From Schwartzia sp. (in: firmicutes) (GTDB lineage Bacteria; Bacillota; Negativicutes; Selenomonadales; Selenomonadaceae): 49,796 nt of DNA. Shown piece after piece: positions 1 to 49,796 of this stretch (its first letter is position 1; the number at the start of each line of letters is the position of its first letter). Position numbers and translations under genes: made by a program. The stretch lies in assembly GCA_017480545.1 (NCBI GenBank), contig JAFVAI010000089.1:1-49796 (forward strand), in the 5' to 3' direction. The notes beneath the pieces are model-generated. The model was not told the DNA's origin. It ran no database searches and worked only from the letters and a program-made list of their open reading frames with translations.

Positions 1-485
1 AGAGCATCGAGGAATACATCATCGCGCCGATTCGCCCATTCGCCTACGTCATCGGCAAGGTGCTGGCGGCGGTGCTGCGCGGCATGATTTCCTCGGCGAT
101 CATCGTTGCGTTGGCGTATGCCTTCGGCGCGCATTTCACCATCACGCCGCTGTTCGTCCTCGTGCTGATGCTGAACTGCGCCGTCTTCGCGGGCATCGGC
201 TTCGCGGCGGCAATGTACCTCGGCACCTATGAGCAGATGGGGCAGGTCAACACCTATATCCTGCTCCCCATGTCGTTCCTCTGCGGCACCTTCTTCTCGA
301 CCCGTGCGCTGCCCGAGGCGCTGCGCCTCGCCATCGAGTGCCTGCCGCTGACCCACACCAGCTACCTCCTGCGCGGCATCGGAAGCGGCGCGGAGGTCTC
401 CCTCGTCTCCGTCGCGGTGCTGGCGATTTACCTCGCCGCGGTACTCTTGATCAGCGGAAAAGCCTTTATCAATCTCCGGCGGTAA
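1..485 (+). CDS. ABC-2 type transporter permease, C-terminal part (5' end outside window)
   Basis: The reading frame is already open at base 3 and runs to a TAA at 483-485, so only the last ~160 residues are present. It is strongly hydrophobic with about four to five membrane segments. The sequence SIEEYIIAPIRPF and the later LPMSFLCGTFFS followed by LPLTHTSYLLRGI match the membrane domain of ABC-2 exporters of the NodJ/DrrB type, which pair with a separate ATPase to export drugs, polysaccharide or lipid-linked substrates. The ATPase is expected upstream, outside the window. The substrate cannot be told from this fragment. A strong hairpin follows the stop. Confidence 0.8.
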   Translation, partial: SIEEYIIAPIRPFAYVIGKVLAAVLRGMISSAIIVALAYAFGAHFTITPLFVLVLMLNCAVFAGIGFAAAMYLGTYEQMGQVNTYILLPMSFLCGTFFSTRALPEALRLAIECLPLTHTSYLLRGIGSGAEVSLVSVAVLAIYLAAVLLISGKAFINLRR

Positions 486-508
486 CACGAAGAGCAACCA
501 TCAAAACA

Positions 509-552
509 GGGGCTGTCGCACGAGAAATTTTCTCCATGCGACAGCCCCTTTA
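509..552. terminator. Rho-independent terminator after the ABC permease
   Basis: A perfect 12-bp stem (GGGGCTGTCGCA at 509-520 with its complement at 537-548) is followed by a short T-rich stretch. It separates the permease from the next gene cluster. Confidence 0.8.
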
Positions 553-600
553 CTTCGAGGGTGCAAATTGCTATACTTTTTATGGAAAGAAGGTGCGGTG

Positions 601-879
601 ATGACGGTTTCGACGATTGCGCTTTTGGGAAACGAGGGAGAGTTCACCAGTTTTTCCTTCGCTGGACAAAACATCCGTTTCCGCACGTCGCGGCATTTGG
701 AACGGTACACGAAAATCAAGACATGGGACAACGGCTATTTGGAAGTCATGGCAAAATACGACAACGCGCCGGACGAAGAAGAGGAATACATCGACCTGAT
801 TCCCGTCCTGAAAAACCTGTATATCGAGCCGCAAGAATTTTTGAAAAATATCAAGGAGGTACGCATCTGTCATGAATAA
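601..879 (+). CDS. Small uncharacterised acidic protein, first gene of a three-gene cluster
   Basis: A 92-residue soluble protein that I cannot assign to a function. The C-terminal half is acidic and ends in a segment around EEYIDLIPVLKNLYIEP, a pattern I associate with small domain-of-unknown-function proteins found beside DUF4160-like genes. The start at 601 has an AGAAGGTG Shine-Dalgarno, and an extended -10 (TGCTATACT) lies at 567-575. Its last 8 bases overlap the next start, and the second and third genes overlap by 8 bases in the same way, which points to one translationally coupled unit. A toxin-antitoxin or other module role is possible but unproven. Confidence 0.65.
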   Translation: MTVSTIALLGNEGEFTSFSFAGQNIRFRTSRHLERYTKIKTWDNGYLEVMAKYDNAPDEEEEYIDLIPVLKNLYIEPQEFLKNIKEVRICHE

Positions 880-1117
880 TTTGGACGCGATAGCCGACCG
901 TGCGGACATGATTGTAAACGGCTACGCTTTCACCAAAGAGGCCGACGGCATCCGCGTGCTGAACTTGGAAGCTCCGCATAATGCTTCCGTGCTGTCCGAG
1001 GACGGCGACGTGATTGAAACGAACATGAACGATATTGAACTTGCCTTGATTGGACGCTACTACGCGCGCAACCGCCAATTTCTCCTTGCGTCTTCGGAGG
1101 AAGCGGCGTATGCCTAA
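872..1117 (+). CDS. Small uncharacterised protein, second gene of the cluster
   Basis: An 81-residue soluble protein containing VNGYAFTKEADGIRVLNL and ETNMNDIELALIGRYY. It reads like a compact one-domain protein broadly similar in layout to DUF2442-type partners, but the assignment is weak. AAGGAGG at 855-861 is a strong ribosome site for the ATG at 872. It overlaps the upstream gene by 8 bases (872-879) and the downstream gene by 8 bases (1110-1117). No membrane segment or signal peptide is visible. Co-transcription with its two neighbours is the best clue to its role. Confidence 0.65.
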   Translation: MNNLDAIADRADMIVNGYAFTKEADGIRVLNLEAPHNASVLSEDGDVIETNMNDIELALIGRYYARNRQFLLASSEEAAYA

Positions 1118-1423
1118 ATATTATGCGTTCAAGGTGTGCGGCTATTATCTCTATTTCACGTCGCACTGCATTGTTGAAGCGATGCACGTCCACGCCAGCG
1201 ACAGGAAGCTGACGGAGGCGGCCTCGGCAAAATTCTTCGTCATGGGCAACGGAGATACGCGCCTCGAAAACCGAGGCGTGCTGAACGACATGGAAATCCG
1301 CGCTATAGGGAACCATTGATCAACTATAGATTCAATTCTGGACGGGCATTCATCAAGGAAAATTATCTCGAAATGTATAGGAAATGGGCGTCAATGAGCG
1401 ACAAGGGATTTTATGGGGAATGA
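1110..1423 (+). pseudogene. DUF4160-like protein gene, disrupted near its 3' end
   Basis: The intact part encodes 69 residues with GYYLYFTSHC, MHVHASDRKL and AKFFV, typical of DUF4160-like small proteins often found beside a partner domain in putative toxin-antitoxin pairs. The frame stops at TGA 1317-1319, right after LNDMEIRAI. A second frame then encodes FIKENYLEMYRKW and SDKGFYGE and ends at TGA 1421-1423. That segment looks like the normal C-terminal end of the family. About 37-40 extra bases between roughly 1308 and 1347 therefore appear to have broken the gene. CTATAG occurs at both 1303-1308 and 1324-1329. The family call is from memory of the pattern and is moderately sure. Confidence 0.6.
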
Positions 1424-1430
1424 ATGAAAT

Positions 1431-1462
1431 AAAAAAGGGGCATGGCGGTTTTGCCATGCCCC
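1431..1462 (-). terminator. Terminator of the minus-strand accessory operon
   Basis: The stem GGGGCATGGC (1437-1446) pairs with 1453-1462. The A-run at 1431-1436 gives a U tract on the minus strand, so it ends transcription coming from 2250 towards 1504. Confidence 0.85.
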
Positions 1463-1503
1463 TGCTTTTCTAGTCAGTGCCGGATGCATATTGACAATCC
1501 CCG

Positions 1504-1710
1504 TTATCTTTTCAGTCGCTCCATCGCCTTTCCAACCAGAATACAAAAGAAAAGCGCCGGTCCAAGGTAAGCCAAAACAGCCGCCCCCGGCCCCATGAAA
1601 AACATGACAAGGCCCGCAATCACGGCGATTGGCACAATCAACTGCACAATATATTTTCCGAATAGCGTAATGATAAAAACCAAGGCGAGTGCGACAAGTG
1701 CGGCGCCCAT
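1504..1710 (-). CDS. Small membrane protein, two predicted helices
   Basis: A 68-residue very hydrophobic protein with about two to three membrane segments and a basic tail (AMERLKR). Nothing in it identifies a family. It lies 14 bases downstream of the HNH gene stop and just before a strong terminator, so it is the last gene of a three-gene minus-strand unit. The start at 1710 follows GGAGG. Holin-like or accessory-membrane roles can be imagined but there is no evidence for one. Confidence 0.6.
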   Translation of the reverse strand: MGAALVALALVFIITLFGKYIVQLIVPIAVIAGLVMFFMGPGAAVLAYLGPALFFCILVGKAMERLKR

Positions 1711-1724
1711 TTTGATTCCTCCTG

Positions 1725-2000
1725 TTAATCATCCCAAAGCGACGAGAGGGAATTTTTTGCGCGGCGTGCATTGTTGCCGATATAATCTGGCACAGTATCC
1801 CGGAGGCTGTCCTGCTTGGAACGGTTGCAGTGCTTGCAGAGGCATTGCAGATTGTCGAGGCCGTCCCAGCCGCCGTAATTTTGCGGCAAGATATGGTCAA
1901 TGTCCGCATCGCCTTTCCGCATCTTGCGCCCGCATTTCACACAAGTATACCAACCGTGATTCGATTTATTTGTACTGAAATAATTATCTCGATACCCCAT
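1725..2000 (-). CDS. HNH endonuclease-like protein
   Basis: A 91-residue protein with a compact HNH (beta-beta-alpha metal) nuclease core: CVKCGRKM, then DIDHILPQNYGG, then LQCLCKHCNRSKQ. The two CxxC pairs would bind structural zinc, and the DIDH histidine and later Asn fit the HNH active site. Small free-standing HNH proteins occur in prophages, restriction systems and homing elements. Here it sits between a 72-residue unknown protein and a membrane protein, divergent from an XRE regulator, which suggests a small mobile or phage-derived accessory unit. Confidence 0.8.
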   Translation of the reverse strand: MGYRDNYFSTNKSNHGWYTCVKCGRKMRKGDADIDHILPQNYGGWDGLDNLQCLCKHCNRSKQDSLRDTVPDYIGNNARRAKNSLSSLWDD

Positions 2001-2031
2001 TTTGATATTCCTCCTAAAATTTAATGTGCAC

Positions 2032-2250
2032 TTAAACTGTTTGCATTTCTTCTTTTATGACGTGTATATTCCCCAGTGATTTCTCCTGCAACGCTTCCTC
2101 ATACGCCAACGTCGCGTGTTCGACCTCCACGCATCCTGTCGCGTTGCATATTGTCCGCATCGTTTCCAAGAGCCGCGCCCCTTCCGCTTCATTGCAATTT
2201 CCGTCCACGGCATCACCTTCTATAATAATTTTAGGTTTATTATATAACAA
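2032..2250 (-). CDS. Small hypothetical protein, first gene of the HNH unit
   Basis: A frame of 72 residues with no family I recognise. It is acidic, and has three cysteines (Cys19, Cys35, Cys40). The furthest start is TTG at 2250, directly beside the palindrome at 2253-2268. An internal GTG about 14 codons later is an alternative, so the N-terminus is uncertain. It reads in the same direction as the HNH gene with a gap of about 30 bases. Divergent placement from the XRE gene suggests shared control. Confidence 0.45.
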   Translation of the reverse strand: MLYNKPKIIIEGDAVDGNCNEAEGARLLETMRTICNATGCVEVEHATLAYEEALQEKSLGNIHVIKEEMQTV

Positions 2251-2252
2251 TT

Positions 2253-2268
2253 ATTGCTATATAGCAAT
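2253..2268. promoter_or_regulatory. Perfect 16-bp palindrome, probable XRE operator
   Basis: ATTGCTATATAGCAAT is an exact palindrome in the divergent gap between the minus-strand HNH unit and the XRE gene. Its position at the promoters of both units is where a self-regulating XRE repressor would bind. That binding is an inference. Confidence 0.6.
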
Positions 2269-2274
2269 CTTTCT

Positions 2275-2302
2275 TGACTTTTTCAACTGCTATTCTTATT
2301 AT
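2275..2302 (+). promoter_or_regulatory. Promoter of the XRE regulator gene
   Basis: TTGACT at 2275-2280 and TATTAT at 2297-2302 are separated by 16 bases. It is 7 bases downstream of the palindrome and about 28 bases before the XRE start codon. Confidence 0.6.
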
Positions 2303-2329
2303 AGAAAAGGAAAAGTAGGAGGATTTTGC

Positions 2330-2740
2330 ATGAGCATCAATCAGCGGTTTCGGCAGGTGCGTAAGCATTTGAAAATGCAGCAGAGTGAGTTTGCAAAGAG
2401 ATTGGGGCTTTCACAGACCAGTGTTTCTTGGTTGGAACAAGATGGAAACACCGTTTCCGAGCAGACGATACGCCTTTTGCATCTCGACTTCCACGTTTCC
2501 GAGGAGTGGCTTCGTACCGGCAACGGGCCGATGTTTTCGGCGGAGGATGATTCTCCGTTGGAGAGGCTTTGCCGGGAGTATGCCGTTTCCGATTGCGAGC
2601 GGCGGATTTTGGAGCTTTATTTTTCCTTTGATCCGAAACGTCGGAAGATGGTCTGTGATTTCGTGGACGAATTTTTTCGAAAGGCGATGGCGGACAAACA
2701 GCCGACGCAAAATCCAAGTGCCACGAAAGCAGGCGAATAA
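2330..2740 (+). CDS. XRE-family transcriptional regulator
   Basis: A 136-residue protein. Residues ~1-65 form a Cro/C1-type helix-turn-helix (MQQSEFAKRLGLSQTSVSWL, with the recognition helix around SQTSVSWLEQ) plus the usual WLRTGNGPMF end of the domain. The rest is a short helical tail that probably dimerises. The ATG at 2330 is preceded by AGGAGG at 2317-2322. An open frame extends upstream to 2057, but it crosses the promoter and palindrome, so the later start is preferred. It probably represses itself and the divergent HNH unit through the palindrome at 2253-2268. Confidence 0.85.
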   Translation: MSINQRFRQVRKHLKMQQSEFAKRLGLSQTSVSWLEQDGNTVSEQTIRLLHLDFHVSEEWLRTGNGPMFSAEDDSPLERLCREYAVSDCERRILELYFSFDPKRRKMVCDFVDEFFRKAMADKQPTQNPSATKAGE

Positions 2741-2758
2741 TATCAAGGGTTTGCGCGG

Positions 2759-2805
2759 GTTGAAAAATTTTGAAGTAAGAATTTCTTACCTCAAAATTTT
2801 TCAAC
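2759..2805. repeat. Long imperfect inverted repeat downstream of the XRE gene
   Basis: Arms of about 22 bases (GTTGAAAAATTTTGA and its complement, plus GTAAGAA/TTCTTAC) pair with one mismatch and almost no loop. It lies 18 bases after the XRE stop and could be a terminator without a clear U tract, or a recombination or repeat element. Confidence 0.6.
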
Positions 2806-2848
2806 GTCGTTTTGTCCGCAATATCGCGCATAAGCATCCAAGCAAAAA

Positions 2849-2885
2849 CGCCCCTGCCTGCGAATTCTGATCGCAGACAGGGGCG
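2849..2885 (-). terminator. Terminator of the nagZ-like gene
   Basis: The stem CGCCCCTGCCTGCG (2849-2862) pairs with 2872-2885 with one mismatch. The A-run just before it is a U tract on the minus strand, 14 bases past the nagZ stop. Confidence 0.85.
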
Positions 2886-2898
2886 CTTTGCATTTTTT

Positions 2899-4032
2899 CT
2901 ATTTCGCCGCGTTTTCTTCCAATGCCAGTTTGGCCAACAGGATGCGGCGAACGGAGTCGTCCACTCGTTTTTCGGACAGGCGGCCGCTTTGCAGGGCTTT
3001 CAGGAGCCCGTTGTAAACGTCCTGCTCATGCTCGTATTCGTGGCAGACGAGGACGAGGTCGGCTCCGGCCTCCACGGCCCGGACGCCTAATTCCTCGAAG
3101 GGGAAGATGTCCGCCGCCGCCATTTCCATGTCGTCGGTGACGACGACGCCTTGCCAGCCGAGTTCGTCGCGCAGCAGAGAGGTCATGACGGCTTTGGAGA
3201 GGCTGGCCGGGTGGTTTTCGTCCAAGGCCGTGTAAAGGATATGCGAAACCATGACGAAAAATCGCCGTTGGTTGCCCTGTCCCATCATCGCGCGGAAGGG
3301 AACGAGGTCTTCCGCCTCCAGCGTTTCCCTGTCCGCGTTGACGACGACGCTCTCCAAATGCGTGTCTGCCTCGCCCTTGCCGAGGCCGGGGAAATGTTTG
3401 AGCGTGCAGAGGATTCCCGCTTCCTCATAGCCGGCGACGGCCTCGCGGACGAAGCCAGCCACTTGGTCGGCGTCGTCGGAATAGCACCTTGCGCCATCGC
3501 CCACGTCGGCCACGGGCGCAAAGTTCAGATTGATTCCGAAGGAGCGGAGCTTTTTCCCCGTGTCCCTCGCCCAGACCCGCGCCAGCGCCGTGTCGCCTTT
3601 CGCGCCGATTTCGGACTGCGCCGGAGGCGGCGGCAAAATGTCCTGCATCCGGACGACAGGGCCGCCCTCTTCGTCAATGGCGATGAAAAGCGGCGGTTCG
3701 CCGTGCCGCGCTTCCTGCAATTCCGTTGTAAAGCCGCGCACACCGTCCGCCATCTCAAGATTGCGGTCGTAGAGAATGACGCCGCCGACGGCGTATTCGG
3801 AAAGCATGAAGCGGCTGTCCTCGTCCAGTTCCGTGCCATGGACGCCGATCATCAGCAACTGCCCGATTTTCTCGGCGGGCGTCATGCGGGCGAGCATCGC
3901 GTCCGCCCGTTCCTCCGAAGTCATTTCGTGCGCCGCGCCGCCCGTTCCCGCCCGCGTCGGGCCGCCGCACCCCGTCAGTGCCAGCATCGTGAAAAGCAGC
4001 GCGGCAAGAAAAAAGGGAAGTTTTCGTTTCAT
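2899..4032 (-). CDS. nagZ: Beta-N-acetylhexosaminidase, GH3 family lipoprotein
   Basis: A 377-residue exported lipoprotein. It has a basic N-terminus, a hydrophobic segment and a lipobox LTGC with Cys22. The catalytic domain follows glycoside hydrolase family 3 NagZ: QLLMIGVHGT, AIDEEGGPVVRM, the KHFPGLGKGEADTHLE loop that carries the acid/base His, and VVVTDDMEM with the nucleophile Asp. It would remove N-acetylglucosamine from peptidoglycan fragments outside the inner membrane. Length is normal for NagZ with a lipoprotein leader. GGAGG precedes the ATG at 4032. A terminator-like hairpin stands right upstream of that ribosome site, so its promoter is unclear. Confidence 0.9.
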   Translation of the reverse strand: MKRKLPFFLAALLFTMLALTGCGGPTRAGTGGAAHEMTSEERADAMLARMTPAEKIGQLLMIGVHGTELDEDSRFMLSEYAVGGVILYDRNLEMADGVRGFTTELQEARHGEPPLFIAIDEEGGPVVRMQDILPPPPAQSEIGAKGDTALARVWARDTGKKLRSFGINLNFAPVADVGDGARCYSDDADQVAGFVREAVAGYEEAGILCTLKHFPGLGKGEADTHLESVVVNADRETLEAEDLVPFRAMMGQGNQRRFFVMVSHILYTALDENHPASLSKAVMTSLLRDELGWQGVVVTDDMEMAAADIFPFEELGVRAVEAGADLVLVCHEYEHEQDVYNGLLKALQSGRLSEKRVDDSVRRILLAKLALEENAAK

Positions 4033-4049
4033 AGCAATGCCTCCAAGAA

Positions 4050-4077
4050 AAAAGGGACTGCGGCGACAGTCCCTTTT
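4050..4077 (-). terminator. Hairpin with U tract between lexA/MITE and nagZ
   Basis: AAGGGACTG (4052-4060) pairs with CAGTCCCTT (4067-4075), followed on the minus strand by a T-run. It lies only about 10 bases upstream of the nagZ Shine-Dalgarno. It may simply end lexA transcription, or may act as an attenuator for read-through into nagZ. Confidence 0.7.
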
Positions 4078-4111
4078 GAAAATTTATACCGATCGCAGTT
4101 AGGATTTTTAA

Positions 4112-4270
4112 GGAAACGACGATTAAGTCAATTCGAGGCCATGTCGAAGGATTTTTTCGTCTGTCTAGGAAAGCCCCTCGAAGGCGTAGCATTGCTACGT
4201 CGAGAGGGGATTGACGACGACAGGCGGAAAAAGACTCGGCATGGGCCGAAGGGACTTATTCGGCGTTTCC
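4112..4270. mobile_element. MITE related to an IS5-family element, with TTAA target duplication
   Basis: A 159-bp non-coding element with terminal inverted repeats GGAAACGACGATTAAGTC at 4112-4129 and, in complement, GGAAACGCCGAATAAGTC at 4253-4270. TTAA stands outside both ends (4108-4111 and 4271-4274), fitting an IS5-family target duplication. The whole element folds on itself around CGTAGC-ATT-GCTACG at 4185-4199, with a second strong block at CCCCTCGA/TCGAGAGGGG. The right-hand repeat is identical to the end of the IS5-like element at 49661-49678, which probably supplies the transposase. Outside the TTAA, the ATCGCAG..AGGATT flanks are also inverted copies. Confidence 0.8.
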
Positions 4271-4361
4271 TTAAATCCTTGCTGCGATTGCATGATAAGC
4301 AGCGAACCGCAATCTTCGATTGCGTGTGAGTCGCTTATGCAAAGCTGACGTCAGACGCATA

Positions 4362-4979
4362 TTACATTTGCCGATAAACGCCGATGACCTTGCCGAGCAC
4401 GACCACATTCGTCTCGTAGAACGGCTCCATCGTGTCGTTTTCCGGCTGGAGCTTGACGCGGTTTTTCTCAAAGAAAATGCGCTTGACGGTAGCCTCCTCG
4501 TTTTCAACAAGGGCGACGACAATCTCGCCGTTCTTCGCCGTGTCCTGCTCCTTGACGAAAATATAATCGCCGTCATAGATGCCGACGTTGATCATGCTTT
4601 CGCCCTGCACACGCAACATAAAGGTATCGTCTTGGGTACCCAAGAGCGAGGACGGCACGTTGAAGACCTCCTCGACGTTTTCCTCGGCGGTGATGGGTAC
4701 GCCCGCCGCCACGTTGCCGACCAGCGGCACACGCAGCATGTGCTCCCACGGCTTTTCGCCCACCAGCTCGATGGCGCGGGGCTTCGTCGGGTCGCGGTGA
4801 ATCTTGCCTTCGGCTTCCAACATGTGCAGATAGGAATGCACCGTGGAGCTGGAGCTGAGCCCCACTTCCTCGCCGATTTCGCGGACGGAGGGCGGATAGC
4901 CTTTCTTCATCAGGAAATCCTTGATGTACTTGTAGATTTCCGCGCAGCGTACCGAGGCTGTTTTGTTCTTTCTCGACAT
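4362..4979 (-). CDS. lexA: LexA repressor
   Basis: A 205-residue SOS repressor. The N-terminal winged helix-turn-helix spans about residues 5-65 (PPSVREIGEEVGLSSSSTVH). The self-cleavage site is Ala92-Gly93 in NVAAGVPI. The serine-lysine dyad is Ser128 (QGESMI) and Lys166 (ATVKRIF). Length and layout are standard. The ATG at 4979 follows AAAGGAG. A promoter with a likely LexA half-box lies just upstream, so autoregulation is expected. It is monocistronic, with the MITE downstream. Confidence 0.96.
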   Translation of the reverse strand: MSRKNKTASVRCAEIYKYIKDFLMKKGYPPSVREIGEEVGLSSSSTVHSYLHMLEAEGKIHRDPTKPRAIELVGEKPWEHMLRVPLVGNVAAGVPITAEENVEEVFNVPSSLLGTQDDTFMLRVQGESMINVGIYDGDYIFVKEQDTAKNGEIVVALVENEEATVKRIFFEKNRVKLQPENDTMEPFYETNVVVLGKVIGVYRQM

Positions 4980-4994
4980 GCGATCTTCTCCTTT

Positions 4995-5043
4995 CGAACG
5001 TACGGTTTATTCAAATATAGCACAGGAGTGCGAGGCTTGTAAA
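4995..5043 (-). promoter_or_regulatory. lexA promoter with imperfect LexA box
   Basis: On the minus strand, TTTACA (5038-5043) and an extended -10 TGCTATATT (TATATT at 5014-5019) are 18 bases apart. At 4995-5008, CGAACGTACGGTTT keeps one good half of the Firmicute LexA box (CGAAC-N4-GTTCG) but the other half is degenerate. It overlaps the expected transcription start. Confidence 0.55.
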
Positions 5044-5098
5044 GATATTTTTCAAGTTTTTTCGAGATTTTGCACCCAAAACGCCGAAGCGTTCATGC

Positions 5099-5120
5099 GG
5101 ATCTCATGCACCCTCTGCAA
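5099..5120. repeat. Short copy of a dispersed intergenic repeat
   Basis: The sequence around ATCTCATGCACCCTCTG matches the tail of the longer repeat copies at 9410-9536 and 11607-11690. Confidence 0.45.
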
Positions 5121-5142
5121 AAAGAAAAAACAGAGCGCAGGA

Positions 5143-6270
5143 TCACAGCATCGCCAAAAACGCGTCGTTCGTCATGCCGTCGAAATCCTCGCCAACACGG
5201 CGTCGCAGGTACTCATCCGAAACACGGCTGTGGTCGAGACGCTCCATGACGCGATCGAGCATCGTCAAAATCCGTTCCTCGTCCGGCGCCTCGGCCTTCG
5301 CGGCGGCGGCGAGCAGCAGGGAAAATTCCGCCACGCGGAAGCGCAGCGCGAACAGCTTGAAATTCGCCGAAAAGCCGCCGCCGCAGGCGAAGGGATACAG
5401 GCGAAGAAAAAATTCGTTGACCGCGAGATTTTCAAGGATATGGCCGCTCCGCCCGTACAGGACGCGCTCGGCCTCCGCCTCGATTTCCGCGACACGGGCG
5501 GCGAGGGCGGCGACGCGGTCCGGTGGGTACCCCGCCTCATAGAGTTCGCTGAGCAGCGATGCCATATAGCGCAGCCGGGGCAGCGGATCGGCGCGGGGCG
5601 CCATGTCCGCGTCGGCCGCCGCTTCGGCGGCGCAACGGCCGAGCAGTTCCTCTTCCGGCGGCGTTTTGCCGCTGGCCGCCTCCACGGCCATGAAAAAACG
5701 TCCCAACCGCAAAAAGCGCTCGCGCAGTGAAAATTTCCGATCCTGCAAAAAAGCGATGGCACGGATTTGGAACGCGCGAAGCGCGCGCTCCCACCGCAGC
5801 GCCTCCATCGGAGGGCGCACCGCCGAGGACGCGCGGCGCGCGGGAACCATCCGCTCCCCGAATCGCATCGGCTCCCCGGGGAGCAGGGCAAGACGCGCCG
5901 CCACGGGACAGGACAGCGCGAGCGTGCGCTCGACAAAGCCCTCAAAGTGATACGAAACGCGCGGATAGGAATCGCAAATGTCGGGCAGGCACGCCTCGCC
6001 ATGCCGCTTTTGCAACAGGCAAAGCCCGTCCCCGCCGAGGAACGCGCAATTCCCGCTTTCCCCGTGGCGCGTCATCCAACCCGCTCCCTTCCGTTCCAAC
6101 CGGGCAAATATTTTCTCCCGCTCCGGCAACTTTTCCAGCCGCGCCCGCGCCGCGGCGTCCACCGGAATCCGCCAGCCGCAGCAGCAACGGCTGCCGCAGG
6201 CCGCGCCGTCGCAGACAAAATCCCAAAGATACGCGGGCGCGAATACCCGCTCCAACGCCTGTTCCCCCAT
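5143..6270 (-). CDS. fliB: Flagellin lysine-N-methylase (FliB family)
   Basis: A 375-residue cytoplasmic protein. The cysteine-rich N-terminus (FVCDGAACGSRCCCGWRIP, Cys20/25/29/30/31), followed by CAFLGGDGLCLLQ, ICDSYPR and LALSCPVAARL, is the signature of FliB proteins. FliB methylates surface lysines of flagellin, and the clustered cysteines probably hold a metal cluster. The ATG at 6270 has GGAGGG upstream. No flagellin or other flagellar gene is nearby in the window, so it is an orphan here. GC content is very high (long antisense frames are shadows). Confidence 0.85.
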   Translation of the reverse strand: MGEQALERVFAPAYLWDFVCDGAACGSRCCCGWRIPVDAAARARLEKLPEREKIFARLERKGAGWMTRHGESGNCAFLGGDGLCLLQKRHGEACLPDICDSYPRVSYHFEGFVERTLALSCPVAARLALLPGEPMRFGERMVPARRASSAVRPPMEALRWERALRAFQIRAIAFLQDRKFSLRERFLRLGRFFMAVEAASGKTPPEEELLGRCAAEAAADADMAPRADPLPRLRYMASLLSELYEAGYPPDRVAALAARVAEIEAEAERVLYGRSGHILENLAVNEFFLRLYPFACGGGFSANFKLFALRFRVAEFSLLLAAAAKAEAPDEERILTMLDRVMERLDHSRVSDEYLRRRVGEDFDGMTNDAFLAML

Positions 6271-6338
6271 GCTGTTCCCTCCCCGTCCATCTTATCCCGA
6301 AGGCTCCGGACGGTCAAGGCGCACGAAACGAAAAAATC

Positions 6339-6347
6339 TGGTATAAT
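6339..6347 (+). promoter_or_regulatory. Extended -10 promoter before the cobT-like gene
   Basis: TGGTATAAT forms an extended -10 with no clear -35. It is about 44 bases upstream of the start at 6391. No cobalamin riboswitch features were recognised in this short leader. Confidence 0.5.
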
Positions 6348-6390
6348 AGGAACAGCAACCAAATTATAATCACTGTTGGGAGGCCCGTTT

Positions 6391-8298
6391 ATGTCTCTTT
6401 TGGAAAATACGATTGCGAAAATCCAGCCGCCGGACGAGGCGGCCGGCAAGGCCGTCCGGGCGCGTCTCGCGTCCCTGCTCGGCGAGGGCGAGCCGCTGGG
6501 CGCGCTGGGGGAACTTTTGGAAAAATACGCCGCCATTGTGGGCAAGGAACCGCCGATCGAACGGAAGAAATGCGCCATCATCTGCTGCGCCGACCACGGC
6601 GTCGCGGAGATGAACGTCAGCGCCTACCCCCCTTCGACGACAGTGCAGATGACCGCCAATTACCTGATTTCGCGCGGCGCCACCGCCAACGCGCTGTCCA
6701 ATTTTTCCGGCGCGGAGCTGCTCGTCGCCGACCTCGGCATCGCGGCGGACACCGAATGGATTCCGGGACTGATCCGGCGCAAAATCGCCCTCGGCACGAA
6801 AAATTGCGCGAAAGGCCCCGCCATGACCCGTGAGGAAGCAATCCGCGCACTGGAGACCGGCATCGAGCTTGCGGAAAAATGCGTGGAAGACGGCTGCCTT
6901 TGCTTCCTGCCCGGCGAAATGGGCATCGCGAACACGACCTCCTCGGCCTGCGTCGTCGCGGCAGCCTGCTCTCTCACGCCGGAGCAGGCCACCGGCCGCG
7001 GAACGAACATTTCCGACGACCGGCTGAAAATCAAGATCGAAGTTGTGCGGCAGGCTTTGGAAATCAACCGGCCCGACCCGACGGACGGCATCGATCTCTT
7101 GGCGAAGGTCGGCGGGTTTGAGATTGGCTGCATCGCGGGGATTATCCTCGGCGCGGCCGCCCATCGCGGCTTCGTGGTGCTGGACGGCTTCAACACCGGA
7201 GCGGCGGCGCTGATCGCGCAGGCAATCTGTCCTCTCGTCCCCCATTACCTGATGGGCTCCCATCTCGCGGCGGAGCCCGCCCACCGCGCCATGCTCGAAA
7301 AACTCGGCCTGCGCCCCTACATGGATCTGAAATTCCGCCTCGGCGAAGCGACCGGCTCATCCATCGCGGTGAATCTGCTCGATGCCGCGGTCCTCGCCTC
7401 CGGCTATCTTGACCTCGACGCGGGGGACGATTTCTTCGACCATCTGACCATGCCCGCAAAAGCTGTGCCGCTGACGAACAAGACGTTCGACTTTTACCTC
7501 GGCACCTTCCCGAGCCCCTCGCGGGCCGCGATGGAAGCCTGCCGCCTCCGCGTCGACAACCTCGCGAAGCCGATTTACTGTCTCGGCTATCTGGAAGAAA
7601 TCGCGATCGAAATGGCGGGGATTCTCGACGAGGAGCGTCCCGGCCTCGACCTCTCGCGCACGTTGCTCGTCTTCACGGACGGCGCAATGTCGGATGCCCA
7701 GCACCAGCTCACGGCGGCTTTCTCGACCCACGCGGATGCCGAGGTCAAGATTGCGCGTCTGCGTCCCGACCGCCCCTTGACCGATGCTTTCGATTTCGGG
7801 CGCGAAACGGCGGAGGATATTACGTTCTCGTCGTCGCTGCTCGCGCTGGCGCTGACGGAATCGGACAAAGCCGATGCCTTCGGCGCAAAGGCGGCCCTGC
7901 TCCGGGAATCGCTTGTGAACGAAGACGGCTCCCTCCGCTTCGAGCCCCATGACTTCCTGTCCCACGTCCCGAAATCCCTGCAGGCGGATGCCGCCGCGCT
8001 GCTCGGCGCGATGATCGCCGGCGCGCACAATCGCGCGCTGATCGTTCTGGACGACGAGGCGACGGAAATCATCGCGCGCTACGCCGAAGCCCTCTGTCCG
8101 GCTCTCGCGCCCTACGTCCTGCACGTGCAGCCCGCGCTGCTCACCCTCGGCGTCAAAGCCCCCGGCGGCGTCATCGCCTGCCTCGGCCTGAAGCTCGTGG
8201 ACGCCGCGCTCCACATGCTGAACGACATGAAAACCTTTGCCGAAGCCAAAGTCCCGGTAGCAAACGACGGCCCCGGCGCGGGACGGCAAGTGGAGTGA
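6391..8298 (+). CDS. Double-domain CobT-type phosphoribosyltransferase (ArsA/ArsB-like fusion)
   Basis: A 635-residue protein, nearly twice the ~350 residues of CobT, which joins nicotinate mononucleotide to the lower-ligand base in cobamide synthesis. Residues 1-~345 are a CobT domain with GEMGIANTTSS (175-185), VVLDGFNTGAAAL and FRLGEATGSS, the last carrying the likely catalytic Glu319. Residues ~370-635 are a second, divergent CobT domain. LAKPIYCLGYLEEIA (391-405) matches the CobT KPPGSLGRLE region, but the equivalent end motif reads LTLGVKAPGGV (584-594), so the catalytic Glu is gone. Sporomusa ArsA and ArsB are two CobT homologues that together activate phenolic bases; this looks like a fused version. 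GGGAGG at 6378-6383 supports the ATG at 6391. Confidence 0.85.
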   Translation: MSLLENTIAKIQPPDEAAGKAVRARLASLLGEGEPLGALGELLEKYAAIVGKEPPIERKKCAIICCADHGVAEMNVSAYPPSTTVQMTANYLISRGATANALSNFSGAELLVADLGIAADTEWIPGLIRRKIALGTKNCAKGPAMTREEAIRALETGIELAEKCVEDGCLCFLPGEMGIANTTSSACVVAAACSLTPEQATGRGTNISDDRLKIKIEVVRQALEINRPDPTDGIDLLAKVGGFEIGCIAGIILGAAAHRGFVVLDGFNTGAAALIAQAICPLVPHYLMGSHLAAEPAHRAMLEKLGLRPYMDLKFRLGEATGSSIAVNLLDAAVLASGYLDLDAGDDFFDHLTMPAKAVPLTNKTFDFYLGTFPSPSRAAMEACRLRVDNLAKPIYCLGYLEEIAIEMAGILDEERPGLDLSRTLLVFTDGAMSDAQHQLTAAFSTHADAEVKIARLRPDRPLTDAFDFGRETAEDITFSSSLLALALTESDKADAFGAKAALLRESLVNEDGSLRFEPHDFLSHVPKSLQADAAALLGAMIAGAHNRALIVLDDEATEIIARYAEALCPALAPYVLHVQPALLTLGVKAPGGVIACLGLKLVDAALHMLNDMKTFAEAKVPVANDGPGAGRQVE

Positions 8299-8305
8299 AA
8301 AAATT

Positions 8306-8334
8306 TTGCGCGCGGCCAAGCTTTATATTATAAT
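8306..8334 (+). promoter_or_regulatory. Promoter of the DUF6765-like gene
   Basis: TTGCGC at 8306-8311 and TATAAT at 8329-8334 are 17 bases apart, giving a leader of about 31 bases before the ATG at 8372. Confidence 0.6.
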
Positions 8335-8371
8335 GTATAGGCAGTTTGTGATTTGACGATTGAGGTGCGCT

Positions 8372-9382
8372 ATGGATATTGACTTTCACTATGGCACAAT
8401 CTACGTGCTTTCCCGTTGGGCGAAATTCGGCAGCGAAAACGCGAACCTGATTGCCCATGTTTCCCAGCTCGTCGACGACAACTTTGACTCGACACCGTTT
8501 TCCGACGAAGAGGAACAGAAAAACATCGCCGAGGGCGTCCATGTCCGCTACTCCTGCCAGAACATCTGGGGCAACGTCAGCGGCAAAGGCAACCGCGAAA
8601 TCTGGATCCCGTTCCATTTCCTGCCCGGTCTGGAGGGCGATACGCAGGAAGAGCAACTGATCTGCAAAAAGAACAGCGAGCTTTCCCATAAGCTCGGCGA
8701 ACGGCTGAAAGAGACCACGCTGGACAATACCAATTTCCCGTTCCGTCTCGGCGTCGGCCTGCATGTATTCGCCGACACTTGGGCGCATCAGGAATTCGCC
8801 GGCATCAACAACATCGTCAACAAGGTGCAAGACCTGATTTTCGTGACCTCCGGTTCCGTCGTCGAAAAGGTGCTGGACGACATCCTCGGCGCGTCGGCCT
8901 TTGTCAGCAAGATTCTCGACGAAGTCATGCCCCTCGGCCACGCGGCCGCCGTCCATTGCCCCGACATGCCCTATCTTTGGTGGAAAAGCGGCGAACGTTT
9001 CACCGACGGGCGCAAGAACTGGGACGAGTTCATGGAGGCGTCCGAGGAAATCTTCCGCATTCTCCAGGAAGTCAGCGGAGAAGAGGTCACCGGGCTATCC
9101 GAGGAGCAGCGCAAGAAAATCATGAAGAGCTTCAAAGGCATCCAGTCCGACAACATCGAGGAACGCTATCAAGAATGGCTGCGCCGCATTCATGAAAACT
9201 ATTTCGAGATCGAGGACTTCGACGAAAACGACGCGACGGCCGAATACAGCATTCCGTATATCTTCGAGGACATCGACTTCCGCCGCCAGTTCTACGACGA
9301 AATCAACGACCATTTCGACTGGGTGCGGGACGAGCTGGAAGAGCATGACATCTTCGTGCTGAAAAGCACACCGATCTATTGA
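8372..9382 (+). CDS. DUF6765-like protein
   Basis: A 336-residue protein starting MDIDFHYGTIYVLSRWA, which resembles the DUF6765 family. It contains GVGLHVFADTWAHQEFAG, a His-x-x-x-Asp-x-x-x-His arrangement reminiscent of zinc-dependent phospholipase C-like helical folds, so a metal-bound hydrolase is possible but unproven. The C-terminal half is acidic and helical. GAGG at 8362-8365 precedes the ATG. It has its own promoter and a strong downstream terminator, so it is probably a single-gene unit. No signal peptide is visible. Confidence 0.65.
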   Translation: MDIDFHYGTIYVLSRWAKFGSENANLIAHVSQLVDDNFDSTPFSDEEEQKNIAEGVHVRYSCQNIWGNVSGKGNREIWIPFHFLPGLEGDTQEEQLICKKNSELSHKLGERLKETTLDNTNFPFRLGVGLHVFADTWAHQEFAGINNIVNKVQDLIFVTSGSVVEKVLDDILGASAFVSKILDEVMPLGHAAAVHCPDMPYLWWKSGERFTDGRKNWDEFMEASEEIFRILQEVSGEEVTGLSEEQRKKIMKSFKGIQSDNIEERYQEWLRRIHENYFEIEDFDENDATAEYSIPYIFEDIDFRRQFYDEINDHFDWVRDELEEHDIFVLKSTPIY

Positions 9383-9409
9383 TGCATGGAATAATGCTTG
9401 TCCCATGCC

Positions 9410-9536
9410 AAAATTTTGAACTGCGTTGCGCCCGCTGCGCAGGCTGCATTTGCACCTTCGGCGCATGCGCGAGCACTTGGCGCGTCCCCGGGACGTGCTT
9501 ATGCGAACGCATACAACGGAAATGACGTCTCATGCA
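9410..9536 (+). repeat. Dispersed intergenic repeat, longer copy
   Basis: Begins AAAATTTTGAACTG and includes GCAGGCTGCATTTGCACC and GTCTCATGCA. It matches the copy at 11607-11690, but here about 54 bases with their own dyad are inserted between the CTTCGGCGCA and AAATGACGTC blocks. It occupies most of the 9383-9539 gap. The remainder has a weak dyad GCATGG/CCATGC at 9384-9408. Confidence 0.6.
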
Positions 9537-9539
9537 GGG

Positions 9540-9576
9540 GCTGTCGCGCGTAAACAGAACGCGCGGCAGCTTTTTT
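9540..9576 (+). terminator. Terminator downstream of the DUF6765-like gene
   Basis: An 11-bp stem, GCTGTCGCGCG (9540-9550), pairs with CGCGCGGCAGC (9560-9570, one G-T pair) and is followed by TTTTTT. The 9577-9737 stretch after it has no gene; it holds only a short ATCGCAGTTA motif similar to the MITE flank at 4091. Confidence 0.85.
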
Positions 9577-9737
9577 GCAAAAAATAGCCCGCGAAGCAGG
9601 AAACTTCACGGGGCGCGTGTAATCATGCAAACATGAAAAACAACAAATTATACGAATCGCAGTTATCGCCATGACGCACAATCTCATTTTTTAAACAAGG
9701 CCTAACCGAAAAATTTCGCGGGAAAAACCACCCCTGC

Positions 9738-9765
9738 TTGAAAATTTTATTTTAAGCTTTATAAT
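9738..9765 (+). promoter_or_regulatory. clpX-like gene promoter
   Basis: TTGAAA at 9738-9743 and TATAAT at 9760-9765 are 16 bases apart. The start codon at 9805 is 40 bases downstream with GGAGG at 9792-9796. Confidence 0.7.
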
Positions 9766-9804
9766 AGAAAAATAATCGACAGATTCACAACGGAGGAATA
9801 ATTC

Positions 9805-11106
9805 ATGGCCAAAAACACACCGATGCAGCACGTTTGCAGCTTTTGCAAGCGGCTCGTAACCATCCGCGACCAGTACGACATGCCGATCCTCGACCCGCAG
9901 ACCGGGTTCGCGATTTGCAAAAACTGCATCGGGGACATCTATCATTTCATTGAAGATCACGACACCCACAAAGCCGCGACCAACAAAAAGAATTTCGCCG
10001 CGTCCCTCGGCTCGATCCTCGCGAAGAACAAACCGCACAAAATCAAGGAATACCTTGACCAGTACATCATCGAACAGGACCGCGCGAAAAAAGTCCTGTC
10101 CGTGGCGATTTACAATCATTACAAACGCATGAAGTACGGCTTCGACCACAAAGACGACATGACCATCGAGAAGTCGAACGTCATCATGCTCGGCCCGTCG
10201 GGCTGCGGCAAGACCGCGCTGCTCTCCCATCTCTCGACGTTGCTTGACATTCCCTTCGCCGTCACCGACGCGTCGAGCCTCACGGAGGCAGGCTTTGTCG
10301 GCTCGGACGTCGAGGTCGCCGTCCGCAATCTTTACTATGCGGCGGACAAGGACATCGAGCGCACCGAGCACGGCATCATCTACCTCGACGAATTCGACAA
10401 AATCGCGCGAAAATCCGGCGAGAACAATTCCATCACCGCCGACCCCGGCCATGAGGGCGTCCAACAATCGCTCCTCAAAATGCTCGAGGGCAGCGTCGTC
10501 GAGTTCACCGCCCGCGGTCAACGCAAACACCCGGAAGCGCCGACCATCAAGGTGGACACGAAAAACATCCTGTTCATCGTCGGCGGCGCCTTCGTCGGCA
10601 TCGACAAAATCATCGCGAAGCGCCTGCAAAAATCCGACGCGAACATCGGCTTCGGCGCAAAGGTCGAAGGCGAGAAGGACAAGCCGCAATTCGACGAGTT
10701 GATCCACCAAGTCACGCCGGACGACCTGATGAAATATGGCATCATCCCCGAAATCATCGGGCGCCTCCCCATCATCTGCACATTGGAAACACTGGACGAG
10801 GACGCGCTGCTCCGCATCCTGACCGAGCCGATCAACGCGCCGGTGCGCCAGTACGAAAAGCTCCTCGAAATGGACGGCGTAGAGCTCGCCTTTGAGGAAG
10901 ACGCGCTGCGCGCCATCGCGAAAAAGGCCATCGAGCGCAAAACAGGCGCACGAAGCCTCAAAGGCATCATCGAGGACGTCATGCTCGACGTGATGTTCGA
11001 CATCCCAAAAACAGCCGAACCGCGCCGCGTACTGATCACGAAGGAATGCATCACAGAGGGCGCGCGCCCGGAAATTGAGCTCATTGAGGAAAAACAATCG
11101 GCATAA
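9805..11106 (+). CDS. clpX: ClpX-type AAA+ unfoldase, divergent
   Basis: A 433-residue protein of normal ClpX length. It has an N-terminal C4 zinc finger (Cys11/14 and Cys38/41), Walker A GPSGCGKT (130-137), pore loop GFVG (163-166), Walker B IIYLDEFD (191-198), the RKH loop (240-242), an IGF loop for ClpP docking (281-283) and a standard C-terminal lid (RKTGARSLKGIIEDVMLDV). It would unfold tagged proteins and feed them to ClpP. It is noticeably diverged from the usual GPTGSGKT/GEDVEN pattern and stands alone with its own promoter. It lacks the usual tig, clpP or lon neighbours, so a second, specialised ClpX is possible. Confidence 0.9.
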   Translation: MAKNTPMQHVCSFCKRLVTIRDQYDMPILDPQTGFAICKNCIGDIYHFIEDHDTHKAATNKKNFAASLGSILAKNKPHKIKEYLDQYIIEQDRAKKVLSVAIYNHYKRMKYGFDHKDDMTIEKSNVIMLGPSGCGKTALLSHLSTLLDIPFAVTDASSLTEAGFVGSDVEVAVRNLYYAADKDIERTEHGIIYLDEFDKIARKSGENNSITADPGHEGVQQSLLKMLEGSVVEFTARGQRKHPEAPTIKVDTKNILFIVGGAFVGIDKIIAKRLQKSDANIGFGAKVEGEKDKPQFDELIHQVTPDDLMKYGIIPEIIGRLPIICTLETLDEDALLRILTEPINAPVRQYEKLLEMDGVELAFEEDALRAIAKKAIERKTGARSLKGIIEDVMLDVMFDIPKTAEPRRVLITKECITEGARPEIELIEEKQSA

Positions 11107-11135
11107 TTGACATTTCGACAAAATTGTGTTAGACT
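11107..11135 (+). promoter_or_regulatory. Promoter of the class II tRNA-like gene
   Basis: TTGACA at 11107-11112 and TAGACT at 11130-11135 are 17 bases apart. The predicted transcript starts about where the tRNA-like sequence begins (11143). Confidence 0.7.
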
Positions 11136-11142
11136 GAGTGAT

Positions 11143-11231
11143 GGAAGGGTGGCCGAGCGGTTTAAGGCGCTAGTTTGATAAACTAGCGGGCGTATTTATA
11201 CGCCCCGAGGGTTCGAATCCCTTCCCTTATT
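11143..11231 (+). tRNA. Class II tRNA-like gene, serine-type body with GAU anticodon; possibly degenerate
   Basis: The cloverleaf can be drawn by hand. The D-arm is GCC/GGC with GAGCGGTTTAA. The anticodon stem CTAGT/ACTAG encloses loop TTGATAA (anticodon GAT at 11177-11179). A 7-bp variable arm GGGCGTA/TACGCCC is present, and the T-loop is TTCGAAT. The D-arm and long variable arm are serine-like, whereas GAU is an isoleucine anticodon, normally on a class I tRNA. The acceptor stem has a G2-A71 mismatch and a G-U end pair, and no CCA is encoded, unlike the tRNA-Gly nearby. It may be a decayed tRNA-Ser(UGA) copy or an unusual tRNA. An intact promoter suggests it is expressed. Confidence 0.6.
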
Positions 11232-11274
11232 TTATCGTACTCCTCAAGAAAGTTATAATATACTTACTGATTAA

Positions 11275-11357
11275 TATAGCCGTAGCCTATCGTTAGAATA
11301 GCGACTTCCCAAGTTATCGTTCTGCGAAGAAGCGTGTTCGCTCAAGCTCAATAAGGG
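11275..11357 (+). pseudogene. Decayed tRNA-Gly copy
   Basis: The block TAGCCTATCGTTAGAATA and CGACTTCCCAAGTTATCG lines up with the D-arm and anticodon arm of the intact tRNA-Gly(CCC) at 11439, including an unchanged TTCCCAA loop. The D-stem and anticodon stem no longer pair, so it is not a functional tRNA. The following 11358-11438 has no gene I can call; its minus strand carries a 35-codon open stretch (HKVQIRCGNPKILKF...) that could be the scrap of a protein end. Confidence 0.55.
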
Positions 11358-11438
11358 CGCGACTTTCCAGCCTGTCAAATTTCAGGATTTTTGGATTGCC
11401 GCACCTTATCTGCACCTTATGACATAAAATTTCATATT

Positions 11439-11512
11439 GCGGGCATAGTTCATCGGTAGAATATCAGCTTCCCAAGCTGAGGAGGGCGGTTCGATTCCGC
11501 TTGCCCGCTCCA
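11439..11512 (+). tRNA. tRNA-Gly (CCC)
   Basis: A complete class I cloverleaf: acceptor GCGGGCA/TGCCCGC, anticodon stem TCAGC/GCTGA with loop TTCCCAA (anticodon CCC), T-loop TTCGATT, discriminator T and an encoded CCA at 11510-11512. It reads GGG codons. Confidence 0.93.
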
Positions 11513-11520
11513 TAAAAAAT

Positions 11521-11576
11521 CAAGGCTTCGAGGAGACAATATGCCACTGGCATGTTGTCCACCTCGAAGCCTTTTT
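11521..11576 (+). terminator. Terminator after tRNA-Gly
   Basis: AAGGCTTCGAGG (11522-11533) pairs with CCTCGAAGCCTT (11562-11573). An inner GACA..ATGCC/GGCAT..TGTC stem lies within it, followed by a T-run. Confidence 0.85.
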
Positions 11577-11606
11577 GTGATTCACACGAATCCTAGACCA
11601 AAATTT

Positions 11607-11690
11607 AAAAATTTTGAACTGAGATTCGCCTGCTATGCAGGCTGCATTTGCACCTTCGGCGCAAATGATGTCTCATGCACCCTCTGTAAC
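11607..11690 (+). repeat. Dispersed intergenic repeat, compact copy
   Basis: Shares AAAATTTTGAACTG, GCAGGCTGCATTTGCACC, TTCGGCGCA and GTCTCATGCA with 9410-9536, without the extra insert. Its tail matches 5099-5120. Confidence 0.55.
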
Positions 11691-11703
11691 GATTTAAAAA
11701 ATC

Positions 11704-11866
11704 TTAACAGGGCATGGTACCAAAAATCGCCAGAGCCACCATCAAAATTATTGCCGTCATAGGAATTGCCAAAACTGTTCTCGCAATCCTCGCCGAAGCC
11801 GCCATCAATTCCGTCGTCCCAATCCCGGTCCGCGAAACCGTCAACGCCGTAATCCCCGTCATAACG
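11704..11866 (-). pseudogene. Gly/Asp-rich open stretch without a start, possible gene remnant
   Basis: One minus-strand frame is open from 11866 down into the repeat at ~11637. It encodes a repetitive Gly/Asp/Phe/Tyr peptide such as RYDGDYGVDGFADRDW and SYDGNNFDGGSGDFWYH. There is no plausible start and an in-frame TAG stands just upstream. The composition looks like the tail of a Gly/Asp-rich surface or linker protein. The other frames here are hydrophobic by reverse-complement effect. No gene is called between 11577 and 11996 otherwise. Confidence 0.3.
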
Positions 11867-11996
11867 CTAACCGCCATCGTCCTTGCTCGCGGATCACTGT
11901 GTCGCCCACATGGTCTGCCGTGCCGGTATAAACGGCGGCAGATGTGGAATGAGGATTTCCGAAATACAAGCTTCGCACCCCCGACAAAGAATTTTC

Positions 11997-13748
11997 TCAT
12001 GCCGCCGGAATCGGCCGCAGTTCTGCCGCTCCTCCCAAAAGGGAAAGTTCATGGTCGTGGCGCGCGAAAAGGGTGGAACGGTGGCCTACGCTGACGAGGC
12101 CCGCGTTCGGAAGTTCGCTTCGCAAGAGGTCATAGAGCCGCGCCTCCCGCGCTTCGTCCAACGCGCTGGTGGCCTCGTCGAGGAAAATCCAGTCGGGACG
12201 TGTCAACAAAACGCGGGCGAATGCGATGCGCTGCTGCTCGCCGAGGGAGAGAATCCGGCTCCAGTCGTCGATGTCGCCGATGCGCGCCGAAAGCTCGGCA
12301 AGGTCGACCAACGCCAACACGCGGCGAAGCTCGTCGTCCGATGGCGCTTCCGTCTCCGGCAGTGGATAGACGATGGCGCGGCGCAGGGATCCGAGCGGCA
12401 GATAAGGCCGTTGCGGCAGGAACAGCACACGGCTCCCCTCGGGGCGTTGCAGCCGCCCCGCGCCGAAGGGCCAAAGCCCCGCTAAGGCTCGAAGCAACGT
12501 ACTCTTGCCGCACCCGGACGGGCCGGTGACAAGCAATCGTTTTCCGGCGGGCAGCGCGAGCGAAAAGGGCGCGAGAAGCTGTGTACCGTTCGGCAGGCGC
12601 ACGGTCACATGATCCATGACAAGCGCATGGGAAGCGTCCGTCGCGGCGCCGCTCGTTTCAAAGGAGCCGCCCTCGACCTGGCCGACGGCAGGCGCCAACG
12701 CGCTGACCGCTTCAAGGTGTTCTGTAAAGCCATACAGTCGATGAATGACGGAGACGAGCTTCGCGATGGTGTCGTAGGCTTCGACAAAATAGGAAAGTCC
12801 GTCCTGCACCCGGCCGAAAGCGCTGACCGTCTGCATCAGGCCGCCGAGCGCCATTTCCCCGGCAAAGTAGCGGGGCGCGGCGAGAATCAGCGGTGCGATG
12901 ATGGCGAGCTGCATATAGGAGTTGGCGTAGAAATTCAAAAACTTTGTCTGGCGCATCAGGCTGCGGAAATTTTGGATGACAAGGCCGAAGCGGTCCCAAA
13001 AGCCGACGTTTTCGGCATCCTCGCCGCGATAAAAAGCGACGCTTTCGCTGTTTTCTCGCATGCGCGCCATGGAGAAACGGAAATCCGCCTCATACCGCTG
13101 CTGTTCGTAATTGAGCGAAATGAGCTTGCGCCCGACGAGGTGCGCCAACGCAGTGCCGGCCATGGAATAGAGCAGGGAGAACCAGAGCATATAGCCGGGA
13201 ATCTCCACCGTGCCGCCGCCGAGAGGCACGGCCAATACGCCGGACAGTTCCCAGAGCACGACGGCAAAGGCCGCGATGGTGGTCATCTGCTTCAATATCC
13301 CAAGCAAAAGCTGAAGCGTCAAGCTGACAAAGAGGTCGATATCCTCCTGGATTCGCTGGTCCGGGTTGTCCATGCCGCCGCTGCCCGTAACCTGGAGCCG
13401 GTAATGCGCCTGATCCTTCAGCCACGCGGAAAGATATTTGCCCGTCATCCAAGTGCGCCAACGGATTTCCAAAAGCTGCCGCAAATAAATCGCGTACACG
13501 GCAATGGCGATATAGATAAACGCAATCACGGTGAATTTTCCGATCAGCGGCCAAAACAGGCTGTACTCATACGCCTGCAGCGCGTTGTAAAACTCGTTGT
13601 ACCACTGGTTGAGCTGAACGAGCAGGTAAACCATCGCGAAATTCATGGCGATGACGACGGCCAGCAGACCGATCGCGCGCTTCTTTTCCTCGGACTTCCA
13701 ATAGCCGCGGAACAGTCGCCAAAAGGCGCTTGCAATAGAAATTTTCAT
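11997..13748 (-). CDS. ABC exporter, fused membrane and ATPase domains (SbmA/YddA-type)
   Basis: A 583-residue half-transporter. The N-terminal ~350 residues have about six membrane helices and match the SbmA/BacA-like domain of the ABCD family (QLNQWYNEFYNALQ, IRWRTWMTGKYLSAWL, NPDQRIQEDID, YEADFRFSMARMRENSE). The C-terminal ATPase has Walker A GPSGCGKST, signature LSLGEQQR and Walker B IFLDEATSALDE. Such proteins move peptides or cobalamin-like or lipid substrates; the true substrate is unknown. The ATG at 13748 gives the canonical N-terminus MKISIASAFWRLFRGYWK. A strong divergent promoter lies just upstream. Confidence 0.88.
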   Translation of the reverse strand: MKISIASAFWRLFRGYWKSEEKKRAIGLLAVVIAMNFAMVYLLVQLNQWYNEFYNALQAYEYSLFWPLIGKFTVIAFIYIAIAVYAIYLRQLLEIRWRTWMTGKYLSAWLKDQAHYRLQVTGSGGMDNPDQRIQEDIDLFVSLTLQLLLGILKQMTTIAAFAVVLWELSGVLAVPLGGGTVEIPGYMLWFSLLYSMAGTALAHLVGRKLISLNYEQQRYEADFRFSMARMRENSESVAFYRGEDAENVGFWDRFGLVIQNFRSLMRQTKFLNFYANSYMQLAIIAPLILAAPRYFAGEMALGGLMQTVSAFGRVQDGLSYFVEAYDTIAKLVSVIHRLYGFTEHLEAVSALAPAVGQVEGGSFETSGAATDASHALVMDHVTVRLPNGTQLLAPFSLALPAGKRLLVTGPSGCGKSTLLRALAGLWPFGAGRLQRPEGSRVLFLPQRPYLPLGSLRRAIVYPLPETEAPSDDELRRVLALVDLAELSARIGDIDDWSRILSLGEQQRIAFARVLLTRPDWIFLDEATSALDEAREARLYDLLRSELPNAGLVSVGHRSTLFARHDHELSLLGGAAELRPIPAA

Positions 13749-13785
13749 GGTCTTGTCCTTTCTGTGCCGAACTTGCGGGCAAACG

Positions 13786-13832
13786 CCCGCGCTTCTATTA
13801 TAAAGAACGCGGCGAAGGTTTTCAAGCGCGGG
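13786..13832 (-). promoter_or_regulatory. ABC exporter promoter bracketed by an inverted repeat
   Basis: On the minus strand, TTGAAA (13820-13825) and TATAAT (13797-13802) are 17 bases apart. CCCGCGCTT (13786-13794) and AAGCGCGGG (13824-13832) form an exact 9-bp inverted repeat overlapping both promoter elements, a plausible operator. The transcript leader also holds a GCGGGC/GCCCGC hairpin at 13775-13790. Confidence 0.65.
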
Positions 13833-13881
13833 ATGGATATGGTAAAATGAAAGGGATATTACCGAGAAAAGGAGGCGCGTC

Positions 13882-14509
13882 ATGTTCTCGACAGAAGCGT
13901 TGGGCGCCGCGTTGGTTGTTTTGCTGCTGTTCCTCGCGCAGCGGTTCTTTCCGCGGCGAAGCATTTTCGCGATTTTTTGCCTGGTGCTCCTCTGCGCGGG
14001 CGCGGTATTTTACGCAACGCAAAAGGAAAAAAGCGAGCCGCTGACGACGGCGGAGCGTGCGCATCTGGCGGAGCAGCAGATGATTGTCGCGGACTGGTAC
14101 GCCGAATACCAAGGGCTGATCGACCAAATGGATCACAACTGGCGGCAGTACCACCGCATTTTGTCCGACTTCGACAGGGACATCATCGACCTGACCACGA
14201 CGCACGAGCGTCTGGACGAGCTGGACACGGAGGCCGTGAAAACGCTGGACACTCTGGCGCGCATGGAGCCACCGTTGGCGCTGGACGATGACAACTACGA
14301 CCTCATGACGGCCATTATCTTGAAAACGCGCGCCTACGCGGCGGAGCAGCGCCAGACCATCCGCCACACGGCGAACGTCGCCGACCCGGAACACCAAGTC
14401 TCCGAGGCGCAGGAGGAGCAGAGCCGCCGCCTGCGGGACGTGATGCGGTCGGAGTCCCCGGCGGGACTGTTTACGGCGCGGGAGATTTCCGCGCTGCGGG
14501 AGAATGTCG

Positions 14510-14523
<14 letters not shown>
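13882..14523 (+). CDS. Membrane-anchored hypothetical protein
   Basis: A 213-residue protein with two membrane segments in the first ~50 residues (ALGAALVVLLLFLAQ and IFAIFCLVLLCAGAVFY) and a long, charged helical C-terminal region. No catalytic motif is seen and the family is not recognised. The C-terminal part could form a coiled coil outside the membrane. GGAGG at 13870-13874 supports the ATG. It overlaps the yigZ start, so the two are co-translated. It diverges from the ABC exporter gene, with which it shares the intergenic control region. Confidence 0.65.
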
Positions 14524-15157
<634 letters not shown>

Positions 15158-15166
15158 CGCGTACAG

Positions 15167-15210
15167 AAAAGAGACGGACAATGCCACGCACCTTGCCCGT
15201 CTCTTTTGTT
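15167..15210. terminator. Bidirectional terminator between yigZ and the SGNH gene
   Basis: AAAAGAGACGG (15167-15177) pairs with CCGTCTCTTTT (15196-15206). T-rich ends on both strands suit the two converging genes. Confidence 0.8.
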
Positions 15211-15213
15211 TCC

Positions 15214-16536
15214 CTATCGCAATCCGAAAGTTTCCCGCAAATAGGCTCCGACCCGCTCGCCGATGATTCGCTTGGCCTCGGCGTCGGGGTGCAGGCCGTC
15301 GGTGGTCAACGTCTCTTTCAGTTCGCCGTTCTCGTCGGTCAGCGGTGTCGAAACATCCACCGCGTAAGGCTGTGCCATAATCCATTCATTGACGGCCCGC
15401 ATCTCGGCCTTCCACCCCTGCGCCGCCGCTTCCACGTCCGCGACCTTGTCCATCAAATGCGGCGCGATCGGCGTCGTCGTCGTAAAAATGGGCGTGATGC
15501 CGTGAGCACAGCACTCATCCGCGAGAAGGGAAAGATTTTGGATCGTGACGCGGGCGGACGTACCGATCCGGTAGTCGTTGACGCCGCCCATGATGATGAG
15601 ATATTTCGGCGCGAAGGGCAGCACATCGCTTTCGAATCGTTGCAGCAGTTCATAAGTAGTGTCGCCGCTCCGCCCAAGATTTTTGATTGAAATCCCCGTG
15701 TAGCTTTCCCATGCGTACATCGCGCGGGAGGGCGGCGCCGTCATCGCGCCCCCGCCATGGGTGATGCTGTCGCCGAAGGCGGCTACGGTCACGGGCGCAT
15801 GGACGGTGAACCTTTCCGGCGTGGACCAGTCGCTCCATCGCCGCCCGTGTCCGTCGAGTGCGCGAACCCGCCATGAATACTCGCCCGTCCCCAAAACCGG
15901 TGTCTCATCGTACAGCACCGTATCGTAAGTGTAATAGTGGCGCACACGCTCACCGTGCCCCCCGTCCCCGAGCCAAACCTCAACCTCGTAAGAACTGGCC
16001 CCATGCACGGGAACCCATGCGTAGACGAGATAAATCGGCGGCTCCGCCATCAAGGCATAATCGGACATAATCATCGGCGAAACGGGGCAACGCTCGCCCG
16101 CCGCCAATGGCCGCGGCGCGGAAAAGTCCCCTGCGGGCTCCCCTCCGAGCCGCAGGCCGCAAACCGCCCAATACGTTTCTTCCACCGGCGCGCCATGGAG
16201 CGCCGACAACAAAATTTCCGTACCGGACGCGGGAACGGTCTCCGCGTAAATCACATTCTCCTCGTCATATTCCGGCGAGGACAGAAGAACAACCCGGTAG
16301 CGCACCGCGCCCGGCAAGAGGGGCCAGGATATCCGCACCTTGTCCACGGACGCCGAACGCACCGACTTTCTCTCCGCTTCCAATAGCGCTTGATGCACCG
16401 CAGCCTGTGCCTCCTGCACGGCCCGCCCGCTTCCTTCGGCGGCTGTCCCCGCGAAAACGGAGGCGGTAAAACTGACGGCGCACATCATCCCGAATGAAAG
16501 GCGACGCAAAAAACGCCGCCTTTTTCCCGGCTTCAA
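15214..16536 (-). CDS. Exported SGNH/GDSL hydrolase with N-terminal beta domains
   Basis: A 440-residue protein with a basic Sec signal peptide (KPGKRRRFLRRLSF, hydrophobic, then AGTAA). Residues ~60-245 look like two fibronectin-III-like or jelly-roll binding modules (WPLLPGAVRYRV; YSWRVRALDGHGRRWSDWS). The SGNH hydrolase domain follows: GDSITH with Ser257, GRSGD, GGVND (317-321) and DGLHPD with Asp413/His416. It probably removes acyl groups from a cell-surface polysaccharide or lipid. The TTG start at 16536 overlaps the stop of the upstream alcohol dehydrogenase (TTGA), indicating coupling. No lipobox is seen. Confidence 0.85.
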   Translation of the reverse strand: MKPGKRRRFLRRLSFGMMCAVSFTASVFAGTAAEGSGRAVQEAQAAVHQALLEAERKSVRSASVDKVRISWPLLPGAVRYRVVLLSSPEYDEENVIYAETVPASGTEILLSALHGAPVEETYWAVCGLRLGGEPAGDFSAPRPLAAGERCPVSPMIMSDYALMAEPPIYLVYAWVPVHGASSYEVEVWLGDGGHGERVRHYYTYDTVLYDETPVLGTGEYSWRVRALDGHGRRWSDWSTPERFTVHAPVTVAAFGDSITHGGGAMTAPPSRAMYAWESYTGISIKNLGRSGDTTYELLQRFESDVLPFAPKYLIIMGGVNDYRIGTSARVTIQNLSLLADECCAHGITPIFTTTTPIAPHLMDKVADVEAAAQGWKAEMRAVNEWIMAQPYAVDVSTPLTDENGELKETLTTDGLHPDAEAKRIIGERVGAYLRETFGLR

Positions 16537-17720
16537 CGGTTCGCGCGGCGATAAATCGCCAGCGCCGTCTCCTGGTCAAGCGGGCGGAACGCGCCCACCG
16601 TCTTTTTCCCGCAGTCGGTGCAGCTGTCGGCGAGCGCCGCCAGCGCGTCCTCGTCCAGTTCGCCGACGCCAAGCTCGGTAAAGCAAAGCGGCAGCCCTAG
16701 CCCGCGCCAAAATTCCTCCGTCTCGCGGATGCCCGCCCGCGCTTTTTCCTCCACCGTGCCGACCGTCGCGCCCCAGACCGCCTCCGCGTACTGGGCGAAG
16801 CGCTCCGGTGCGTCGAGATAGACCTCCCGCGCCCAAGCGGGCCACATCACGGTCAGGCTTTCGCCGTGGGTCACGCCGTATTTGCCGCTCAGCTCATGGG
16901 CGAGCTTGTGGACGCTGAAATCTTTTGTGCGCCCCAACCCAGTAAAGTCCGTATGGGACACGCTGCCGCACCACATCAGTTCGCTCATGGCCTCGTAGTC
17001 GCGGTGGTTCGTCATGGCTTTCTTGCCGAAGCGCACTACATTTTTCATCAGCGATTCCGCGACGCGGTCGGTGAAGTTGTTGCCCGTTTCCCGCGTCATA
17101 TAGCGGTCGAGGGTGTGCATGAAAATGTCCGCGATGCCCGCCGCGAGCTGCGCGCGGGGAATCGTGTAGGTCAGCTCCGGATCCATAACGGCAAAGGCGG
17201 GGCGGTTCAGCGCGATATTGAGGCCGCGCTTCTTGCCCGTTTCCTCATCGGTCAGCACCGCCGAATCGCTGGTCTCGCTGCCCGCCGCCGCAATCGTCAG
17301 CACCACGCCCACGGGAAGCGTGCGCTCCACCTTTTTTGCGCCGCGCCAAAAATCCCAGATGTCCGTGTCGAGATTCGCCGCGCCGTGGGCAATCGCTTTC
17401 GCCGTGTCGATGACACTGCCGCCGCCCACCGCGAGAATCAGGTCCGCGCCGAAGGTTGCCGCGCGCTTCACGCCCTCCCGCGCATGGGAAAGCGTCGGGT
17501 TCGGCTGCGCACCGCCGAACTCCTCGAAGCGGATGTCCGCCTCGGCCAACAACTTTTCAATCCTGTCGAGCAGCCCGCTCTTCTTCGCGCTGCCGCCGCC
17601 GAACACCACGAGCACACGCCGCCCGCCGTGTTTTTTCACCGCCGCCGCCGTCTCGTTTTCCGCGCCGCGCCCGAAAAGAATTTCCGTCGGCACGCAATAG
17701 GTAAAGTTGTTCATATCCAT
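16533..17720 (-). CDS. Iron-containing alcohol dehydrogenase (butanol dehydrogenase type)
   Basis: A 395-residue NAD(P)-dependent group III alcohol dehydrogenase. It opens FTYCVPTEILFGRGAE, has the nucleotide-binding GGGSAKKSGLLDRIE and AVGGGSVIDTAKAIA motifs, and the metal-binding region DIFMHTLDRY...HKLAHELSGKYGVTHGE. It resembles YqhD/BdhA enzymes that reduce aldehydes such as butanal. The ATG at 17720 is preceded by AGGGGG. A longer upstream frame exists but has no ribosome site. It is directly coupled to the SGNH hydrolase gene, an unexpected partnership. Confidence 0.92.
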   Translation of the reverse strand: MDMNNFTYCVPTEILFGRGAENETAAAVKKHGGRRVLVVFGGGSAKKSGLLDRIEKLLAEADIRFEEFGGAQPNPTLSHAREGVKRAATFGADLILAVGGGSVIDTAKAIAHGAANLDTDIWDFWRGAKKVERTLPVGVVLTIAAAGSETSDSAVLTDEETGKKRGLNIALNRPAFAVMDPELTYTIPRAQLAAGIADIFMHTLDRYMTRETGNNFTDRVAESLMKNVVRFGKKAMTNHRDYEAMSELMWCGSVSHTDFTGLGRTKDFSVHKLAHELSGKYGVTHGESLTVMWPAWAREVYLDAPERFAQYAEAVWGATVGTVEEKARAGIRETEEFWRGLGLPLCFTELGVGELDEDALAALADSCTDCGKKTVGAFRPLDQETALAIYRRANR

Positions 17721-17788
17721 ATTCCCCCTTCGCTTAAAACTCATGGTTATCGGAAAATGATGCAAATGCAACGATGAATACGCATTTC

Positions 17789-18841
17789 TCACGCGTCGTA
17801 CCGCGGGAATTGCCCCAACAGCTGCGGGACATAACGCTCGATCAGCAGGCACAGCCACAGGCTTGCCGCGAGCGCGACGCCGCTGGCGAGAAAGGCCGTG
17901 AAAAATTCCATGCCGGGCAGGAAGCTCCGGATCCAAGGAAGAACCAACTGGAACACAAGGTTCTTATGGATCAGGAATATGCCCATCGTATGGACCCCGA
18001 TGCAGGTAACCGCCGAAACGCTGAACGGCCTCGCGCCTTCCCTCGCAATCCGGGCCAGAATCATGCAAAAACAGATCACCGTCATGGAGCCGAAAACGGT
18101 GTTTGCCAGAAACCAGAAAACATTGCCGTATCTGCCGTCGCACATGAGGGAAAGCTCCAAGGCGTCCCCCCGCCCTGCGGAGCCAAGATAAAACAAAACA
18201 CACGCGAGAACGAACGCCGCGCCGAGCTTCATCCCCGTTTCCTGCGCGAAAATCAGTATTTTATGGCGCAGCGCAATCCCCAGCAGGATGAAGCCCGCCG
18301 CGACAAAGCCGACGTCCATGCACCAAGGGTACCCGGTTTCCATTCTTGGGCAAAGGAATCCAACCGAGAACATCGGAACCGCCGCATACGCGCACAACGA
18401 GCGGATCCTGTCGGGATCGGACGCGCCGCAATACGAAACCACGGCCTGCACCAAGATTCGCGCCGCAAACAGCGTCGGCAAATACCAAAGCGACGTAAGG
18501 GTTTCCATTGCGACCAACGAGGCCCATGACGCATAAAACAGCTTGGGAAAACGGTCGAAGGAAAACGGCGCGTAAATCAGCCCCCATATCAGGTAAGGAA
18601 CGACAAGCGCCAAGATGTTTTTCCGCAGGAACGTCTGCCAACCGTCCCGCCCTCGTATCGGCTCCGGACGAATGGAGAGCCCCGCCAGGAAAAAGAAGAG
18701 CGGCATATGGAAAGAATACAGTACCCGTCGGTACAGCGGCGTTGCCTCATTGGCGGCAGTATGCCCCAGAATCACAAGGAAGATGGTGACGGCCTTGACC
18801 AAGTCAATCAGCTCAATCCTCACGCCACTTTTTTTCTGCAT
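17789..18841 (-). CDS. Acyltransferase 3 family membrane protein
   Basis: A 350-residue integral membrane protein with about ten helices. It starts MQKKSGVRIELIDLVKAVTI and contains the family's ILGHTAANE (the His is expected to be catalytic) and YSFHMPLFFFLAGLS. Acyltransferase-3 proteins O-acetylate polysaccharides, peptidoglycan or lipids. The ATG at 18841 has GGGAGGG 10 bases upstream; an upstream frame to 18886 is open but lacks a site. It reads towards the alcohol dehydrogenase gene with a gap of about 68 bases. Confidence 0.85.
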   Translation of the reverse strand: MQKKSGVRIELIDLVKAVTIFLVILGHTAANEATPLYRRVLYSFHMPLFFFLAGLSIRPEPIRGRDGWQTFLRKNILALVVPYLIWGLIYAPFSFDRFPKLFYASWASLVAMETLTSLWYLPTLFAARILVQAVVSYCGASDPDRIRSLCAYAAVPMFSVGFLCPRMETGYPWCMDVGFVAAGFILLGIALRHKILIFAQETGMKLGAAFVLACVLFYLGSAGRGDALELSLMCDGRYGNVFWFLANTVFGSMTVICFCMILARIAREGARPFSVSAVTCIGVHTMGIFLIHKNLVFQLVLPWIRSFLPGMEFFTAFLASGVALAASLWLCLLIERYVPQLLGQFPRYDA

Positions 18842-18976
18842 GGCGTCGTTTCCCTCCCATAGCAAAACAAAATGCATCCATCTCAACCAGCTTGCAGGGT
18901 GTCGGATGAAGTATATTTCACCATCGCAAAGCCGTTTCTCTTGTAGTATAGCAGATTCCGCCCACGGAGAAAAGCA

Positions 18977-18999
18977 AAAAAGCCGCCCCTAAGCGGCTT
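18977..18999 (-). terminator. Hairpin terminator upstream of the acyltransferase gene
   Basis: AAGCCGC (18980-18986) and GCGGCTT (18993-18999) pair, with a minus-strand U tract from the A-run at 18977-18981. It would stop read-through from the toxin transcript. Confidence 0.7.
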
Positions 19000-19002
19000 G
19001 GC

Positions 19003-19031
19003 TTGACAGTTTGCGTCGCAAACCGTATAAT
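19003..19031 (+). promoter_or_regulatory. Perfect-consensus promoter for the putative antitoxin RNA
   Basis: TTGACA (19003-19008), a 17-base spacer and TATAAT (19026-19031). No coding frame with a ribosome site follows, so the product should be a small RNA. Confidence 0.85.
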
Positions 19032-19037
19032 AAACAT

Positions 19038-19131
19038 AGAAAAAGGGCATCGTCGAGCGACCTGCCCCATAGGTTATTTTTTAGGATAAACCGCCGGAGT
19101 TGGTAGCTGTGGGCGGTTTATTTCTTGTTTT
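19038..19131 (+). ncRNA. Putative type I antitoxin RNA
   Basis: A predicted ~90-base transcript from the consensus promoter to a terminator made of ATAAACCGCC (19086-19095) and GGCGGTTTAT (19112-19121) followed by TTCTTGTTTT. It is complementary to the 3' untranslated region and last four codons of the minus-strand mini-gene at 19118-19186. This convergent, 3'-overlapping layout is that of TxpA/RatA-type systems. Transcription is inferred from signals only. Confidence 0.65.
19040..19068 (-). terminator. Terminator of the toxin transcript
   Basis: On the minus strand, GGGCA (19063-19067 side) pairs with TGCCC (19045-19049 side) and is followed by TTTTT. The same bases form the 5' hairpin of the antisense RNA. 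Confidence 0.65.
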
Positions 19132-19186
19132 GAAGTTTTACGAGAATCAGGAGCACGATGATAAGCACCAGCGCCACATTCTCCAT
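19118..19186 (-). CDS. Tiny membrane peptide, putative holin-like type I toxin
   Basis: A 22-residue peptide that begins MENVALVLIIVLLILV and ends in a polar, basic tail (KLQNKK): one membrane helix plus charged end, as in holin-like (Hol_Tox) type I toxins. GAGGGGGGG lies right before the ATG, but CCCCTTCGAGGGG can fold over it, which would hide the ribosome site as is usual for such toxins. It has its own promoter and terminator, and an antisense RNA overlaps its 3' end. The toxin role is inferred from architecture. Confidence 0.65.
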   Translation of the reverse strand: MENVALVLIIVLLILVKLQNKK

Positions 19187-19238
19187 ACCCCCCCTCGAAG
19201 GGGCAAGATTGGCCGCCCAAAACGACACCCTCATGCAA

Positions 19239-19267
19239 AGTATAGCATGAAAGCCGCCGATTGACAA
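19239..19267 (-). promoter_or_regulatory. Promoter of the putative toxin
   Basis: On the minus strand, TTGTCA (19262-19267) and an extended -10 TGCTATACT (TATACT at 19239-19244) are 17 bases apart. CATGC and GCATG flank the -10. The -35 overlaps the hemL terminator. Confidence 0.7.
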
Positions 19268-19301
19268 ACGCGCCCACGGAAATTTCTCCGTGGGCGCGTT
19301 T
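19266..19301 (-). terminator. hemL terminator
   Basis: A perfect 15-bp stem (AAACGCGCCCACGGA with its complement) lies 5 bases after the hemL stop. Confidence 0.85.
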
Positions 19302-19305
19302 ATGT

Positions 19306-20625
<1,320 letters not shown>

Positions 20626-20652
20626 AAGATTCTCCTTTCCGATTCCCTGCTC

Positions 20653-21225
20653 TCAAAACGCCTCGAACACTTCGCGTACATCCACCTCAAGATTATCATA
20701 TAGCGATACCTTCACGGACAGGCGCGCTTCTTCCTTTTCCTTCTCCGTCATGCGTTCCCATTCCCAGTCGGGATAAACAATATACGCATGATCCAGTTCC
20801 AGCTTTCCTTCCCGCAAATGGTAGACCTCCACCGACTGGGCGAGCGGATCGACAATCCAATACTCCCGAACGCCCGCCCGTTCATATACCGCCTTTTTGA
20901 CGCCCCTGTCCCGCGTCAGTGTCGATGGGGAAAGAATCTCCACCACGAGATCGGGCGCACCGTAAATTCCGTTATGCTTAATCTTGTTCCGATCGCAAAC
21001 AATCATCACGTCGGGAATAAACACATTGTCATCGTCCAAATGCACGTCCACGCCGTCAAAAAACGGCACGCAATGTTTTTTCCCCTTCAGGAACTGACGA
21101 AAAATACTGTAAATGTTTCCCGCAATGCGATTATGGCTCACCGCAGGACTTGGCGACATCAATATCGTTTGCCCGTTAATCTTTTCCGCAAACGGCTCAT
21201 CCCGATAAGCCAAAGCCTCATTCAT
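20653..21225 (-). CDS. Uma2-family (DUF820) endonuclease-like protein
   Basis: A 190-residue protein with the PD-(D/E)XK layout of Uma2 proteins: MSPSPAVSHNRIAGNI, FIPDVMIVCD (acidic residue of the core), DLVVEILSPSTLTRDRGVKK and GVREYWIVDP. The family is widespread in multiple copies, and its biological role is not established. It sits between hemB (37-base gap) and hemL (27-base gap), reading the same way, so it has been inserted into the hem gene order without stopping transcription. GGGGAGGA precedes the ATG at 21225. Confidence 0.88.
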   Translation of the reverse strand: MNEALAYRDEPFAEKINGQTILMSPSPAVSHNRIAGNIYSIFRQFLKGKKHCVPFFDGVDVHLDDDNVFIPDVMIVCDRNKIKHNGIYGAPDLVVEILSPSTLTRDRGVKKAVYERAGVREYWIVDPLAQSVEVYHLREGKLELDHAYIVYPDWEWERMTEKEKEEARLSVKVSLYDNLEVDVREVFEAF

Positions 21226-21262
21226 CGCAATCCTCCCCTCCTATGCGCATCTGTCCAACCGC

Positions 21263-22237
21263 TTACTCTTTCAGCCACTTCGCCGCGTCGATAGCGTGAT
21301 ACGTAATGATAATATCCGCGCCCGCGCGCTTCATGCTCGTCAGCGTCTCCAGCACGATGCGCTTCTCGTCGATCCAGCCGTTCTGCGCAGCCGCCTTCAC
21401 CATCGCGTACTCGCCGCTGACGTTGTAGACCGCCACCGGCTGCGCGATATTGTCGCGCACGAGCCGCACCACGTCGAGATACGCCAGCGCCGGCTTCACC
21501 ATGATAATGTCCGCGCCCTCGGCGAGGTCGAGGGAAACCTCCTTCATCGCCTCGCGCACGTTCGCCGGGTCCATCTGGTAGCCCCGGCGGTCGCCGAACT
21601 GCGGCGCCGAGTCCGCCGCGTCGCGGAACGGCCCGTAATAGCCCGACGCGTACTTCACCGCGTAACTCATAATCGAGACGCTCGTCAGCCCCTTCGAGTC
21701 CAGCGCGTCGCGAATCGCCGCCACGCGCCCGTCCATCATATCCGACGGCGCGATGATATCCGCCCCCGCCAACGCTTGGCTCACCGCCACATTCTGCAAA
21801 AGCGGCAGCGTCCCGTCGTTGTCCACCTCATGCTCGCACAGCCGCCCGCAATGCCCGTGGGACGTGTACTGGCACAGGCAAACGTCGCCGACAATCACCA
21901 GTTCCGGCACCGCCTTCTTGATGGCGGCAATCGCCCGCTGCACCGGACTTTTCATGTCCCAAGCCGACGAGCCGATCTCGTCCTTGTACTCCGGCAGCCC
22001 AAACACTTCCACCGAGGGAATCCCCAGCGCGGCAATCTCCTTCGCCGTCTCCACCGCCCGATCCACGGACAAATGATAGCACCCCGGCATACTCGGAATT
22101 TCTTCCCTGACATTCTCCCCCGGCACCACAAAAATCGGATACACGAAATCCTTCACCGAAAGGCAAGTCTCCCGCACCATAGCGCGGATGTTCTCGGTCC
22201 GGCGGAGTCTCCGCGGACGAATTTTTAATGTTGACAT
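21263..22237 (-). CDS. hemB: Delta-aminolevulinic acid dehydratase (porphobilinogen synthase)
   Basis: A 324-residue enzyme that condenses two 5-aminolevulinates to porphobilinogen. It carries the zinc-cysteine loop [13 protein letters not shown] and the two active lysines in [17 protein letters not shown] and [10 protein letters not shown]. It is full length and intact. Its first ~23 codons and ribosome site (22169-22253) are repeated at 23042-23126 with three differences, and more diverged copies lie at 26072-26508 and 27222-27262. The toxin-antitoxin island begins directly upstream. Confidence 0.97.
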
Positions 22238-22301
22238 TGGTTAGTCCTCCTTTGAGTTTCATTGTATTTGCAATTACTGCTTGTCATTGCAGCGCCAACA
22301 A

Positions 22302-22514
22302 TCATGTGTCCAACTGGCGGGAATATTCTTGGGCGCGCTTGCTTAATTCCCTTGCACTGAGGTCGTCTTTGAGCCCGTTCTGCCGCCATAAAGTATAATC
22401 GAAGGAATCGCGCAATATGAGCGTAACAAACCGCTCGGCATCAACATACCCCAGTGCAGAGGTCAAGGCGCGCAACCCCTCTTCACGAACGATGGTGTCT
22501 GTTCTTTCAAGCAT
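22302..22514 (-). CDS. Putative antitoxin partner of the PIN protein
   Basis: A 70-residue protein with REEGLRALTSALGYVDAERF and DYTLWRQNGL, matching the small proteins (pattern ..GLxALxxALG..xRFI..) that accompany PIN-domain genes as likely antitoxins. It overlaps the PIN gene by 8 bases and is translated after it, the reverse of the usual antitoxin-first order. No DNA-binding motif is obvious. It ends 65 bases before the hemB start. Confidence 0.6.
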   Translation of the reverse strand: MLERTDTIVREEGLRALTSALGYVDAERFVTLILRDSFDYTLWRQNGLKDDLSARELSKRAQEYSRQLDT

Positions 22515-22953
22515 ATATATCCCCCTCCACTTCGTTTACAAAAATCAACGGATTTACGATTTTTATCTGCTCCACGGGGCTGTTTAGCAGCTTTTTGTCC
22601 GTTGTCAAAAAATAATCGCACCGTGCATAGACCGCGCAAGAAATATGCAAAGCGTCATAGTTCTTGATCCCACCACTCGCCAAGCGCTCGGCAAAAGACA
22701 AAATGTCTTCATTTTCGTTGGCAATCACCTCTGTTGCCAAGGATTTCCACGGAGCGATTGCCAATCTCCTATCCGCATATGGATTGTTCCCGTTTTCATA
22801 ATCCAAAATATATGACCAAACCAACTGATACCGCCGACGCCGGATTTGTTCTTGGATATGAAGCTTTGCCAATGTTTCAAGATGTACTTTCGCTTGGCTC
22901 TGATTGTCAAAAGGGCGATTATAGCAACAGTTATCAAGATAGATTTTATACAC
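22507..22953 (-). CDS. PIN-domain protein, putative toxin
   Basis: A 148-residue protein with the PIN layout: KIYLDNCCYNRPF (first Asp), the middle acidic region, GIKNYDALHISCAVYARCDYFLTTDKKLL (second and third acidic positions) and a hydrophobic end. PIN toxins cut RNA. The GTG at 22953 has AAGGCGG at good spacing and gives the usual N-terminus. An upstream frame to 23028 is open but runs into the copied hemB sequence. It is co-translated with the 70-residue partner. GC content is lower than in the hem genes. Confidence 0.75.
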   Translation of the reverse strand: MYKIYLDNCCYNRPFDNQSQAKVHLETLAKLHIQEQIRRRRYQLVWSYILDYENGNNPYADRRLAIAPWKSLATEVIANENEDILSFAERLASGGIKNYDALHISCAVYARCDYFLTTDKKLLNSPVEQIKIVNPLIFVNEVEGDIYA

Positions 22954-23041
22954 AAAATCCCGCCTTTTCAAAACATTTCTATAGCAATGTTTCCACGAAA
23001 CGATTTGTTTATCACGCAACTCCCACAATGCAGTGGAGAAG

Positions 23042-23126
23042 CTCCCGCACCATAGCGCGGATGTTCTCAGTCCGACGGAGTTTCCGCGGACGAATTTTTA
23101 ATGTTGACATTGGTTAGTCCTCCTTT
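23042..23126 (-). pseudogene. Copied hemB 5' end (copy 2)
   Basis: Reading from the ATG at 23110, 23 codons match hemB ([20 protein letters not shown]) before the frame turns into LLHCIVGVA and stops. The ribosome site and leader up to 23126 are also identical to the true hemB. It lies directly upstream of the PIN pair, so the pair is bracketed by two hemB starts. Confidence 0.85.
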
Positions 23127-23142
23127 ATAATTCTTGTATCAT

Positions 23143-23250
23143 TTATGCTTTTGCATATTCAAACTGCTCCTGCATCAAAGCCGATTGCAAAATCTTCTGC
23201 TGTTCCATTATCCTGTGCAAGGTCAATTTCGATTTGTCGGCAAGAGGTGT
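23143..23250 (-). pseudogene. C-terminal coding remnant
   Basis: One minus-strand frame encodes LADKSKLTLHRIMEQQKIL and QSALMQEQFEYAKA before a TAA at 23143-23145. There is no start or ribosome site. It resembles the tail of a helical protein whose body is missing; its identity is unknown. Confidence 0.3.
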
Positions 23251-23260
23251 TAATAAAAAT

Positions 23261-24085
23261 TTATAACTGACAATCAAGTTTGTCTACGTAAGCCGTGTAT
23301 GCTTTTAATAGTCTCACCTGATCGTGAACATTATAATAAAATAATACATACGGTAGTATCAGATTACTCTTTAATTTACCACGTTGAAATTCGCCTATCC
23401 AGTCGTATGCCTCATTAGCTATATCTCTTGATACAATGTCACACATTCTTTCATTACTGCATCTTGTATTTATTGCATCAAGTATTCCTCCACGAACATC
23501 GAGATCCAACGATTTAGTAACAAATTCTAATAGTATATTTTCGATTTCCGTATTATACTTAAAATTAACATTCTCTAACATTCTAAGCATATATTCTCTA
23601 AGTCTTTCTTCAGCATCATAAAACAATACGATTGCTGGCTTAGCAAGACTTTCACTAACATACATCGAAGTTGAATACATATCAGCAATATCAGAAAACT
23701 TAAATTGGTGATTAAATGGATTTTCTTCCATGGCTCTATTTCGATCTTTCAGCCTAGTGGTTACAGGAATATAGAACATACAAAACTTTTGTATTAATGA
23801 CTGCATATATTTATTATATCGTTTGATTGTCAATATCTCCTCTTTTCGCTCTTTTTCCTCATTCTGCTTATCAAAAGCATACTGAACAAATGAAACTGTA
23901 ACCACAATGCCGATCAAGCCCGTAGCTACCCCAATAAGAATATTATTTATAGTATTGGCCGTTTCTGTTGATAGGAAATCTTGACCACATGAAGAAAAAA
24001 TTAAGCAAACAAGCAGTAAACTAACAGTCATTAGTACCACAGACACTTTTCCGGCAGCACTGCGAATCCACTTTTTTATTTCCAT
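23261..24085 (-). CDS. Membrane-anchored hypothetical protein
   Basis: A 274-residue AT-rich gene product of unknown function. Two membrane segments lie within residues ~10-75 (VVLMTVSLLLVCLIF and ILIGVATGLIGIVVTVSF), followed by a charged coiled stretch (DKQNEEKERKEEILTIKRY) and a long soluble C-terminal domain. The ATG at 24085 has AGAGGA at good spacing. An in-frame TTG at 24112 overlapping the TPR stop is an alternative. It follows the TPR gene closely, so the two probably form one unit. Its base composition suggests recent acquisition. Confidence 0.6.
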   Translation of the reverse strand: MEIKKWIRSAAGKVSVVLMTVSLLLVCLIFSSCGQDFLSTETANTINNILIGVATGLIGIVVTVSFVQYAFDKQNEEKERKEEILTIKRYNKYMQSLIQKFCMFYIPVTTRLKDRNRAMEENPFNHQFKFSDIADMYSTSMYVSESLAKPAIVLFYDAEERLREYMLRMLENVNFKYNTEIENILLEFVTKSLDLDVRGGILDAINTRCSNERMCDIVSRDIANEAYDWIGEFQRGKLKSNLILPYVLFYYNVHDQVRLLKAYTAYVDKLDCQL

Positions 24086-24108
24086 ATATTCCTCTATTCT
24101 TACTTTTC

Positions 24109-25296
24109 TCAAAACTTCAACCCCAAGTCCCTTGCTTTTGCAAAATCTGCATTTGCTTTCGCGTTATCGCCTATCTGTTGATATGCTCTACCACGAAAAT
24201 AAAATGCTTCTGCATTTTGGGGCTCATATTTGATACTCTCTGTGAAGTCAGCTATTGCATACACATAATTTCTTAAATTTAGATACGAATACCCTCTCCC
24301 TCGGTATCCACTTGCATCCTTTGAATTAAGTGCAATTGCATTGGTACAATCAGCTATTGCCATAGAATAGTCGCCAAGAAAAGAATAAACCAAACCGCGT
24401 GTAGAATACGCACCTGCGAATCGCGGATTAAGCTCAATGGCCTTTGTGCAGTCGGCTATCGCTTTGGTATAATCACCGAGCTTAGCATAAGCCCAACCAC
24501 GCGCACTATACGTCAATGCATTGCTTGGATCGAGCTTAATCGCCTTATCACAATTTTCAATCGCCCTTTTTTGATCCTTCGATTTAGCATATTCAATTCC
24601 GAGAAAAGAATAGGCGCTCGCATTCTGTGGATTTAATTCGACTGCTTGCGAAAGAGCTACGATAGCACCTATGCGATCGCCATTTAAAAGCAGTCTATAT
24701 CCATCCTCTACTTTCTTGTTCGACAAAAATTCTGTATCGACGGAGTTGAATTTTTCCTGTATTGCATTTCTTTCTTGTGTAAACCTTGCATTGACAATCT
24801 GTTTTTGCAGTTCCGCAATTTTCTTGTCCTGCTCATCCTTCGCTTGTTGCAACATTTTGTTCTGCTCGACAAGTTCGTTCACATTCTGCTTATTCTGCGA
24901 AAGCCACTTGTTAATATCGTCCGTATCAATATCTGCCTTAATGGTAACGCAAATCAAGATACCCTTACCGTCCTCCGTCGGCGTCATTTTGCCATACTGT
25001 ACATCCTTGACCTTCAAAATCCCATTCGTCATAGTGGCAATTTCATCATGCGTTACCTGATGATTGATGACCTTCGTGTAGCTCTCCACATACACGCCCG
25101 CCTGCTCCATCGCGTTCTGCTCCGCCCGTGCCTTTGCCCGCTGCTTCGCTACGTCCGGCGTCTCAAAATCGCTCATCACATACTCGCCGAATCCCTCATA
25201 CTCTTTCACCTCGGCAGATACCAACGGCATCACGCCAAACGTCCCCGCCGCAATCGCTGCCGCGAACATCTTGCAAAATGCTTTCTTGAACCGCAT
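24109..25296 (-). CDS. Exported TPR-repeat protein with LPP20/FlgT-like N-terminal domain
   Basis: A 395-residue protein. A signal peptide (MRFKKAFCKMFAAAIAAGTF...VSA) leads to a domain resembling LPP20/FlgT-N (DFETPDVAKQRAKARAEQNA...GVYVESYTKV), then a coiled coil (residues ~130-175), then about six tetratricopeptide repeats (AYAKLGDYTKAIADCTKAIE and relatives). It is probably a periplasmic scaffold. GGGAGGG supports the ATG at 25296. The first ~30 codons recur as a broken copy at 27887-27991. The function is unknown; it sits inside the toxin-antitoxin island. Confidence 0.8.
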   Translation of the reverse strand: MRFKKAFCKMFAAAIAAGTFGVMPLVSAEVKEYEGFGEYVMSDFETPDVAKQRAKARAEQNAMEQAGVYVESYTKVINHQVTHDEIATMTNGILKVKDVQYGKMTPTEDGKGILICVTIKADIDTDDINKWLSQNKQNVNELVEQNKMLQQAKDEQDKKIAELQKQIVNARFTQERNAIQEKFNSVDTEFLSNKKVEDGYRLLLNGDRIGAIVALSQAVELNPQNASAYSFLGIEYAKSKDQKRAIENCDKAIKLDPSNALTYSARGWAYAKLGDYTKAIADCTKAIELNPRFAGAYSTRGLVYSFLGDYSMAIADCTNAIALNSKDASGYRGRGYSYLNLRNYVYAIADFTESIKYEPQNAEAFYFRGRAYQQIGDNAKANADFAKARDLGLKF

Positions 25297-25427
25297 GACC
25301 AATCCCTCCCGCAAAAACTTCCAAATTCAGTTGACTACAAATTGTAAGCAACTGGCCGTCCGTTGTGAACTGCTTTCAATATGTAAGCAGTTCACAACGG
25401 CTTATCTTATTCAACCACTTCAGCCCG

Positions 25428-25844
25428 TCAACCACGAATCATGCCCAAAAGTCTATCCGGCGATATGGCCGGAATCAGCGAATCGCGAAAATCTTTTTCA
25501 TTCCTTGTTACGATATAATCCAAATGCTGTTCTGCCGCGCATTGCATCAATAGCCCATCTTCCAAATCCGGCCATGCCGCATTTTCAAGAGTCGCCAGTA
25601 TCGTTTCCTTGGGTTCTGCAAGGATATGAAAATACCGGCACAACAACATCAATAGTTGCTTTCTTTCATCCGCCGAAAAATCTTTTCGCAGGAGATAAAA
25701 CAAATCCGTCAGGCTATGGGAAGCCATATACCCTTCCCATTCCCCATCCATGCACGTTTGCATCACGCGCTCCGCCTTTTCGTGGAACGGCTCGCGATGC
25801 GCCAACCAATCAAGCGCGATATTGGTATCAATCAGCACTCGCAT
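25428..25844 (-). CDS. PIN-domain toxin (VapC-like)
   Basis: A 138-residue PIN protein: MRVLIDTNIALDWLAHREPF (first Asp at position 6), HSLTDLFYLLRK, DLEDGLLMQCAAEQHLDYIVTRNEKDF with the remaining acidic residues. It would be an RNase toxin. GGAGG precedes the ATG at 25844. The gene overlaps the upstream 76-residue partner by 17 bases. Just past its stop, 25413-25432 carries a short match to the 3' end of hemB. Confidence 0.85.
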   Translation of the reverse strand: MRVLIDTNIALDWLAHREPFHEKAERVMQTCMDGEWEGYMASHSLTDLFYLLRKDFSADERKQLLMLLCRYFHILAEPKETILATLENAAWPDLEDGLLMQCAAEQHLDYIVTRNEKDFRDSLIPAISPDRLLGMIRG

Positions 25845-26058
25845 ATTTTTCCTCCAGCGCTTCCACCAATTCCTTCTTTTCATCAATATGCCGCTTGATG
25901 CTTCCGCTGAATTTTTGGAAGAGCTTTCGGTCTTCTTCCGTCATTTTCTGTCTGCTTGTCTCTCCGGGAAATACGACCACAACATTCGCTTTTTCGGTCG
26001 GTGCTTTCCCCGCAAGCTCCACCCATCCGTTATTATATACGCCCTGTAATGCAATCAT
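25828..26058 (-). CDS. Putative antitoxin of the second PIN pair
   Basis: A 76-residue protein. The N-terminus, MIALQGVYNNGWVELAGKAP...VVVVF, resembles AbrB/DUF2281-type small antitoxins; the C-terminus is a charged helix that would wrap the toxin. AAGGGAGA lies upstream of the ATG. It starts only 13 bases after the stop of the truncated hemB copy and overlaps the PIN gene, giving an antitoxin-first, coupled pair. Confidence 0.75.
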   Translation of the reverse strand: MIALQGVYNNGWVELAGKAPTEKANVVVVFPGETSRQKMTEEDRKLFQKFSGSIKRHIDEKKELVEALEEKYASAD

Positions 26059-26071
26059 GACATTTCTCCCT

Positions 26072-26508
26072 TCACTCCTTCAACCACTTCGCCGCGTCGA
26101 TGGCGTGATACGTAATGATAATATCCGCGCCCGCGCGTTTCATGCTCGTCAGCGTCTCCAGCACGATGCGCTTTGCGCCGCCGCCTTCTTGATGGCGGCA
26201 ATCGCCCGCTGCACCGGGCTCTTCATGTCCCAGGCCGACGAGCCGATCTCGTCCTTGTACTCCGGCAACCCGAACACCTCCACCGAGGGAATCCCCAGCG
26301 CGGCAATCTCCTTCGCCGTCTCCACCGCCCGATCCACGGACAAATGATAGCACCCCGGCATACTCGGAATTTCTTCCCTGACATTCTCCTCCGGTACCAC
26401 AAAAATCGGATAGACGAAATCCTTCACCGAAAGGGAAGTCTCCCGCACCATAGCACGGATGTTCTCGGTCCGGCGGAGTCTCCGCGGACGAATTTTTAAT
26501 ACTGACAT
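26072..26508 (-). pseudogene. hemB copy 3, internally deleted
   Basis: From the ATG at 26508, about 110 codons match hemB closely ([20 protein letters not shown]...[20 protein letters not shown]). The sequence then jumps to the last ~34 codons ([18 protein letters not shown]...AAKWLKE) with a frame change, so the product would stop early at 26149. About 180 codons including the zinc and lysine sites are missing. It has both natural ends of hemB, so it arose as a whole-gene duplicate that later lost its middle. Confidence 0.92.
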
Positions 26509-26562
26509 TGATTAGTCCGCCTTTTATAAAGTCCAGTATGGATGTCTGCTTTCTATTTTATT

Positions 26563-26922
26563 TCATACTGTGTCACGTTTTTCAAGTTGCTGCTTGATCG
26601 CAGTCAATTCCCGTTGCAAAGCCGGAATATCCTCGGCAATAATCTCCCAAATCAGACGCAAATTGACACCTTCATAATCGTGGACAATACGATTCCGCAA
26701 ACCATAAATCTCCTCCCATGCAACCTGTCGGTTCTCCTCTCTGAACGTATCATCCAGCCTCGTGACCAATTCGCCGATTTGGCTGAGGTTAAACACGCAA
26801 GCTTCCACGAGCAACTCATTGCCTCGAAATTCCTCGTAAGATATGCCTTTGCAATACGCGCGCACCTTGTCGGCATAACGCAACATCTTATCAACAATAA
26901 TCTTATCCCGTATAAATCTCAA
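26563..26922 (-). CDS. HepT-like HEPN-domain toxin (DUF86)
   Basis: A 119-residue helical protein with the HEPN RNase/nucleotide site RNRIVHDYEG (R-x4-H) and the typical NLSQIGELVTRL segment. HepT is the toxin of the HepT/MntA system, in which MntA adds AMP groups to HepT to neutralise it. The likely start is TTG at 26922, overlapping the end of the nucleotidyltransferase gene by 20 bases; longer starts lie inside that gene. The next sequence downstream is the hemB copy 3 leader. Confidence 0.88.
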   Translation of the reverse strand: MRFIRDKIIVDKMLRYADKVRAYCKGISYEEFRGNELLVEACVFNLSQIGELVTRLDDTFREENRQVAWEEIYGLRNRIVHDYEGVNLRLIWEIIAEDIPALQRELTAIKQQLEKRDTV

Positions 26923-27259
26923 TCCCTGTCCGTTTGATTTCCTCGTCAATCCGCGACCTCGGTTCAATATGGGAAACATCGAACACATCCATATCCTTGC
27001 CGCCCAATGCCTCCCGCAATTTTTCCACGAACCCGACGAACTTCAAGCCGTGGAGATTGCAGTTCACCAGCAAATCCACATCGCTTCGCTCCGTCGCCGT
27101 TCCTTTGCCATAGGAGCCAAAAAGAATCGCTTGCCGGATTTTGTGATTGGCAAAAATCGGCTTCAAGCGATCTTGTATCTCCTGCACGGAAAGCAAAGTT
27201 GCTTGCCTCACATCATGGTCGCCTGTCGTGCGTCGCGGAGGAATTTTTAATACTGACAT
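26903..27259 (-). CDS. MntA-like nucleotidyltransferase antitoxin carrying a hemB-derived N-terminus
   Basis: A 118-residue minimal nucleotidyltransferase with GSYGKGTATERSDVDLLV (G-S-x10-D-x-D), expected to modify and silence HepT. The first residues MSVLKIPPRR are almost those of HemB (MSVLKIRPRR in copy 3), and the GGAGGAGG leader and start codon at 27259 also come from the hemB 5' region. The native start was probably a few codons further in (around VRQATLLSVQEI). The gene therefore seems to have been joined in frame to a copied hemB start. Confidence 0.85.
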   Translation of the reverse strand: MSVLKIPPRRTTGDHDVRQATLLSVQEIQDRLKPIFANHKIRQAILFGSYGKGTATERSDVDLLVNCNLHGLKFVGFVEKLREALGGKDMDVFDVSHIEPRSRIDEEIKRTGIEIYTG

Positions 27260-27262
27260 TAT
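27222..27262 (-). repeat. hemB 5' end fragment (copy 4)
   Basis: The run GGAATTTTTAATACTGACAT matches the hemB start region. It shares the AATACT variant with copy 3, whereas copies 1 and 2 share AATGTT. It supplies the start of the MntA-like gene. Confidence 0.7.
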
Positions 27263-27295
27263 TAATCCTCCTCCATATCAATCATAGTTTCATTG

Positions 27296-27598
27296 TCAAA
27301 ATTTTCGGCGGGAATATTGAACAGCAACGATGATCACTCGTTTTCCTTTTGTATCCATTCGATAGACAATGATGAAATTATCTACCAAAAGTTGTCGATA
27401 GCCTTTATTGGCATACTTCCCAACTTTGCGAACTGCGCCCCGTTCCGGCAGCATTTTCAGAGAACGAATTGCGCCGTCTAATTTGTCCAAAAGATTCTGC
27501 GCCGCGTCCTTCGCACAAAGATTTTGCGCAATATACGCATATATCTTATCCATTTGCTCGAACGCTGCCGGAAGAATTTTGACTGTGTATTTATCCAA
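27296..27598 (-). CDS. RelE/ParE-family toxin
   Basis: A 100-residue protein with the RelE/ParE fold pattern: YTVKILPAAFEQMDKIYAYIA, LPERGAVRKVG, GYRQLLVDNFIIVYRM and IIVAVQYSRRKF. RelE-type toxins cut mRNA on ribosomes and ParE-type poison gyrase; the sequence does not settle which. Its start overlaps the end of the upstream antitoxin by 8 bases, the usual coupled arrangement. Confidence 0.9.
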   Translation of the reverse strand: MDKYTVKILPAAFEQMDKIYAYIAQNLCAKDAAQNLLDKLDGAIRSLKMLPERGAVRKVGKYANKGYRQLLVDNFIIVYRMDTKGKRVIIVAVQYSRRKF

Positions 27599-27854
27599 AA
27601 TATTTTCTCCTCAGCGCAGACAACGACTCTTCCGCATCCAGCAGCACACCGTCCCGCTGATACTCCGCCTCCGCAGCGGCAATATCACAATCCATTTCCA
27701 CCTCATTCAACATGGCGTCATACGTTTCAACACTCATAATCACCAAATCGCTGTCCCCGTCTTTTGTGAGAAAAATCGGCTCCTTGCGGGAATGGCAAAG
27801 CGCAGAAATCGCATTTGCGTCCCCCAAATCCGTAATAGGACATACTTGCGGCAT
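27591..27854 (-). CDS. Phd/YefM-family antitoxin
   Basis: An 87-residue protein with the Phd/YefM N-terminal DNA-binding fold (CPITDLGDANAISALC, EPIFLTKDGDSDLVIMSVETYDAM) and a C-terminal toxin-binding tail. It would neutralise the RelE/ParE protein encoded next and repress the operon. It starts 33 bases after the end of the broken TPR-gene copy. Confidence 0.88.
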   Translation of the reverse strand: MPQVCPITDLGDANAISALCHSRKEPIFLTKDGDSDLVIMSVETYDAMLNEVEMDCDIAAAEAEYQRDGVLLDAEESLSALRRKYFG

Positions 27855-27886
27855 AAACTCAACCTTCTTTCACTTTATATTTTTTG

Positions 27887-27991
27887 TCAAACCGTCTCCC
27901 GCACCTTGGCAGACATCAACGGCATCACGCAAAACGTCCCCGCCGCAATCGCCGCCGCGAGCATCTTGTGAAATGATTTCTTGAACCGCAT
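27887..27991 (-). pseudogene. Copied 5' end of the TPR-protein gene
   Basis: A 34-codon frame starting MRFKKSFHKMLAAAIAAGTF closely matches the signal peptide of the TPR protein at 24109-25296, then breaks off with VRETV and a stop. The leader upstream is only loosely similar, but both regions hold related GCTTACAAATTG dyads. It stands directly upstream of the Phd/RelE pair. Confidence 0.85.
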
Positions 27992-28058
27992 AAATAATCC
28001 CCCTCCATACCGTATCAATTCAAATTTCCGTTGCATTCCCTTGTGCTTATCTGCGCAC

Positions 28059-28346
28059 TCACATCAACTGCTTGCAATTTGTAAGCAGTTGTTCCGTGTT
28101 GGCAACGTCGGTAAGCCGCTGTTTGCCGTCAGCCGCTTTCAGTTTCAAACCGTGACAATTTGTCACGGTTTCATTCCCCTCTTCTTTCAGGCGTTGTTTG
28201 AGCTTGCGCCAATACGCCGATGAATCTTTGCTCTCCGTCAGCACCCCCACCACGTCCACGATGGAGAAATACCATTCCTCCTCCGCCTCGTTCCAAGCGG
28301 TGCGGATCGGCTAATCCTCGAAAAGCTGCAAATTTTCCGTTTCCAT
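28059..28346 (-). pseudogene. Truncated BRO/antirepressor-like gene with nonsense codon
   Basis: From the ATG at 28346 (AAGGAG upstream), the frame reads METENLQLFED, then TAG at 28311-28313. It then continues with AWNEAEEEWYFSIVDVVGVL, KDSSAYWRKLKQRLKEEG and GKQRLTDVANTEQLL before ending in NCKQLM. This is the N-terminal part of BRO-family (phage antirepressor-like) proteins; the rest of the usual ~250-residue protein is missing. Both the stop and the lost 3' end mark it as dead, though a restart after the stop is conceivable. Confidence 0.75.
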
Positions 28347-28377
28347 GCAGGAATTCTCCTTCATCCTTTCCCATGCG

Positions 28378-28692
28378 TCACAGGCATTGTTTGAGAATAT
28401 CGGGATGGTCGACCGCCATGACGAGCACCCGTCCCAAAACGCTGGTATATCCTTCCCCCAGCATGGATTTTGCCTTGTCGATAGTGTCCTGCGGCAATCG
28501 GATGGAAACGGTCTTTTTCTTCCGCGCGGAGCGTTTTTGCTTTGCCATGACCGCGACAACAGCCATCTCGTCCTCCGTCATTTCCGGAATATCCTCAAAA
28601 TTGATTGGCCTTTTTCCGGCGGCCTCGATTTCCGCCAATTCTTCTTTTGTCGGCTTCTGGCCCTCATAAACCAACGCTTCCCGAATAGCCAT
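28378..28692 (-). CDS. BrnA-like antitoxin
   Basis: A 104-residue protein. The N-terminal half is acidic (EGQKPTKEELAEIEAAGKRP, FEDIPEMTEDEM) and the C-terminal half is a ribbon-helix-helix type domain (TVSIRLPQDTIDKAKSMLGE, GYTSVLGRVL). This matches antitoxins paired with BrnT. The ATG at 28692 has GGGAGG at good spacing and overlaps the end of the brnT frame by 29 bases. It should still be made even though its toxin gene is frameshifted. Confidence 0.75.
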   Translation of the reverse strand: MAIREALVYEGQKPTKEELAEIEAAGKRPINFEDIPEMTEDEMAVVAVMAKQKRSARKKKTVSIRLPQDTIDKAKSMLGEGYTSVLGRVLVMAVDHPDILKQCL

Positions 28693-28968
28693 AGTAAACC
28701 TCCCTTTCCTTCGCTGTCGCCCTTCGTGCCGATATGAGCCGCACCGCCTCGCCGCGATATGTATAGACAACCAGAATTACTTTCCCCACTTTGCCAAGCA
28801 CTTTATAACGCTTCTCCTCGTCACTGTGTTGCATGTCCGGCCATTCAAGGCGGTTTCCGTCTGCAAATACCAATCTTGCCGATTTCAGGCTCAATCCGTG
28901 TTTTCCAAATTTAATCTATTCTTTTGGTCATCCCATTGAATCCGACGCCCTTGAAATATCGTTTCCAT
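28664..28968 (-). pseudogene. BrnT-like toxin gene, apparently frameshifted near its N-terminus
   Basis: The first frame from ATG 28968 gives METIFQGRRIQWDDQKNRLN, which is the normal BrnT opening (..W(D)xxKN..N). It then runs off frame. A shifted frame continues with FGKHGLSLKSARLVFADGNR, YRGEAVRLISARRATAKERE and YYGYSG to the stop at 28664. One base gained or lost near AAATTTGG (about 28905-28912) explains it. BrnT is a ribonuclease toxin, so loss of frame would disarm it. A TTG at 28894 could restart a shortened product. Confidence 0.7.
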
Positions 28969-28972
28969 CCTC

Positions 28973-29001
28973 ACTATACCATTCCTTACAACAAAGTACA
29001 A
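28973..29001 (-). promoter_or_regulatory. Promoter of the brnT/brnA unit
   Basis: On the minus strand, TTGTAC (28996-29001) and TATAGT (28973-28978) are 17 bases apart. The -10 ends only four bases before the ATG at 28968, so the message would be leaderless. Confidence 0.55.
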
Positions 29002-29065
29002 CACATTATGTATTACATTACGGAACACATCACTATTCATTTGTAAAAATTCTACACACACAACA

Positions 29066-29110
29066 AAAAATCCTGCCGAAAACAGCGTTTTGCTTTCGGC
29101 AGGATTTTCT
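29066..29110 (-). terminator. Terminator of the tetrapyrrole/NYN operon
   Basis: AAATCCTGCCGAAA pairs with TTTCGGCAGGATTT around an ACAGCGTTTTGC loop, with a U tract on the minus strand. It closes the operon that starts at cobI and marks the edge of the island. Confidence 0.85.
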
Positions 29111-29118
29111 CTTTTGCC

Positions 29119-29895
29119 TTATGTGCACCTATAAAACACATGGCCTTTTTTCGAAGTTTTGAATATATATCGGTCGGGGAACGCCTCGATGAGCTGCGGG
29201 AGCTTGTGGAAGCCGTAGGAGCGCACGTCGAAGTCCGGGCGGGCACGTTTGATATAGCTGCCCGCCGCGCCGATGTTGACGTAGCCTTCGGCGTCTTGGT
29301 ATTTGTCCCACGCGAGCCTAAGCAGCGCGTGAACTTTTTTCATGGCGTTCTTTCCCGGCTGGCGCAGCTTTTCCTCGCCGTTTTTCTGCGCCTGCTTCTG
29401 TGCGCCGCCCTTCGCGTCCTCTTTCGTCGCTCTTTCCTTTTCCGCGACGGGTTCCTCCGGTTCGTCGTTCAGATTTTCGAGATAGATGAAATCGTCGCAA
29501 CTGTTGCGGAAGGACTCCGGCGTTTTCAGCTCGCCGACGCCGATCACATAGACGCCGGACTCGTGGAGGTCGAGAGCCAGCGGCGTGTAGTCGCTGTCGC
29601 TGGCGACGATGACGAAGGCGTCGTAGATGCCGCGATACAGGAGGTGCATCGCGTCGATGACGAGAGCGATATCCGTGGCGTTCTTGCCCGTCACATAGTC
29701 GAACTGCTGCTCCGCCTTGATAGCGAGCCGCTTGAGCTCCGTCTCCCAGTTCTTCAGCGTGTCTTTTTTCCAGTTGCCGTAGGCGCGCTTGACGATGATG
29801 CGCCCGTGCAGGGAGACCTCCTCGATCACCGCTTCCAGTTTGGAAAGTTGGGTGTTGTCCGCGTCAATCAAGAGCACCATTTTTTGCAGGTTCAT
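29119..29895 (-). CDS. NYN-domain (LabA/DUF88) protein with C-terminal OST-HTH/LOTUS-like domain
   Basis: A 258-residue protein. Residues 1-~145 form a NYN (PIN-like) RNase domain with MVLLIDADNTQ, GKNATDIALVIDAM and IVASDSDYTPLA supplying the acidic metal site. A Lys/Glu/Gln-rich linker (~148-185) leads to a LOTUS-like winged helix (VNIGAAGSYIKRARPDFDVR, RYIFKTSKKGHVFYR) that likely binds RNA. It begins 8 bases after cobA-hemD ends, so it is the last gene of the tetrapyrrole operon, before the terminator. Why an RNA-processing protein is there is not clear. Confidence 0.9.
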   Translation of the reverse strand: MNLQKMVLLIDADNTQLSKLEAVIEEVSLHGRIIVKRAYGNWKKDTLKNWETELKRLAIKAEQQFDYVTGKNATDIALVIDAMHLLYRGIYDAFVIVASDSDYTPLALDLHESGVYVIGVGELKTPESFRNSCDDFIYLENLNDEPEEPVAEKERATKEDAKGGAQKQAQKNGEEKLRQPGKNAMKKVHALLRLAWDKYQDAEGYVNIGAAGSYIKRARPDFDVRSYGFHKLPQLIEAFPDRYIFKTSKKGHVFYRCT

Positions 29896-29903
29896 AAAAT
29901 CTC

Positions 29904-31424
29904 CTATTTCGCCGCGAGCCGTGACACGGTCTCCACCAATGCGTCAATCGTGTATTCCTCCGGCATGGCTTCGACCTTGATGCCGAGTTCCTTGCACGTT
30001 TCCGCCGTCACCGGGCCAATGGCAACAACCTTCGTATGCTTCAAAAGCGACGCGTCGCCGAGGATATGGACGAGATTCCTGACCGTCGAGCTGGACGCGA
30101 AGGTCGCGAAGTCGATTTCTCCCGCCGCCAGCATTTTTTTGACCTCGGCAGCGTCCACTTCCGCCTCTTTCGTCTCATACACCGGCACCACGTCGACGGT
30201 GGCGCCGTACTCGCGCAGGCTTTCCGGCAAAATTTCCCGCGCTTCCTGCGCCCGGGGCAGAAGCACGCGCTCCCCCGGCGCCAGTTCTCCTTTCAGCGCT
30301 TCGATAACGCCCTCCGCGCGATACTCCTGCGGCACAATGTCCGCGAGGATGCCGTAATCTTTCAGCCGCGCCTCCGTCGCTTTCCCGATGGCGGCGAAAT
30401 GCGCCCCCGCCAAGTCGCGGGAATCCTTGTTCGCGGCAAAGAGGCGGGCAAAGAAGCGATCTACGCCGTTGACGCTGGTGAAAATCAGCCAATCGTAAGA
30501 AGCAATCAAGCTGATGGCCGCGTCCACCGCCTCGTAATTGTCCGCCGGATCGTCGATGCGGATTGCTGGCAGTTCGATGACCCGCGCGCCCATCGCTTCG
30601 AGCTTTTCCGTCATTTTCGACGCCTGCGGGCGCGAGCGCGTGACGAGCACCGTTTTTCCGAAAAGCGGACGATTCTCCGTCGCGTCGAACCACGACAATT
30701 CTTTCCGCAGCTTCACCACATCGCCGACAATGAAAATCGCGGGGGGCTTGATGCCCTCGCGCTCCACGTCCGCCGCTGCGCTGCCGAGCGTCGTCACCAG
30801 CGTCCGCTGCTCCGGCTTCGTGCCCCAACGAATTACCGCCGCCGGTGTGTCCGCCGCGCGGCCGTTGTCGATCAGTTGCTTCGTGATGTACGGCAGATTC
30901 GCGACGCCCATCAAAAAGACGAGGGTGTCCGTCGCCGTCGCCAGTTTATCCCAACGCATCGACGACTCGCCCTTTGTCGGGTCCTCATGCCCCGTCACCA
31001 CGGCAAACGAAGTCGCCACCGCACGGTGGGTAACGGGTATTCCCGCATAGGCAGGCACGGAAATCGCGCTCGTCACGCCCGGCACGATCTCAAAGGGCAC
31101 GCCCTGCGCTTTCAGAAGCAATGCTTCTTCGCCGCCGCGCCCGAAGACGAACGGATCGCCGCCCTTCAGGCGCACCACGCATTTTCCTTCCTTCGCCTTG
31201 TCGGCTAGCAGTTGGTTGATGTCCCCCTGCTTCATCGTGTGGTTCGCAGAGGCCTTGCCCACATAGATCATTTCCGCGTCGTTCTTCGCCCAACGCAAGA
31301 TGCGGTCGTCGGCGAGGCGGTCGTAAACCACCACGTCGGCCTTTTTCAAGCACTCAATCGCTTTCAGCGTAATCAGCCGATAATCTCCCGGCCCCGCACC
31401 GACAAGAAATACCATTCCCGGCAT
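29904..31424 (-). CDS. cobA-hemD: Uroporphyrinogen-III C-methyltransferase / uroporphyrinogen-III synthase fusion
   Basis: A 506-residue bifunctional enzyme. Residues 1-~245 are the SAM-dependent methyltransferase ([43 protein letters not shown]) that makes precorrin-2. Residues ~250-506 are the HemD synthase ([46 protein letters not shown]) that closes hydroxymethylbilane to uroporphyrinogen III. Such fusions occur in many anaerobic Firmicutes and channel uroporphyrinogen III to siroheme and corrinoids. It follows hemC with a gap of 6 bases. Confidence 0.96.
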
Positions 31425-31430
31425 ACTGTT

Positions 31431-32366
31431 TCACTCTCCACCCAATAATCCTAGTTCTTTCAATATTTCCGCGCCGCCCTCGTCGAGCAGTTGTTCCGCG
31501 AGATCGTTTCCAAGCCTCGCCGCCTCCCGCCGTGCGCCCTTCACGTCGCCCCGACAGAAGCGCTGCCCGTCAAGAGACGCGATGACCGCTTCCACTTTGA
31601 GCCCGTCTCCCTCTGCCGTCGCGTAGACGCCCACCGGCACCTGGCAGCCGCCCTCGACCCGGGCGAGGAAAGAACGCTCCGCCTCCGTGCAGCAGATCGT
31701 GTCGTCGTCGCGCAAAAACGCGAGCATATCGCGGGTCTCTTTGTCACCCTCCCGCGTCTCGATGGCGAGCGCCCCCTGCCCGACGGCGGGCAATACCATG
31801 TCCCTTGGCAAAACTTCCCGGATGCGGTCGGCAAATCCGAGCCGCTTCAGCCCCGCGACAGCCAACACAATCGCGTCGTACTCGCTCTCGTCGAGCTTTC
31901 TCAGACGCGTGTTGACATTGCCACGCAAGTCGAGCATCGTGAGGTCGGGCCGCGCGCACAGAAGCTGCGCCCGACGGCGGAGGCTCGACGTGCCGACCTT
32001 CGCGCCTTTCGGAAGCTCCGCAAACGACGAAAAGCGGTTCGACACGAGGGCGTCCCCCGGATCAAGCCGCTTCGTAACCGCCGCGATAACGAGGCCCTCC
32101 GGCACCTTCGCGGGCATATCTTTCAGGCTGTGCACGGCGAGATCGATTTCGCCGGACAGCATTTCTTCTTCCAATTCTTTCGTGAAAAGGCCTTTGCCGC
32201 CAATCTTTGCCAACGGCACATCGAGGATGCGGTCGCCCTTCGTCGTGACGCGCTTCTGCGTCACGGAAAGGCCCGGATATTCCTCGCGCAACCGCTTCTC
32301 CACATAATCGGCCTGCCAAAGCGCGAGCTTACTCCCCCGCGTACCGATGACGATCTGATTCTTCAC
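31431..32366 (-). CDS. hemC: Hydroxymethylbilane synthase (porphobilinogen deaminase)
   Basis: A 311-residue enzyme that polymerises four porphobilinogens. Motifs: IGTRGSKLALWQADYV, HSLKDMPAKVPEGL, the RRRAQLLCARPDL substrate loop and VEGGCQVPVGVYA with the cysteine that holds the dipyrromethane cofactor. Standard length. Its start overlaps the end of hemA by 38 bases, showing a tightly packed operon. Confidence 0.97.
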   Translation of the reverse strand: MKNQIVIGTRGSKLALWQADYVEKRLREEYPGLSVTQKRVTTKGDRILDVPLAKIGGKGLFTKELEEEMLSGEIDLAVHSLKDMPAKVPEGLVIAAVTKRLDPGDALVSNRFSSFAELPKGAKVGTSSLRRRAQLLCARPDLTMLDLRGNVNTRLRKLDESEYDAIVLAVAGLKRLGFADRIREVLPRDMVLPAVGQGALAIETREGDKETRDMLAFLRDDDTICCTEAERSFLARVEGGCQVPVGVYATAEGDGLKVEAVIASLDGQRFCRGDVKGARREAARLGNDLAEQLLDEGGAEILKELGLLGGE

Positions 32367-33651
32367 CCAGTGTTTCCGCCTCTCCTAAATAATCGAGCTT
32401 GAACAGCCGCTTCATCGCGTCCACATAAAACGCCTCGCGCTCCGTGCCCGCCGCCGCGCTGATGGTCATCATCGGGAAGCGCAGCAGCTTTCGGACGATC
32501 ATTTTTGACATTTGGTCCAGCACCTTTTGCTCCGATTCGCCTAGTCCCGGCAACTTGCCCATGGCGCGGCGCACTTCCCGTCGGCGGATTTTGTCTGCGC
32601 GCTGGGACAGCCGCGCCATCAGCGGTTGGAAGGAAAGGTACCGGAACTTGTCCATAATGGAATCGACTTCCTCTTCCACAATCCCTTCCGCTTGATGCGC
32701 TTCTTTCTGGCGCTCCTCGCGATGCTCGTCCACGACCTCTTCAAGGTCGTCAATGTTGTAAACCGTGACACCCGCGATCTCGCCCACTTCGGGATCGACA
32801 TCCCGAGGCACCGCGATATCAAAGAACACGAGGGATCGGCCTTCGCGCTTTTTCATCGCGCGCCTTACGTCCTTGGGATGTACGACATAATGCGGCGCTC
32901 CCGTCGAGGTCACGACGATGCCGACATCCGCCGCTTCCTCCAACGCCGCGTCAAAATCGACGGCCTGCCCGCCATATTTTTCGGCCAGTTCCTCCGCTTT
33001 GTCCCGATGGTGGTTCGCGACATAGATTTTCTTCACGCCGCGCCCCAAAAGATTCTCGATGGTCAGCTCCGCCATGCGGCCCGCACCGTAAATCAACGCG
33101 CTGGTCGCGTTGAGGCTGCCGCCAAAAATCTCCCGCGCCAGTTCCACCGCCGCGTAGCTGACCGATACCGCGCTGAACGCGATACGCGTCTCCGTCCGCA
33201 CTCGTTTTCCCGTGGCGATGGCGCGGTGAAAGAGCGTATTCAGCACCGTCGAGGTCGTGCCCGTGTCGTGTGACATCGCGTAGGCATCTTTCACTTGGGA
33301 GAGGATCTGCCCCTCCCCGATCACCAACGAATCGAGACTGGACGCCACACGGAACAAATGGCGGATCGCGTCCTCATGGACGAAGCAATAGAGATACGGC
33401 TCCATGCTTTCGTCGATGCCCGTCAGATCCGCCCAAAAATCTCTCAGCGCCTCCACTCCGCCGGCAGTGTCCTCCGCCACCGCGTAAATCTCGCTGCGGT
33501 TGCAAGTGGAAAGCACGACGGCCTCCTGCACCGTCTCGTAATCGGACAATGCGATGAGCCCGCCGCGCACACGTTCTTTCGGTATGGAAAATTTTTCGCG
33601 CACCTCTACAGGCGCCGTTTTATGATTCAGCCCTACTGCGATCAACTGCAT
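32329..33651 (-). CDS. hemA: Glutamyl-tRNA reductase
   Basis: A 440-residue enzyme, first committed step of C5 tetrapyrrole synthesis, reducing glutamyl-tRNA to glutamate-1-semialdehyde. It begins MQLIAVGLNHKTAPVEVREK, has the catalytic Cys50 in LSTCNRSEIYAV, the NADPH-binding segment ALIYGAGRMAELTIENL and a helical dimerisation domain. Overlaps the siroheme-synthase gene by 32 bases and hemC by 38 bases. Confidence 0.97.
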   Translation of the reverse strand: MQLIAVGLNHKTAPVEVREKFSIPKERVRGGLIALSDYETVQEAVVLSTCNRSEIYAVAEDTAGGVEALRDFWADLTGIDESMEPYLYCFVHEDAIRHLFRVASSLDSLVIGEGQILSQVKDAYAMSHDTGTTSTVLNTLFHRAIATGKRVRTETRIAFSAVSVSYAAVELAREIFGGSLNATSALIYGAGRMAELTIENLLGRGVKKIYVANHHRDKAEELAEKYGGQAVDFDAALEEAADVGIVVTSTGAPHYVVHPKDVRRAMKKREGRSLVFFDIAVPRDVDPEVGEIAGVTVYNIDDLEEVVDEHREERQKEAHQAEGIVEEEVDSIMDKFRYLSFQPLMARLSQRADKIRRREVRRAMGKLPGLGESEQKVLDQMSKMIVRKLLRFPMMTISAAAGTEREAFYVDAMKRLFKLDYLGEAETLGEESDRHRYAGE

Positions 33652-34273
33652 GCCTGACCTGTTCCTCCGCTTCGTCTAACTTCCCGTCGCGCACCAACGC
33701 CATCACGTCCTCAGACAGCGCCTCGCGCCAAAACGCGCGCCGCTCCTCGCTGGAGGCAAGGCGCTCCTTGATCTCTTCCCGAACCGGAACCAGCCGTTCG
33801 AGCCACGGCGCGTAGATGTCGCCCAACGCATCCAGCTCGCCCCGCAAACGGCGCGAAAGCTCCGGGCAGGCGCCGCCCGTCGAGACCGCGAACACCAAAT
33901 CGCCGCGCCGCACACTGGCCGGCACGGCAAAATCGCTGAGCTCGAGCGGAGGCGCGGCCATATTGACAAGCGCGCCCATCGACTTCGCCGCCCATGCCGC
34001 CCGCCGGTTCACGTCGGGATCATCCGTCGCGCAGACGACAATGGACATGCCCCGCAGCATGGAGGTGGAAAAGCTTTCTTTATACCATTTCAGCCGACCT
34101 TCCACTACAAGGTCGACAATGCCGTCCACCGCATCCGGCGCGACGACATTCACCTGCGCCCCTGCCTCCAAAAGCGCTTCCGCCCGATGCAGGGCGACGC
34201 ACCCTCCGCCGACCACGCAGGCGCGTTTCCCGGTCAGCCATAAAAGAGCCGGATACGGAATTCTCCCTTTCAT
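33620..34273 (-). CDS. Precorrin-2 dehydrogenase / siroheme synthase N-terminal domain
   Basis: A 217-residue stand-alone version of the CysG N-terminal (Met8/CysG-B) part. It has a Rossmann fold (RACVVGGGCVALHRAEALLEA), FAVSTGGACPELSRRLRGEL and a C-terminal helical domain. It oxidises precorrin-2 to sirohydrochlorin and may insert iron. Encoded between cobI and hemA with overlaps on both sides (4 and 32 bases), it links siroheme, heme and corrinoid branches. Confidence 0.9.
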   Translation of the reverse strand: MKGRIPYPALLWLTGKRACVVGGGCVALHRAEALLEAGAQVNVVAPDAVDGIVDLVVEGRLKWYKESFSTSMLRGMSIVVCATDDPDVNRRAAWAAKSMGALVNMAAPPLELSDFAVPASVRRGDLVFAVSTGGACPELSRRLRGELDALGDIYAPWLERLVPVREEIKERLASSEERRAFWREALSEDVMALVRDGKLDEAEEQVRHAVDRSRAES

Positions 34274-34977
34274 TTCCCCGGCGTCCTCCGCGCAAGAATA
34301 GTCGAAAGATAATTGACCGGCTGATCCTTCCGTGCGCGGATGTCGTCGATGCGTTCCTCATCGGGAAGACCGCAGCGGCTGACCATCACGGCGTGGTCCA
34401 GCATGGCGTTTTTATCCAAGAGCTCCGCCACCTCCGGAAAATTCCTGTAGACCTTCATCAAAACGACATTGTCCGAAACCGAAAGCGCCTTTTCAATTTT
34501 TTCCGCGCCCGCCGTCGCTGGAATCACCGACAGCACATCGTCGCCCTCGACAATCGGCCAGCCGAGATGGCTGCCCATCGCAACGAACGCCGGAATGCCC
34601 GGAACCGTTTCAATCCGGATCCCCTCTTTTTCCAAAAGGCGGAACACATAAATATACGTGCTGAAAAACATCGCGTCGCCCAACGTCAGGAACGCGACGT
34701 TCTTTCCTTCCGAGAGGAAGCCGAGAATCTCTTCCTTATTTTTTTGCCATGCGGCGTCATCCGCCGCGAAGCCTTTGACCATCGGGAACACCTGGTAGAC
34801 AATCCGCACGTCGTCTTTCAAATACGGACGCGCGATATCGAGGGCGACGCTGCCGTCCTTTTTCTCCGTTTTCGGCGCGATGATAATGTCGACGTTCTGT
34901 ATGGCTCTGACCGCCTTCATCGTCAATAGCTCAGGATCCCCCGGGCCGACGCCAATCCCGTAAAATGTGCCTTTCAT
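34270..34977 (-). CDS. cobI: Precorrin-2 / cobalt-factor II C20-methyltransferase
   Basis: A 235-residue SAM-dependent methylase of the tetrapyrrole methylase fold (GTFYGIGVGPGDPELLTMKA, VAFLTLGDAMFFSTYIYVF, IETVPGIPAFVA). It adds the C20 methyl group in corrin ring synthesis. In an anaerobe the CbiL form acting on cobalt-factor II is more likely than aerobic CobI. It is the first gene of the operon, with GGAGGAGG 10 bases before the ATG. Confidence 0.92.
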   Translation of the reverse strand: MKGTFYGIGVGPGDPELLTMKAVRAIQNVDIIIAPKTEKKDGSVALDIARPYLKDDVRIVYQVFPMVKGFAADDAAWQKNKEEILGFLSEGKNVAFLTLGDAMFFSTYIYVFRLLEKEGIRIETVPGIPAFVAMGSHLGWPIVEGDDVLSVIPATAGAEKIEKALSVSDNVVLMKVYRNFPEVAELLDKNAMLDHAVMVSRCGLPDEERIDDIRARKDQPVNYLSTILARRTPGK

Positions 34978-34984
34978 TTATCCA

Positions 34985-35078
34985 TGTACCTCCTCCATGC
35001 GGAGCCATCACACAATCCTGAACATTTTTTTGGATTGCTCACATAAATGATACTATACCGAACCGCATGAAATGTCAA
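34985..35078 (-). promoter_or_regulatory. Promoter and leader of the tetrapyrrole operon
   Basis: On the minus strand, TTGACA (35073-35078) is followed by TATAGT at 35052-35057 (15-base spacer) or TAGTAT at 35050-35055 (17). In the leader, CTCC-GCAT-GGAG can form a short hairpin that would cover part of the GGAGGAGG ribosome site of cobI. Confidence 0.6.
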
Positions 35079-35116
35079 TCATAGGAAATTCCGAAACAAA
35101 TTCAGCCGCCGCCCCG

Positions 35117-35788
35117 TCACTCCAACGAGACGATTTTATGCTTCAGCACGTAAATCAACGCCTGGGTACGGTCATTCACGTTCAACTTGCGAAAAATATT
35201 CGTCAAATGGTTCTTGACCGTCTTTTCACTGACGAAGAGCGCCTTCGCGATATCCTGATTGGAAAACCCTTTCGCGATGCAGGCCAGGACATCCATCTCC
35301 CGCGCGGTGAGACGGTCGCCTCTGCCGTCGCGCCACATCTCCTTCGCCTTCGCCTTGACATCCGCGCCATCGGCAAGGCCACCGAAAATGCGCTCCGCGA
35401 GCTTCGGATAGACGAACGTGCCGCCTCCCGCGACCACATGGATTGCCTTGATCAGCATGGTCGGCTCCACGTCTTTCAGCAAATAGCCGAGGGCGCCGTT
35501 CCTGAGCATTTCCAAGACATAACGGTCGCTGTCATGCACGGTCAGCGCGATGATGCGTGTCTTGACCCGTGCGGCGACCAACTGCTTCGTCACCTCGATG
35601 CCGGACAGCCCCGGCATGTTGAGATCAATCAAGAGGACATCCGGCTGAAGCACCAACGTCCTTGAAAGCGCTTCCTGCCCCTCCGAAGCCTCCCCGACAA
35701 CCTCCAGATCATCCTCGAAATTCAGCACCCGTTTAATGCCTTGGCGCAACAACGCGTGGTCGTCAGCGATCAGAATCTTGATGGACAT
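35117..35788 (-). CDS. NarL/DegU-type response regulator
   Basis: A 223-residue two-component regulator. The receiver domain (1-~120) has ADDHALLRQG, the phosphoacceptor Asp55 in LLIDLNMPGLSG, ALTVHDSD and LLKDVEP. The LuxR-type DNA-binding domain (~155-223) has LTAREMDVLACIAKGFSNQD and SEKTVKNHLTNIFRKL. The DegU-like layout is clear. The ATG at 35788 follows AGAGGT and overlaps the secretin gene by 26 bases. No histidine kinase gene is adjacent in this window. Confidence 0.93.
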   Translation of the reverse strand: MSIKILIADDHALLRQGIKRVLNFEDDLEVVGEASEGQEALSRTLVLQPDVLLIDLNMPGLSGIEVTKQLVAARVKTRIIALTVHDSDRYVLEMLRNGALGYLLKDVEPTMLIKAIHVVAGGGTFVYPKLAERIFGGLADGADVKAKAKEMWRDGRGDRLTAREMDVLACIAKGFSNQDIAKALFVSEKTVKNHLTNIFRKLNVNDRTQALIYVLKHKIVSLE

Positions 35789-37250
35789 GATCCGCACCTC
35801 TCTTTTTAGTATCGTTCACGATTTTCGCCGTCAGGAAAATCATGACCTCGGAATCCGTCTTGCTCGTCCGCACGTTGCGGAAAAATGCGCCGAGAATCGG
35901 CAAATCTCCCAAAAACGGGATTTTCGACAGAGTCTTTGATTCCTCGCTGCCGATCAGCCCGCCGATGACCATCGTCTCGCCGTCCCGGAGGCGCACCTCC
36001 GTATCGGCGGAACGTTTGTTGAACCGGTAAGCCGAAAGCGCGTCCACATAAAGGGGCGAACTGACCTCCGTGTGCACCTTTGCCGTGATGTCACCATCCA
36101 CGCCGACCCTCGGTGTGCAACGAAGGATGATGCCCGCTTCCCGATACGTCACGGAAGTGGTCGTCGTCGAATTGGTGACCGAAACGGTCTGTACCGGCAC
36201 TTCGCCGCCGATGTTGATGACGGCCTCGCGCCCTTGGAGCGTCGTGATGTTCGGACGCGCAAGGAGATTCGCTTTGCCGTCGGTTATCAGCGCGTTGATT
36301 TTCGCGCCGTAATAAAACTCAAACGGGTATCCGCCCGGCCCGCGCCCGAAACGAATAATGCCCGGAACGGAACTCCCGCTGCCGTCCCAATGGCGTCGCA
36401 CCGTTTCGCGAGGCCAATCCTCGGTCACCGTCGTATAAGAGCCGTCGGTGTTCTGCACGGTGCGGCGCCGCGTTTCATATTCGGTGGTGTATTCGGGATA
36501 CTGCGGCACCCTCGACCATTCCCACTCTACGCCGAGTTCTTTTGCCGCGTCCTTGTCGATGGCGACGACCCGCGCTTCCAGCGAAACCTGCGGCGGCGGC
36601 TGGTCAAGAGCCGCAATCAGGGTTTGTGCCGCTTTCGCCTCCGACGCTGTGCCGTAAAGCACGACGCTTCCCGTCAGCGCGTCGGCGAAAACGCGGATAT
36701 CGCCGCTTCGCGAACCGCCTTGGCTTTCCCTGAGCGCCGTCCGCGTCACCGAACCATCCTCCGTCTGTTCCGTGCGGCGTGTCTTGTCCATGTGCCGTAC
36801 GCGCCCGCTGCCGTTGTTTTCATCGTAAGGCATCAGGGACATTGCCACCGCTTGCGCTGCCGTATCGAGATCGGCGTAGCGAACCGGGAACACATAGGGA
36901 CGGTACAGACCCTGCACACCCGTCCGCGAGGCGGTGATGATCGTTACACCGTCTTTCTCCCCGAGGGAAAGATCGTCCGCTGCAGCAATCAACTCGAACG
37001 CTTCTTCCGGCTCCACCTCATCCAGATGGATCGTAATCGTGCCTTGCACCGAGTCATCCAACACAAGGCCGACACCGCCAAGCTCGGCGACCGATGCCAG
37101 CACGGCGCGGACATCCGCGTCCACGACATGAAGCGTCACGGGCCGGGCATAAACGGAACGGGATGGCAAGAGCAAAAGCACGGCGACACAAATGGACAGG
37201 AAACACGCCAACGCATGAAAGCGGCGCCCGCCCGGCTGCTGCCCGCTCAT
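35763..37250 (-). CDS. Outer-membrane secretin (PilQ/GspD family)
   Basis: A 495-residue exported protein. A signal peptide (ALACFLSICVAVLLLLPSRS) leads to an STN/N0-like domain (VTLHVVDADVRAVLASVAEL), an N1-type domain and the C-terminal secretin domain (ALITDGKANLLARPNITTLQ, GGEVPVQTVSV, RDGETMVIGGLIGS, PFLGDLPILGAFFR). It would form a ring channel in the outer membrane for a type IV pilus, competence or type II-like system. GGGAGGTGG precedes the ATG at 37250. It lies downstream of a PilP-like gene in a sugar-phosphate operon. Confidence 0.93.
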   Translation of the reverse strand: MSGQQPGGRRFHALACFLSICVAVLLLLPSRSVYARPVTLHVVDADVRAVLASVAELGGVGLVLDDSVQGTITIHLDEVEPEEAFELIAAADDLSLGEKDGVTIITASRTGVQGLYRPYVFPVRYADLDTAAQAVAMSLMPYDENNGSGRVRHMDKTRRTEQTEDGSVTRTALRESQGGSRSGDIRVFADALTGSVVLYGTASEAKAAQTLIAALDQPPPQVSLEARVVAIDKDAAKELGVEWEWSRVPQYPEYTTEYETRRRTVQNTDGSYTTVTEDWPRETVRRHWDGSGSSVPGIIRFGRGPGGYPFEFYYGAKINALITDGKANLLARPNITTLQGREAVINIGGEVPVQTVSVTNSTTTTSVTYREAGIILRCTPRVGVDGDITAKVHTEVSSPLYVDALSAYRFNKRSADTEVRLRDGETMVIGGLIGSEESKTLSKIPFLGDLPILGAFFRNVRTSKTDSEVMIFLTAKIVNDTKKRGADHVHQDSDR

Positions 37251-37272
37251 ATCCCACCTCCCACGGTTGCTG

Positions 37273-37782
37273 CTATTTCCAATTTCCCCGCGACAGAGAC
37301 AACACCCGCTCCTCTGTCGGCGTCGCCACCGTCGCCTCACGCTCCGTCAGGGAAACGAGCGTCACGCCCTCCGCTTCGTCGCCGGGCGACAACAGGATTT
37401 GCCGTTTGCCGACAGCCAGGATGGCTCGCCGGCCGGCATCGGAGGAAACGACGCCGACCAGACGAATCTCCAATTCTTTTTCTGGCAGAGGCCGACGCGA
37501 AGCTTCCGGCTTCGGCGTCGGCCTTCGCGCCGTTTTGGCCCTGCTCTGCTCCCGTGTCAGGTGCTCGGGCAGAAACGGGGAAACGAGACTTCCTTGCAGG
37601 GCCGGATATTCGTGCACCGTATGCAGTTCGCCCTGCGTCATATTTTCCGTCTGCTGCGCGGGCGCCGGTTTTTCGATGGATAGGCCGGCATCCTGCGCGG
37701 GACATGCCGTGAAGCCTACGCCCACCCCGAGGGCGACGGCGGCAATCGCCGCGCCGCAAAATGCCGCTGTGGGGCGAATCAC
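37273..37782 (-). CDS. PilP/GspC-like secretin partner protein
   Basis: A 169-residue protein with an N-terminal membrane anchor or signal (AAFCGAAIAAVALGVGVGF...AC), a Pro/Arg-rich linker (~70-110), and a C-terminal beta domain (ELEIRLVGVVSSDAGRRAIL, ILLSPGDEAEGVTLVSL) like the homology region of PilP/GspC. That domain docks on the secretin N0 domain. Its position immediately before the secretin gene supports this. It overlaps pgi by 4 bases (ATGA). Confidence 0.75.
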   Translation of the reverse strand: MIRPTAAFCGAAIAAVALGVGVGFTACPAQDAGLSIEKPAPAQQTENMTQGELHTVHEYPALQGSLVSPFLPEHLTREQSRAKTARRPTPKPEASRRPLPEKELEIRLVGVVSSDAGRRAILAVGKRQILLSPGDEAEGVTLVSLTEREATVATPTEERVLSLSRGNWK

Positions 37783-39239
37783 GCCTTTTTCGTTCTCGCC
37801 TGCTTCACCTCGGCGAGACGCGGCCCCATGATGCGCTTATACGCCTCGACGCCCGGTTGATTGAAAGCGTCCACATCGGCGAACTCGCCCTCGTAGGCGA
37901 CAGACAGCGCCAACATATACATCAGCTCGCCCAGATGATAGGCGTTCAGCGTCGGCAACGTGAAACACGCGCTGTAGCGGCCGTTGGAGGCCAGCGCTTC
38001 CTCGTTCGAAACCCGGGCGACTTCCAATGCCTCCGCCATCGTGACGCCCGCGATATCCGAGAGCTTTTTCGCTTCGGGGAACACGTCGGGAATCAGGCAA
38101 TCCTCCGGCCAGTCCGCCACGCGGATGAACTGCACGATCTTGTTCAGCCGCCCTTCCTGGTGCTGCTGGGTTTGGGCGTGCATGTCGGTAGTCCCGACGG
38201 CCACCAACGGTGTACGGCCGTAATAAACTTTTTGGCCCGCACGGTCGTCCTCTTTGCCGAGGGACTCGGCGAGAAGCTGGATATACCATTCGGACAGCGA
38301 TTTCAGGTAATCGCCGTAAGGCATCATGACCTCAATCTCGCGACCGTGCTCCTGTGCCGCCGCGAATTTCAGCGCTGCGTTCAGCATCGCGGGATTCTTC
38401 ATCAGTTCGTCGGTCTTGCAGGCCTCGTCCATATCCCGGGCGCCCCGGAGGAACGATTCGATATCGAAGCCGACGCAGGCCGCCAGTGACAGTCCCACGT
38501 CCGAGAACACCGAAAAACGCCCGCCTACGCCGTCCGGTACCCGGAAAGTGAGCCATCCCTTTTCCGTCGCCAGCTTTTTCAAAAGCGTCGGTTTTTCCTC
38601 GTTCGGGTCGGTGACAGCGACGACCTCCGTTTCCACGTTGGCCGTTTTGGTGAGTTTGTCATAAATCACCATGAAATTCGACATGGTGTCCAACGTGCCG
38701 CCGGACTTCGAGATGACCAAGAGCAGCACACGAAGCGAACGTTTCCTGTGGGTTTTCGCCACCTCGGCCTTGTGGGCGAGATACTTCAAAAGATCCTGTG
38801 TGCGGCGTGGATCGATATTGTTTCCGCTGAAATAGACCTCCGGCCAGCCGCCGCGTTCCTCCGGTGTCATCGCGTTCCAGAATTCGCCGCAGCCCACGTC
38901 GAACAGCACCTTGTTGCCGAGGAACGATCCGCCGATGCCGAGCGACACGACAACATCCACGCGTCCCTTGACGCTCTCGCCGAATTTTTTCAGTTTCCCG
39001 ATGTCGGCAGGGGAATTGAGATTACCGTCCTTCACATACGGCAGCTGCGGGAAAAGCACCAACTCCGGCGTCCCGTCCTTCGACAGGTGGCCGCGCACCT
39101 CGCCCGTCTCGCGCATATGGCAGACAGCTTTGTGGGCCGCCTTCGTATCCGGCAGCTCCGCCTGCGTGACTTTGCCCTCGCCCAAGAGATTCGTATAGTC
39201 AAATGTGAATCCGGACGGCAATTTGATCTGATTTCCCAT
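37779..39239 (-). CDS. pgi: Glucose-6-phosphate isomerase
   Basis: A 486-residue enzyme interconverting glucose-6-phosphate and fructose-6-phosphate. Characteristic parts are SLGIGGSFLGNKVLFD, LVISKSGGTLDT, FSVFSDVGLSLAACVGFD and HQEGRLNKIVQFI. Length is intermediate between classical Pgi forms and acceptable. It is encoded between galU and the PilP-like gene in one operon; GGGAGTGAGG stands before the ATG. Confidence 0.95.
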   Translation of the reverse strand: MGNQIKLPSGFTFDYTNLLGEGKVTQAELPDTKAAHKAVCHMRETGEVRGHLSKDGTPELVLFPQLPYVKDGNLNSPADIGKLKKFGESVKGRVDVVVSLGIGGSFLGNKVLFDVGCGEFWNAMTPEERGGWPEVYFSGNNIDPRRTQDLLKYLAHKAEVAKTHRKRSLRVLLLVISKSGGTLDTMSNFMVIYDKLTKTANVETEVVAVTDPNEEKPTLLKKLATEKGWLTFRVPDGVGGRFSVFSDVGLSLAACVGFDIESFLRGARDMDEACKTDELMKNPAMLNAALKFAAAQEHGREIEVMMPYGDYLKSLSEWYIQLLAESLGKEDDRAGQKVYYGRTPLVAVGTTDMHAQTQQHQEGRLNKIVQFIRVADWPEDCLIPDVFPEAKKLSDIAGVTMAEALEVARVSNEEALASNGRYSACFTLPTLNAYHLGELMYMLALSVAYEGEFADVDAFNQPGVEAYKRIMGPRLAEVKQARTKKA

Positions 39240-39257
39240 GGCGTTCCCTCACTCCCG

Positions 39258-40145
39258 TCATTTTTCTTTCCCGTTCAAAAGCGGACCGACAGTTTTGACC
39301 AGATATTGCAGGAAGCGATCGCGGAGCTCCGGGCGCTTCAGCGCCTGCTCTACCGTCGCTTCCAGAAAGCCTTCCTTGTCGCCGATATCGTAGCGGCGGC
39401 CGAAGAAATTATACGCATACACGGCCTGCTGACCCGCCAATACACGGATCGCGTCGGTCAGCTGAATTTCGCCGCCGCGCCCCGGTTTCGTTTTTTCGAG
39501 AATCGAAAAAATTTCCGGGTCGAGAATATAGCGACCCAGCACTGCCAATCGCGACGGCGCTTCCTCAGGCTCCGGCTTCTCGATCAAATCCATCGCCTGC
39601 CAGACGTTGGGTTTCACCGCGCGAGGCGTGACGATGCCGTAATTCGAGACCGTTTCCTGCGGAACCTCCTGCACCCCCAGCACACTGCCCCCGAAATCGT
39701 TGTAAACGTCGATGAGCTGCGACAGGCACGGTGCCTCCGCGTCCACCAAATCGTCGCCGAGCATGACCGCGAAAGGCTCGTAGCCGACGAATTGCTTGGC
39801 GCAAAGCACGGCATGGCCGAGTCCCAGCGCTTCTTTTTGGCGGATGAAATGAATCGTGACCTCGGAAATTTCCTCGATCATTTTGAGTTGGTCATATTTG
39901 CCCTGCGCCTTCAGTTGCATTTCCAGCTCCAATGAGCGGTCAAAATGGTCCTCGATGGAGCGCTTGTTGCGTCCGGTGATGATCAGGATCTCCTCGATGC
40001 CGGAATCAATCGCTTCCTCGATGATGAACTGAATCGCGGGTTTGTCGACAATCGGCAGCATTTCCTTCGGCTGGGCCTTCGTCGCTGGCAAAAATCGCGT
40101 CCCGAGCCCCGCCGCCGGAATGATGGCCTTGCGGATTTTCTGCAC
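39258..40145 (-). CDS. galU: UTP-glucose-1-phosphate uridylyltransferase
   Basis: A 295-residue nucleotidyltransferase making UDP-glucose for envelope polysaccharides. Motifs: KAIIPAAGLGTRFLPATKA, KEMLPIVDKPAIQFIIEEA, MLGDDLVDAEAP and LIEKPEPEEAPS. The GTG at 40145 has AAGGGG about 9 bases upstream and is preferred to the TTG at 40154, which touches that site. It follows the phosphomannomutase gene directly. Confidence 0.96.
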   Translation of the reverse strand: MQKIRKAIIPAAGLGTRFLPATKAQPKEMLPIVDKPAIQFIIEEAIDSGIEEILIITGRNKRSIEDHFDRSLELEMQLKAQGKYDQLKMIEEISEVTIHFIRQKEALGLGHAVLCAKQFVGYEPFAVMLGDDLVDAEAPCLSQLIDVYNDFGGSVLGVQEVPQETVSNYGIVTPRAVKPNVWQAMDLIEKPEPEEAPSRLAVLGRYILDPEIFSILEKTKPGRGGEIQLTDAIRVLAGQQAVYAYNFFGRRYDIGDKEGFLEATVEQALKRPELRDRFLQYLVKTVGPLLNGKEK

Positions 40146-40158
40146 GGATGACAACCCC

Positions 40159-41511
40159 TTACGCCCTTATTTTCGCGAGCAATTCGTCGGTCTTCTCTTT
40201 CAGGAGCTTCTCGTCGCCCTTCGTCTCCACGTTCAGGCGGATGACCGGCTCCGTGTTGGACATGCGCAGGTTGAAGCGCCAGTTGTCGAATTCCACCGAG
40301 AGGCCGTCCACCTTGTTGACTTTGCCCTTCGCCCCGTACTCGGCTTCCAACTTCGCGATGATCGCCTTCGCGTCGTCCACCGTGGAATTGATTTCGCCGC
40401 TGCAGGGGAATTTCGCCATGCGCTCCGCCATCAACTCGGAAACGGCCTTGCCTGCCTCGGAAACCAGTTCCATCGTTGTCAGGAACACCAGCATGCCGCT
40501 GTCGCAGTACGAGAAATTGCGGAAATAATGGTGGGCGCTCATCTCGCCGCCGTAAACCGCATCCTCCTTGCGCATCTTGTCCTTGATGAAAGCGTGGCCG
40601 CTCTTGCACATCACCGGTACGCCGCCGAGCTTCTCGGCAATCTCGATGGTGTTCCAAGTCAGACGCGGATCGTAGATGACCTTGCCTCCCGGATTCTTCT
40701 TCAGGAAGGACTGGGCGAGGAATCCCACCATATAATAGCCCTCGATGAAGCCGCCCTGCTCGTCGAACAGGAAGCAGCGGTCGAAGTCCCCGTCCCATGC
40801 GAAGCCCATCGCCGCCTTGTGCTCCCGCACGGCCTTCGCCGTCGCGTCACGGTTTTCCGGCAGGATCGGGTTCGGTACGCCGTTCGGGAAATTGCCGTCC
40901 GGCTCGTTGAAAACTTTCACCAATTTGACGGGAAGCTTCTTCTCCAATTTGTCGATGATCGGGCCTGCCGCGCCGTTGCCGGCGTTCACCACCACGGTCA
41001 TCGGCTTCAGCGCTTTCGCGTCGATATAGGTCAAAAGATGATCGACATACTCGCCTGTCACGTCATGCTTCTCGACCTTGCCCTTTGGGCCGTCGTAGGG
41101 CTTTAAATTGCCCTCGATGGCCAGATTCTCAATGTCCTTGAGGCCCGTGTCGCTGGATATGGGAATCGCCTTCTCGCGGACGAGCTTCATGCCGTTGTAA
41201 TTTTTCGGATTGTGGCTGGCCGTGACCATGATGCCGCCATCCAGTCCCAAATGGAAAGTGGCGAAATAAATCATCTCGGTGCCGCATTGCCCGATGTCCA
41301 CCACGTCGCAGCCGGACTCCACGAGGCCGCGCGTCAGCGCCTCGGAAATCGCGGGGCCCGACAGGCGGATGTCATACCCCACCGCCACGCGCTTCGCGCC
41401 CAAAAGTTGAACGAAAGCCTTGCCCACGCGATAGGCGAGTTCCTCGTTGACCTCGTCCGGATAAATGCCGCGCACATCGTAAGCGCCGAAACCTTTTCTG
41501 CTGAGTTCCAT
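40159..41511 (-). CDS. manB: Phosphomannomutase/phosphoglucomutase
   Basis: A 450-residue alpha-D-phosphohexomutase. The N-terminus is FGAYDVRGIYPDEVNE, the phosphoserine loop is TASHNP with Ser99, and the metal loop is DGDFDR. A sugar-binding GGEMSAHHYF and a C-terminal phosphate loop (RMSNTEPVIRLNVE) are present. It supplies glucose-1-phosphate or mannose-1-phosphate to GalU and other sugar-nucleotide enzymes. The ATG at 41511 is preceded by GGGAGGG and heads the operon. Confidence 0.95.
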   Translation of the reverse strand: MELSRKGFGAYDVRGIYPDEVNEELAYRVGKAFVQLLGAKRVAVGYDIRLSGPAISEALTRGLVESGCDVVDIGQCGTEMIYFATFHLGLDGGIMVTASHNPKNYNGMKLVREKAIPISSDTGLKDIENLAIEGNLKPYDGPKGKVEKHDVTGEYVDHLLTYIDAKALKPMTVVVNAGNGAAGPIIDKLEKKLPVKLVKVFNEPDGNFPNGVPNPILPENRDATAKAVREHKAAMGFAWDGDFDRCFLFDEQGGFIEGYYMVGFLAQSFLKKNPGGKVIYDPRLTWNTIEIAEKLGGVPVMCKSGHAFIKDKMRKEDAVYGGEMSAHHYFRNFSYCDSGMLVFLTTMELVSEAGKAVSELMAERMAKFPCSGEINSTVDDAKAIIAKLEAEYGAKGKVNKVDGLSVEFDNWRFNLRMSNTEPVIRLNVETKGDEKLLKEKTDELLAKIRA

Positions 41512-41602
41512 CAAAATCCCTCCCGAAAATTATCAATATATATTTATTGATTTCGCCATATAGGCAAAAAATCCTCCTACAAAACTCACAAAAATAATTT
41601 TT

Positions 41603-42949
41603 TCAATTTGCTTTGGCCGGAGCGTCGCAAAGCGTCTTCCGCACCATGGCGTAAGTGACGGCCAACGGGACGCAAGCCCCGACCCACGCCATCGGGTTCG
41701 CGCAGCAGGCGCCGAGATAGCCGAAGCGGTCGATCAGGAACACGGCGGCAGCCGCGCGCATCACAAGCTCCATCACGCCCGCGAAGGTCGGCATCGCCGT
41801 CTGGCCGAGGCCCTGCAACGTGAAGCGGAAAATGAACAGCAGCGAAAGCACGAAATAGCAAAGGCCATTGACGGTGAGATATGTGCGCCCCATATCGACG
41901 ACCTCCGGTTCGCCCGCGCCGACGAAGCCCTCGATCAGGAAGGCTCCGCAGAAGATATTGAGCGCCGCCACTAGTACGCTGAAACCCACCGACATCATCA
42001 TGCATGACCGCACACCCTCGCGGATGCGGAGCAAGCGGCGCGCGCCGAAATTCTGCGCCGTATAGGTCGCCATCGCCATGCCGAAGGACATCATCGGCAT
42101 GACCGCCACCGCGTCCACCCTCTGCGCCGCCGCGTAGGCGGCAATCGCCTGCGGGCCGAGCCCGTTCAGCGCGCCCTGCAAGATGATTGCACCGAGAGCG
42201 ATAACCGAAGCTTGGAAGCCCATCGGGAGCCCGATGCGCGCGTGCGCCCAAAGCTCCGCTTTCGTCAGCCGCCAGTCCTCCCGCCGGATCCAAAGCGCCG
42301 GGATATGGCGTCGAATATAGAAAAAGCAAATCGCGTTCGCCAGAATCTGCGAAGCCGCTGTCGCGAGCGCCGCCCCGGGGACGCCAAGGCCCAGTCCAAG
42401 GATGAAGATCGGCTCGAAAATGATATTGATCACGAGCCCGCCGGACAGCATCATCGTCGGAATCCGGCTGTCCCCCAAGGCCCGGATCAGGTTCGTCTGC
42501 ATCGCGAACAGGCTCATCAGCGGCACACCCGCGCAAATGATTGAAATAAACGCCGCCGCGTCGTCAAAAATTTCCGGCGGCGTGTCGAGCAGCGCAAGCA
42601 CCGGGCGCACGATCAAAAGCCCGAATACGGTCAGCGCCGCCGCCATGACCACGGAAAGCACCGCGCAAGCCGCCGCGCTCCGCCGTACGCCTTCCTCGTT
42701 TTTCGCGCCGAAGGCCTGTCCCGTCCGAATCGCTAGCCCCGTCGTCATTCCCATGACGAAACCAATCATCAAAAACATCAGGCAGCCCGTGCAGCCCACC
42801 GCCGCCAACGCCTCCACGCCGAGAAACCGCCCGACGAGGAACGTGTCGACAAACGCGTACATCTGCTGCACCATATTGCCCGCAATCAAAGGCAGCGCGA
42901 AAAAAAGAATCAGCTTCCAGGGGCTGCCCTCGGTCATATCCTTTGCCAT
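41603..42949 (-). CDS. MATE-family multidrug efflux transporter
   Basis: A 448-residue, 12-helix transporter. It begins MAKDMTEGSPWKLILFFALP and shows the family's internal repeat (NMVQQMYAFVDTFLVGRFLG; GFQASVIALGAIILQGALN) as in DinF/NorM-type MATE proteins that expel cationic compounds using sodium or protons. It stands between the mutase operon and the YdcF gene and reads the same way as both. A 13-base gap to the ydcF-like stop suggests co-transcription with it. Confidence 0.92.
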   Translation of the reverse strand: MAKDMTEGSPWKLILFFALPLIAGNMVQQMYAFVDTFLVGRFLGVEALAAVGCTGCLMFLMIGFVMGMTTGLAIRTGQAFGAKNEEGVRRSAAACAVLSVVMAAALTVFGLLIVRPVLALLDTPPEIFDDAAAFISIICAGVPLMSLFAMQTNLIRALGDSRIPTMMLSGGLVINIIFEPIFILGLGLGVPGAALATAASQILANAICFFYIRRHIPALWIRREDWRLTKAELWAHARIGLPMGFQASVIALGAIILQGALNGLGPQAIAAYAAAQRVDAVAVMPMMSFGMAMATYTAQNFGARRLLRIREGVRSCMMMSVGFSVLVAALNIFCGAFLIEGFVGAGEPEVVDMGRTYLTVNGLCYFVLSLLFIFRFTLQGLGQTAMPTFAGVMELVMRAAAAVFLIDRFGYLGACCANPMAWVGACVPLAVTYAMVRKTLCDAPAKAN

Positions 42950-42962
42950 AAATTTTCTTCCT

Positions 42963-43721
42963 TCAAAACCCCGTCATTCTCGTCACAAAGCAGCGCAGTT
43001 CCTCCCGCATCACGCATACGCTGTCATCCAGCGCGGACGCCTCCGGCCCGAACCAGATATAGTGGAGCTCCCGCGCCTTGGAATTGGCTCGATAGCCCGC
43101 GGGGAACGGCGTCACCGGGACGCCCTGCTTCTCAAAATTCAACACCGAGCGCTTCATGTGGAAAGCCGACGTCACGAGAAGCGGCCGGGAAAAGCCGCGC
43201 TCCTTGAGCATGGCCGCCGTGTACTTCGCGTTTTCCCCCGTCGTCTTGCTGTCCTTCTCCAAGATGATGTCCCGCCCGGGCACACCGAGCCCCAGCAGCA
43301 TGCGTCGCGCGATATCCGCCTCCGAGGCCGAATCCTCGAACACCTTTCCACCCGTGAACAGCACCGGAATATGGAGCCGATGGTAAAGCCGCGCCGCCGC
43401 CAACAGGCGCGCCGAAGAGCCTTCGCTGAGGCCGCCCGCGCCGTCCAGATCCGGCGTGTCTTTCGTCGAGCCGCCGCCCAAGAGCACAATCACATCGCCC
43501 GAAGGGGCTTCGGGCGGCAAATGCGCCGCCTCAAGATTTCGCATCAAGGCCGAGGCCACGAAGGGGGTCGAGATCGCGTAAAGCACCAACGCCACGGCGA
43601 AAAGCAGCCGCGCGATTTCTTTTTCCCGCCGCCGGAGTTTCCACGACAGCCAAAAAAGGATGAGCATAAAAATGCCCGGCGGCAATACAAAGGTCACGCC
43701 AAATTTCAAAAAAGCTATCAC
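42963..43721 (-). CDS. YdcF-family (DUF218/ElyC-like) membrane protein
   Basis: A 252-residue protein. Two N-terminal membrane helices (LKFGVTFVLPPGIFMLILFW and LLFAVALVLYAISTPFV) precede a DUF218 domain: DVIVLLGGG, RLLAAARLYHRLHIPVLFTG, ILEKDSKTTGENA and PLLVTSAFHMKRS. Relatives (SanA, ElyC, YdcF) affect envelope or peptidoglycan precursor handling. The GTG at 43721 follows GGAAGGGGG at a better distance than the TTG at 43739. Confidence 0.9.
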   Translation of the reverse strand: MIAFLKFGVTFVLPPGIFMLILFWLSWKLRRREKEIARLLFAVALVLYAISTPFVASALMRNLEAAHLPPEAPSGDVIVLLGGGSTKDTPDLDGAGGLSEGSSARLLAAARLYHRLHIPVLFTGGKVFEDSASEADIARRMLLGLGVPGRDIILEKDSKTTGENAKYTAAMLKERGFSRPLLVTSAFHMKRSVLNFEKQGVPVTPFPAGYRANSKARELHYIWFGPEASALDDSVCVMREELRCFVTRMTGF

Positions 43722-43806
43722 AAAGCCGCCCCCTTCCAAGAGAGAGCGGCTTCAAATCCTGCCACCGCAAGCGCCGGTTCCGGCGCACGGCCCGTTTTTC
43801 CGTCTT

Positions 43807-44742
43807 TCACGATAATTTCGCCTTCCCGACAAAATATTCATAGGTCCGGCGCAAACCGTCCTCCAGGCTGACCGCCGGTTTCCAGCCCAGCCCGCGGCGC
43901 GCCCGCGCGTTTGACAATGCCGACTTGTAAATATCCCCCGGCCGCTCCGGGCCGTATTTCGGGATGATGCTCCGCCCGGCAACGCTCGACAGCACGTCCA
44001 CCAGTTCCCTGAGGCTCGTCTGCGTCTGCGTACTGAGATTGTAAACGACGTTCGCCTGCGCCGTCGTCAGCGCCGCCGAAACGCCCGCCGCGATATCCCC
44101 GGCGTAGATGAAATCCCGGGTCTGTTCCCCGTCGCCGAAAATTGTGATTTCCTTTTCCTCGGCGACCAACCGCGAGAAAATGCTGATGACGCCGCCCTCG
44201 CCGCCGTCGCCCTGCCGTTCGCCGTAAACGTTGGCGAAACGCAAGACCACATAATCGAGACCGAAGCACTCATGGTAAAGCTCCATATAGCGCTCCGCCG
44301 TCACTTTCGACAGTCCGTAGAACGACATCGGCGCCAACTTGTGCGCCTCCTTGATGGGCAGGTCACGCTCCGGCACGTCGCCGTAAGCCGCTGCCGTCGA
44401 CGAGAAGACCACACGTTTCACGCCGCTCTGCCGGGCTGCCTCCAACACCCGGATCGTCCCCAGCACGTTGCAGTCCGCGTCAAACGCCGGCGCCGCCAAG
44501 GAAGCGGGCACCATTGTCTGCCCTGCGAAATGCACGATGGCGTCGTACTGCCCGGTGGCGACCACCCCCGCCAACCGCTCATCGCGCACGTCCATTTCGA
44601 TAAGCTCCATGTCCTCCTCCAGATGCTCGCGCGAGCCGCTGGACAAATTGTCCAACGCCACCGGCTCGTCGCCGCGCACCTGCAGATATCGCATCAAGTG
44701 CGAGCCGATAAACCCCGCGCCTCCCGTAACCAGAACCTTCAT
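43807..44742 (-). CDS. galE: UDP-glucose 4-epimerase
   Basis: A 311-residue short-chain dehydrogenase-type epimerase: VTGGAGFIGSHL (NAD site), DNLSSG, VVFSSTAAAYGDVPE and the YGLSKVTAE catalytic Tyr-Lys pair. It interconverts UDP-glucose and UDP-galactose (or the N-acetyl forms), using UDP-glucose from GalU. The ATG at 44742 is preferred over the upstream GTG at 44751. It is followed by ydcF and preceded by rfbD, all in one direction. Confidence 0.93.
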   Translation of the reverse strand: MKVLVTGGAGFIGSHLMRYLQVRGDEPVALDNLSSGSREHLEEDMELIEMDVRDERLAGVVATGQYDAIVHFAGQTMVPASLAAPAFDADCNVLGTIRVLEAARQSGVKRVVFSSTAAAYGDVPERDLPIKEAHKLAPMSFYGLSKVTAERYMELYHECFGLDYVVLRFANVYGERQGDGGEGGVISIFSRLVAEEKEITIFGDGEQTRDFIYAGDIAAGVSAALTTAQANVVYNLSTQTQTSLRELVDVLSSVAGRSIIPKYGPERPGDIYKSALSNARARRGLGWKPAVSLEDGLRRTYEYFVGKAKLS

Positions 44743-44779
44743 CACAAACACTCCCCGCGCTTTTGCACGATTCCTGTCT

Positions 44780-45631
44780 TTATTCTTCCAAATCCGCCAG
44801 ATACCGCTTCACGGCGTCCCGCCAGTCCGGCAGGCGGCGGAACCCGCCTTCGTCCAACGACGCTTTCGACAGCCGCGAATTTTTCGGACGCGTCGCCTTC
44901 GTCGGGTACATATCCGAAGCGACCGGCGTCACCCTCGTCGAAAGCCCGCGCAGGCGAATCGCCTCCGCCGCGAGCTCTGCCCACGAGCAGACACCCTCGT
45001 TCGTTGCGTGATACACGCCGAAAGCGTCGCTTTCGGTCATGTCCGCCAAAAGCTCCGCCAAATCCGCCGTATAGGTTGGCGAGCCGATCTGGTCGTTCAC
45101 CACCGTCAGCGCGTCCCTCGTTTTCGCGAGGCCGAGAATCGTCCGAATGAAATTCTTTCCGTGAAGGCCGAACACCCACGACGTCCGGACAATGAAAAAC
45201 CGGCCCGACGCCATCGCATCCCGCACGGCGTTTTCCCCCGCCAGCTTCGACGCGCCGTATACATTGCACGGCCCCGTCCCGTCGCCGGTCTCGTAAAAAC
45301 GATCGCCCGTGCCGGGAAACACATAATCGGTGCTGATGTAAACAAGCTTCGCACCGATTTCCTCACAAGCTGCGGCAATCGCTCTCGTGGCCGACACGTT
45401 GACCGTGCGGCAAATCTCCCGCTCGTCTTCCGCGCGGTCCACCGCCGTGTACCCCGCGCAGTGGATCACTGCGTCGGGCCTCTCCCGCAGGACAAACGCT
45501 TTCGTCCGCGCCGGATCGTCCAACGGCGTTTCCCGCCGCGTCGCGCCGACGACCTCCGCGCCGCGCCCGCGGAGCACCCGCGCGACGTCGAACCCGAGCT
45601 GCCCCGTCACGCCCGTCACAAGAACCTTCAT
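44780..45631 (-). CDS. rfbD: dTDP-4-dehydrorhamnose reductase
   Basis: A 283-residue extended short-chain dehydrogenase with VTGVTGQLGFDVARVL, AVIHCAGYTAVDRAED, LVYISTDYVFPG and the YGASKLAGE active-site pair. It makes dTDP-L-rhamnose in the last step. The other rhamnose genes (rfbA, rfbB, rfbC) are not in the window. It heads a run rfbD-galE-ydcF-MATE. Confidence 0.93.
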   Translation of the reverse strand: MKVLVTGVTGQLGFDVARVLRGRGAEVVGATRRETPLDDPARTKAFVLRERPDAVIHCAGYTAVDRAEDEREICRTVNVSATRAIAAACEEIGAKLVYISTDYVFPGTGDRFYETGDGTGPCNVYGASKLAGENAVRDAMASGRFFIVRTSWVFGLHGKNFIRTILGLAKTRDALTVVNDQIGSPTYTADLAELLADMTESDAFGVYHATNEGVCSWAELAAEAIRLRGLSTRVTPVASDMYPTKATRPKNSRLSKASLDEGGFRRLPDWRDAVKRYLADLEE

Positions 45632-45650
45632 TGTATCAACTCCAACCTAT

Positions 45651-45679
45651 ATGATACCATTTGCAACGCACGGACGCAA
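45651..45679 (-). promoter_or_regulatory. rfbD promoter
   Basis: On the minus strand, TTGCGT (45674-45679) and TATCAT (45651-45656) are 17 bases apart, about 20 bases before the rfbD start. Confidence 0.55.
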
Positions 45680-45715
45680 GGAAAACAAAAAGGAAGCCGC
45701 GCGAACGGCTCCCCC
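45680..45715 (-). terminator. Terminator of the gamma carbonic anhydrase gene
   Basis: An AGCCG/CGGCT stem with a minus-strand TTTTTG tail lies just after the stop at 45722. Confidence 0.6.
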
Positions 45716-45721
45716 GCTTTC

Positions 45722-46279
45722 TCAGACAATCTTTTCCCCATGGTACGTCTCGCCTTCGATATCCGGCTTCACACCGTAGCCGATGGCCCACTCGCTCTTG
45801 TACTTGATGGCCTGCGCGTGGATCGCGTCCATGCGGTCGATGGTGCGGCGCACCTTGCCCGGCACACCCGCCACGAGGGAATTGGGCGGAATGACCTCGT
45901 TCTGAAGCACCAGCGCCCCCGCCGCGATGATCGAGCCGCGCCCGATGCGCGCGCCGTCCAGCACCGTCGCGTTCATGCCGATCAGCACATGATCCTCCAC
46001 CACGCAAGCGTGCACCACAGCGCCGTGGCCAATGGTCACATAGTCGCCGATGATGCAGGGATAATCGTCGGCCACATGCAGGCAGACGAGATCCTGCACG
46101 TTCGAGCACTCGCCGACGGAAATATAGTTGACATCGCCCCGGGCGACGACCCCCGGCCAAAGGCTCGCGAAACGCGCGACACGCACATCGCCGGACAAGA
46201 ACACCTGCGGCGCGACAAAAGCCTCCTCATGGATCACCGGACTTTTTCCCTGAAACTCCCGACTGGTAAGCGTGTACAT
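45722..46279 (-). CDS. Gamma-class carbonic anhydrase-family protein
   Basis: A 185-residue left-handed beta-helix protein built of hexapeptide repeats (VFLSGDVRVARFASLWPGVV, VGECSNVQDLVCLHV, IGHGAVVHACVV, VLIGMNATVLDGARIGRGS). The histidines in CLHV and GHGAVVHA fit the trimer-interface metal site of the YrdA/PaaY branch. Activity as a carbonic anhydrase is variable in this group. AAAGGAGAG supports the ATG at 46279. It has its own terminator. Confidence 0.9.
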   Translation of the reverse strand: MYTLTSREFQGKSPVIHEEAFVAPQVFLSGDVRVARFASLWPGVVARGDVNYISVGECSNVQDLVCLHVADDYPCIIGDYVTIGHGAVVHACVVEDHVLIGMNATVLDGARIGRGSIIAAGALVLQNEVIPPNSLVAGVPGKVRRTIDRMDAIHAQAIKYKSEWAIGYGVKPDIEGETYHGEKIV

Positions 46280-46384
46280 AGATGCACTCTCCTTTGCTGA
46301 TTGATCGTACTTCATTCATCTATCGCAATATTTTATCTGATTTTCCCAAAAATTGGAAGGGGCGCGGCGTCATTTTGTGATATA

Positions 46385-46500
46385 ATGTGTCCGCTTAACG
46401 AGCGCGAAGCGCGAGTTTCGTGGCACATATCCACTGCATGGGAAATGTGTTCGTTTCGCGAGCGTGAAGCGCGAACTTGGCGGCACATATCCACTATGCA
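46385..46500. repeat. Two tandem 60-bp repeat units upstream of the twin thioesterases
   Basis: 46385-46440 and 46445-46500 align base for base with a 60-base offset. They share ATGTGT, GAGCG-GAAGCGCGA and GGCACATATCCACT. Each unit contains a GAGCGCGAAGCGCG-type dyad. TATAAT with an extended TGA stands at 46378-46386, so the repeats lie between the promoter and the first gene. Confidence 0.75.
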
Positions 46501-46540
46501 GATACGTATGCCAACAAACCAACACGAAAGGAAGAATCCT

Positions 46541-46984
46541 ATGAACCGGGAAACAGCCCTTCCAATCCTGAAGGAAATGTACGAGCAGGGCAACCCCTTC
46601 GTGAAGCTCTGCGGCATCGTCATCGACGACGCCGGGCAGGGCATGGCGAAAAGCCACATGACCGTCACCGAGCCCCTGACAAATCTCGTCCGGCACTTGC
46701 ATGGCGGCGCGTTGGCCACGCTCATCGACAACATCTTCGGCGTCACCTGCCGCACCGTCGGCACGGAAGTCGTCACCCAGAGCATCACGACGAACTTCAT
46801 CCGCAACACCGAGATTGGCAAGACCATCTACGCCGAGGCGCACATCCATCACGCAGGGCGCACCACCATCGTCCTCGAAGCCGACGTTTTCACCGAGGAA
46901 AAGAAGCTGATGGCCCATTCCATCGCAACAATGTTCGTCAGCGGCACGGACGGCCGCTTCCCGCGCAAGTGGGACGAAAATTGA
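46541..46984 (+). CDS. PaaI-family hotdog thioesterase (first of two)
   Basis: A 147-residue hotdog-fold protein with the PaaI signature HLHGGALATLIDNIFGV and the strand pattern TTNFIRNTEIGKTIYAEAHI. It probably hydrolyses an acyl- or aryl-CoA. The ATG at 46541 has AAAGGAAG upstream. A second member of the same family follows after about 13 bases, which suggests a tandem duplication and possibly a mixed oligomer. Confidence 0.88.
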   Translation: MNRETALPILKEMYEQGNPFVKLCGIVIDDAGQGMAKSHMTVTEPLTNLVRHLHGGALATLIDNIFGVTCRTVGTEVVTQSITTNFIRNTEIGKTIYAEAHIHHAGRTTIVLEADVFTEEKKLMAHSIATMFVSGTDGRFPRKWDEN

Positions 46985-46997
46985 GGGGGTGCGGACC

Positions 46998-47432
46998 TTG
47001 GACAAAGAAAAATGCCTTGAAATCATCCATGAAATCTTCAGCACGAACCGCTATGTGATCCACAGCGGCATCATCATCGACGAGGTGGGCTGCGGCTGGG
47101 CGAAGCTCCACATGACCATCGATCCCGATGTCCATATCAACCTGACCGGCTTCACCCACGGCGGCGCATTCTCCACGTTGGCGAACACCGCCGTCGGCGT
47201 CGCCTGCTGCACCGTCGGCGCCCGCACCGTCACGCTGAACATCACCACCGACTTCATCAAAAACATTCGCGCGGGGGAAACCGCCTGGGCGGAAGCGAAA
47301 GTCCTCCACCGTGGACGGAAGACCATCGTCCTCGTCTCGAAAATCTACGACGACCACCACAACCTGCTCTGCCAGACCATGGCCACCATGTACGTCAAAG
47401 GCGACGACGAACGAATCCCGAAGGAATGGTGA
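46998..47432 (+). CDS. PaaI-family hotdog thioesterase (second of two)
   Basis: A 144-residue paralogue of the preceding protein with TGFTHGGAFSTLANTAVGV and TTDFIKNIRAGETAWAEAKV. The TTG at 46998 sits 8 bases after GAGGGGG; a GTG at 46989 is in frame but touches that site. The two differ at many positions (for example LIDN versus LANT after the HGG motif), so they may have different substrates or form a heteromer. Confidence 0.85.
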   Translation: MDKEKCLEIIHEIFSTNRYVIHSGIIIDEVGCGWAKLHMTIDPDVHINLTGFTHGGAFSTLANTAVGVACCTVGARTVTLNITTDFIKNIRAGETAWAEAKVLHRGRKTIVLVSKIYDDHHNLLCQTMATMYVKGDDERIPKEW

Positions 47433-47511
47433 GCGAAATATACCGGGCCGAAAATTTTTCGCCCTGTCTATACGGCGTTTGCTTGTCGCTGCCCCGCAAA
47501 GCGGAGTTCAT

Positions 47512-47844
47512 TTATCGCTCGTTCAACATCTTCTCAATCTTCCCCGGCACAGCGTCAATCTCCGCGTTGAGCTTGGCTCGTTGTTGCCGACAGTCCGCAA
47601 TCAGCTCGAAGGGGTCGAGGATTGCCAAAAGCAAGGCTATATTCCCATTAAACAACGAACACTCATCAGCTATATCCTTGGCTTGTTCTTGTGTTAGTCC
47701 AATTTGGAGTTCAGACGCAATCTTCAAGATGCTTTGTGGGTGCATCGAATCAGCACAATCATCCAATATTTTTGCCGGGTCTTTTGTGGTTGCACACAAT
47801 CGCGCATAAAGTCTGTCTTTCTCTTCTTTGGACAACTTCACCAT
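47512..47844 (-). CDS. Small hypothetical helical protein
   Basis: A 110-residue charged, helical protein (KLSKEEKDRLYARLCATTKD at the start, VPGKIEKMLNER at the end) with no family I recognise. AAAGGGAAC precedes the ATG. Just upstream (47847 back towards ~48000) another minus-strand frame ends in ISPTKTRKLTQIHDLKKY..AEREL with a stop 2 bases before this ATG, so this could be the second gene of a unit whose first gene is truncated. That upstream frame has no credible start. Confidence 0.55.
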   Translation of the reverse strand: MVKLSKEEKDRLYARLCATTKDPAKILDDCADSMHPQSILKIASELQIGLTQEQAKDIADECSLFNGNIALLLAILDPFELIADCRQQRAKLNAEIDAVPGKIEKMLNER

Positions 47845-48069
47845 TTTCAGAGTTCCCTTTCTGCGTATGACGCGTACTTCTTCAAATCATGTATTTGGGT
47901 AAGTTTTCTTGTTTTTGTTGGGCTAATATGTTTCCCATCTCTTCCGCCGTTGCCCTTCCAACCATCAAACGCGCCTCTTCCAGATTTTCTGGTTTGCTGT
48001 ATTATGCAACAGAAAAAGGCCGCTTTGGAAGCGACAAATGTGATTGCGTTCGGCAAAGCGAATCTTCCC

Positions 48070-48115
48070 AAAATAAAAGCGCCCACCGTTGCCGATGGGT
48101 GCTTTTATTTTATAA
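48070..48115 (-). terminator. HU gene terminator
   Basis: AAAATAAAAGCGCCCAC pairs with GGGTGCTTTTATTTT (one bulge), 3 bases past the HU stop. Confidence 0.85.
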
Positions 48116-48117
48116 TC

Positions 48118-48417
48118 TTATTTTTTCTTTTTGGCGGCTTTCTTGCCGTTGACCAGTTCCTTGAAAGCTGCGCTGGCCTTGAAGACCGGGAGCTTCGAAG
48201 CGGGAATCTGGATCTCTTTGCCCGTCTGCGGGTTGCGGCCTTTGCGGGCGGCGCGCTGCGAAATTTTGAAGGTGCCGAACTGGAGGAACGCGATGGAGTC
48301 GCCTTTTTTCAGCGCGTCGCGGATGGTCGCGAGCGCTGCGGTGACAATGGCGTCAGCGGCCTTTTGCGTCGTGCCGGACTTTTCGGCGACGGCCTTGATG
48401 AAATCTGCTTTCTTCAC
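48118..48417 (-). CDS. hup: HU-family DNA-binding protein
   Basis: A 99-residue histone-like protein: KKADFIKAVAEKSGTTQKAA, the FGTFKISQRAARKGRNPQTG arm that inserts into the DNA minor groove, and a KELVNGKKAAKKKK basic tail slightly longer than usual. It bends and compacts DNA as a dimer. The GTG at 48417 with GAGGGG gives the family N-terminus; a longer frame to 48462 lacks a site. Has its own promoter and terminator. Confidence 0.95.
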   Translation of the reverse strand: MKKADFIKAVAEKSGTTQKAADAIVTAALATIRDALKKGDSIAFLQFGTFKISQRAARKGRNPQTGKEIQIPASKLPVFKASAAFKELVNGKKAAKKKK

Positions 48418-48467
48418 AAGAAATCCCCTCTTTCTTTGATTCGAGTGCGTTGTTGCCCTCATCCCGT

Positions 48468-48495
48468 ATTATAACACAGAAAAACGCGATGTAAA
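48468..48495 (-). promoter_or_regulatory. HU gene promoter
   Basis: On the minus strand, TTTACA (48490-48495) and TATAAT (48468-48473) are 16 bases apart. Confidence 0.7.
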
Positions 48496-48531
48496 TAGGT
48501 TTTGTGCGGATAATGTCGTTTGGAGGACGGA

Positions 48532-49458
48532 TTATTTCAAGAATCCGTTGATAATCTGTTCCTCGGCCTCTTGCTCGGTGAGGCCCAATGTCATCAGTTT
48601 GATGAGCTGGTCGCCCGCAATCTTGCCGATGGCGGCTTCATGGATCAGCTCGGCGTCCACGTGGTTCGCTTCGAGGGACGGTACGGTGAGGATTCTGCCT
48701 TTGTCCATGATGATGGAGTCACATTCGGTGTGGCCGCGGCCGGGGGCATTGCCCACGATGCAGGCGTCAAATTTTTGGAAGGAGGTGTCCCGCGCCACCG
48801 AGCGCGACACGACATCGGCGTTCGCGCCTTCGCCGTCGAGGGCAACTTTGTAGCCGGAGACGGCGACCTGGGCGCCGTGGGTCATCAGCCGCTCCAGTAC
48901 GACGAGCCGCGCGCCCGCCGCCAGTGTCGCGGTGGTCATGCGATTGGTGGAATCCACGCCTTTGATTTGCACCATTTCCATTTCCATGCTGCTGTCCTCG
49001 GCCAGCGTGGCTTCGGTGACGGGGTTCAAAATGCGCTTGCCGCTGCCGTCGCCGGAGCCGTAATGCTTTTCCACGTATTTGACTTTCGAGCCCTTTTCGA
49101 GGAAAAAGCGGTGGACGCCGTCGTGCTCGGAGTCCTGGTTGCCGCAATTGTCGATGCCGCAGCCCGCGACGATGACGACATCGGCCCCTGCGCCGATGTA
49201 GAAGTCGTTGTAAACCGTTTCTTTGATGCCGCTGGCGCTCAAAACCACCGGGATATGCACACTTTCGTTTTTCGTGCCGGGCTTTATGAAGATGTCAATG
49301 CCCGTGCCGTTTTTTTTCGATTGGATGTCGATGTTGGCGGTGGTGCTCCGGCCCGCAAGTTGGCTGTTCGCGCGGAAGTTGTACGCACCCATGGGGATGT
49401 CGTGGAGCCCCGCGACCTCGGCGATCAGCCGTTTTTGTACCGCGTCCATTTTCAGCAT
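48532..49458 (-). CDS. SufB/SufD-family Fe-S cluster assembly protein (short, SmsB-like)
   Basis: A 308-residue protein made mainly of the SufBD right-handed beta-helix core: VVIVAGCGIDNCGNQDSEHD, GVHRFFLEKGSKVKYVEKHY, RILNPVTEATLAED, DACIVGNAPGRGHTECDSII and ELIHEAAIGKIAGDQLIKLM. It lacks the long N-terminal region of classical SufB, like the short forms that work with SufC in anaerobes and archaea. GGAAGGAAC precedes the ATG at 49458, with a TATTAT -10 upstream. No sufC gene is next to it on either side within the window. Confidence 0.88.
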   Translation of the reverse strand: MLKMDAVQKRLIAEVAGLHDIPMGAYNFRANSQLAGRSTTANIDIQSKKNGTGIDIFIKPGTKNESVHIPVVLSASGIKETVYNDFYIGAGADVVIVAGCGIDNCGNQDSEHDGVHRFFLEKGSKVKYVEKHYGSGDGSGKRILNPVTEATLAEDSSMEMEMVQIKGVDSTNRMTTATLAAGARLVVLERLMTHGAQVAVSGYKVALDGEGANADVVSRSVARDTSFQKFDACIVGNAPGRGHTECDSIIMDKGRILTVPSLEANHVDAELIHEAAIGKIAGDQLIKLMTLGLTEQEAEEQIINGFLK

Positions 49459-49660
49459 GGCTGTTCCTTCCCGTATAATAAGATTTGCAGGAGCATTTAA
49501 CGTGCATCTGCATCTACACGAAATTAATCAACAGACGATGGGATGCCCGTGATACAATAGCTGTAAGACAGCAGGGGCAAGTTCTTGTTCCTCCTGTTGA
49601 GCCGCAAGGTTGCTTCATTGACAATCCTTCCCTTCGTGGTTTTATTATTTCTGCCATTAA

Positions 49661-49796
49661 GGAAACGCCGAATAAGTCACCAAATATGATAAAATAGAGG
49701 AAGATATCCACAAGAAAGCGAGACGAGAACATGGAACAGCTGTCATTCATCGATGCGGAATATGAAAGCCGGAAGAGAATCCCCAAGCGCGAGCGC
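49661..49796 (+). mobile_element. Left end of an IS5-family insertion sequence (cut by window end)
   Basis: TTAA (49657-49660) is followed by GGAAACGCCGAATAAGTC (49661-49678), identical to one end of the MITE at 4112-4270. A transposase start follows 52 bases later. The rest lies outside the window. The 49459-49656 stretch before it has no gene I can support. Confidence 0.75.
49731..49796 (+). CDS. IS5-family transposase, N-terminal fragment
   Basis: Twenty-two codons beginning MEQLSFIDAEYESRKRIPKR are visible before the window ends. The (M)xQLSFxDAEY opening is that of IS5-group DDE transposases. It lies just inside an IS5-type terminal inverted repeat, which supports the call. Whether the gene is complete cannot be seen. 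Confidence 0.75.
   Translation, partial: MEQLSFIDAEYESRKRIPKRER

Follow-up and report, generated by a model that had tools for sequence, protein, structure and literature searches.

A fused, single-chain ArsAB that probably activates phenolic cobamide ligands in a rumen Schwartzia species and its relatives among the Selenomonadaceae

The window analysed here is a 49,796-nt stretch of DNA from a rumen bacterium of the Selenomonadaceae (Schwartzia sp.), and its plus strand contains one open frame without a stop codon for a protein of 635 aa, which we refer to as fused arsAB. An earlier note, made from the letters of the sequence, had proposed a fused two-domain CobT-like protein at 6391-8298; these coordinates are exact, and one intact coding sequence with two CobT-like halves was found there. 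The neighbouring genes are lexA and fliB to one side of it and clpX and a DUF6765 gene to the other. The features of the locus are as follows.

5143-6270, minus strand: FliB, flagellin lysine-N-methylase (NF038110), divergent from fused arsAB
6339-6347, plus strand: extended -10-like sequence TGGTATAAT, a by-eye consensus match only
6378..6383, plus strand: Shine-Dalgarno-like GGGAGG, 7 nt 5' of ATG 6391, read by eye
6391..8298, plus strand: fused arsAB gene
6391..7419, plus strand: ArsA half, catalytic, residues 1-343, delimited by PDB, structure and HMM matches
6625-6627, plus strand: putative base-pocket Tyr79, at the position of Salmonella CobT S80 by alignment
6649-6651, plus strand: putative base-pocket Met87, at the position of Salmonella CobT Q88 by alignment
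6913..6939, plus strand: GEMGIANTT, residues 175-183; Glu176 corresponds to CobT E174, Met177 to CobT L175M
7339..7347, plus strand: LGE, residues 317-319; Glu319 corresponds to CobT E317
7420..7518, plus strand: inter-half linker, residues 344-376, of low conservation and mostly at pLDDT 75-81
7519..7638, plus strand: conserved ArsB N-terminal segment, residues 377-416, ACxxxVDNLAKPxxxLGxLEExAxxxAGI
7639..8166, plus strand: degraded ArsB core, residues 417-592, without GEMG and with LGVKAPGG in place of LGE
8167..8289, plus strand: conserved ArsB C-terminal tail LVDAALHMLNDMKTFAEAKVPVANDGPGAGRQ, residues 593-633, with the lowest dN of the segments
8360-9382, plus strand: DUF6765 protein (PF20551), directly downstream of fused arsAB
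11143-11231 and 11439-11509, plus strand: two tRNA genes (Rfam)

The ATG at 6391 is preferred as start codon over an upstream TTG at 6376, which is less likely because GGGAGG lies 7 nt upstream of the ATG and most homologues begin at the equivalent ATG. The -10-like site was not listed by the promoter scan, and no -35 match was found there. A fusion made by frameshift or by assembly is excluded, due to the fact that the identical single frame occurs in isolates, Schwartzia succinivorans DSM 10502 among them, and in dozens of MAGs. The AlphaFold model of the 635-aa chain has a mean pLDDT of 93.9 and a pTM of 0.94. In Pfam, DBI_PRT is the sole domain of the protein (418.5 bits), matched in three stretches of which the best covers residues 11-334.

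To the first half, the PDB search returned ArsA of Sporomusa ovata (4hdk_A) at E=3.8e-109, followed by CobTs at about 1e-60 to 1e-53. The AlphaFold model of this half superimposed on 4hdm_A, which is ArsA with p-cresol, with Z 53.6 and 1.3 A over 331 residues, and its identity was 51% to S. ovata ArsA vs 34-38% to bacterial CobTs (both from VIA). HMMs for ArsA, ArsB and CobT were built from separate Negativicutes proteins, the CobT set being supplemented with E. coli CobT. With these models the first half scored 481.8 bits for ArsA, 228.6 for ArsB and 200.6 for CobT, and the second half 152.8 bits for ArsB, 19.6 for ArsA and 10.5 for CobT. The ArsB match (4hdk_B) of the PDB search takes in the N-terminal stretch of the second half together with its last 38 residues.

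The first half has a complete CobT-type active site with both glutamates, in agreement with the earlier note, which had recognised GEMGIANTT and the LGE glutamate in the first domain, and it carries the Tyr/Met/Met pocket set of ArsA. It does not contain the KP-x-x-SL segment or the C-terminal NDMKTFxEA tail, both of which are kept in the second half. In an alignment to E. coli CobT, Tyr, Met, Glu, Met and Glu occupied Salmonella positions 80, 88, 174, 175 and 317 in 21/21 fused N-halves; Tyr at position 80 was found in 21 of 22 ArsA (one Phe) and Met at positions 88 and 175 in all 22, and the equivalents of Glu174 and Glu317 were invariant in both sets. Position 88, Met in the fused protein, is Gln in 11 of 12 separate CobTs. 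Moreover, according to the titles of PDB entries 4kqj and 4kqk, Salmonella CobT S80Y/Q88M/L175M was crystallised with p-cresol. Judged by alignment, the Tyr/Met/Met set of the ArsA half is thus consistent with a phenolic pocket but does not prove one, since CobT of Thermus also has Tyr and Met at positions 80 and 88, in the same local sequence VSAYPQEVTRQM as the fused protein.

Two characterised systems are orthologous to the fused protein. In S. ovata (PDB 4hdk, 4hdm, 4hdn, 4hdr, 4hds), ArsA and ArsB correspond to the two halves in the same order, and ArsA has the same catalytic glutamates and pocket residues as the fused half. However, the S. ovata proteins form a heterodimer and come from two genes with an overlap of a few bases, whereas here both halves lie in one chain; no separate polypeptides were found but one 635-aa frame that is conserved in the family. 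The ArsB half is shortened compared with S. ovata ArsB, and GEMG and LGE are lost from it. Veillonella parvula has an orthologous ArsA and tandem, separate arsA and arsB genes; its ArsB is also without GEMG but, unlike the fused ArsB, is full length (367 aa). V. parvula makes [Cre]Cba (PMC8123684, PMC9600662). CobTs of Salmonella, E. coli and the separate Negativicutes type share superfamily, fold and chemistry with the fused protein; they are homodimers, in Salmonella with a pocket common to the two chains, and fall in a different clade from the fused halves.

In our reading, at a probability of roughly 0.86, the fused protein is a working single-chain ArsAB, i.e. an NaMN phosphoribosyltransferase that activates phenol or p-cresol. 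The comparison with S. ovata and V. parvula, together with the pocket residues, makes a role in phenolic cobamides a strong inference. Phenolic bases (phenol, p-cresol) would be converted to alpha-ribotides for attachment to cobamides, and the enzyme would feed CobU, CobS and CobC, so that phenolyl cobamides would be made by default in this organism, given that its genome yielded no second CobT homologue and that neither there nor in its relatives did a bluB or anaerobic bza gene exceed the curated cut-off. No DBI_PRT protein other than the fused one was found in this genome, which is a MAG and 82% complete, so that a second CobT could be missing from it, although complete congeners likewise show just the fusion.

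The remaining late genes of the pathway are located elsewhere in this genome: CbiP, CbiB, CobS, CobD and a CobC-like phosphatase, whose score is just under the cut-off, are together on one contig (C74), and CobU is on another (C17). A local cobamide operon was dismissed, as the neighbours of fused arsAB are unrelated and these late genes lie on other contigs. No cobalamin riboswitch was found upstream of the gene, and only the two tRNAs reach the Rfam gathering score in the window. p-Cresol is liberated from tyrosine by HydG and ThiH, and a HydG of 923 bits (TIGR03955), encoded in the organism's own genome (L128:2970-4400, G000:C18), is a possible internal source of this ligand. HydG/ThiH was dismissed as a general p-cresol source in the family, since only 24 of 37 family genomes have ThiH or HydG.

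All fused proteins aligned have the ArsA residues at the three pocket positions, and in 60 genomes of relatives no bluB or bzaF-type model scored over its curated cut-off, the matches below it presumably being other nitroreductases and ThiC; a benzimidazole source in the relatives was dismissed on these scores. Both results argue against a fused ArsAB that has drifted to activate mainly rumen-derived benzimidazoles or purines, with phenolics secondary, which we regard as unlikely. Some promiscuity is nevertheless to be expected, and exclusive phenolic use should not be assumed, since S. ovata ArsAB binds DMB too (PDB 4hdr). V. parvula produces [Bza]Cba as well as [Cre]Cba, though it also has a separate cobT (PMC8123684), and the fused enzyme, as the sole base activator found here, may have to serve all bases.

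The single-chain ArsAB is supported by phylogeny as well. With E. coli CobT as outgroup, a tree of 55 sequences grouped everything on the ArsA side, fused N-halves included, in one clade and all ArsB together with the fused C-halves in another (99 for each, both starred branches), and placed the separate Negativicutes CobTs outside both. A tree of 84 sequences without the C-halves agreed, with the fused N-halves among ArsA and the separate CobTs outside; here the Selenomonadaceae fused N-halves were sister to Veillonella ArsA (98, starred), a relation that is unstable and did not hold in a 65-row tree, whereas their position within ArsA, with S. ovata and V. parvula, was stable across trees. 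Phylogeny of each half, which the earlier note had suggested as a check, thus places the N-half in the ArsA clade and the C-half in the ArsB clade and neither with CobT. Together with the HMM bits and the PDB matches, these trees bear out the single-chain ArsAB of that note as a statement of orthology and architecture.

For the same reason it is very improbable that the protein is an ordinary CobT, i.e. a DMB phosphoribosyltransferase, with a duplicated and decayed second copy, even though it scores 388.8 bits with TIGR03160, the DMB-specific NCBIfam equivalog for CobT, above the cut-off of 319.3: a duplication predicts that the halves are each other's nearest relatives, but in the trees they group with ArsA and ArsB. 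Duplication within the gene was ruled out by these trees, and ordinary CobT identity by HMM bits and tree despite the TIGR03160 score. As this score is over the cut-off, automatic annotation will probably call fused arsAB CobT.

The second half is divergent, with a top identity of 43% in the 55-sequence tree and a long branch, so the details of the ArsB half rest mainly on its two ends. The KPxxxLGxLE region that the earlier note had seen in the second domain is present as DNLAKPIYCLGYLEEIA at 389-405 (also written DNLAKPIYCLGYLEE), and the glutamate it had reported as lost there is indeed missing: the LGE position reads TLGVKAPGG, and the GEMG motif is absent too. GEMGxxNT was found in 0/41 fused C-halves vs 41/41 fused N-halves. 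As its residues read, the ArsB half cannot act as a second catalytic site of known kind, because it has neither GEMGxxNTT nor the LGE glutamate. Since S. ovata ArsB retains this glutamate, its loss is particular to the fused lineage.

The first ~40 and last ~40 residues of ArsB are strongly conserved among the fused proteins, with mean top-residue frequencies of 0.64 and 0.70 at the ends vs 0.40-0.52 in the core, and the DNL-KP and MKTF ends are kept in all 41 fused C-halves examined. The N-terminal segment gives an ArsB HMM stretch of 60.6 bits. M[KR][TS]F occurs in 41/41 fused C-halves (37 fit a longer regex and the other four read MKTF), and M[KR][TS]Fx[ED] occurs in none of 22 ArsA, 41 fused N-halves and 12 CobTs. 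Among congeners, dN was 0.010-0.032 for the last 43 residues vs 0.065-0.103 for the catalytic half, and dN/dS was about 0.09-0.18 for the ArsB core and about 0.01-0.06 for the tail. The fused ArsB half is under purifying selection, strongest at both ends. That the C-half is a functionless decaying relic, kept merely by being in frame, as its poorly conserved core, nearly absent in Pectinatus, might suggest, is hardly credible when the two ends persist in 41/41 fused proteins and again in separate, shortened ArsB genes, and when these dN/dS values show constraint in the core as well as in the tail.

The fused frame was found in at least 59 of the 62 Selenomonadaceae genomes of a class-wide sample, the other three having matches outside those listed, and also in about nine other family groups of Negativicutes. 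On the tree of N-halves the fused state needs five changes, at least two of them forced by starred branches, and by this tree fusion (or splitting) of arsA and arsB is an event that occurred more than once. Such an event is made easy by the overlap of stop and start in Sporomusa, where the ArsA frame ends at 7038 and ArsB starts at 7034.

ArsB is shortened to different degrees in these genomes. In S. ovata and Veillonella there are two genes, each for about 350 residues, and in several relatives ArsB is a separate protein of just 265-308 residues with the same conserved ends retained. Fusions of 660-690 residues occur in Massilibacillus, Propionispora and others, and in the genus of the window the fusion has about 635 residues with a degraded ArsB core. 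The shortest ArsAB seen is a mini-fusion of 469-478 aa in Pectinatus (L056, L057, L058, L060; 6001-7434), whose ArsB of about 135 residues comprises little beyond the first ~45, including the conserved N-terminal segment, and the last ~40; in the model of the 478-aa form (pLDDT 90) the ArsB part consists of helices only. This natural deletion series of ArsB, from full gene to short gene, fusion and 135-residue remnant, indicates what an ArsA active site requires of ArsB.

For the single-chain ArsAB, we suppose that the ArsA half keeps the full NaMN/base chemistry, and that the two ends of ArsB would pack on the ArsA lobe and help to form the base pocket, like the partner chain in Salmonella CobT. 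Each fused polypeptide would then have one active site with the remaining ArsB lobe as a dispensable scaffold, and the fusion would fix the pairing of ArsA and ArsB in cis, leaving the rest of ArsB free to decay. Which ArsB residues survive is observed directly; their contact with the pocket is suggested by analogy, by which the two end pieces probably complete the active site. Both chains of the SeCobT dimer take part in forming its base pocket, and in archaeal CobTs the ligand site comes from a single chain (PMC9561151). Archaeal CobTs align to 38-618 of our model, through the ArsB-derived tail, and to 42-459 of the Pectinatus model, where these ranges denote the first and last aligned residues only; in the models this is suggestive only of an ArsB tail sitting on the ArsA lobe at the position of the archaeal C-terminus. 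The BluB/CobT2 fusion of Propionibacterium freudenreichii (PMC4657239) likewise involves a CobT domain, but its partner is the DMB synthase BluB and not ArsB, and it is unrelated in event and purpose.

ArsAB itself is already known, and the fused single-chain form appears new; our literature search found no description of a fused ArsAB, with the primary ArsAB papers outside its coverage, and an earlier mention is possible. We lean towards the view that ArsB has become a minimal active-site insert in cis and that, through the fusion, phenolyl cobamides are the default corrinoids in Selenomonadaceae. Selection would then act mainly on the N-terminal DNL-KP-LG-E and the C-terminal NDMKTF-DGPG, about 80 residues, and the Pectinatus ArsB would have been cut from about 350 to about 135 residues.

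Phenolyl cobamides make up 20-34% of rumen corrinoids and 16% in human faeces, and the proven makers named are S. ovata and V. parvula only (PMC8123684). A genome survey predicted makers only from two adjacent cobT genes, giving 27 species (PMC6461909); PMC8123684, which reprints this list, makes no mention of Pectinatus, Anaerovibrio, Propionispira or Mitsuokella. This tandem-gene rule would miss fused forms, since fused arsAB is one gene and is scored as CobT by NCBIfam, and it would overlook an entire family of bacteria from rumen and gut. If our view of the family is true, Selenomonadaceae would be a large source of phenolyl cobamides in the rumen that is invisible to tandem-gene surveys. 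A corrected rule leads to testable predictions in cultured Schwartzia, Propionispira, Pectinatus and Anaerovibrio.

Other arrangements of these genes were also observed in the collection. Open frames of 826-1195 aa surround the fused gene in L134, G084:C25, G113:C1 and G148:C1; at L134:400-2433 (G019) a likely fused gene of 677 aa lies within the longer frame, the excess probably being open upstream frame. Fused-looking matches that span one or more stop codons (G101:C58, G066:C27, G219:C43, G206:C4) may represent tandem genes that the search merged, or genes that were split recently. In L111, L113 and L115 (G043, G044, G038), cobS sits between arsA and arsB, a contextual link of base activation with attachment.
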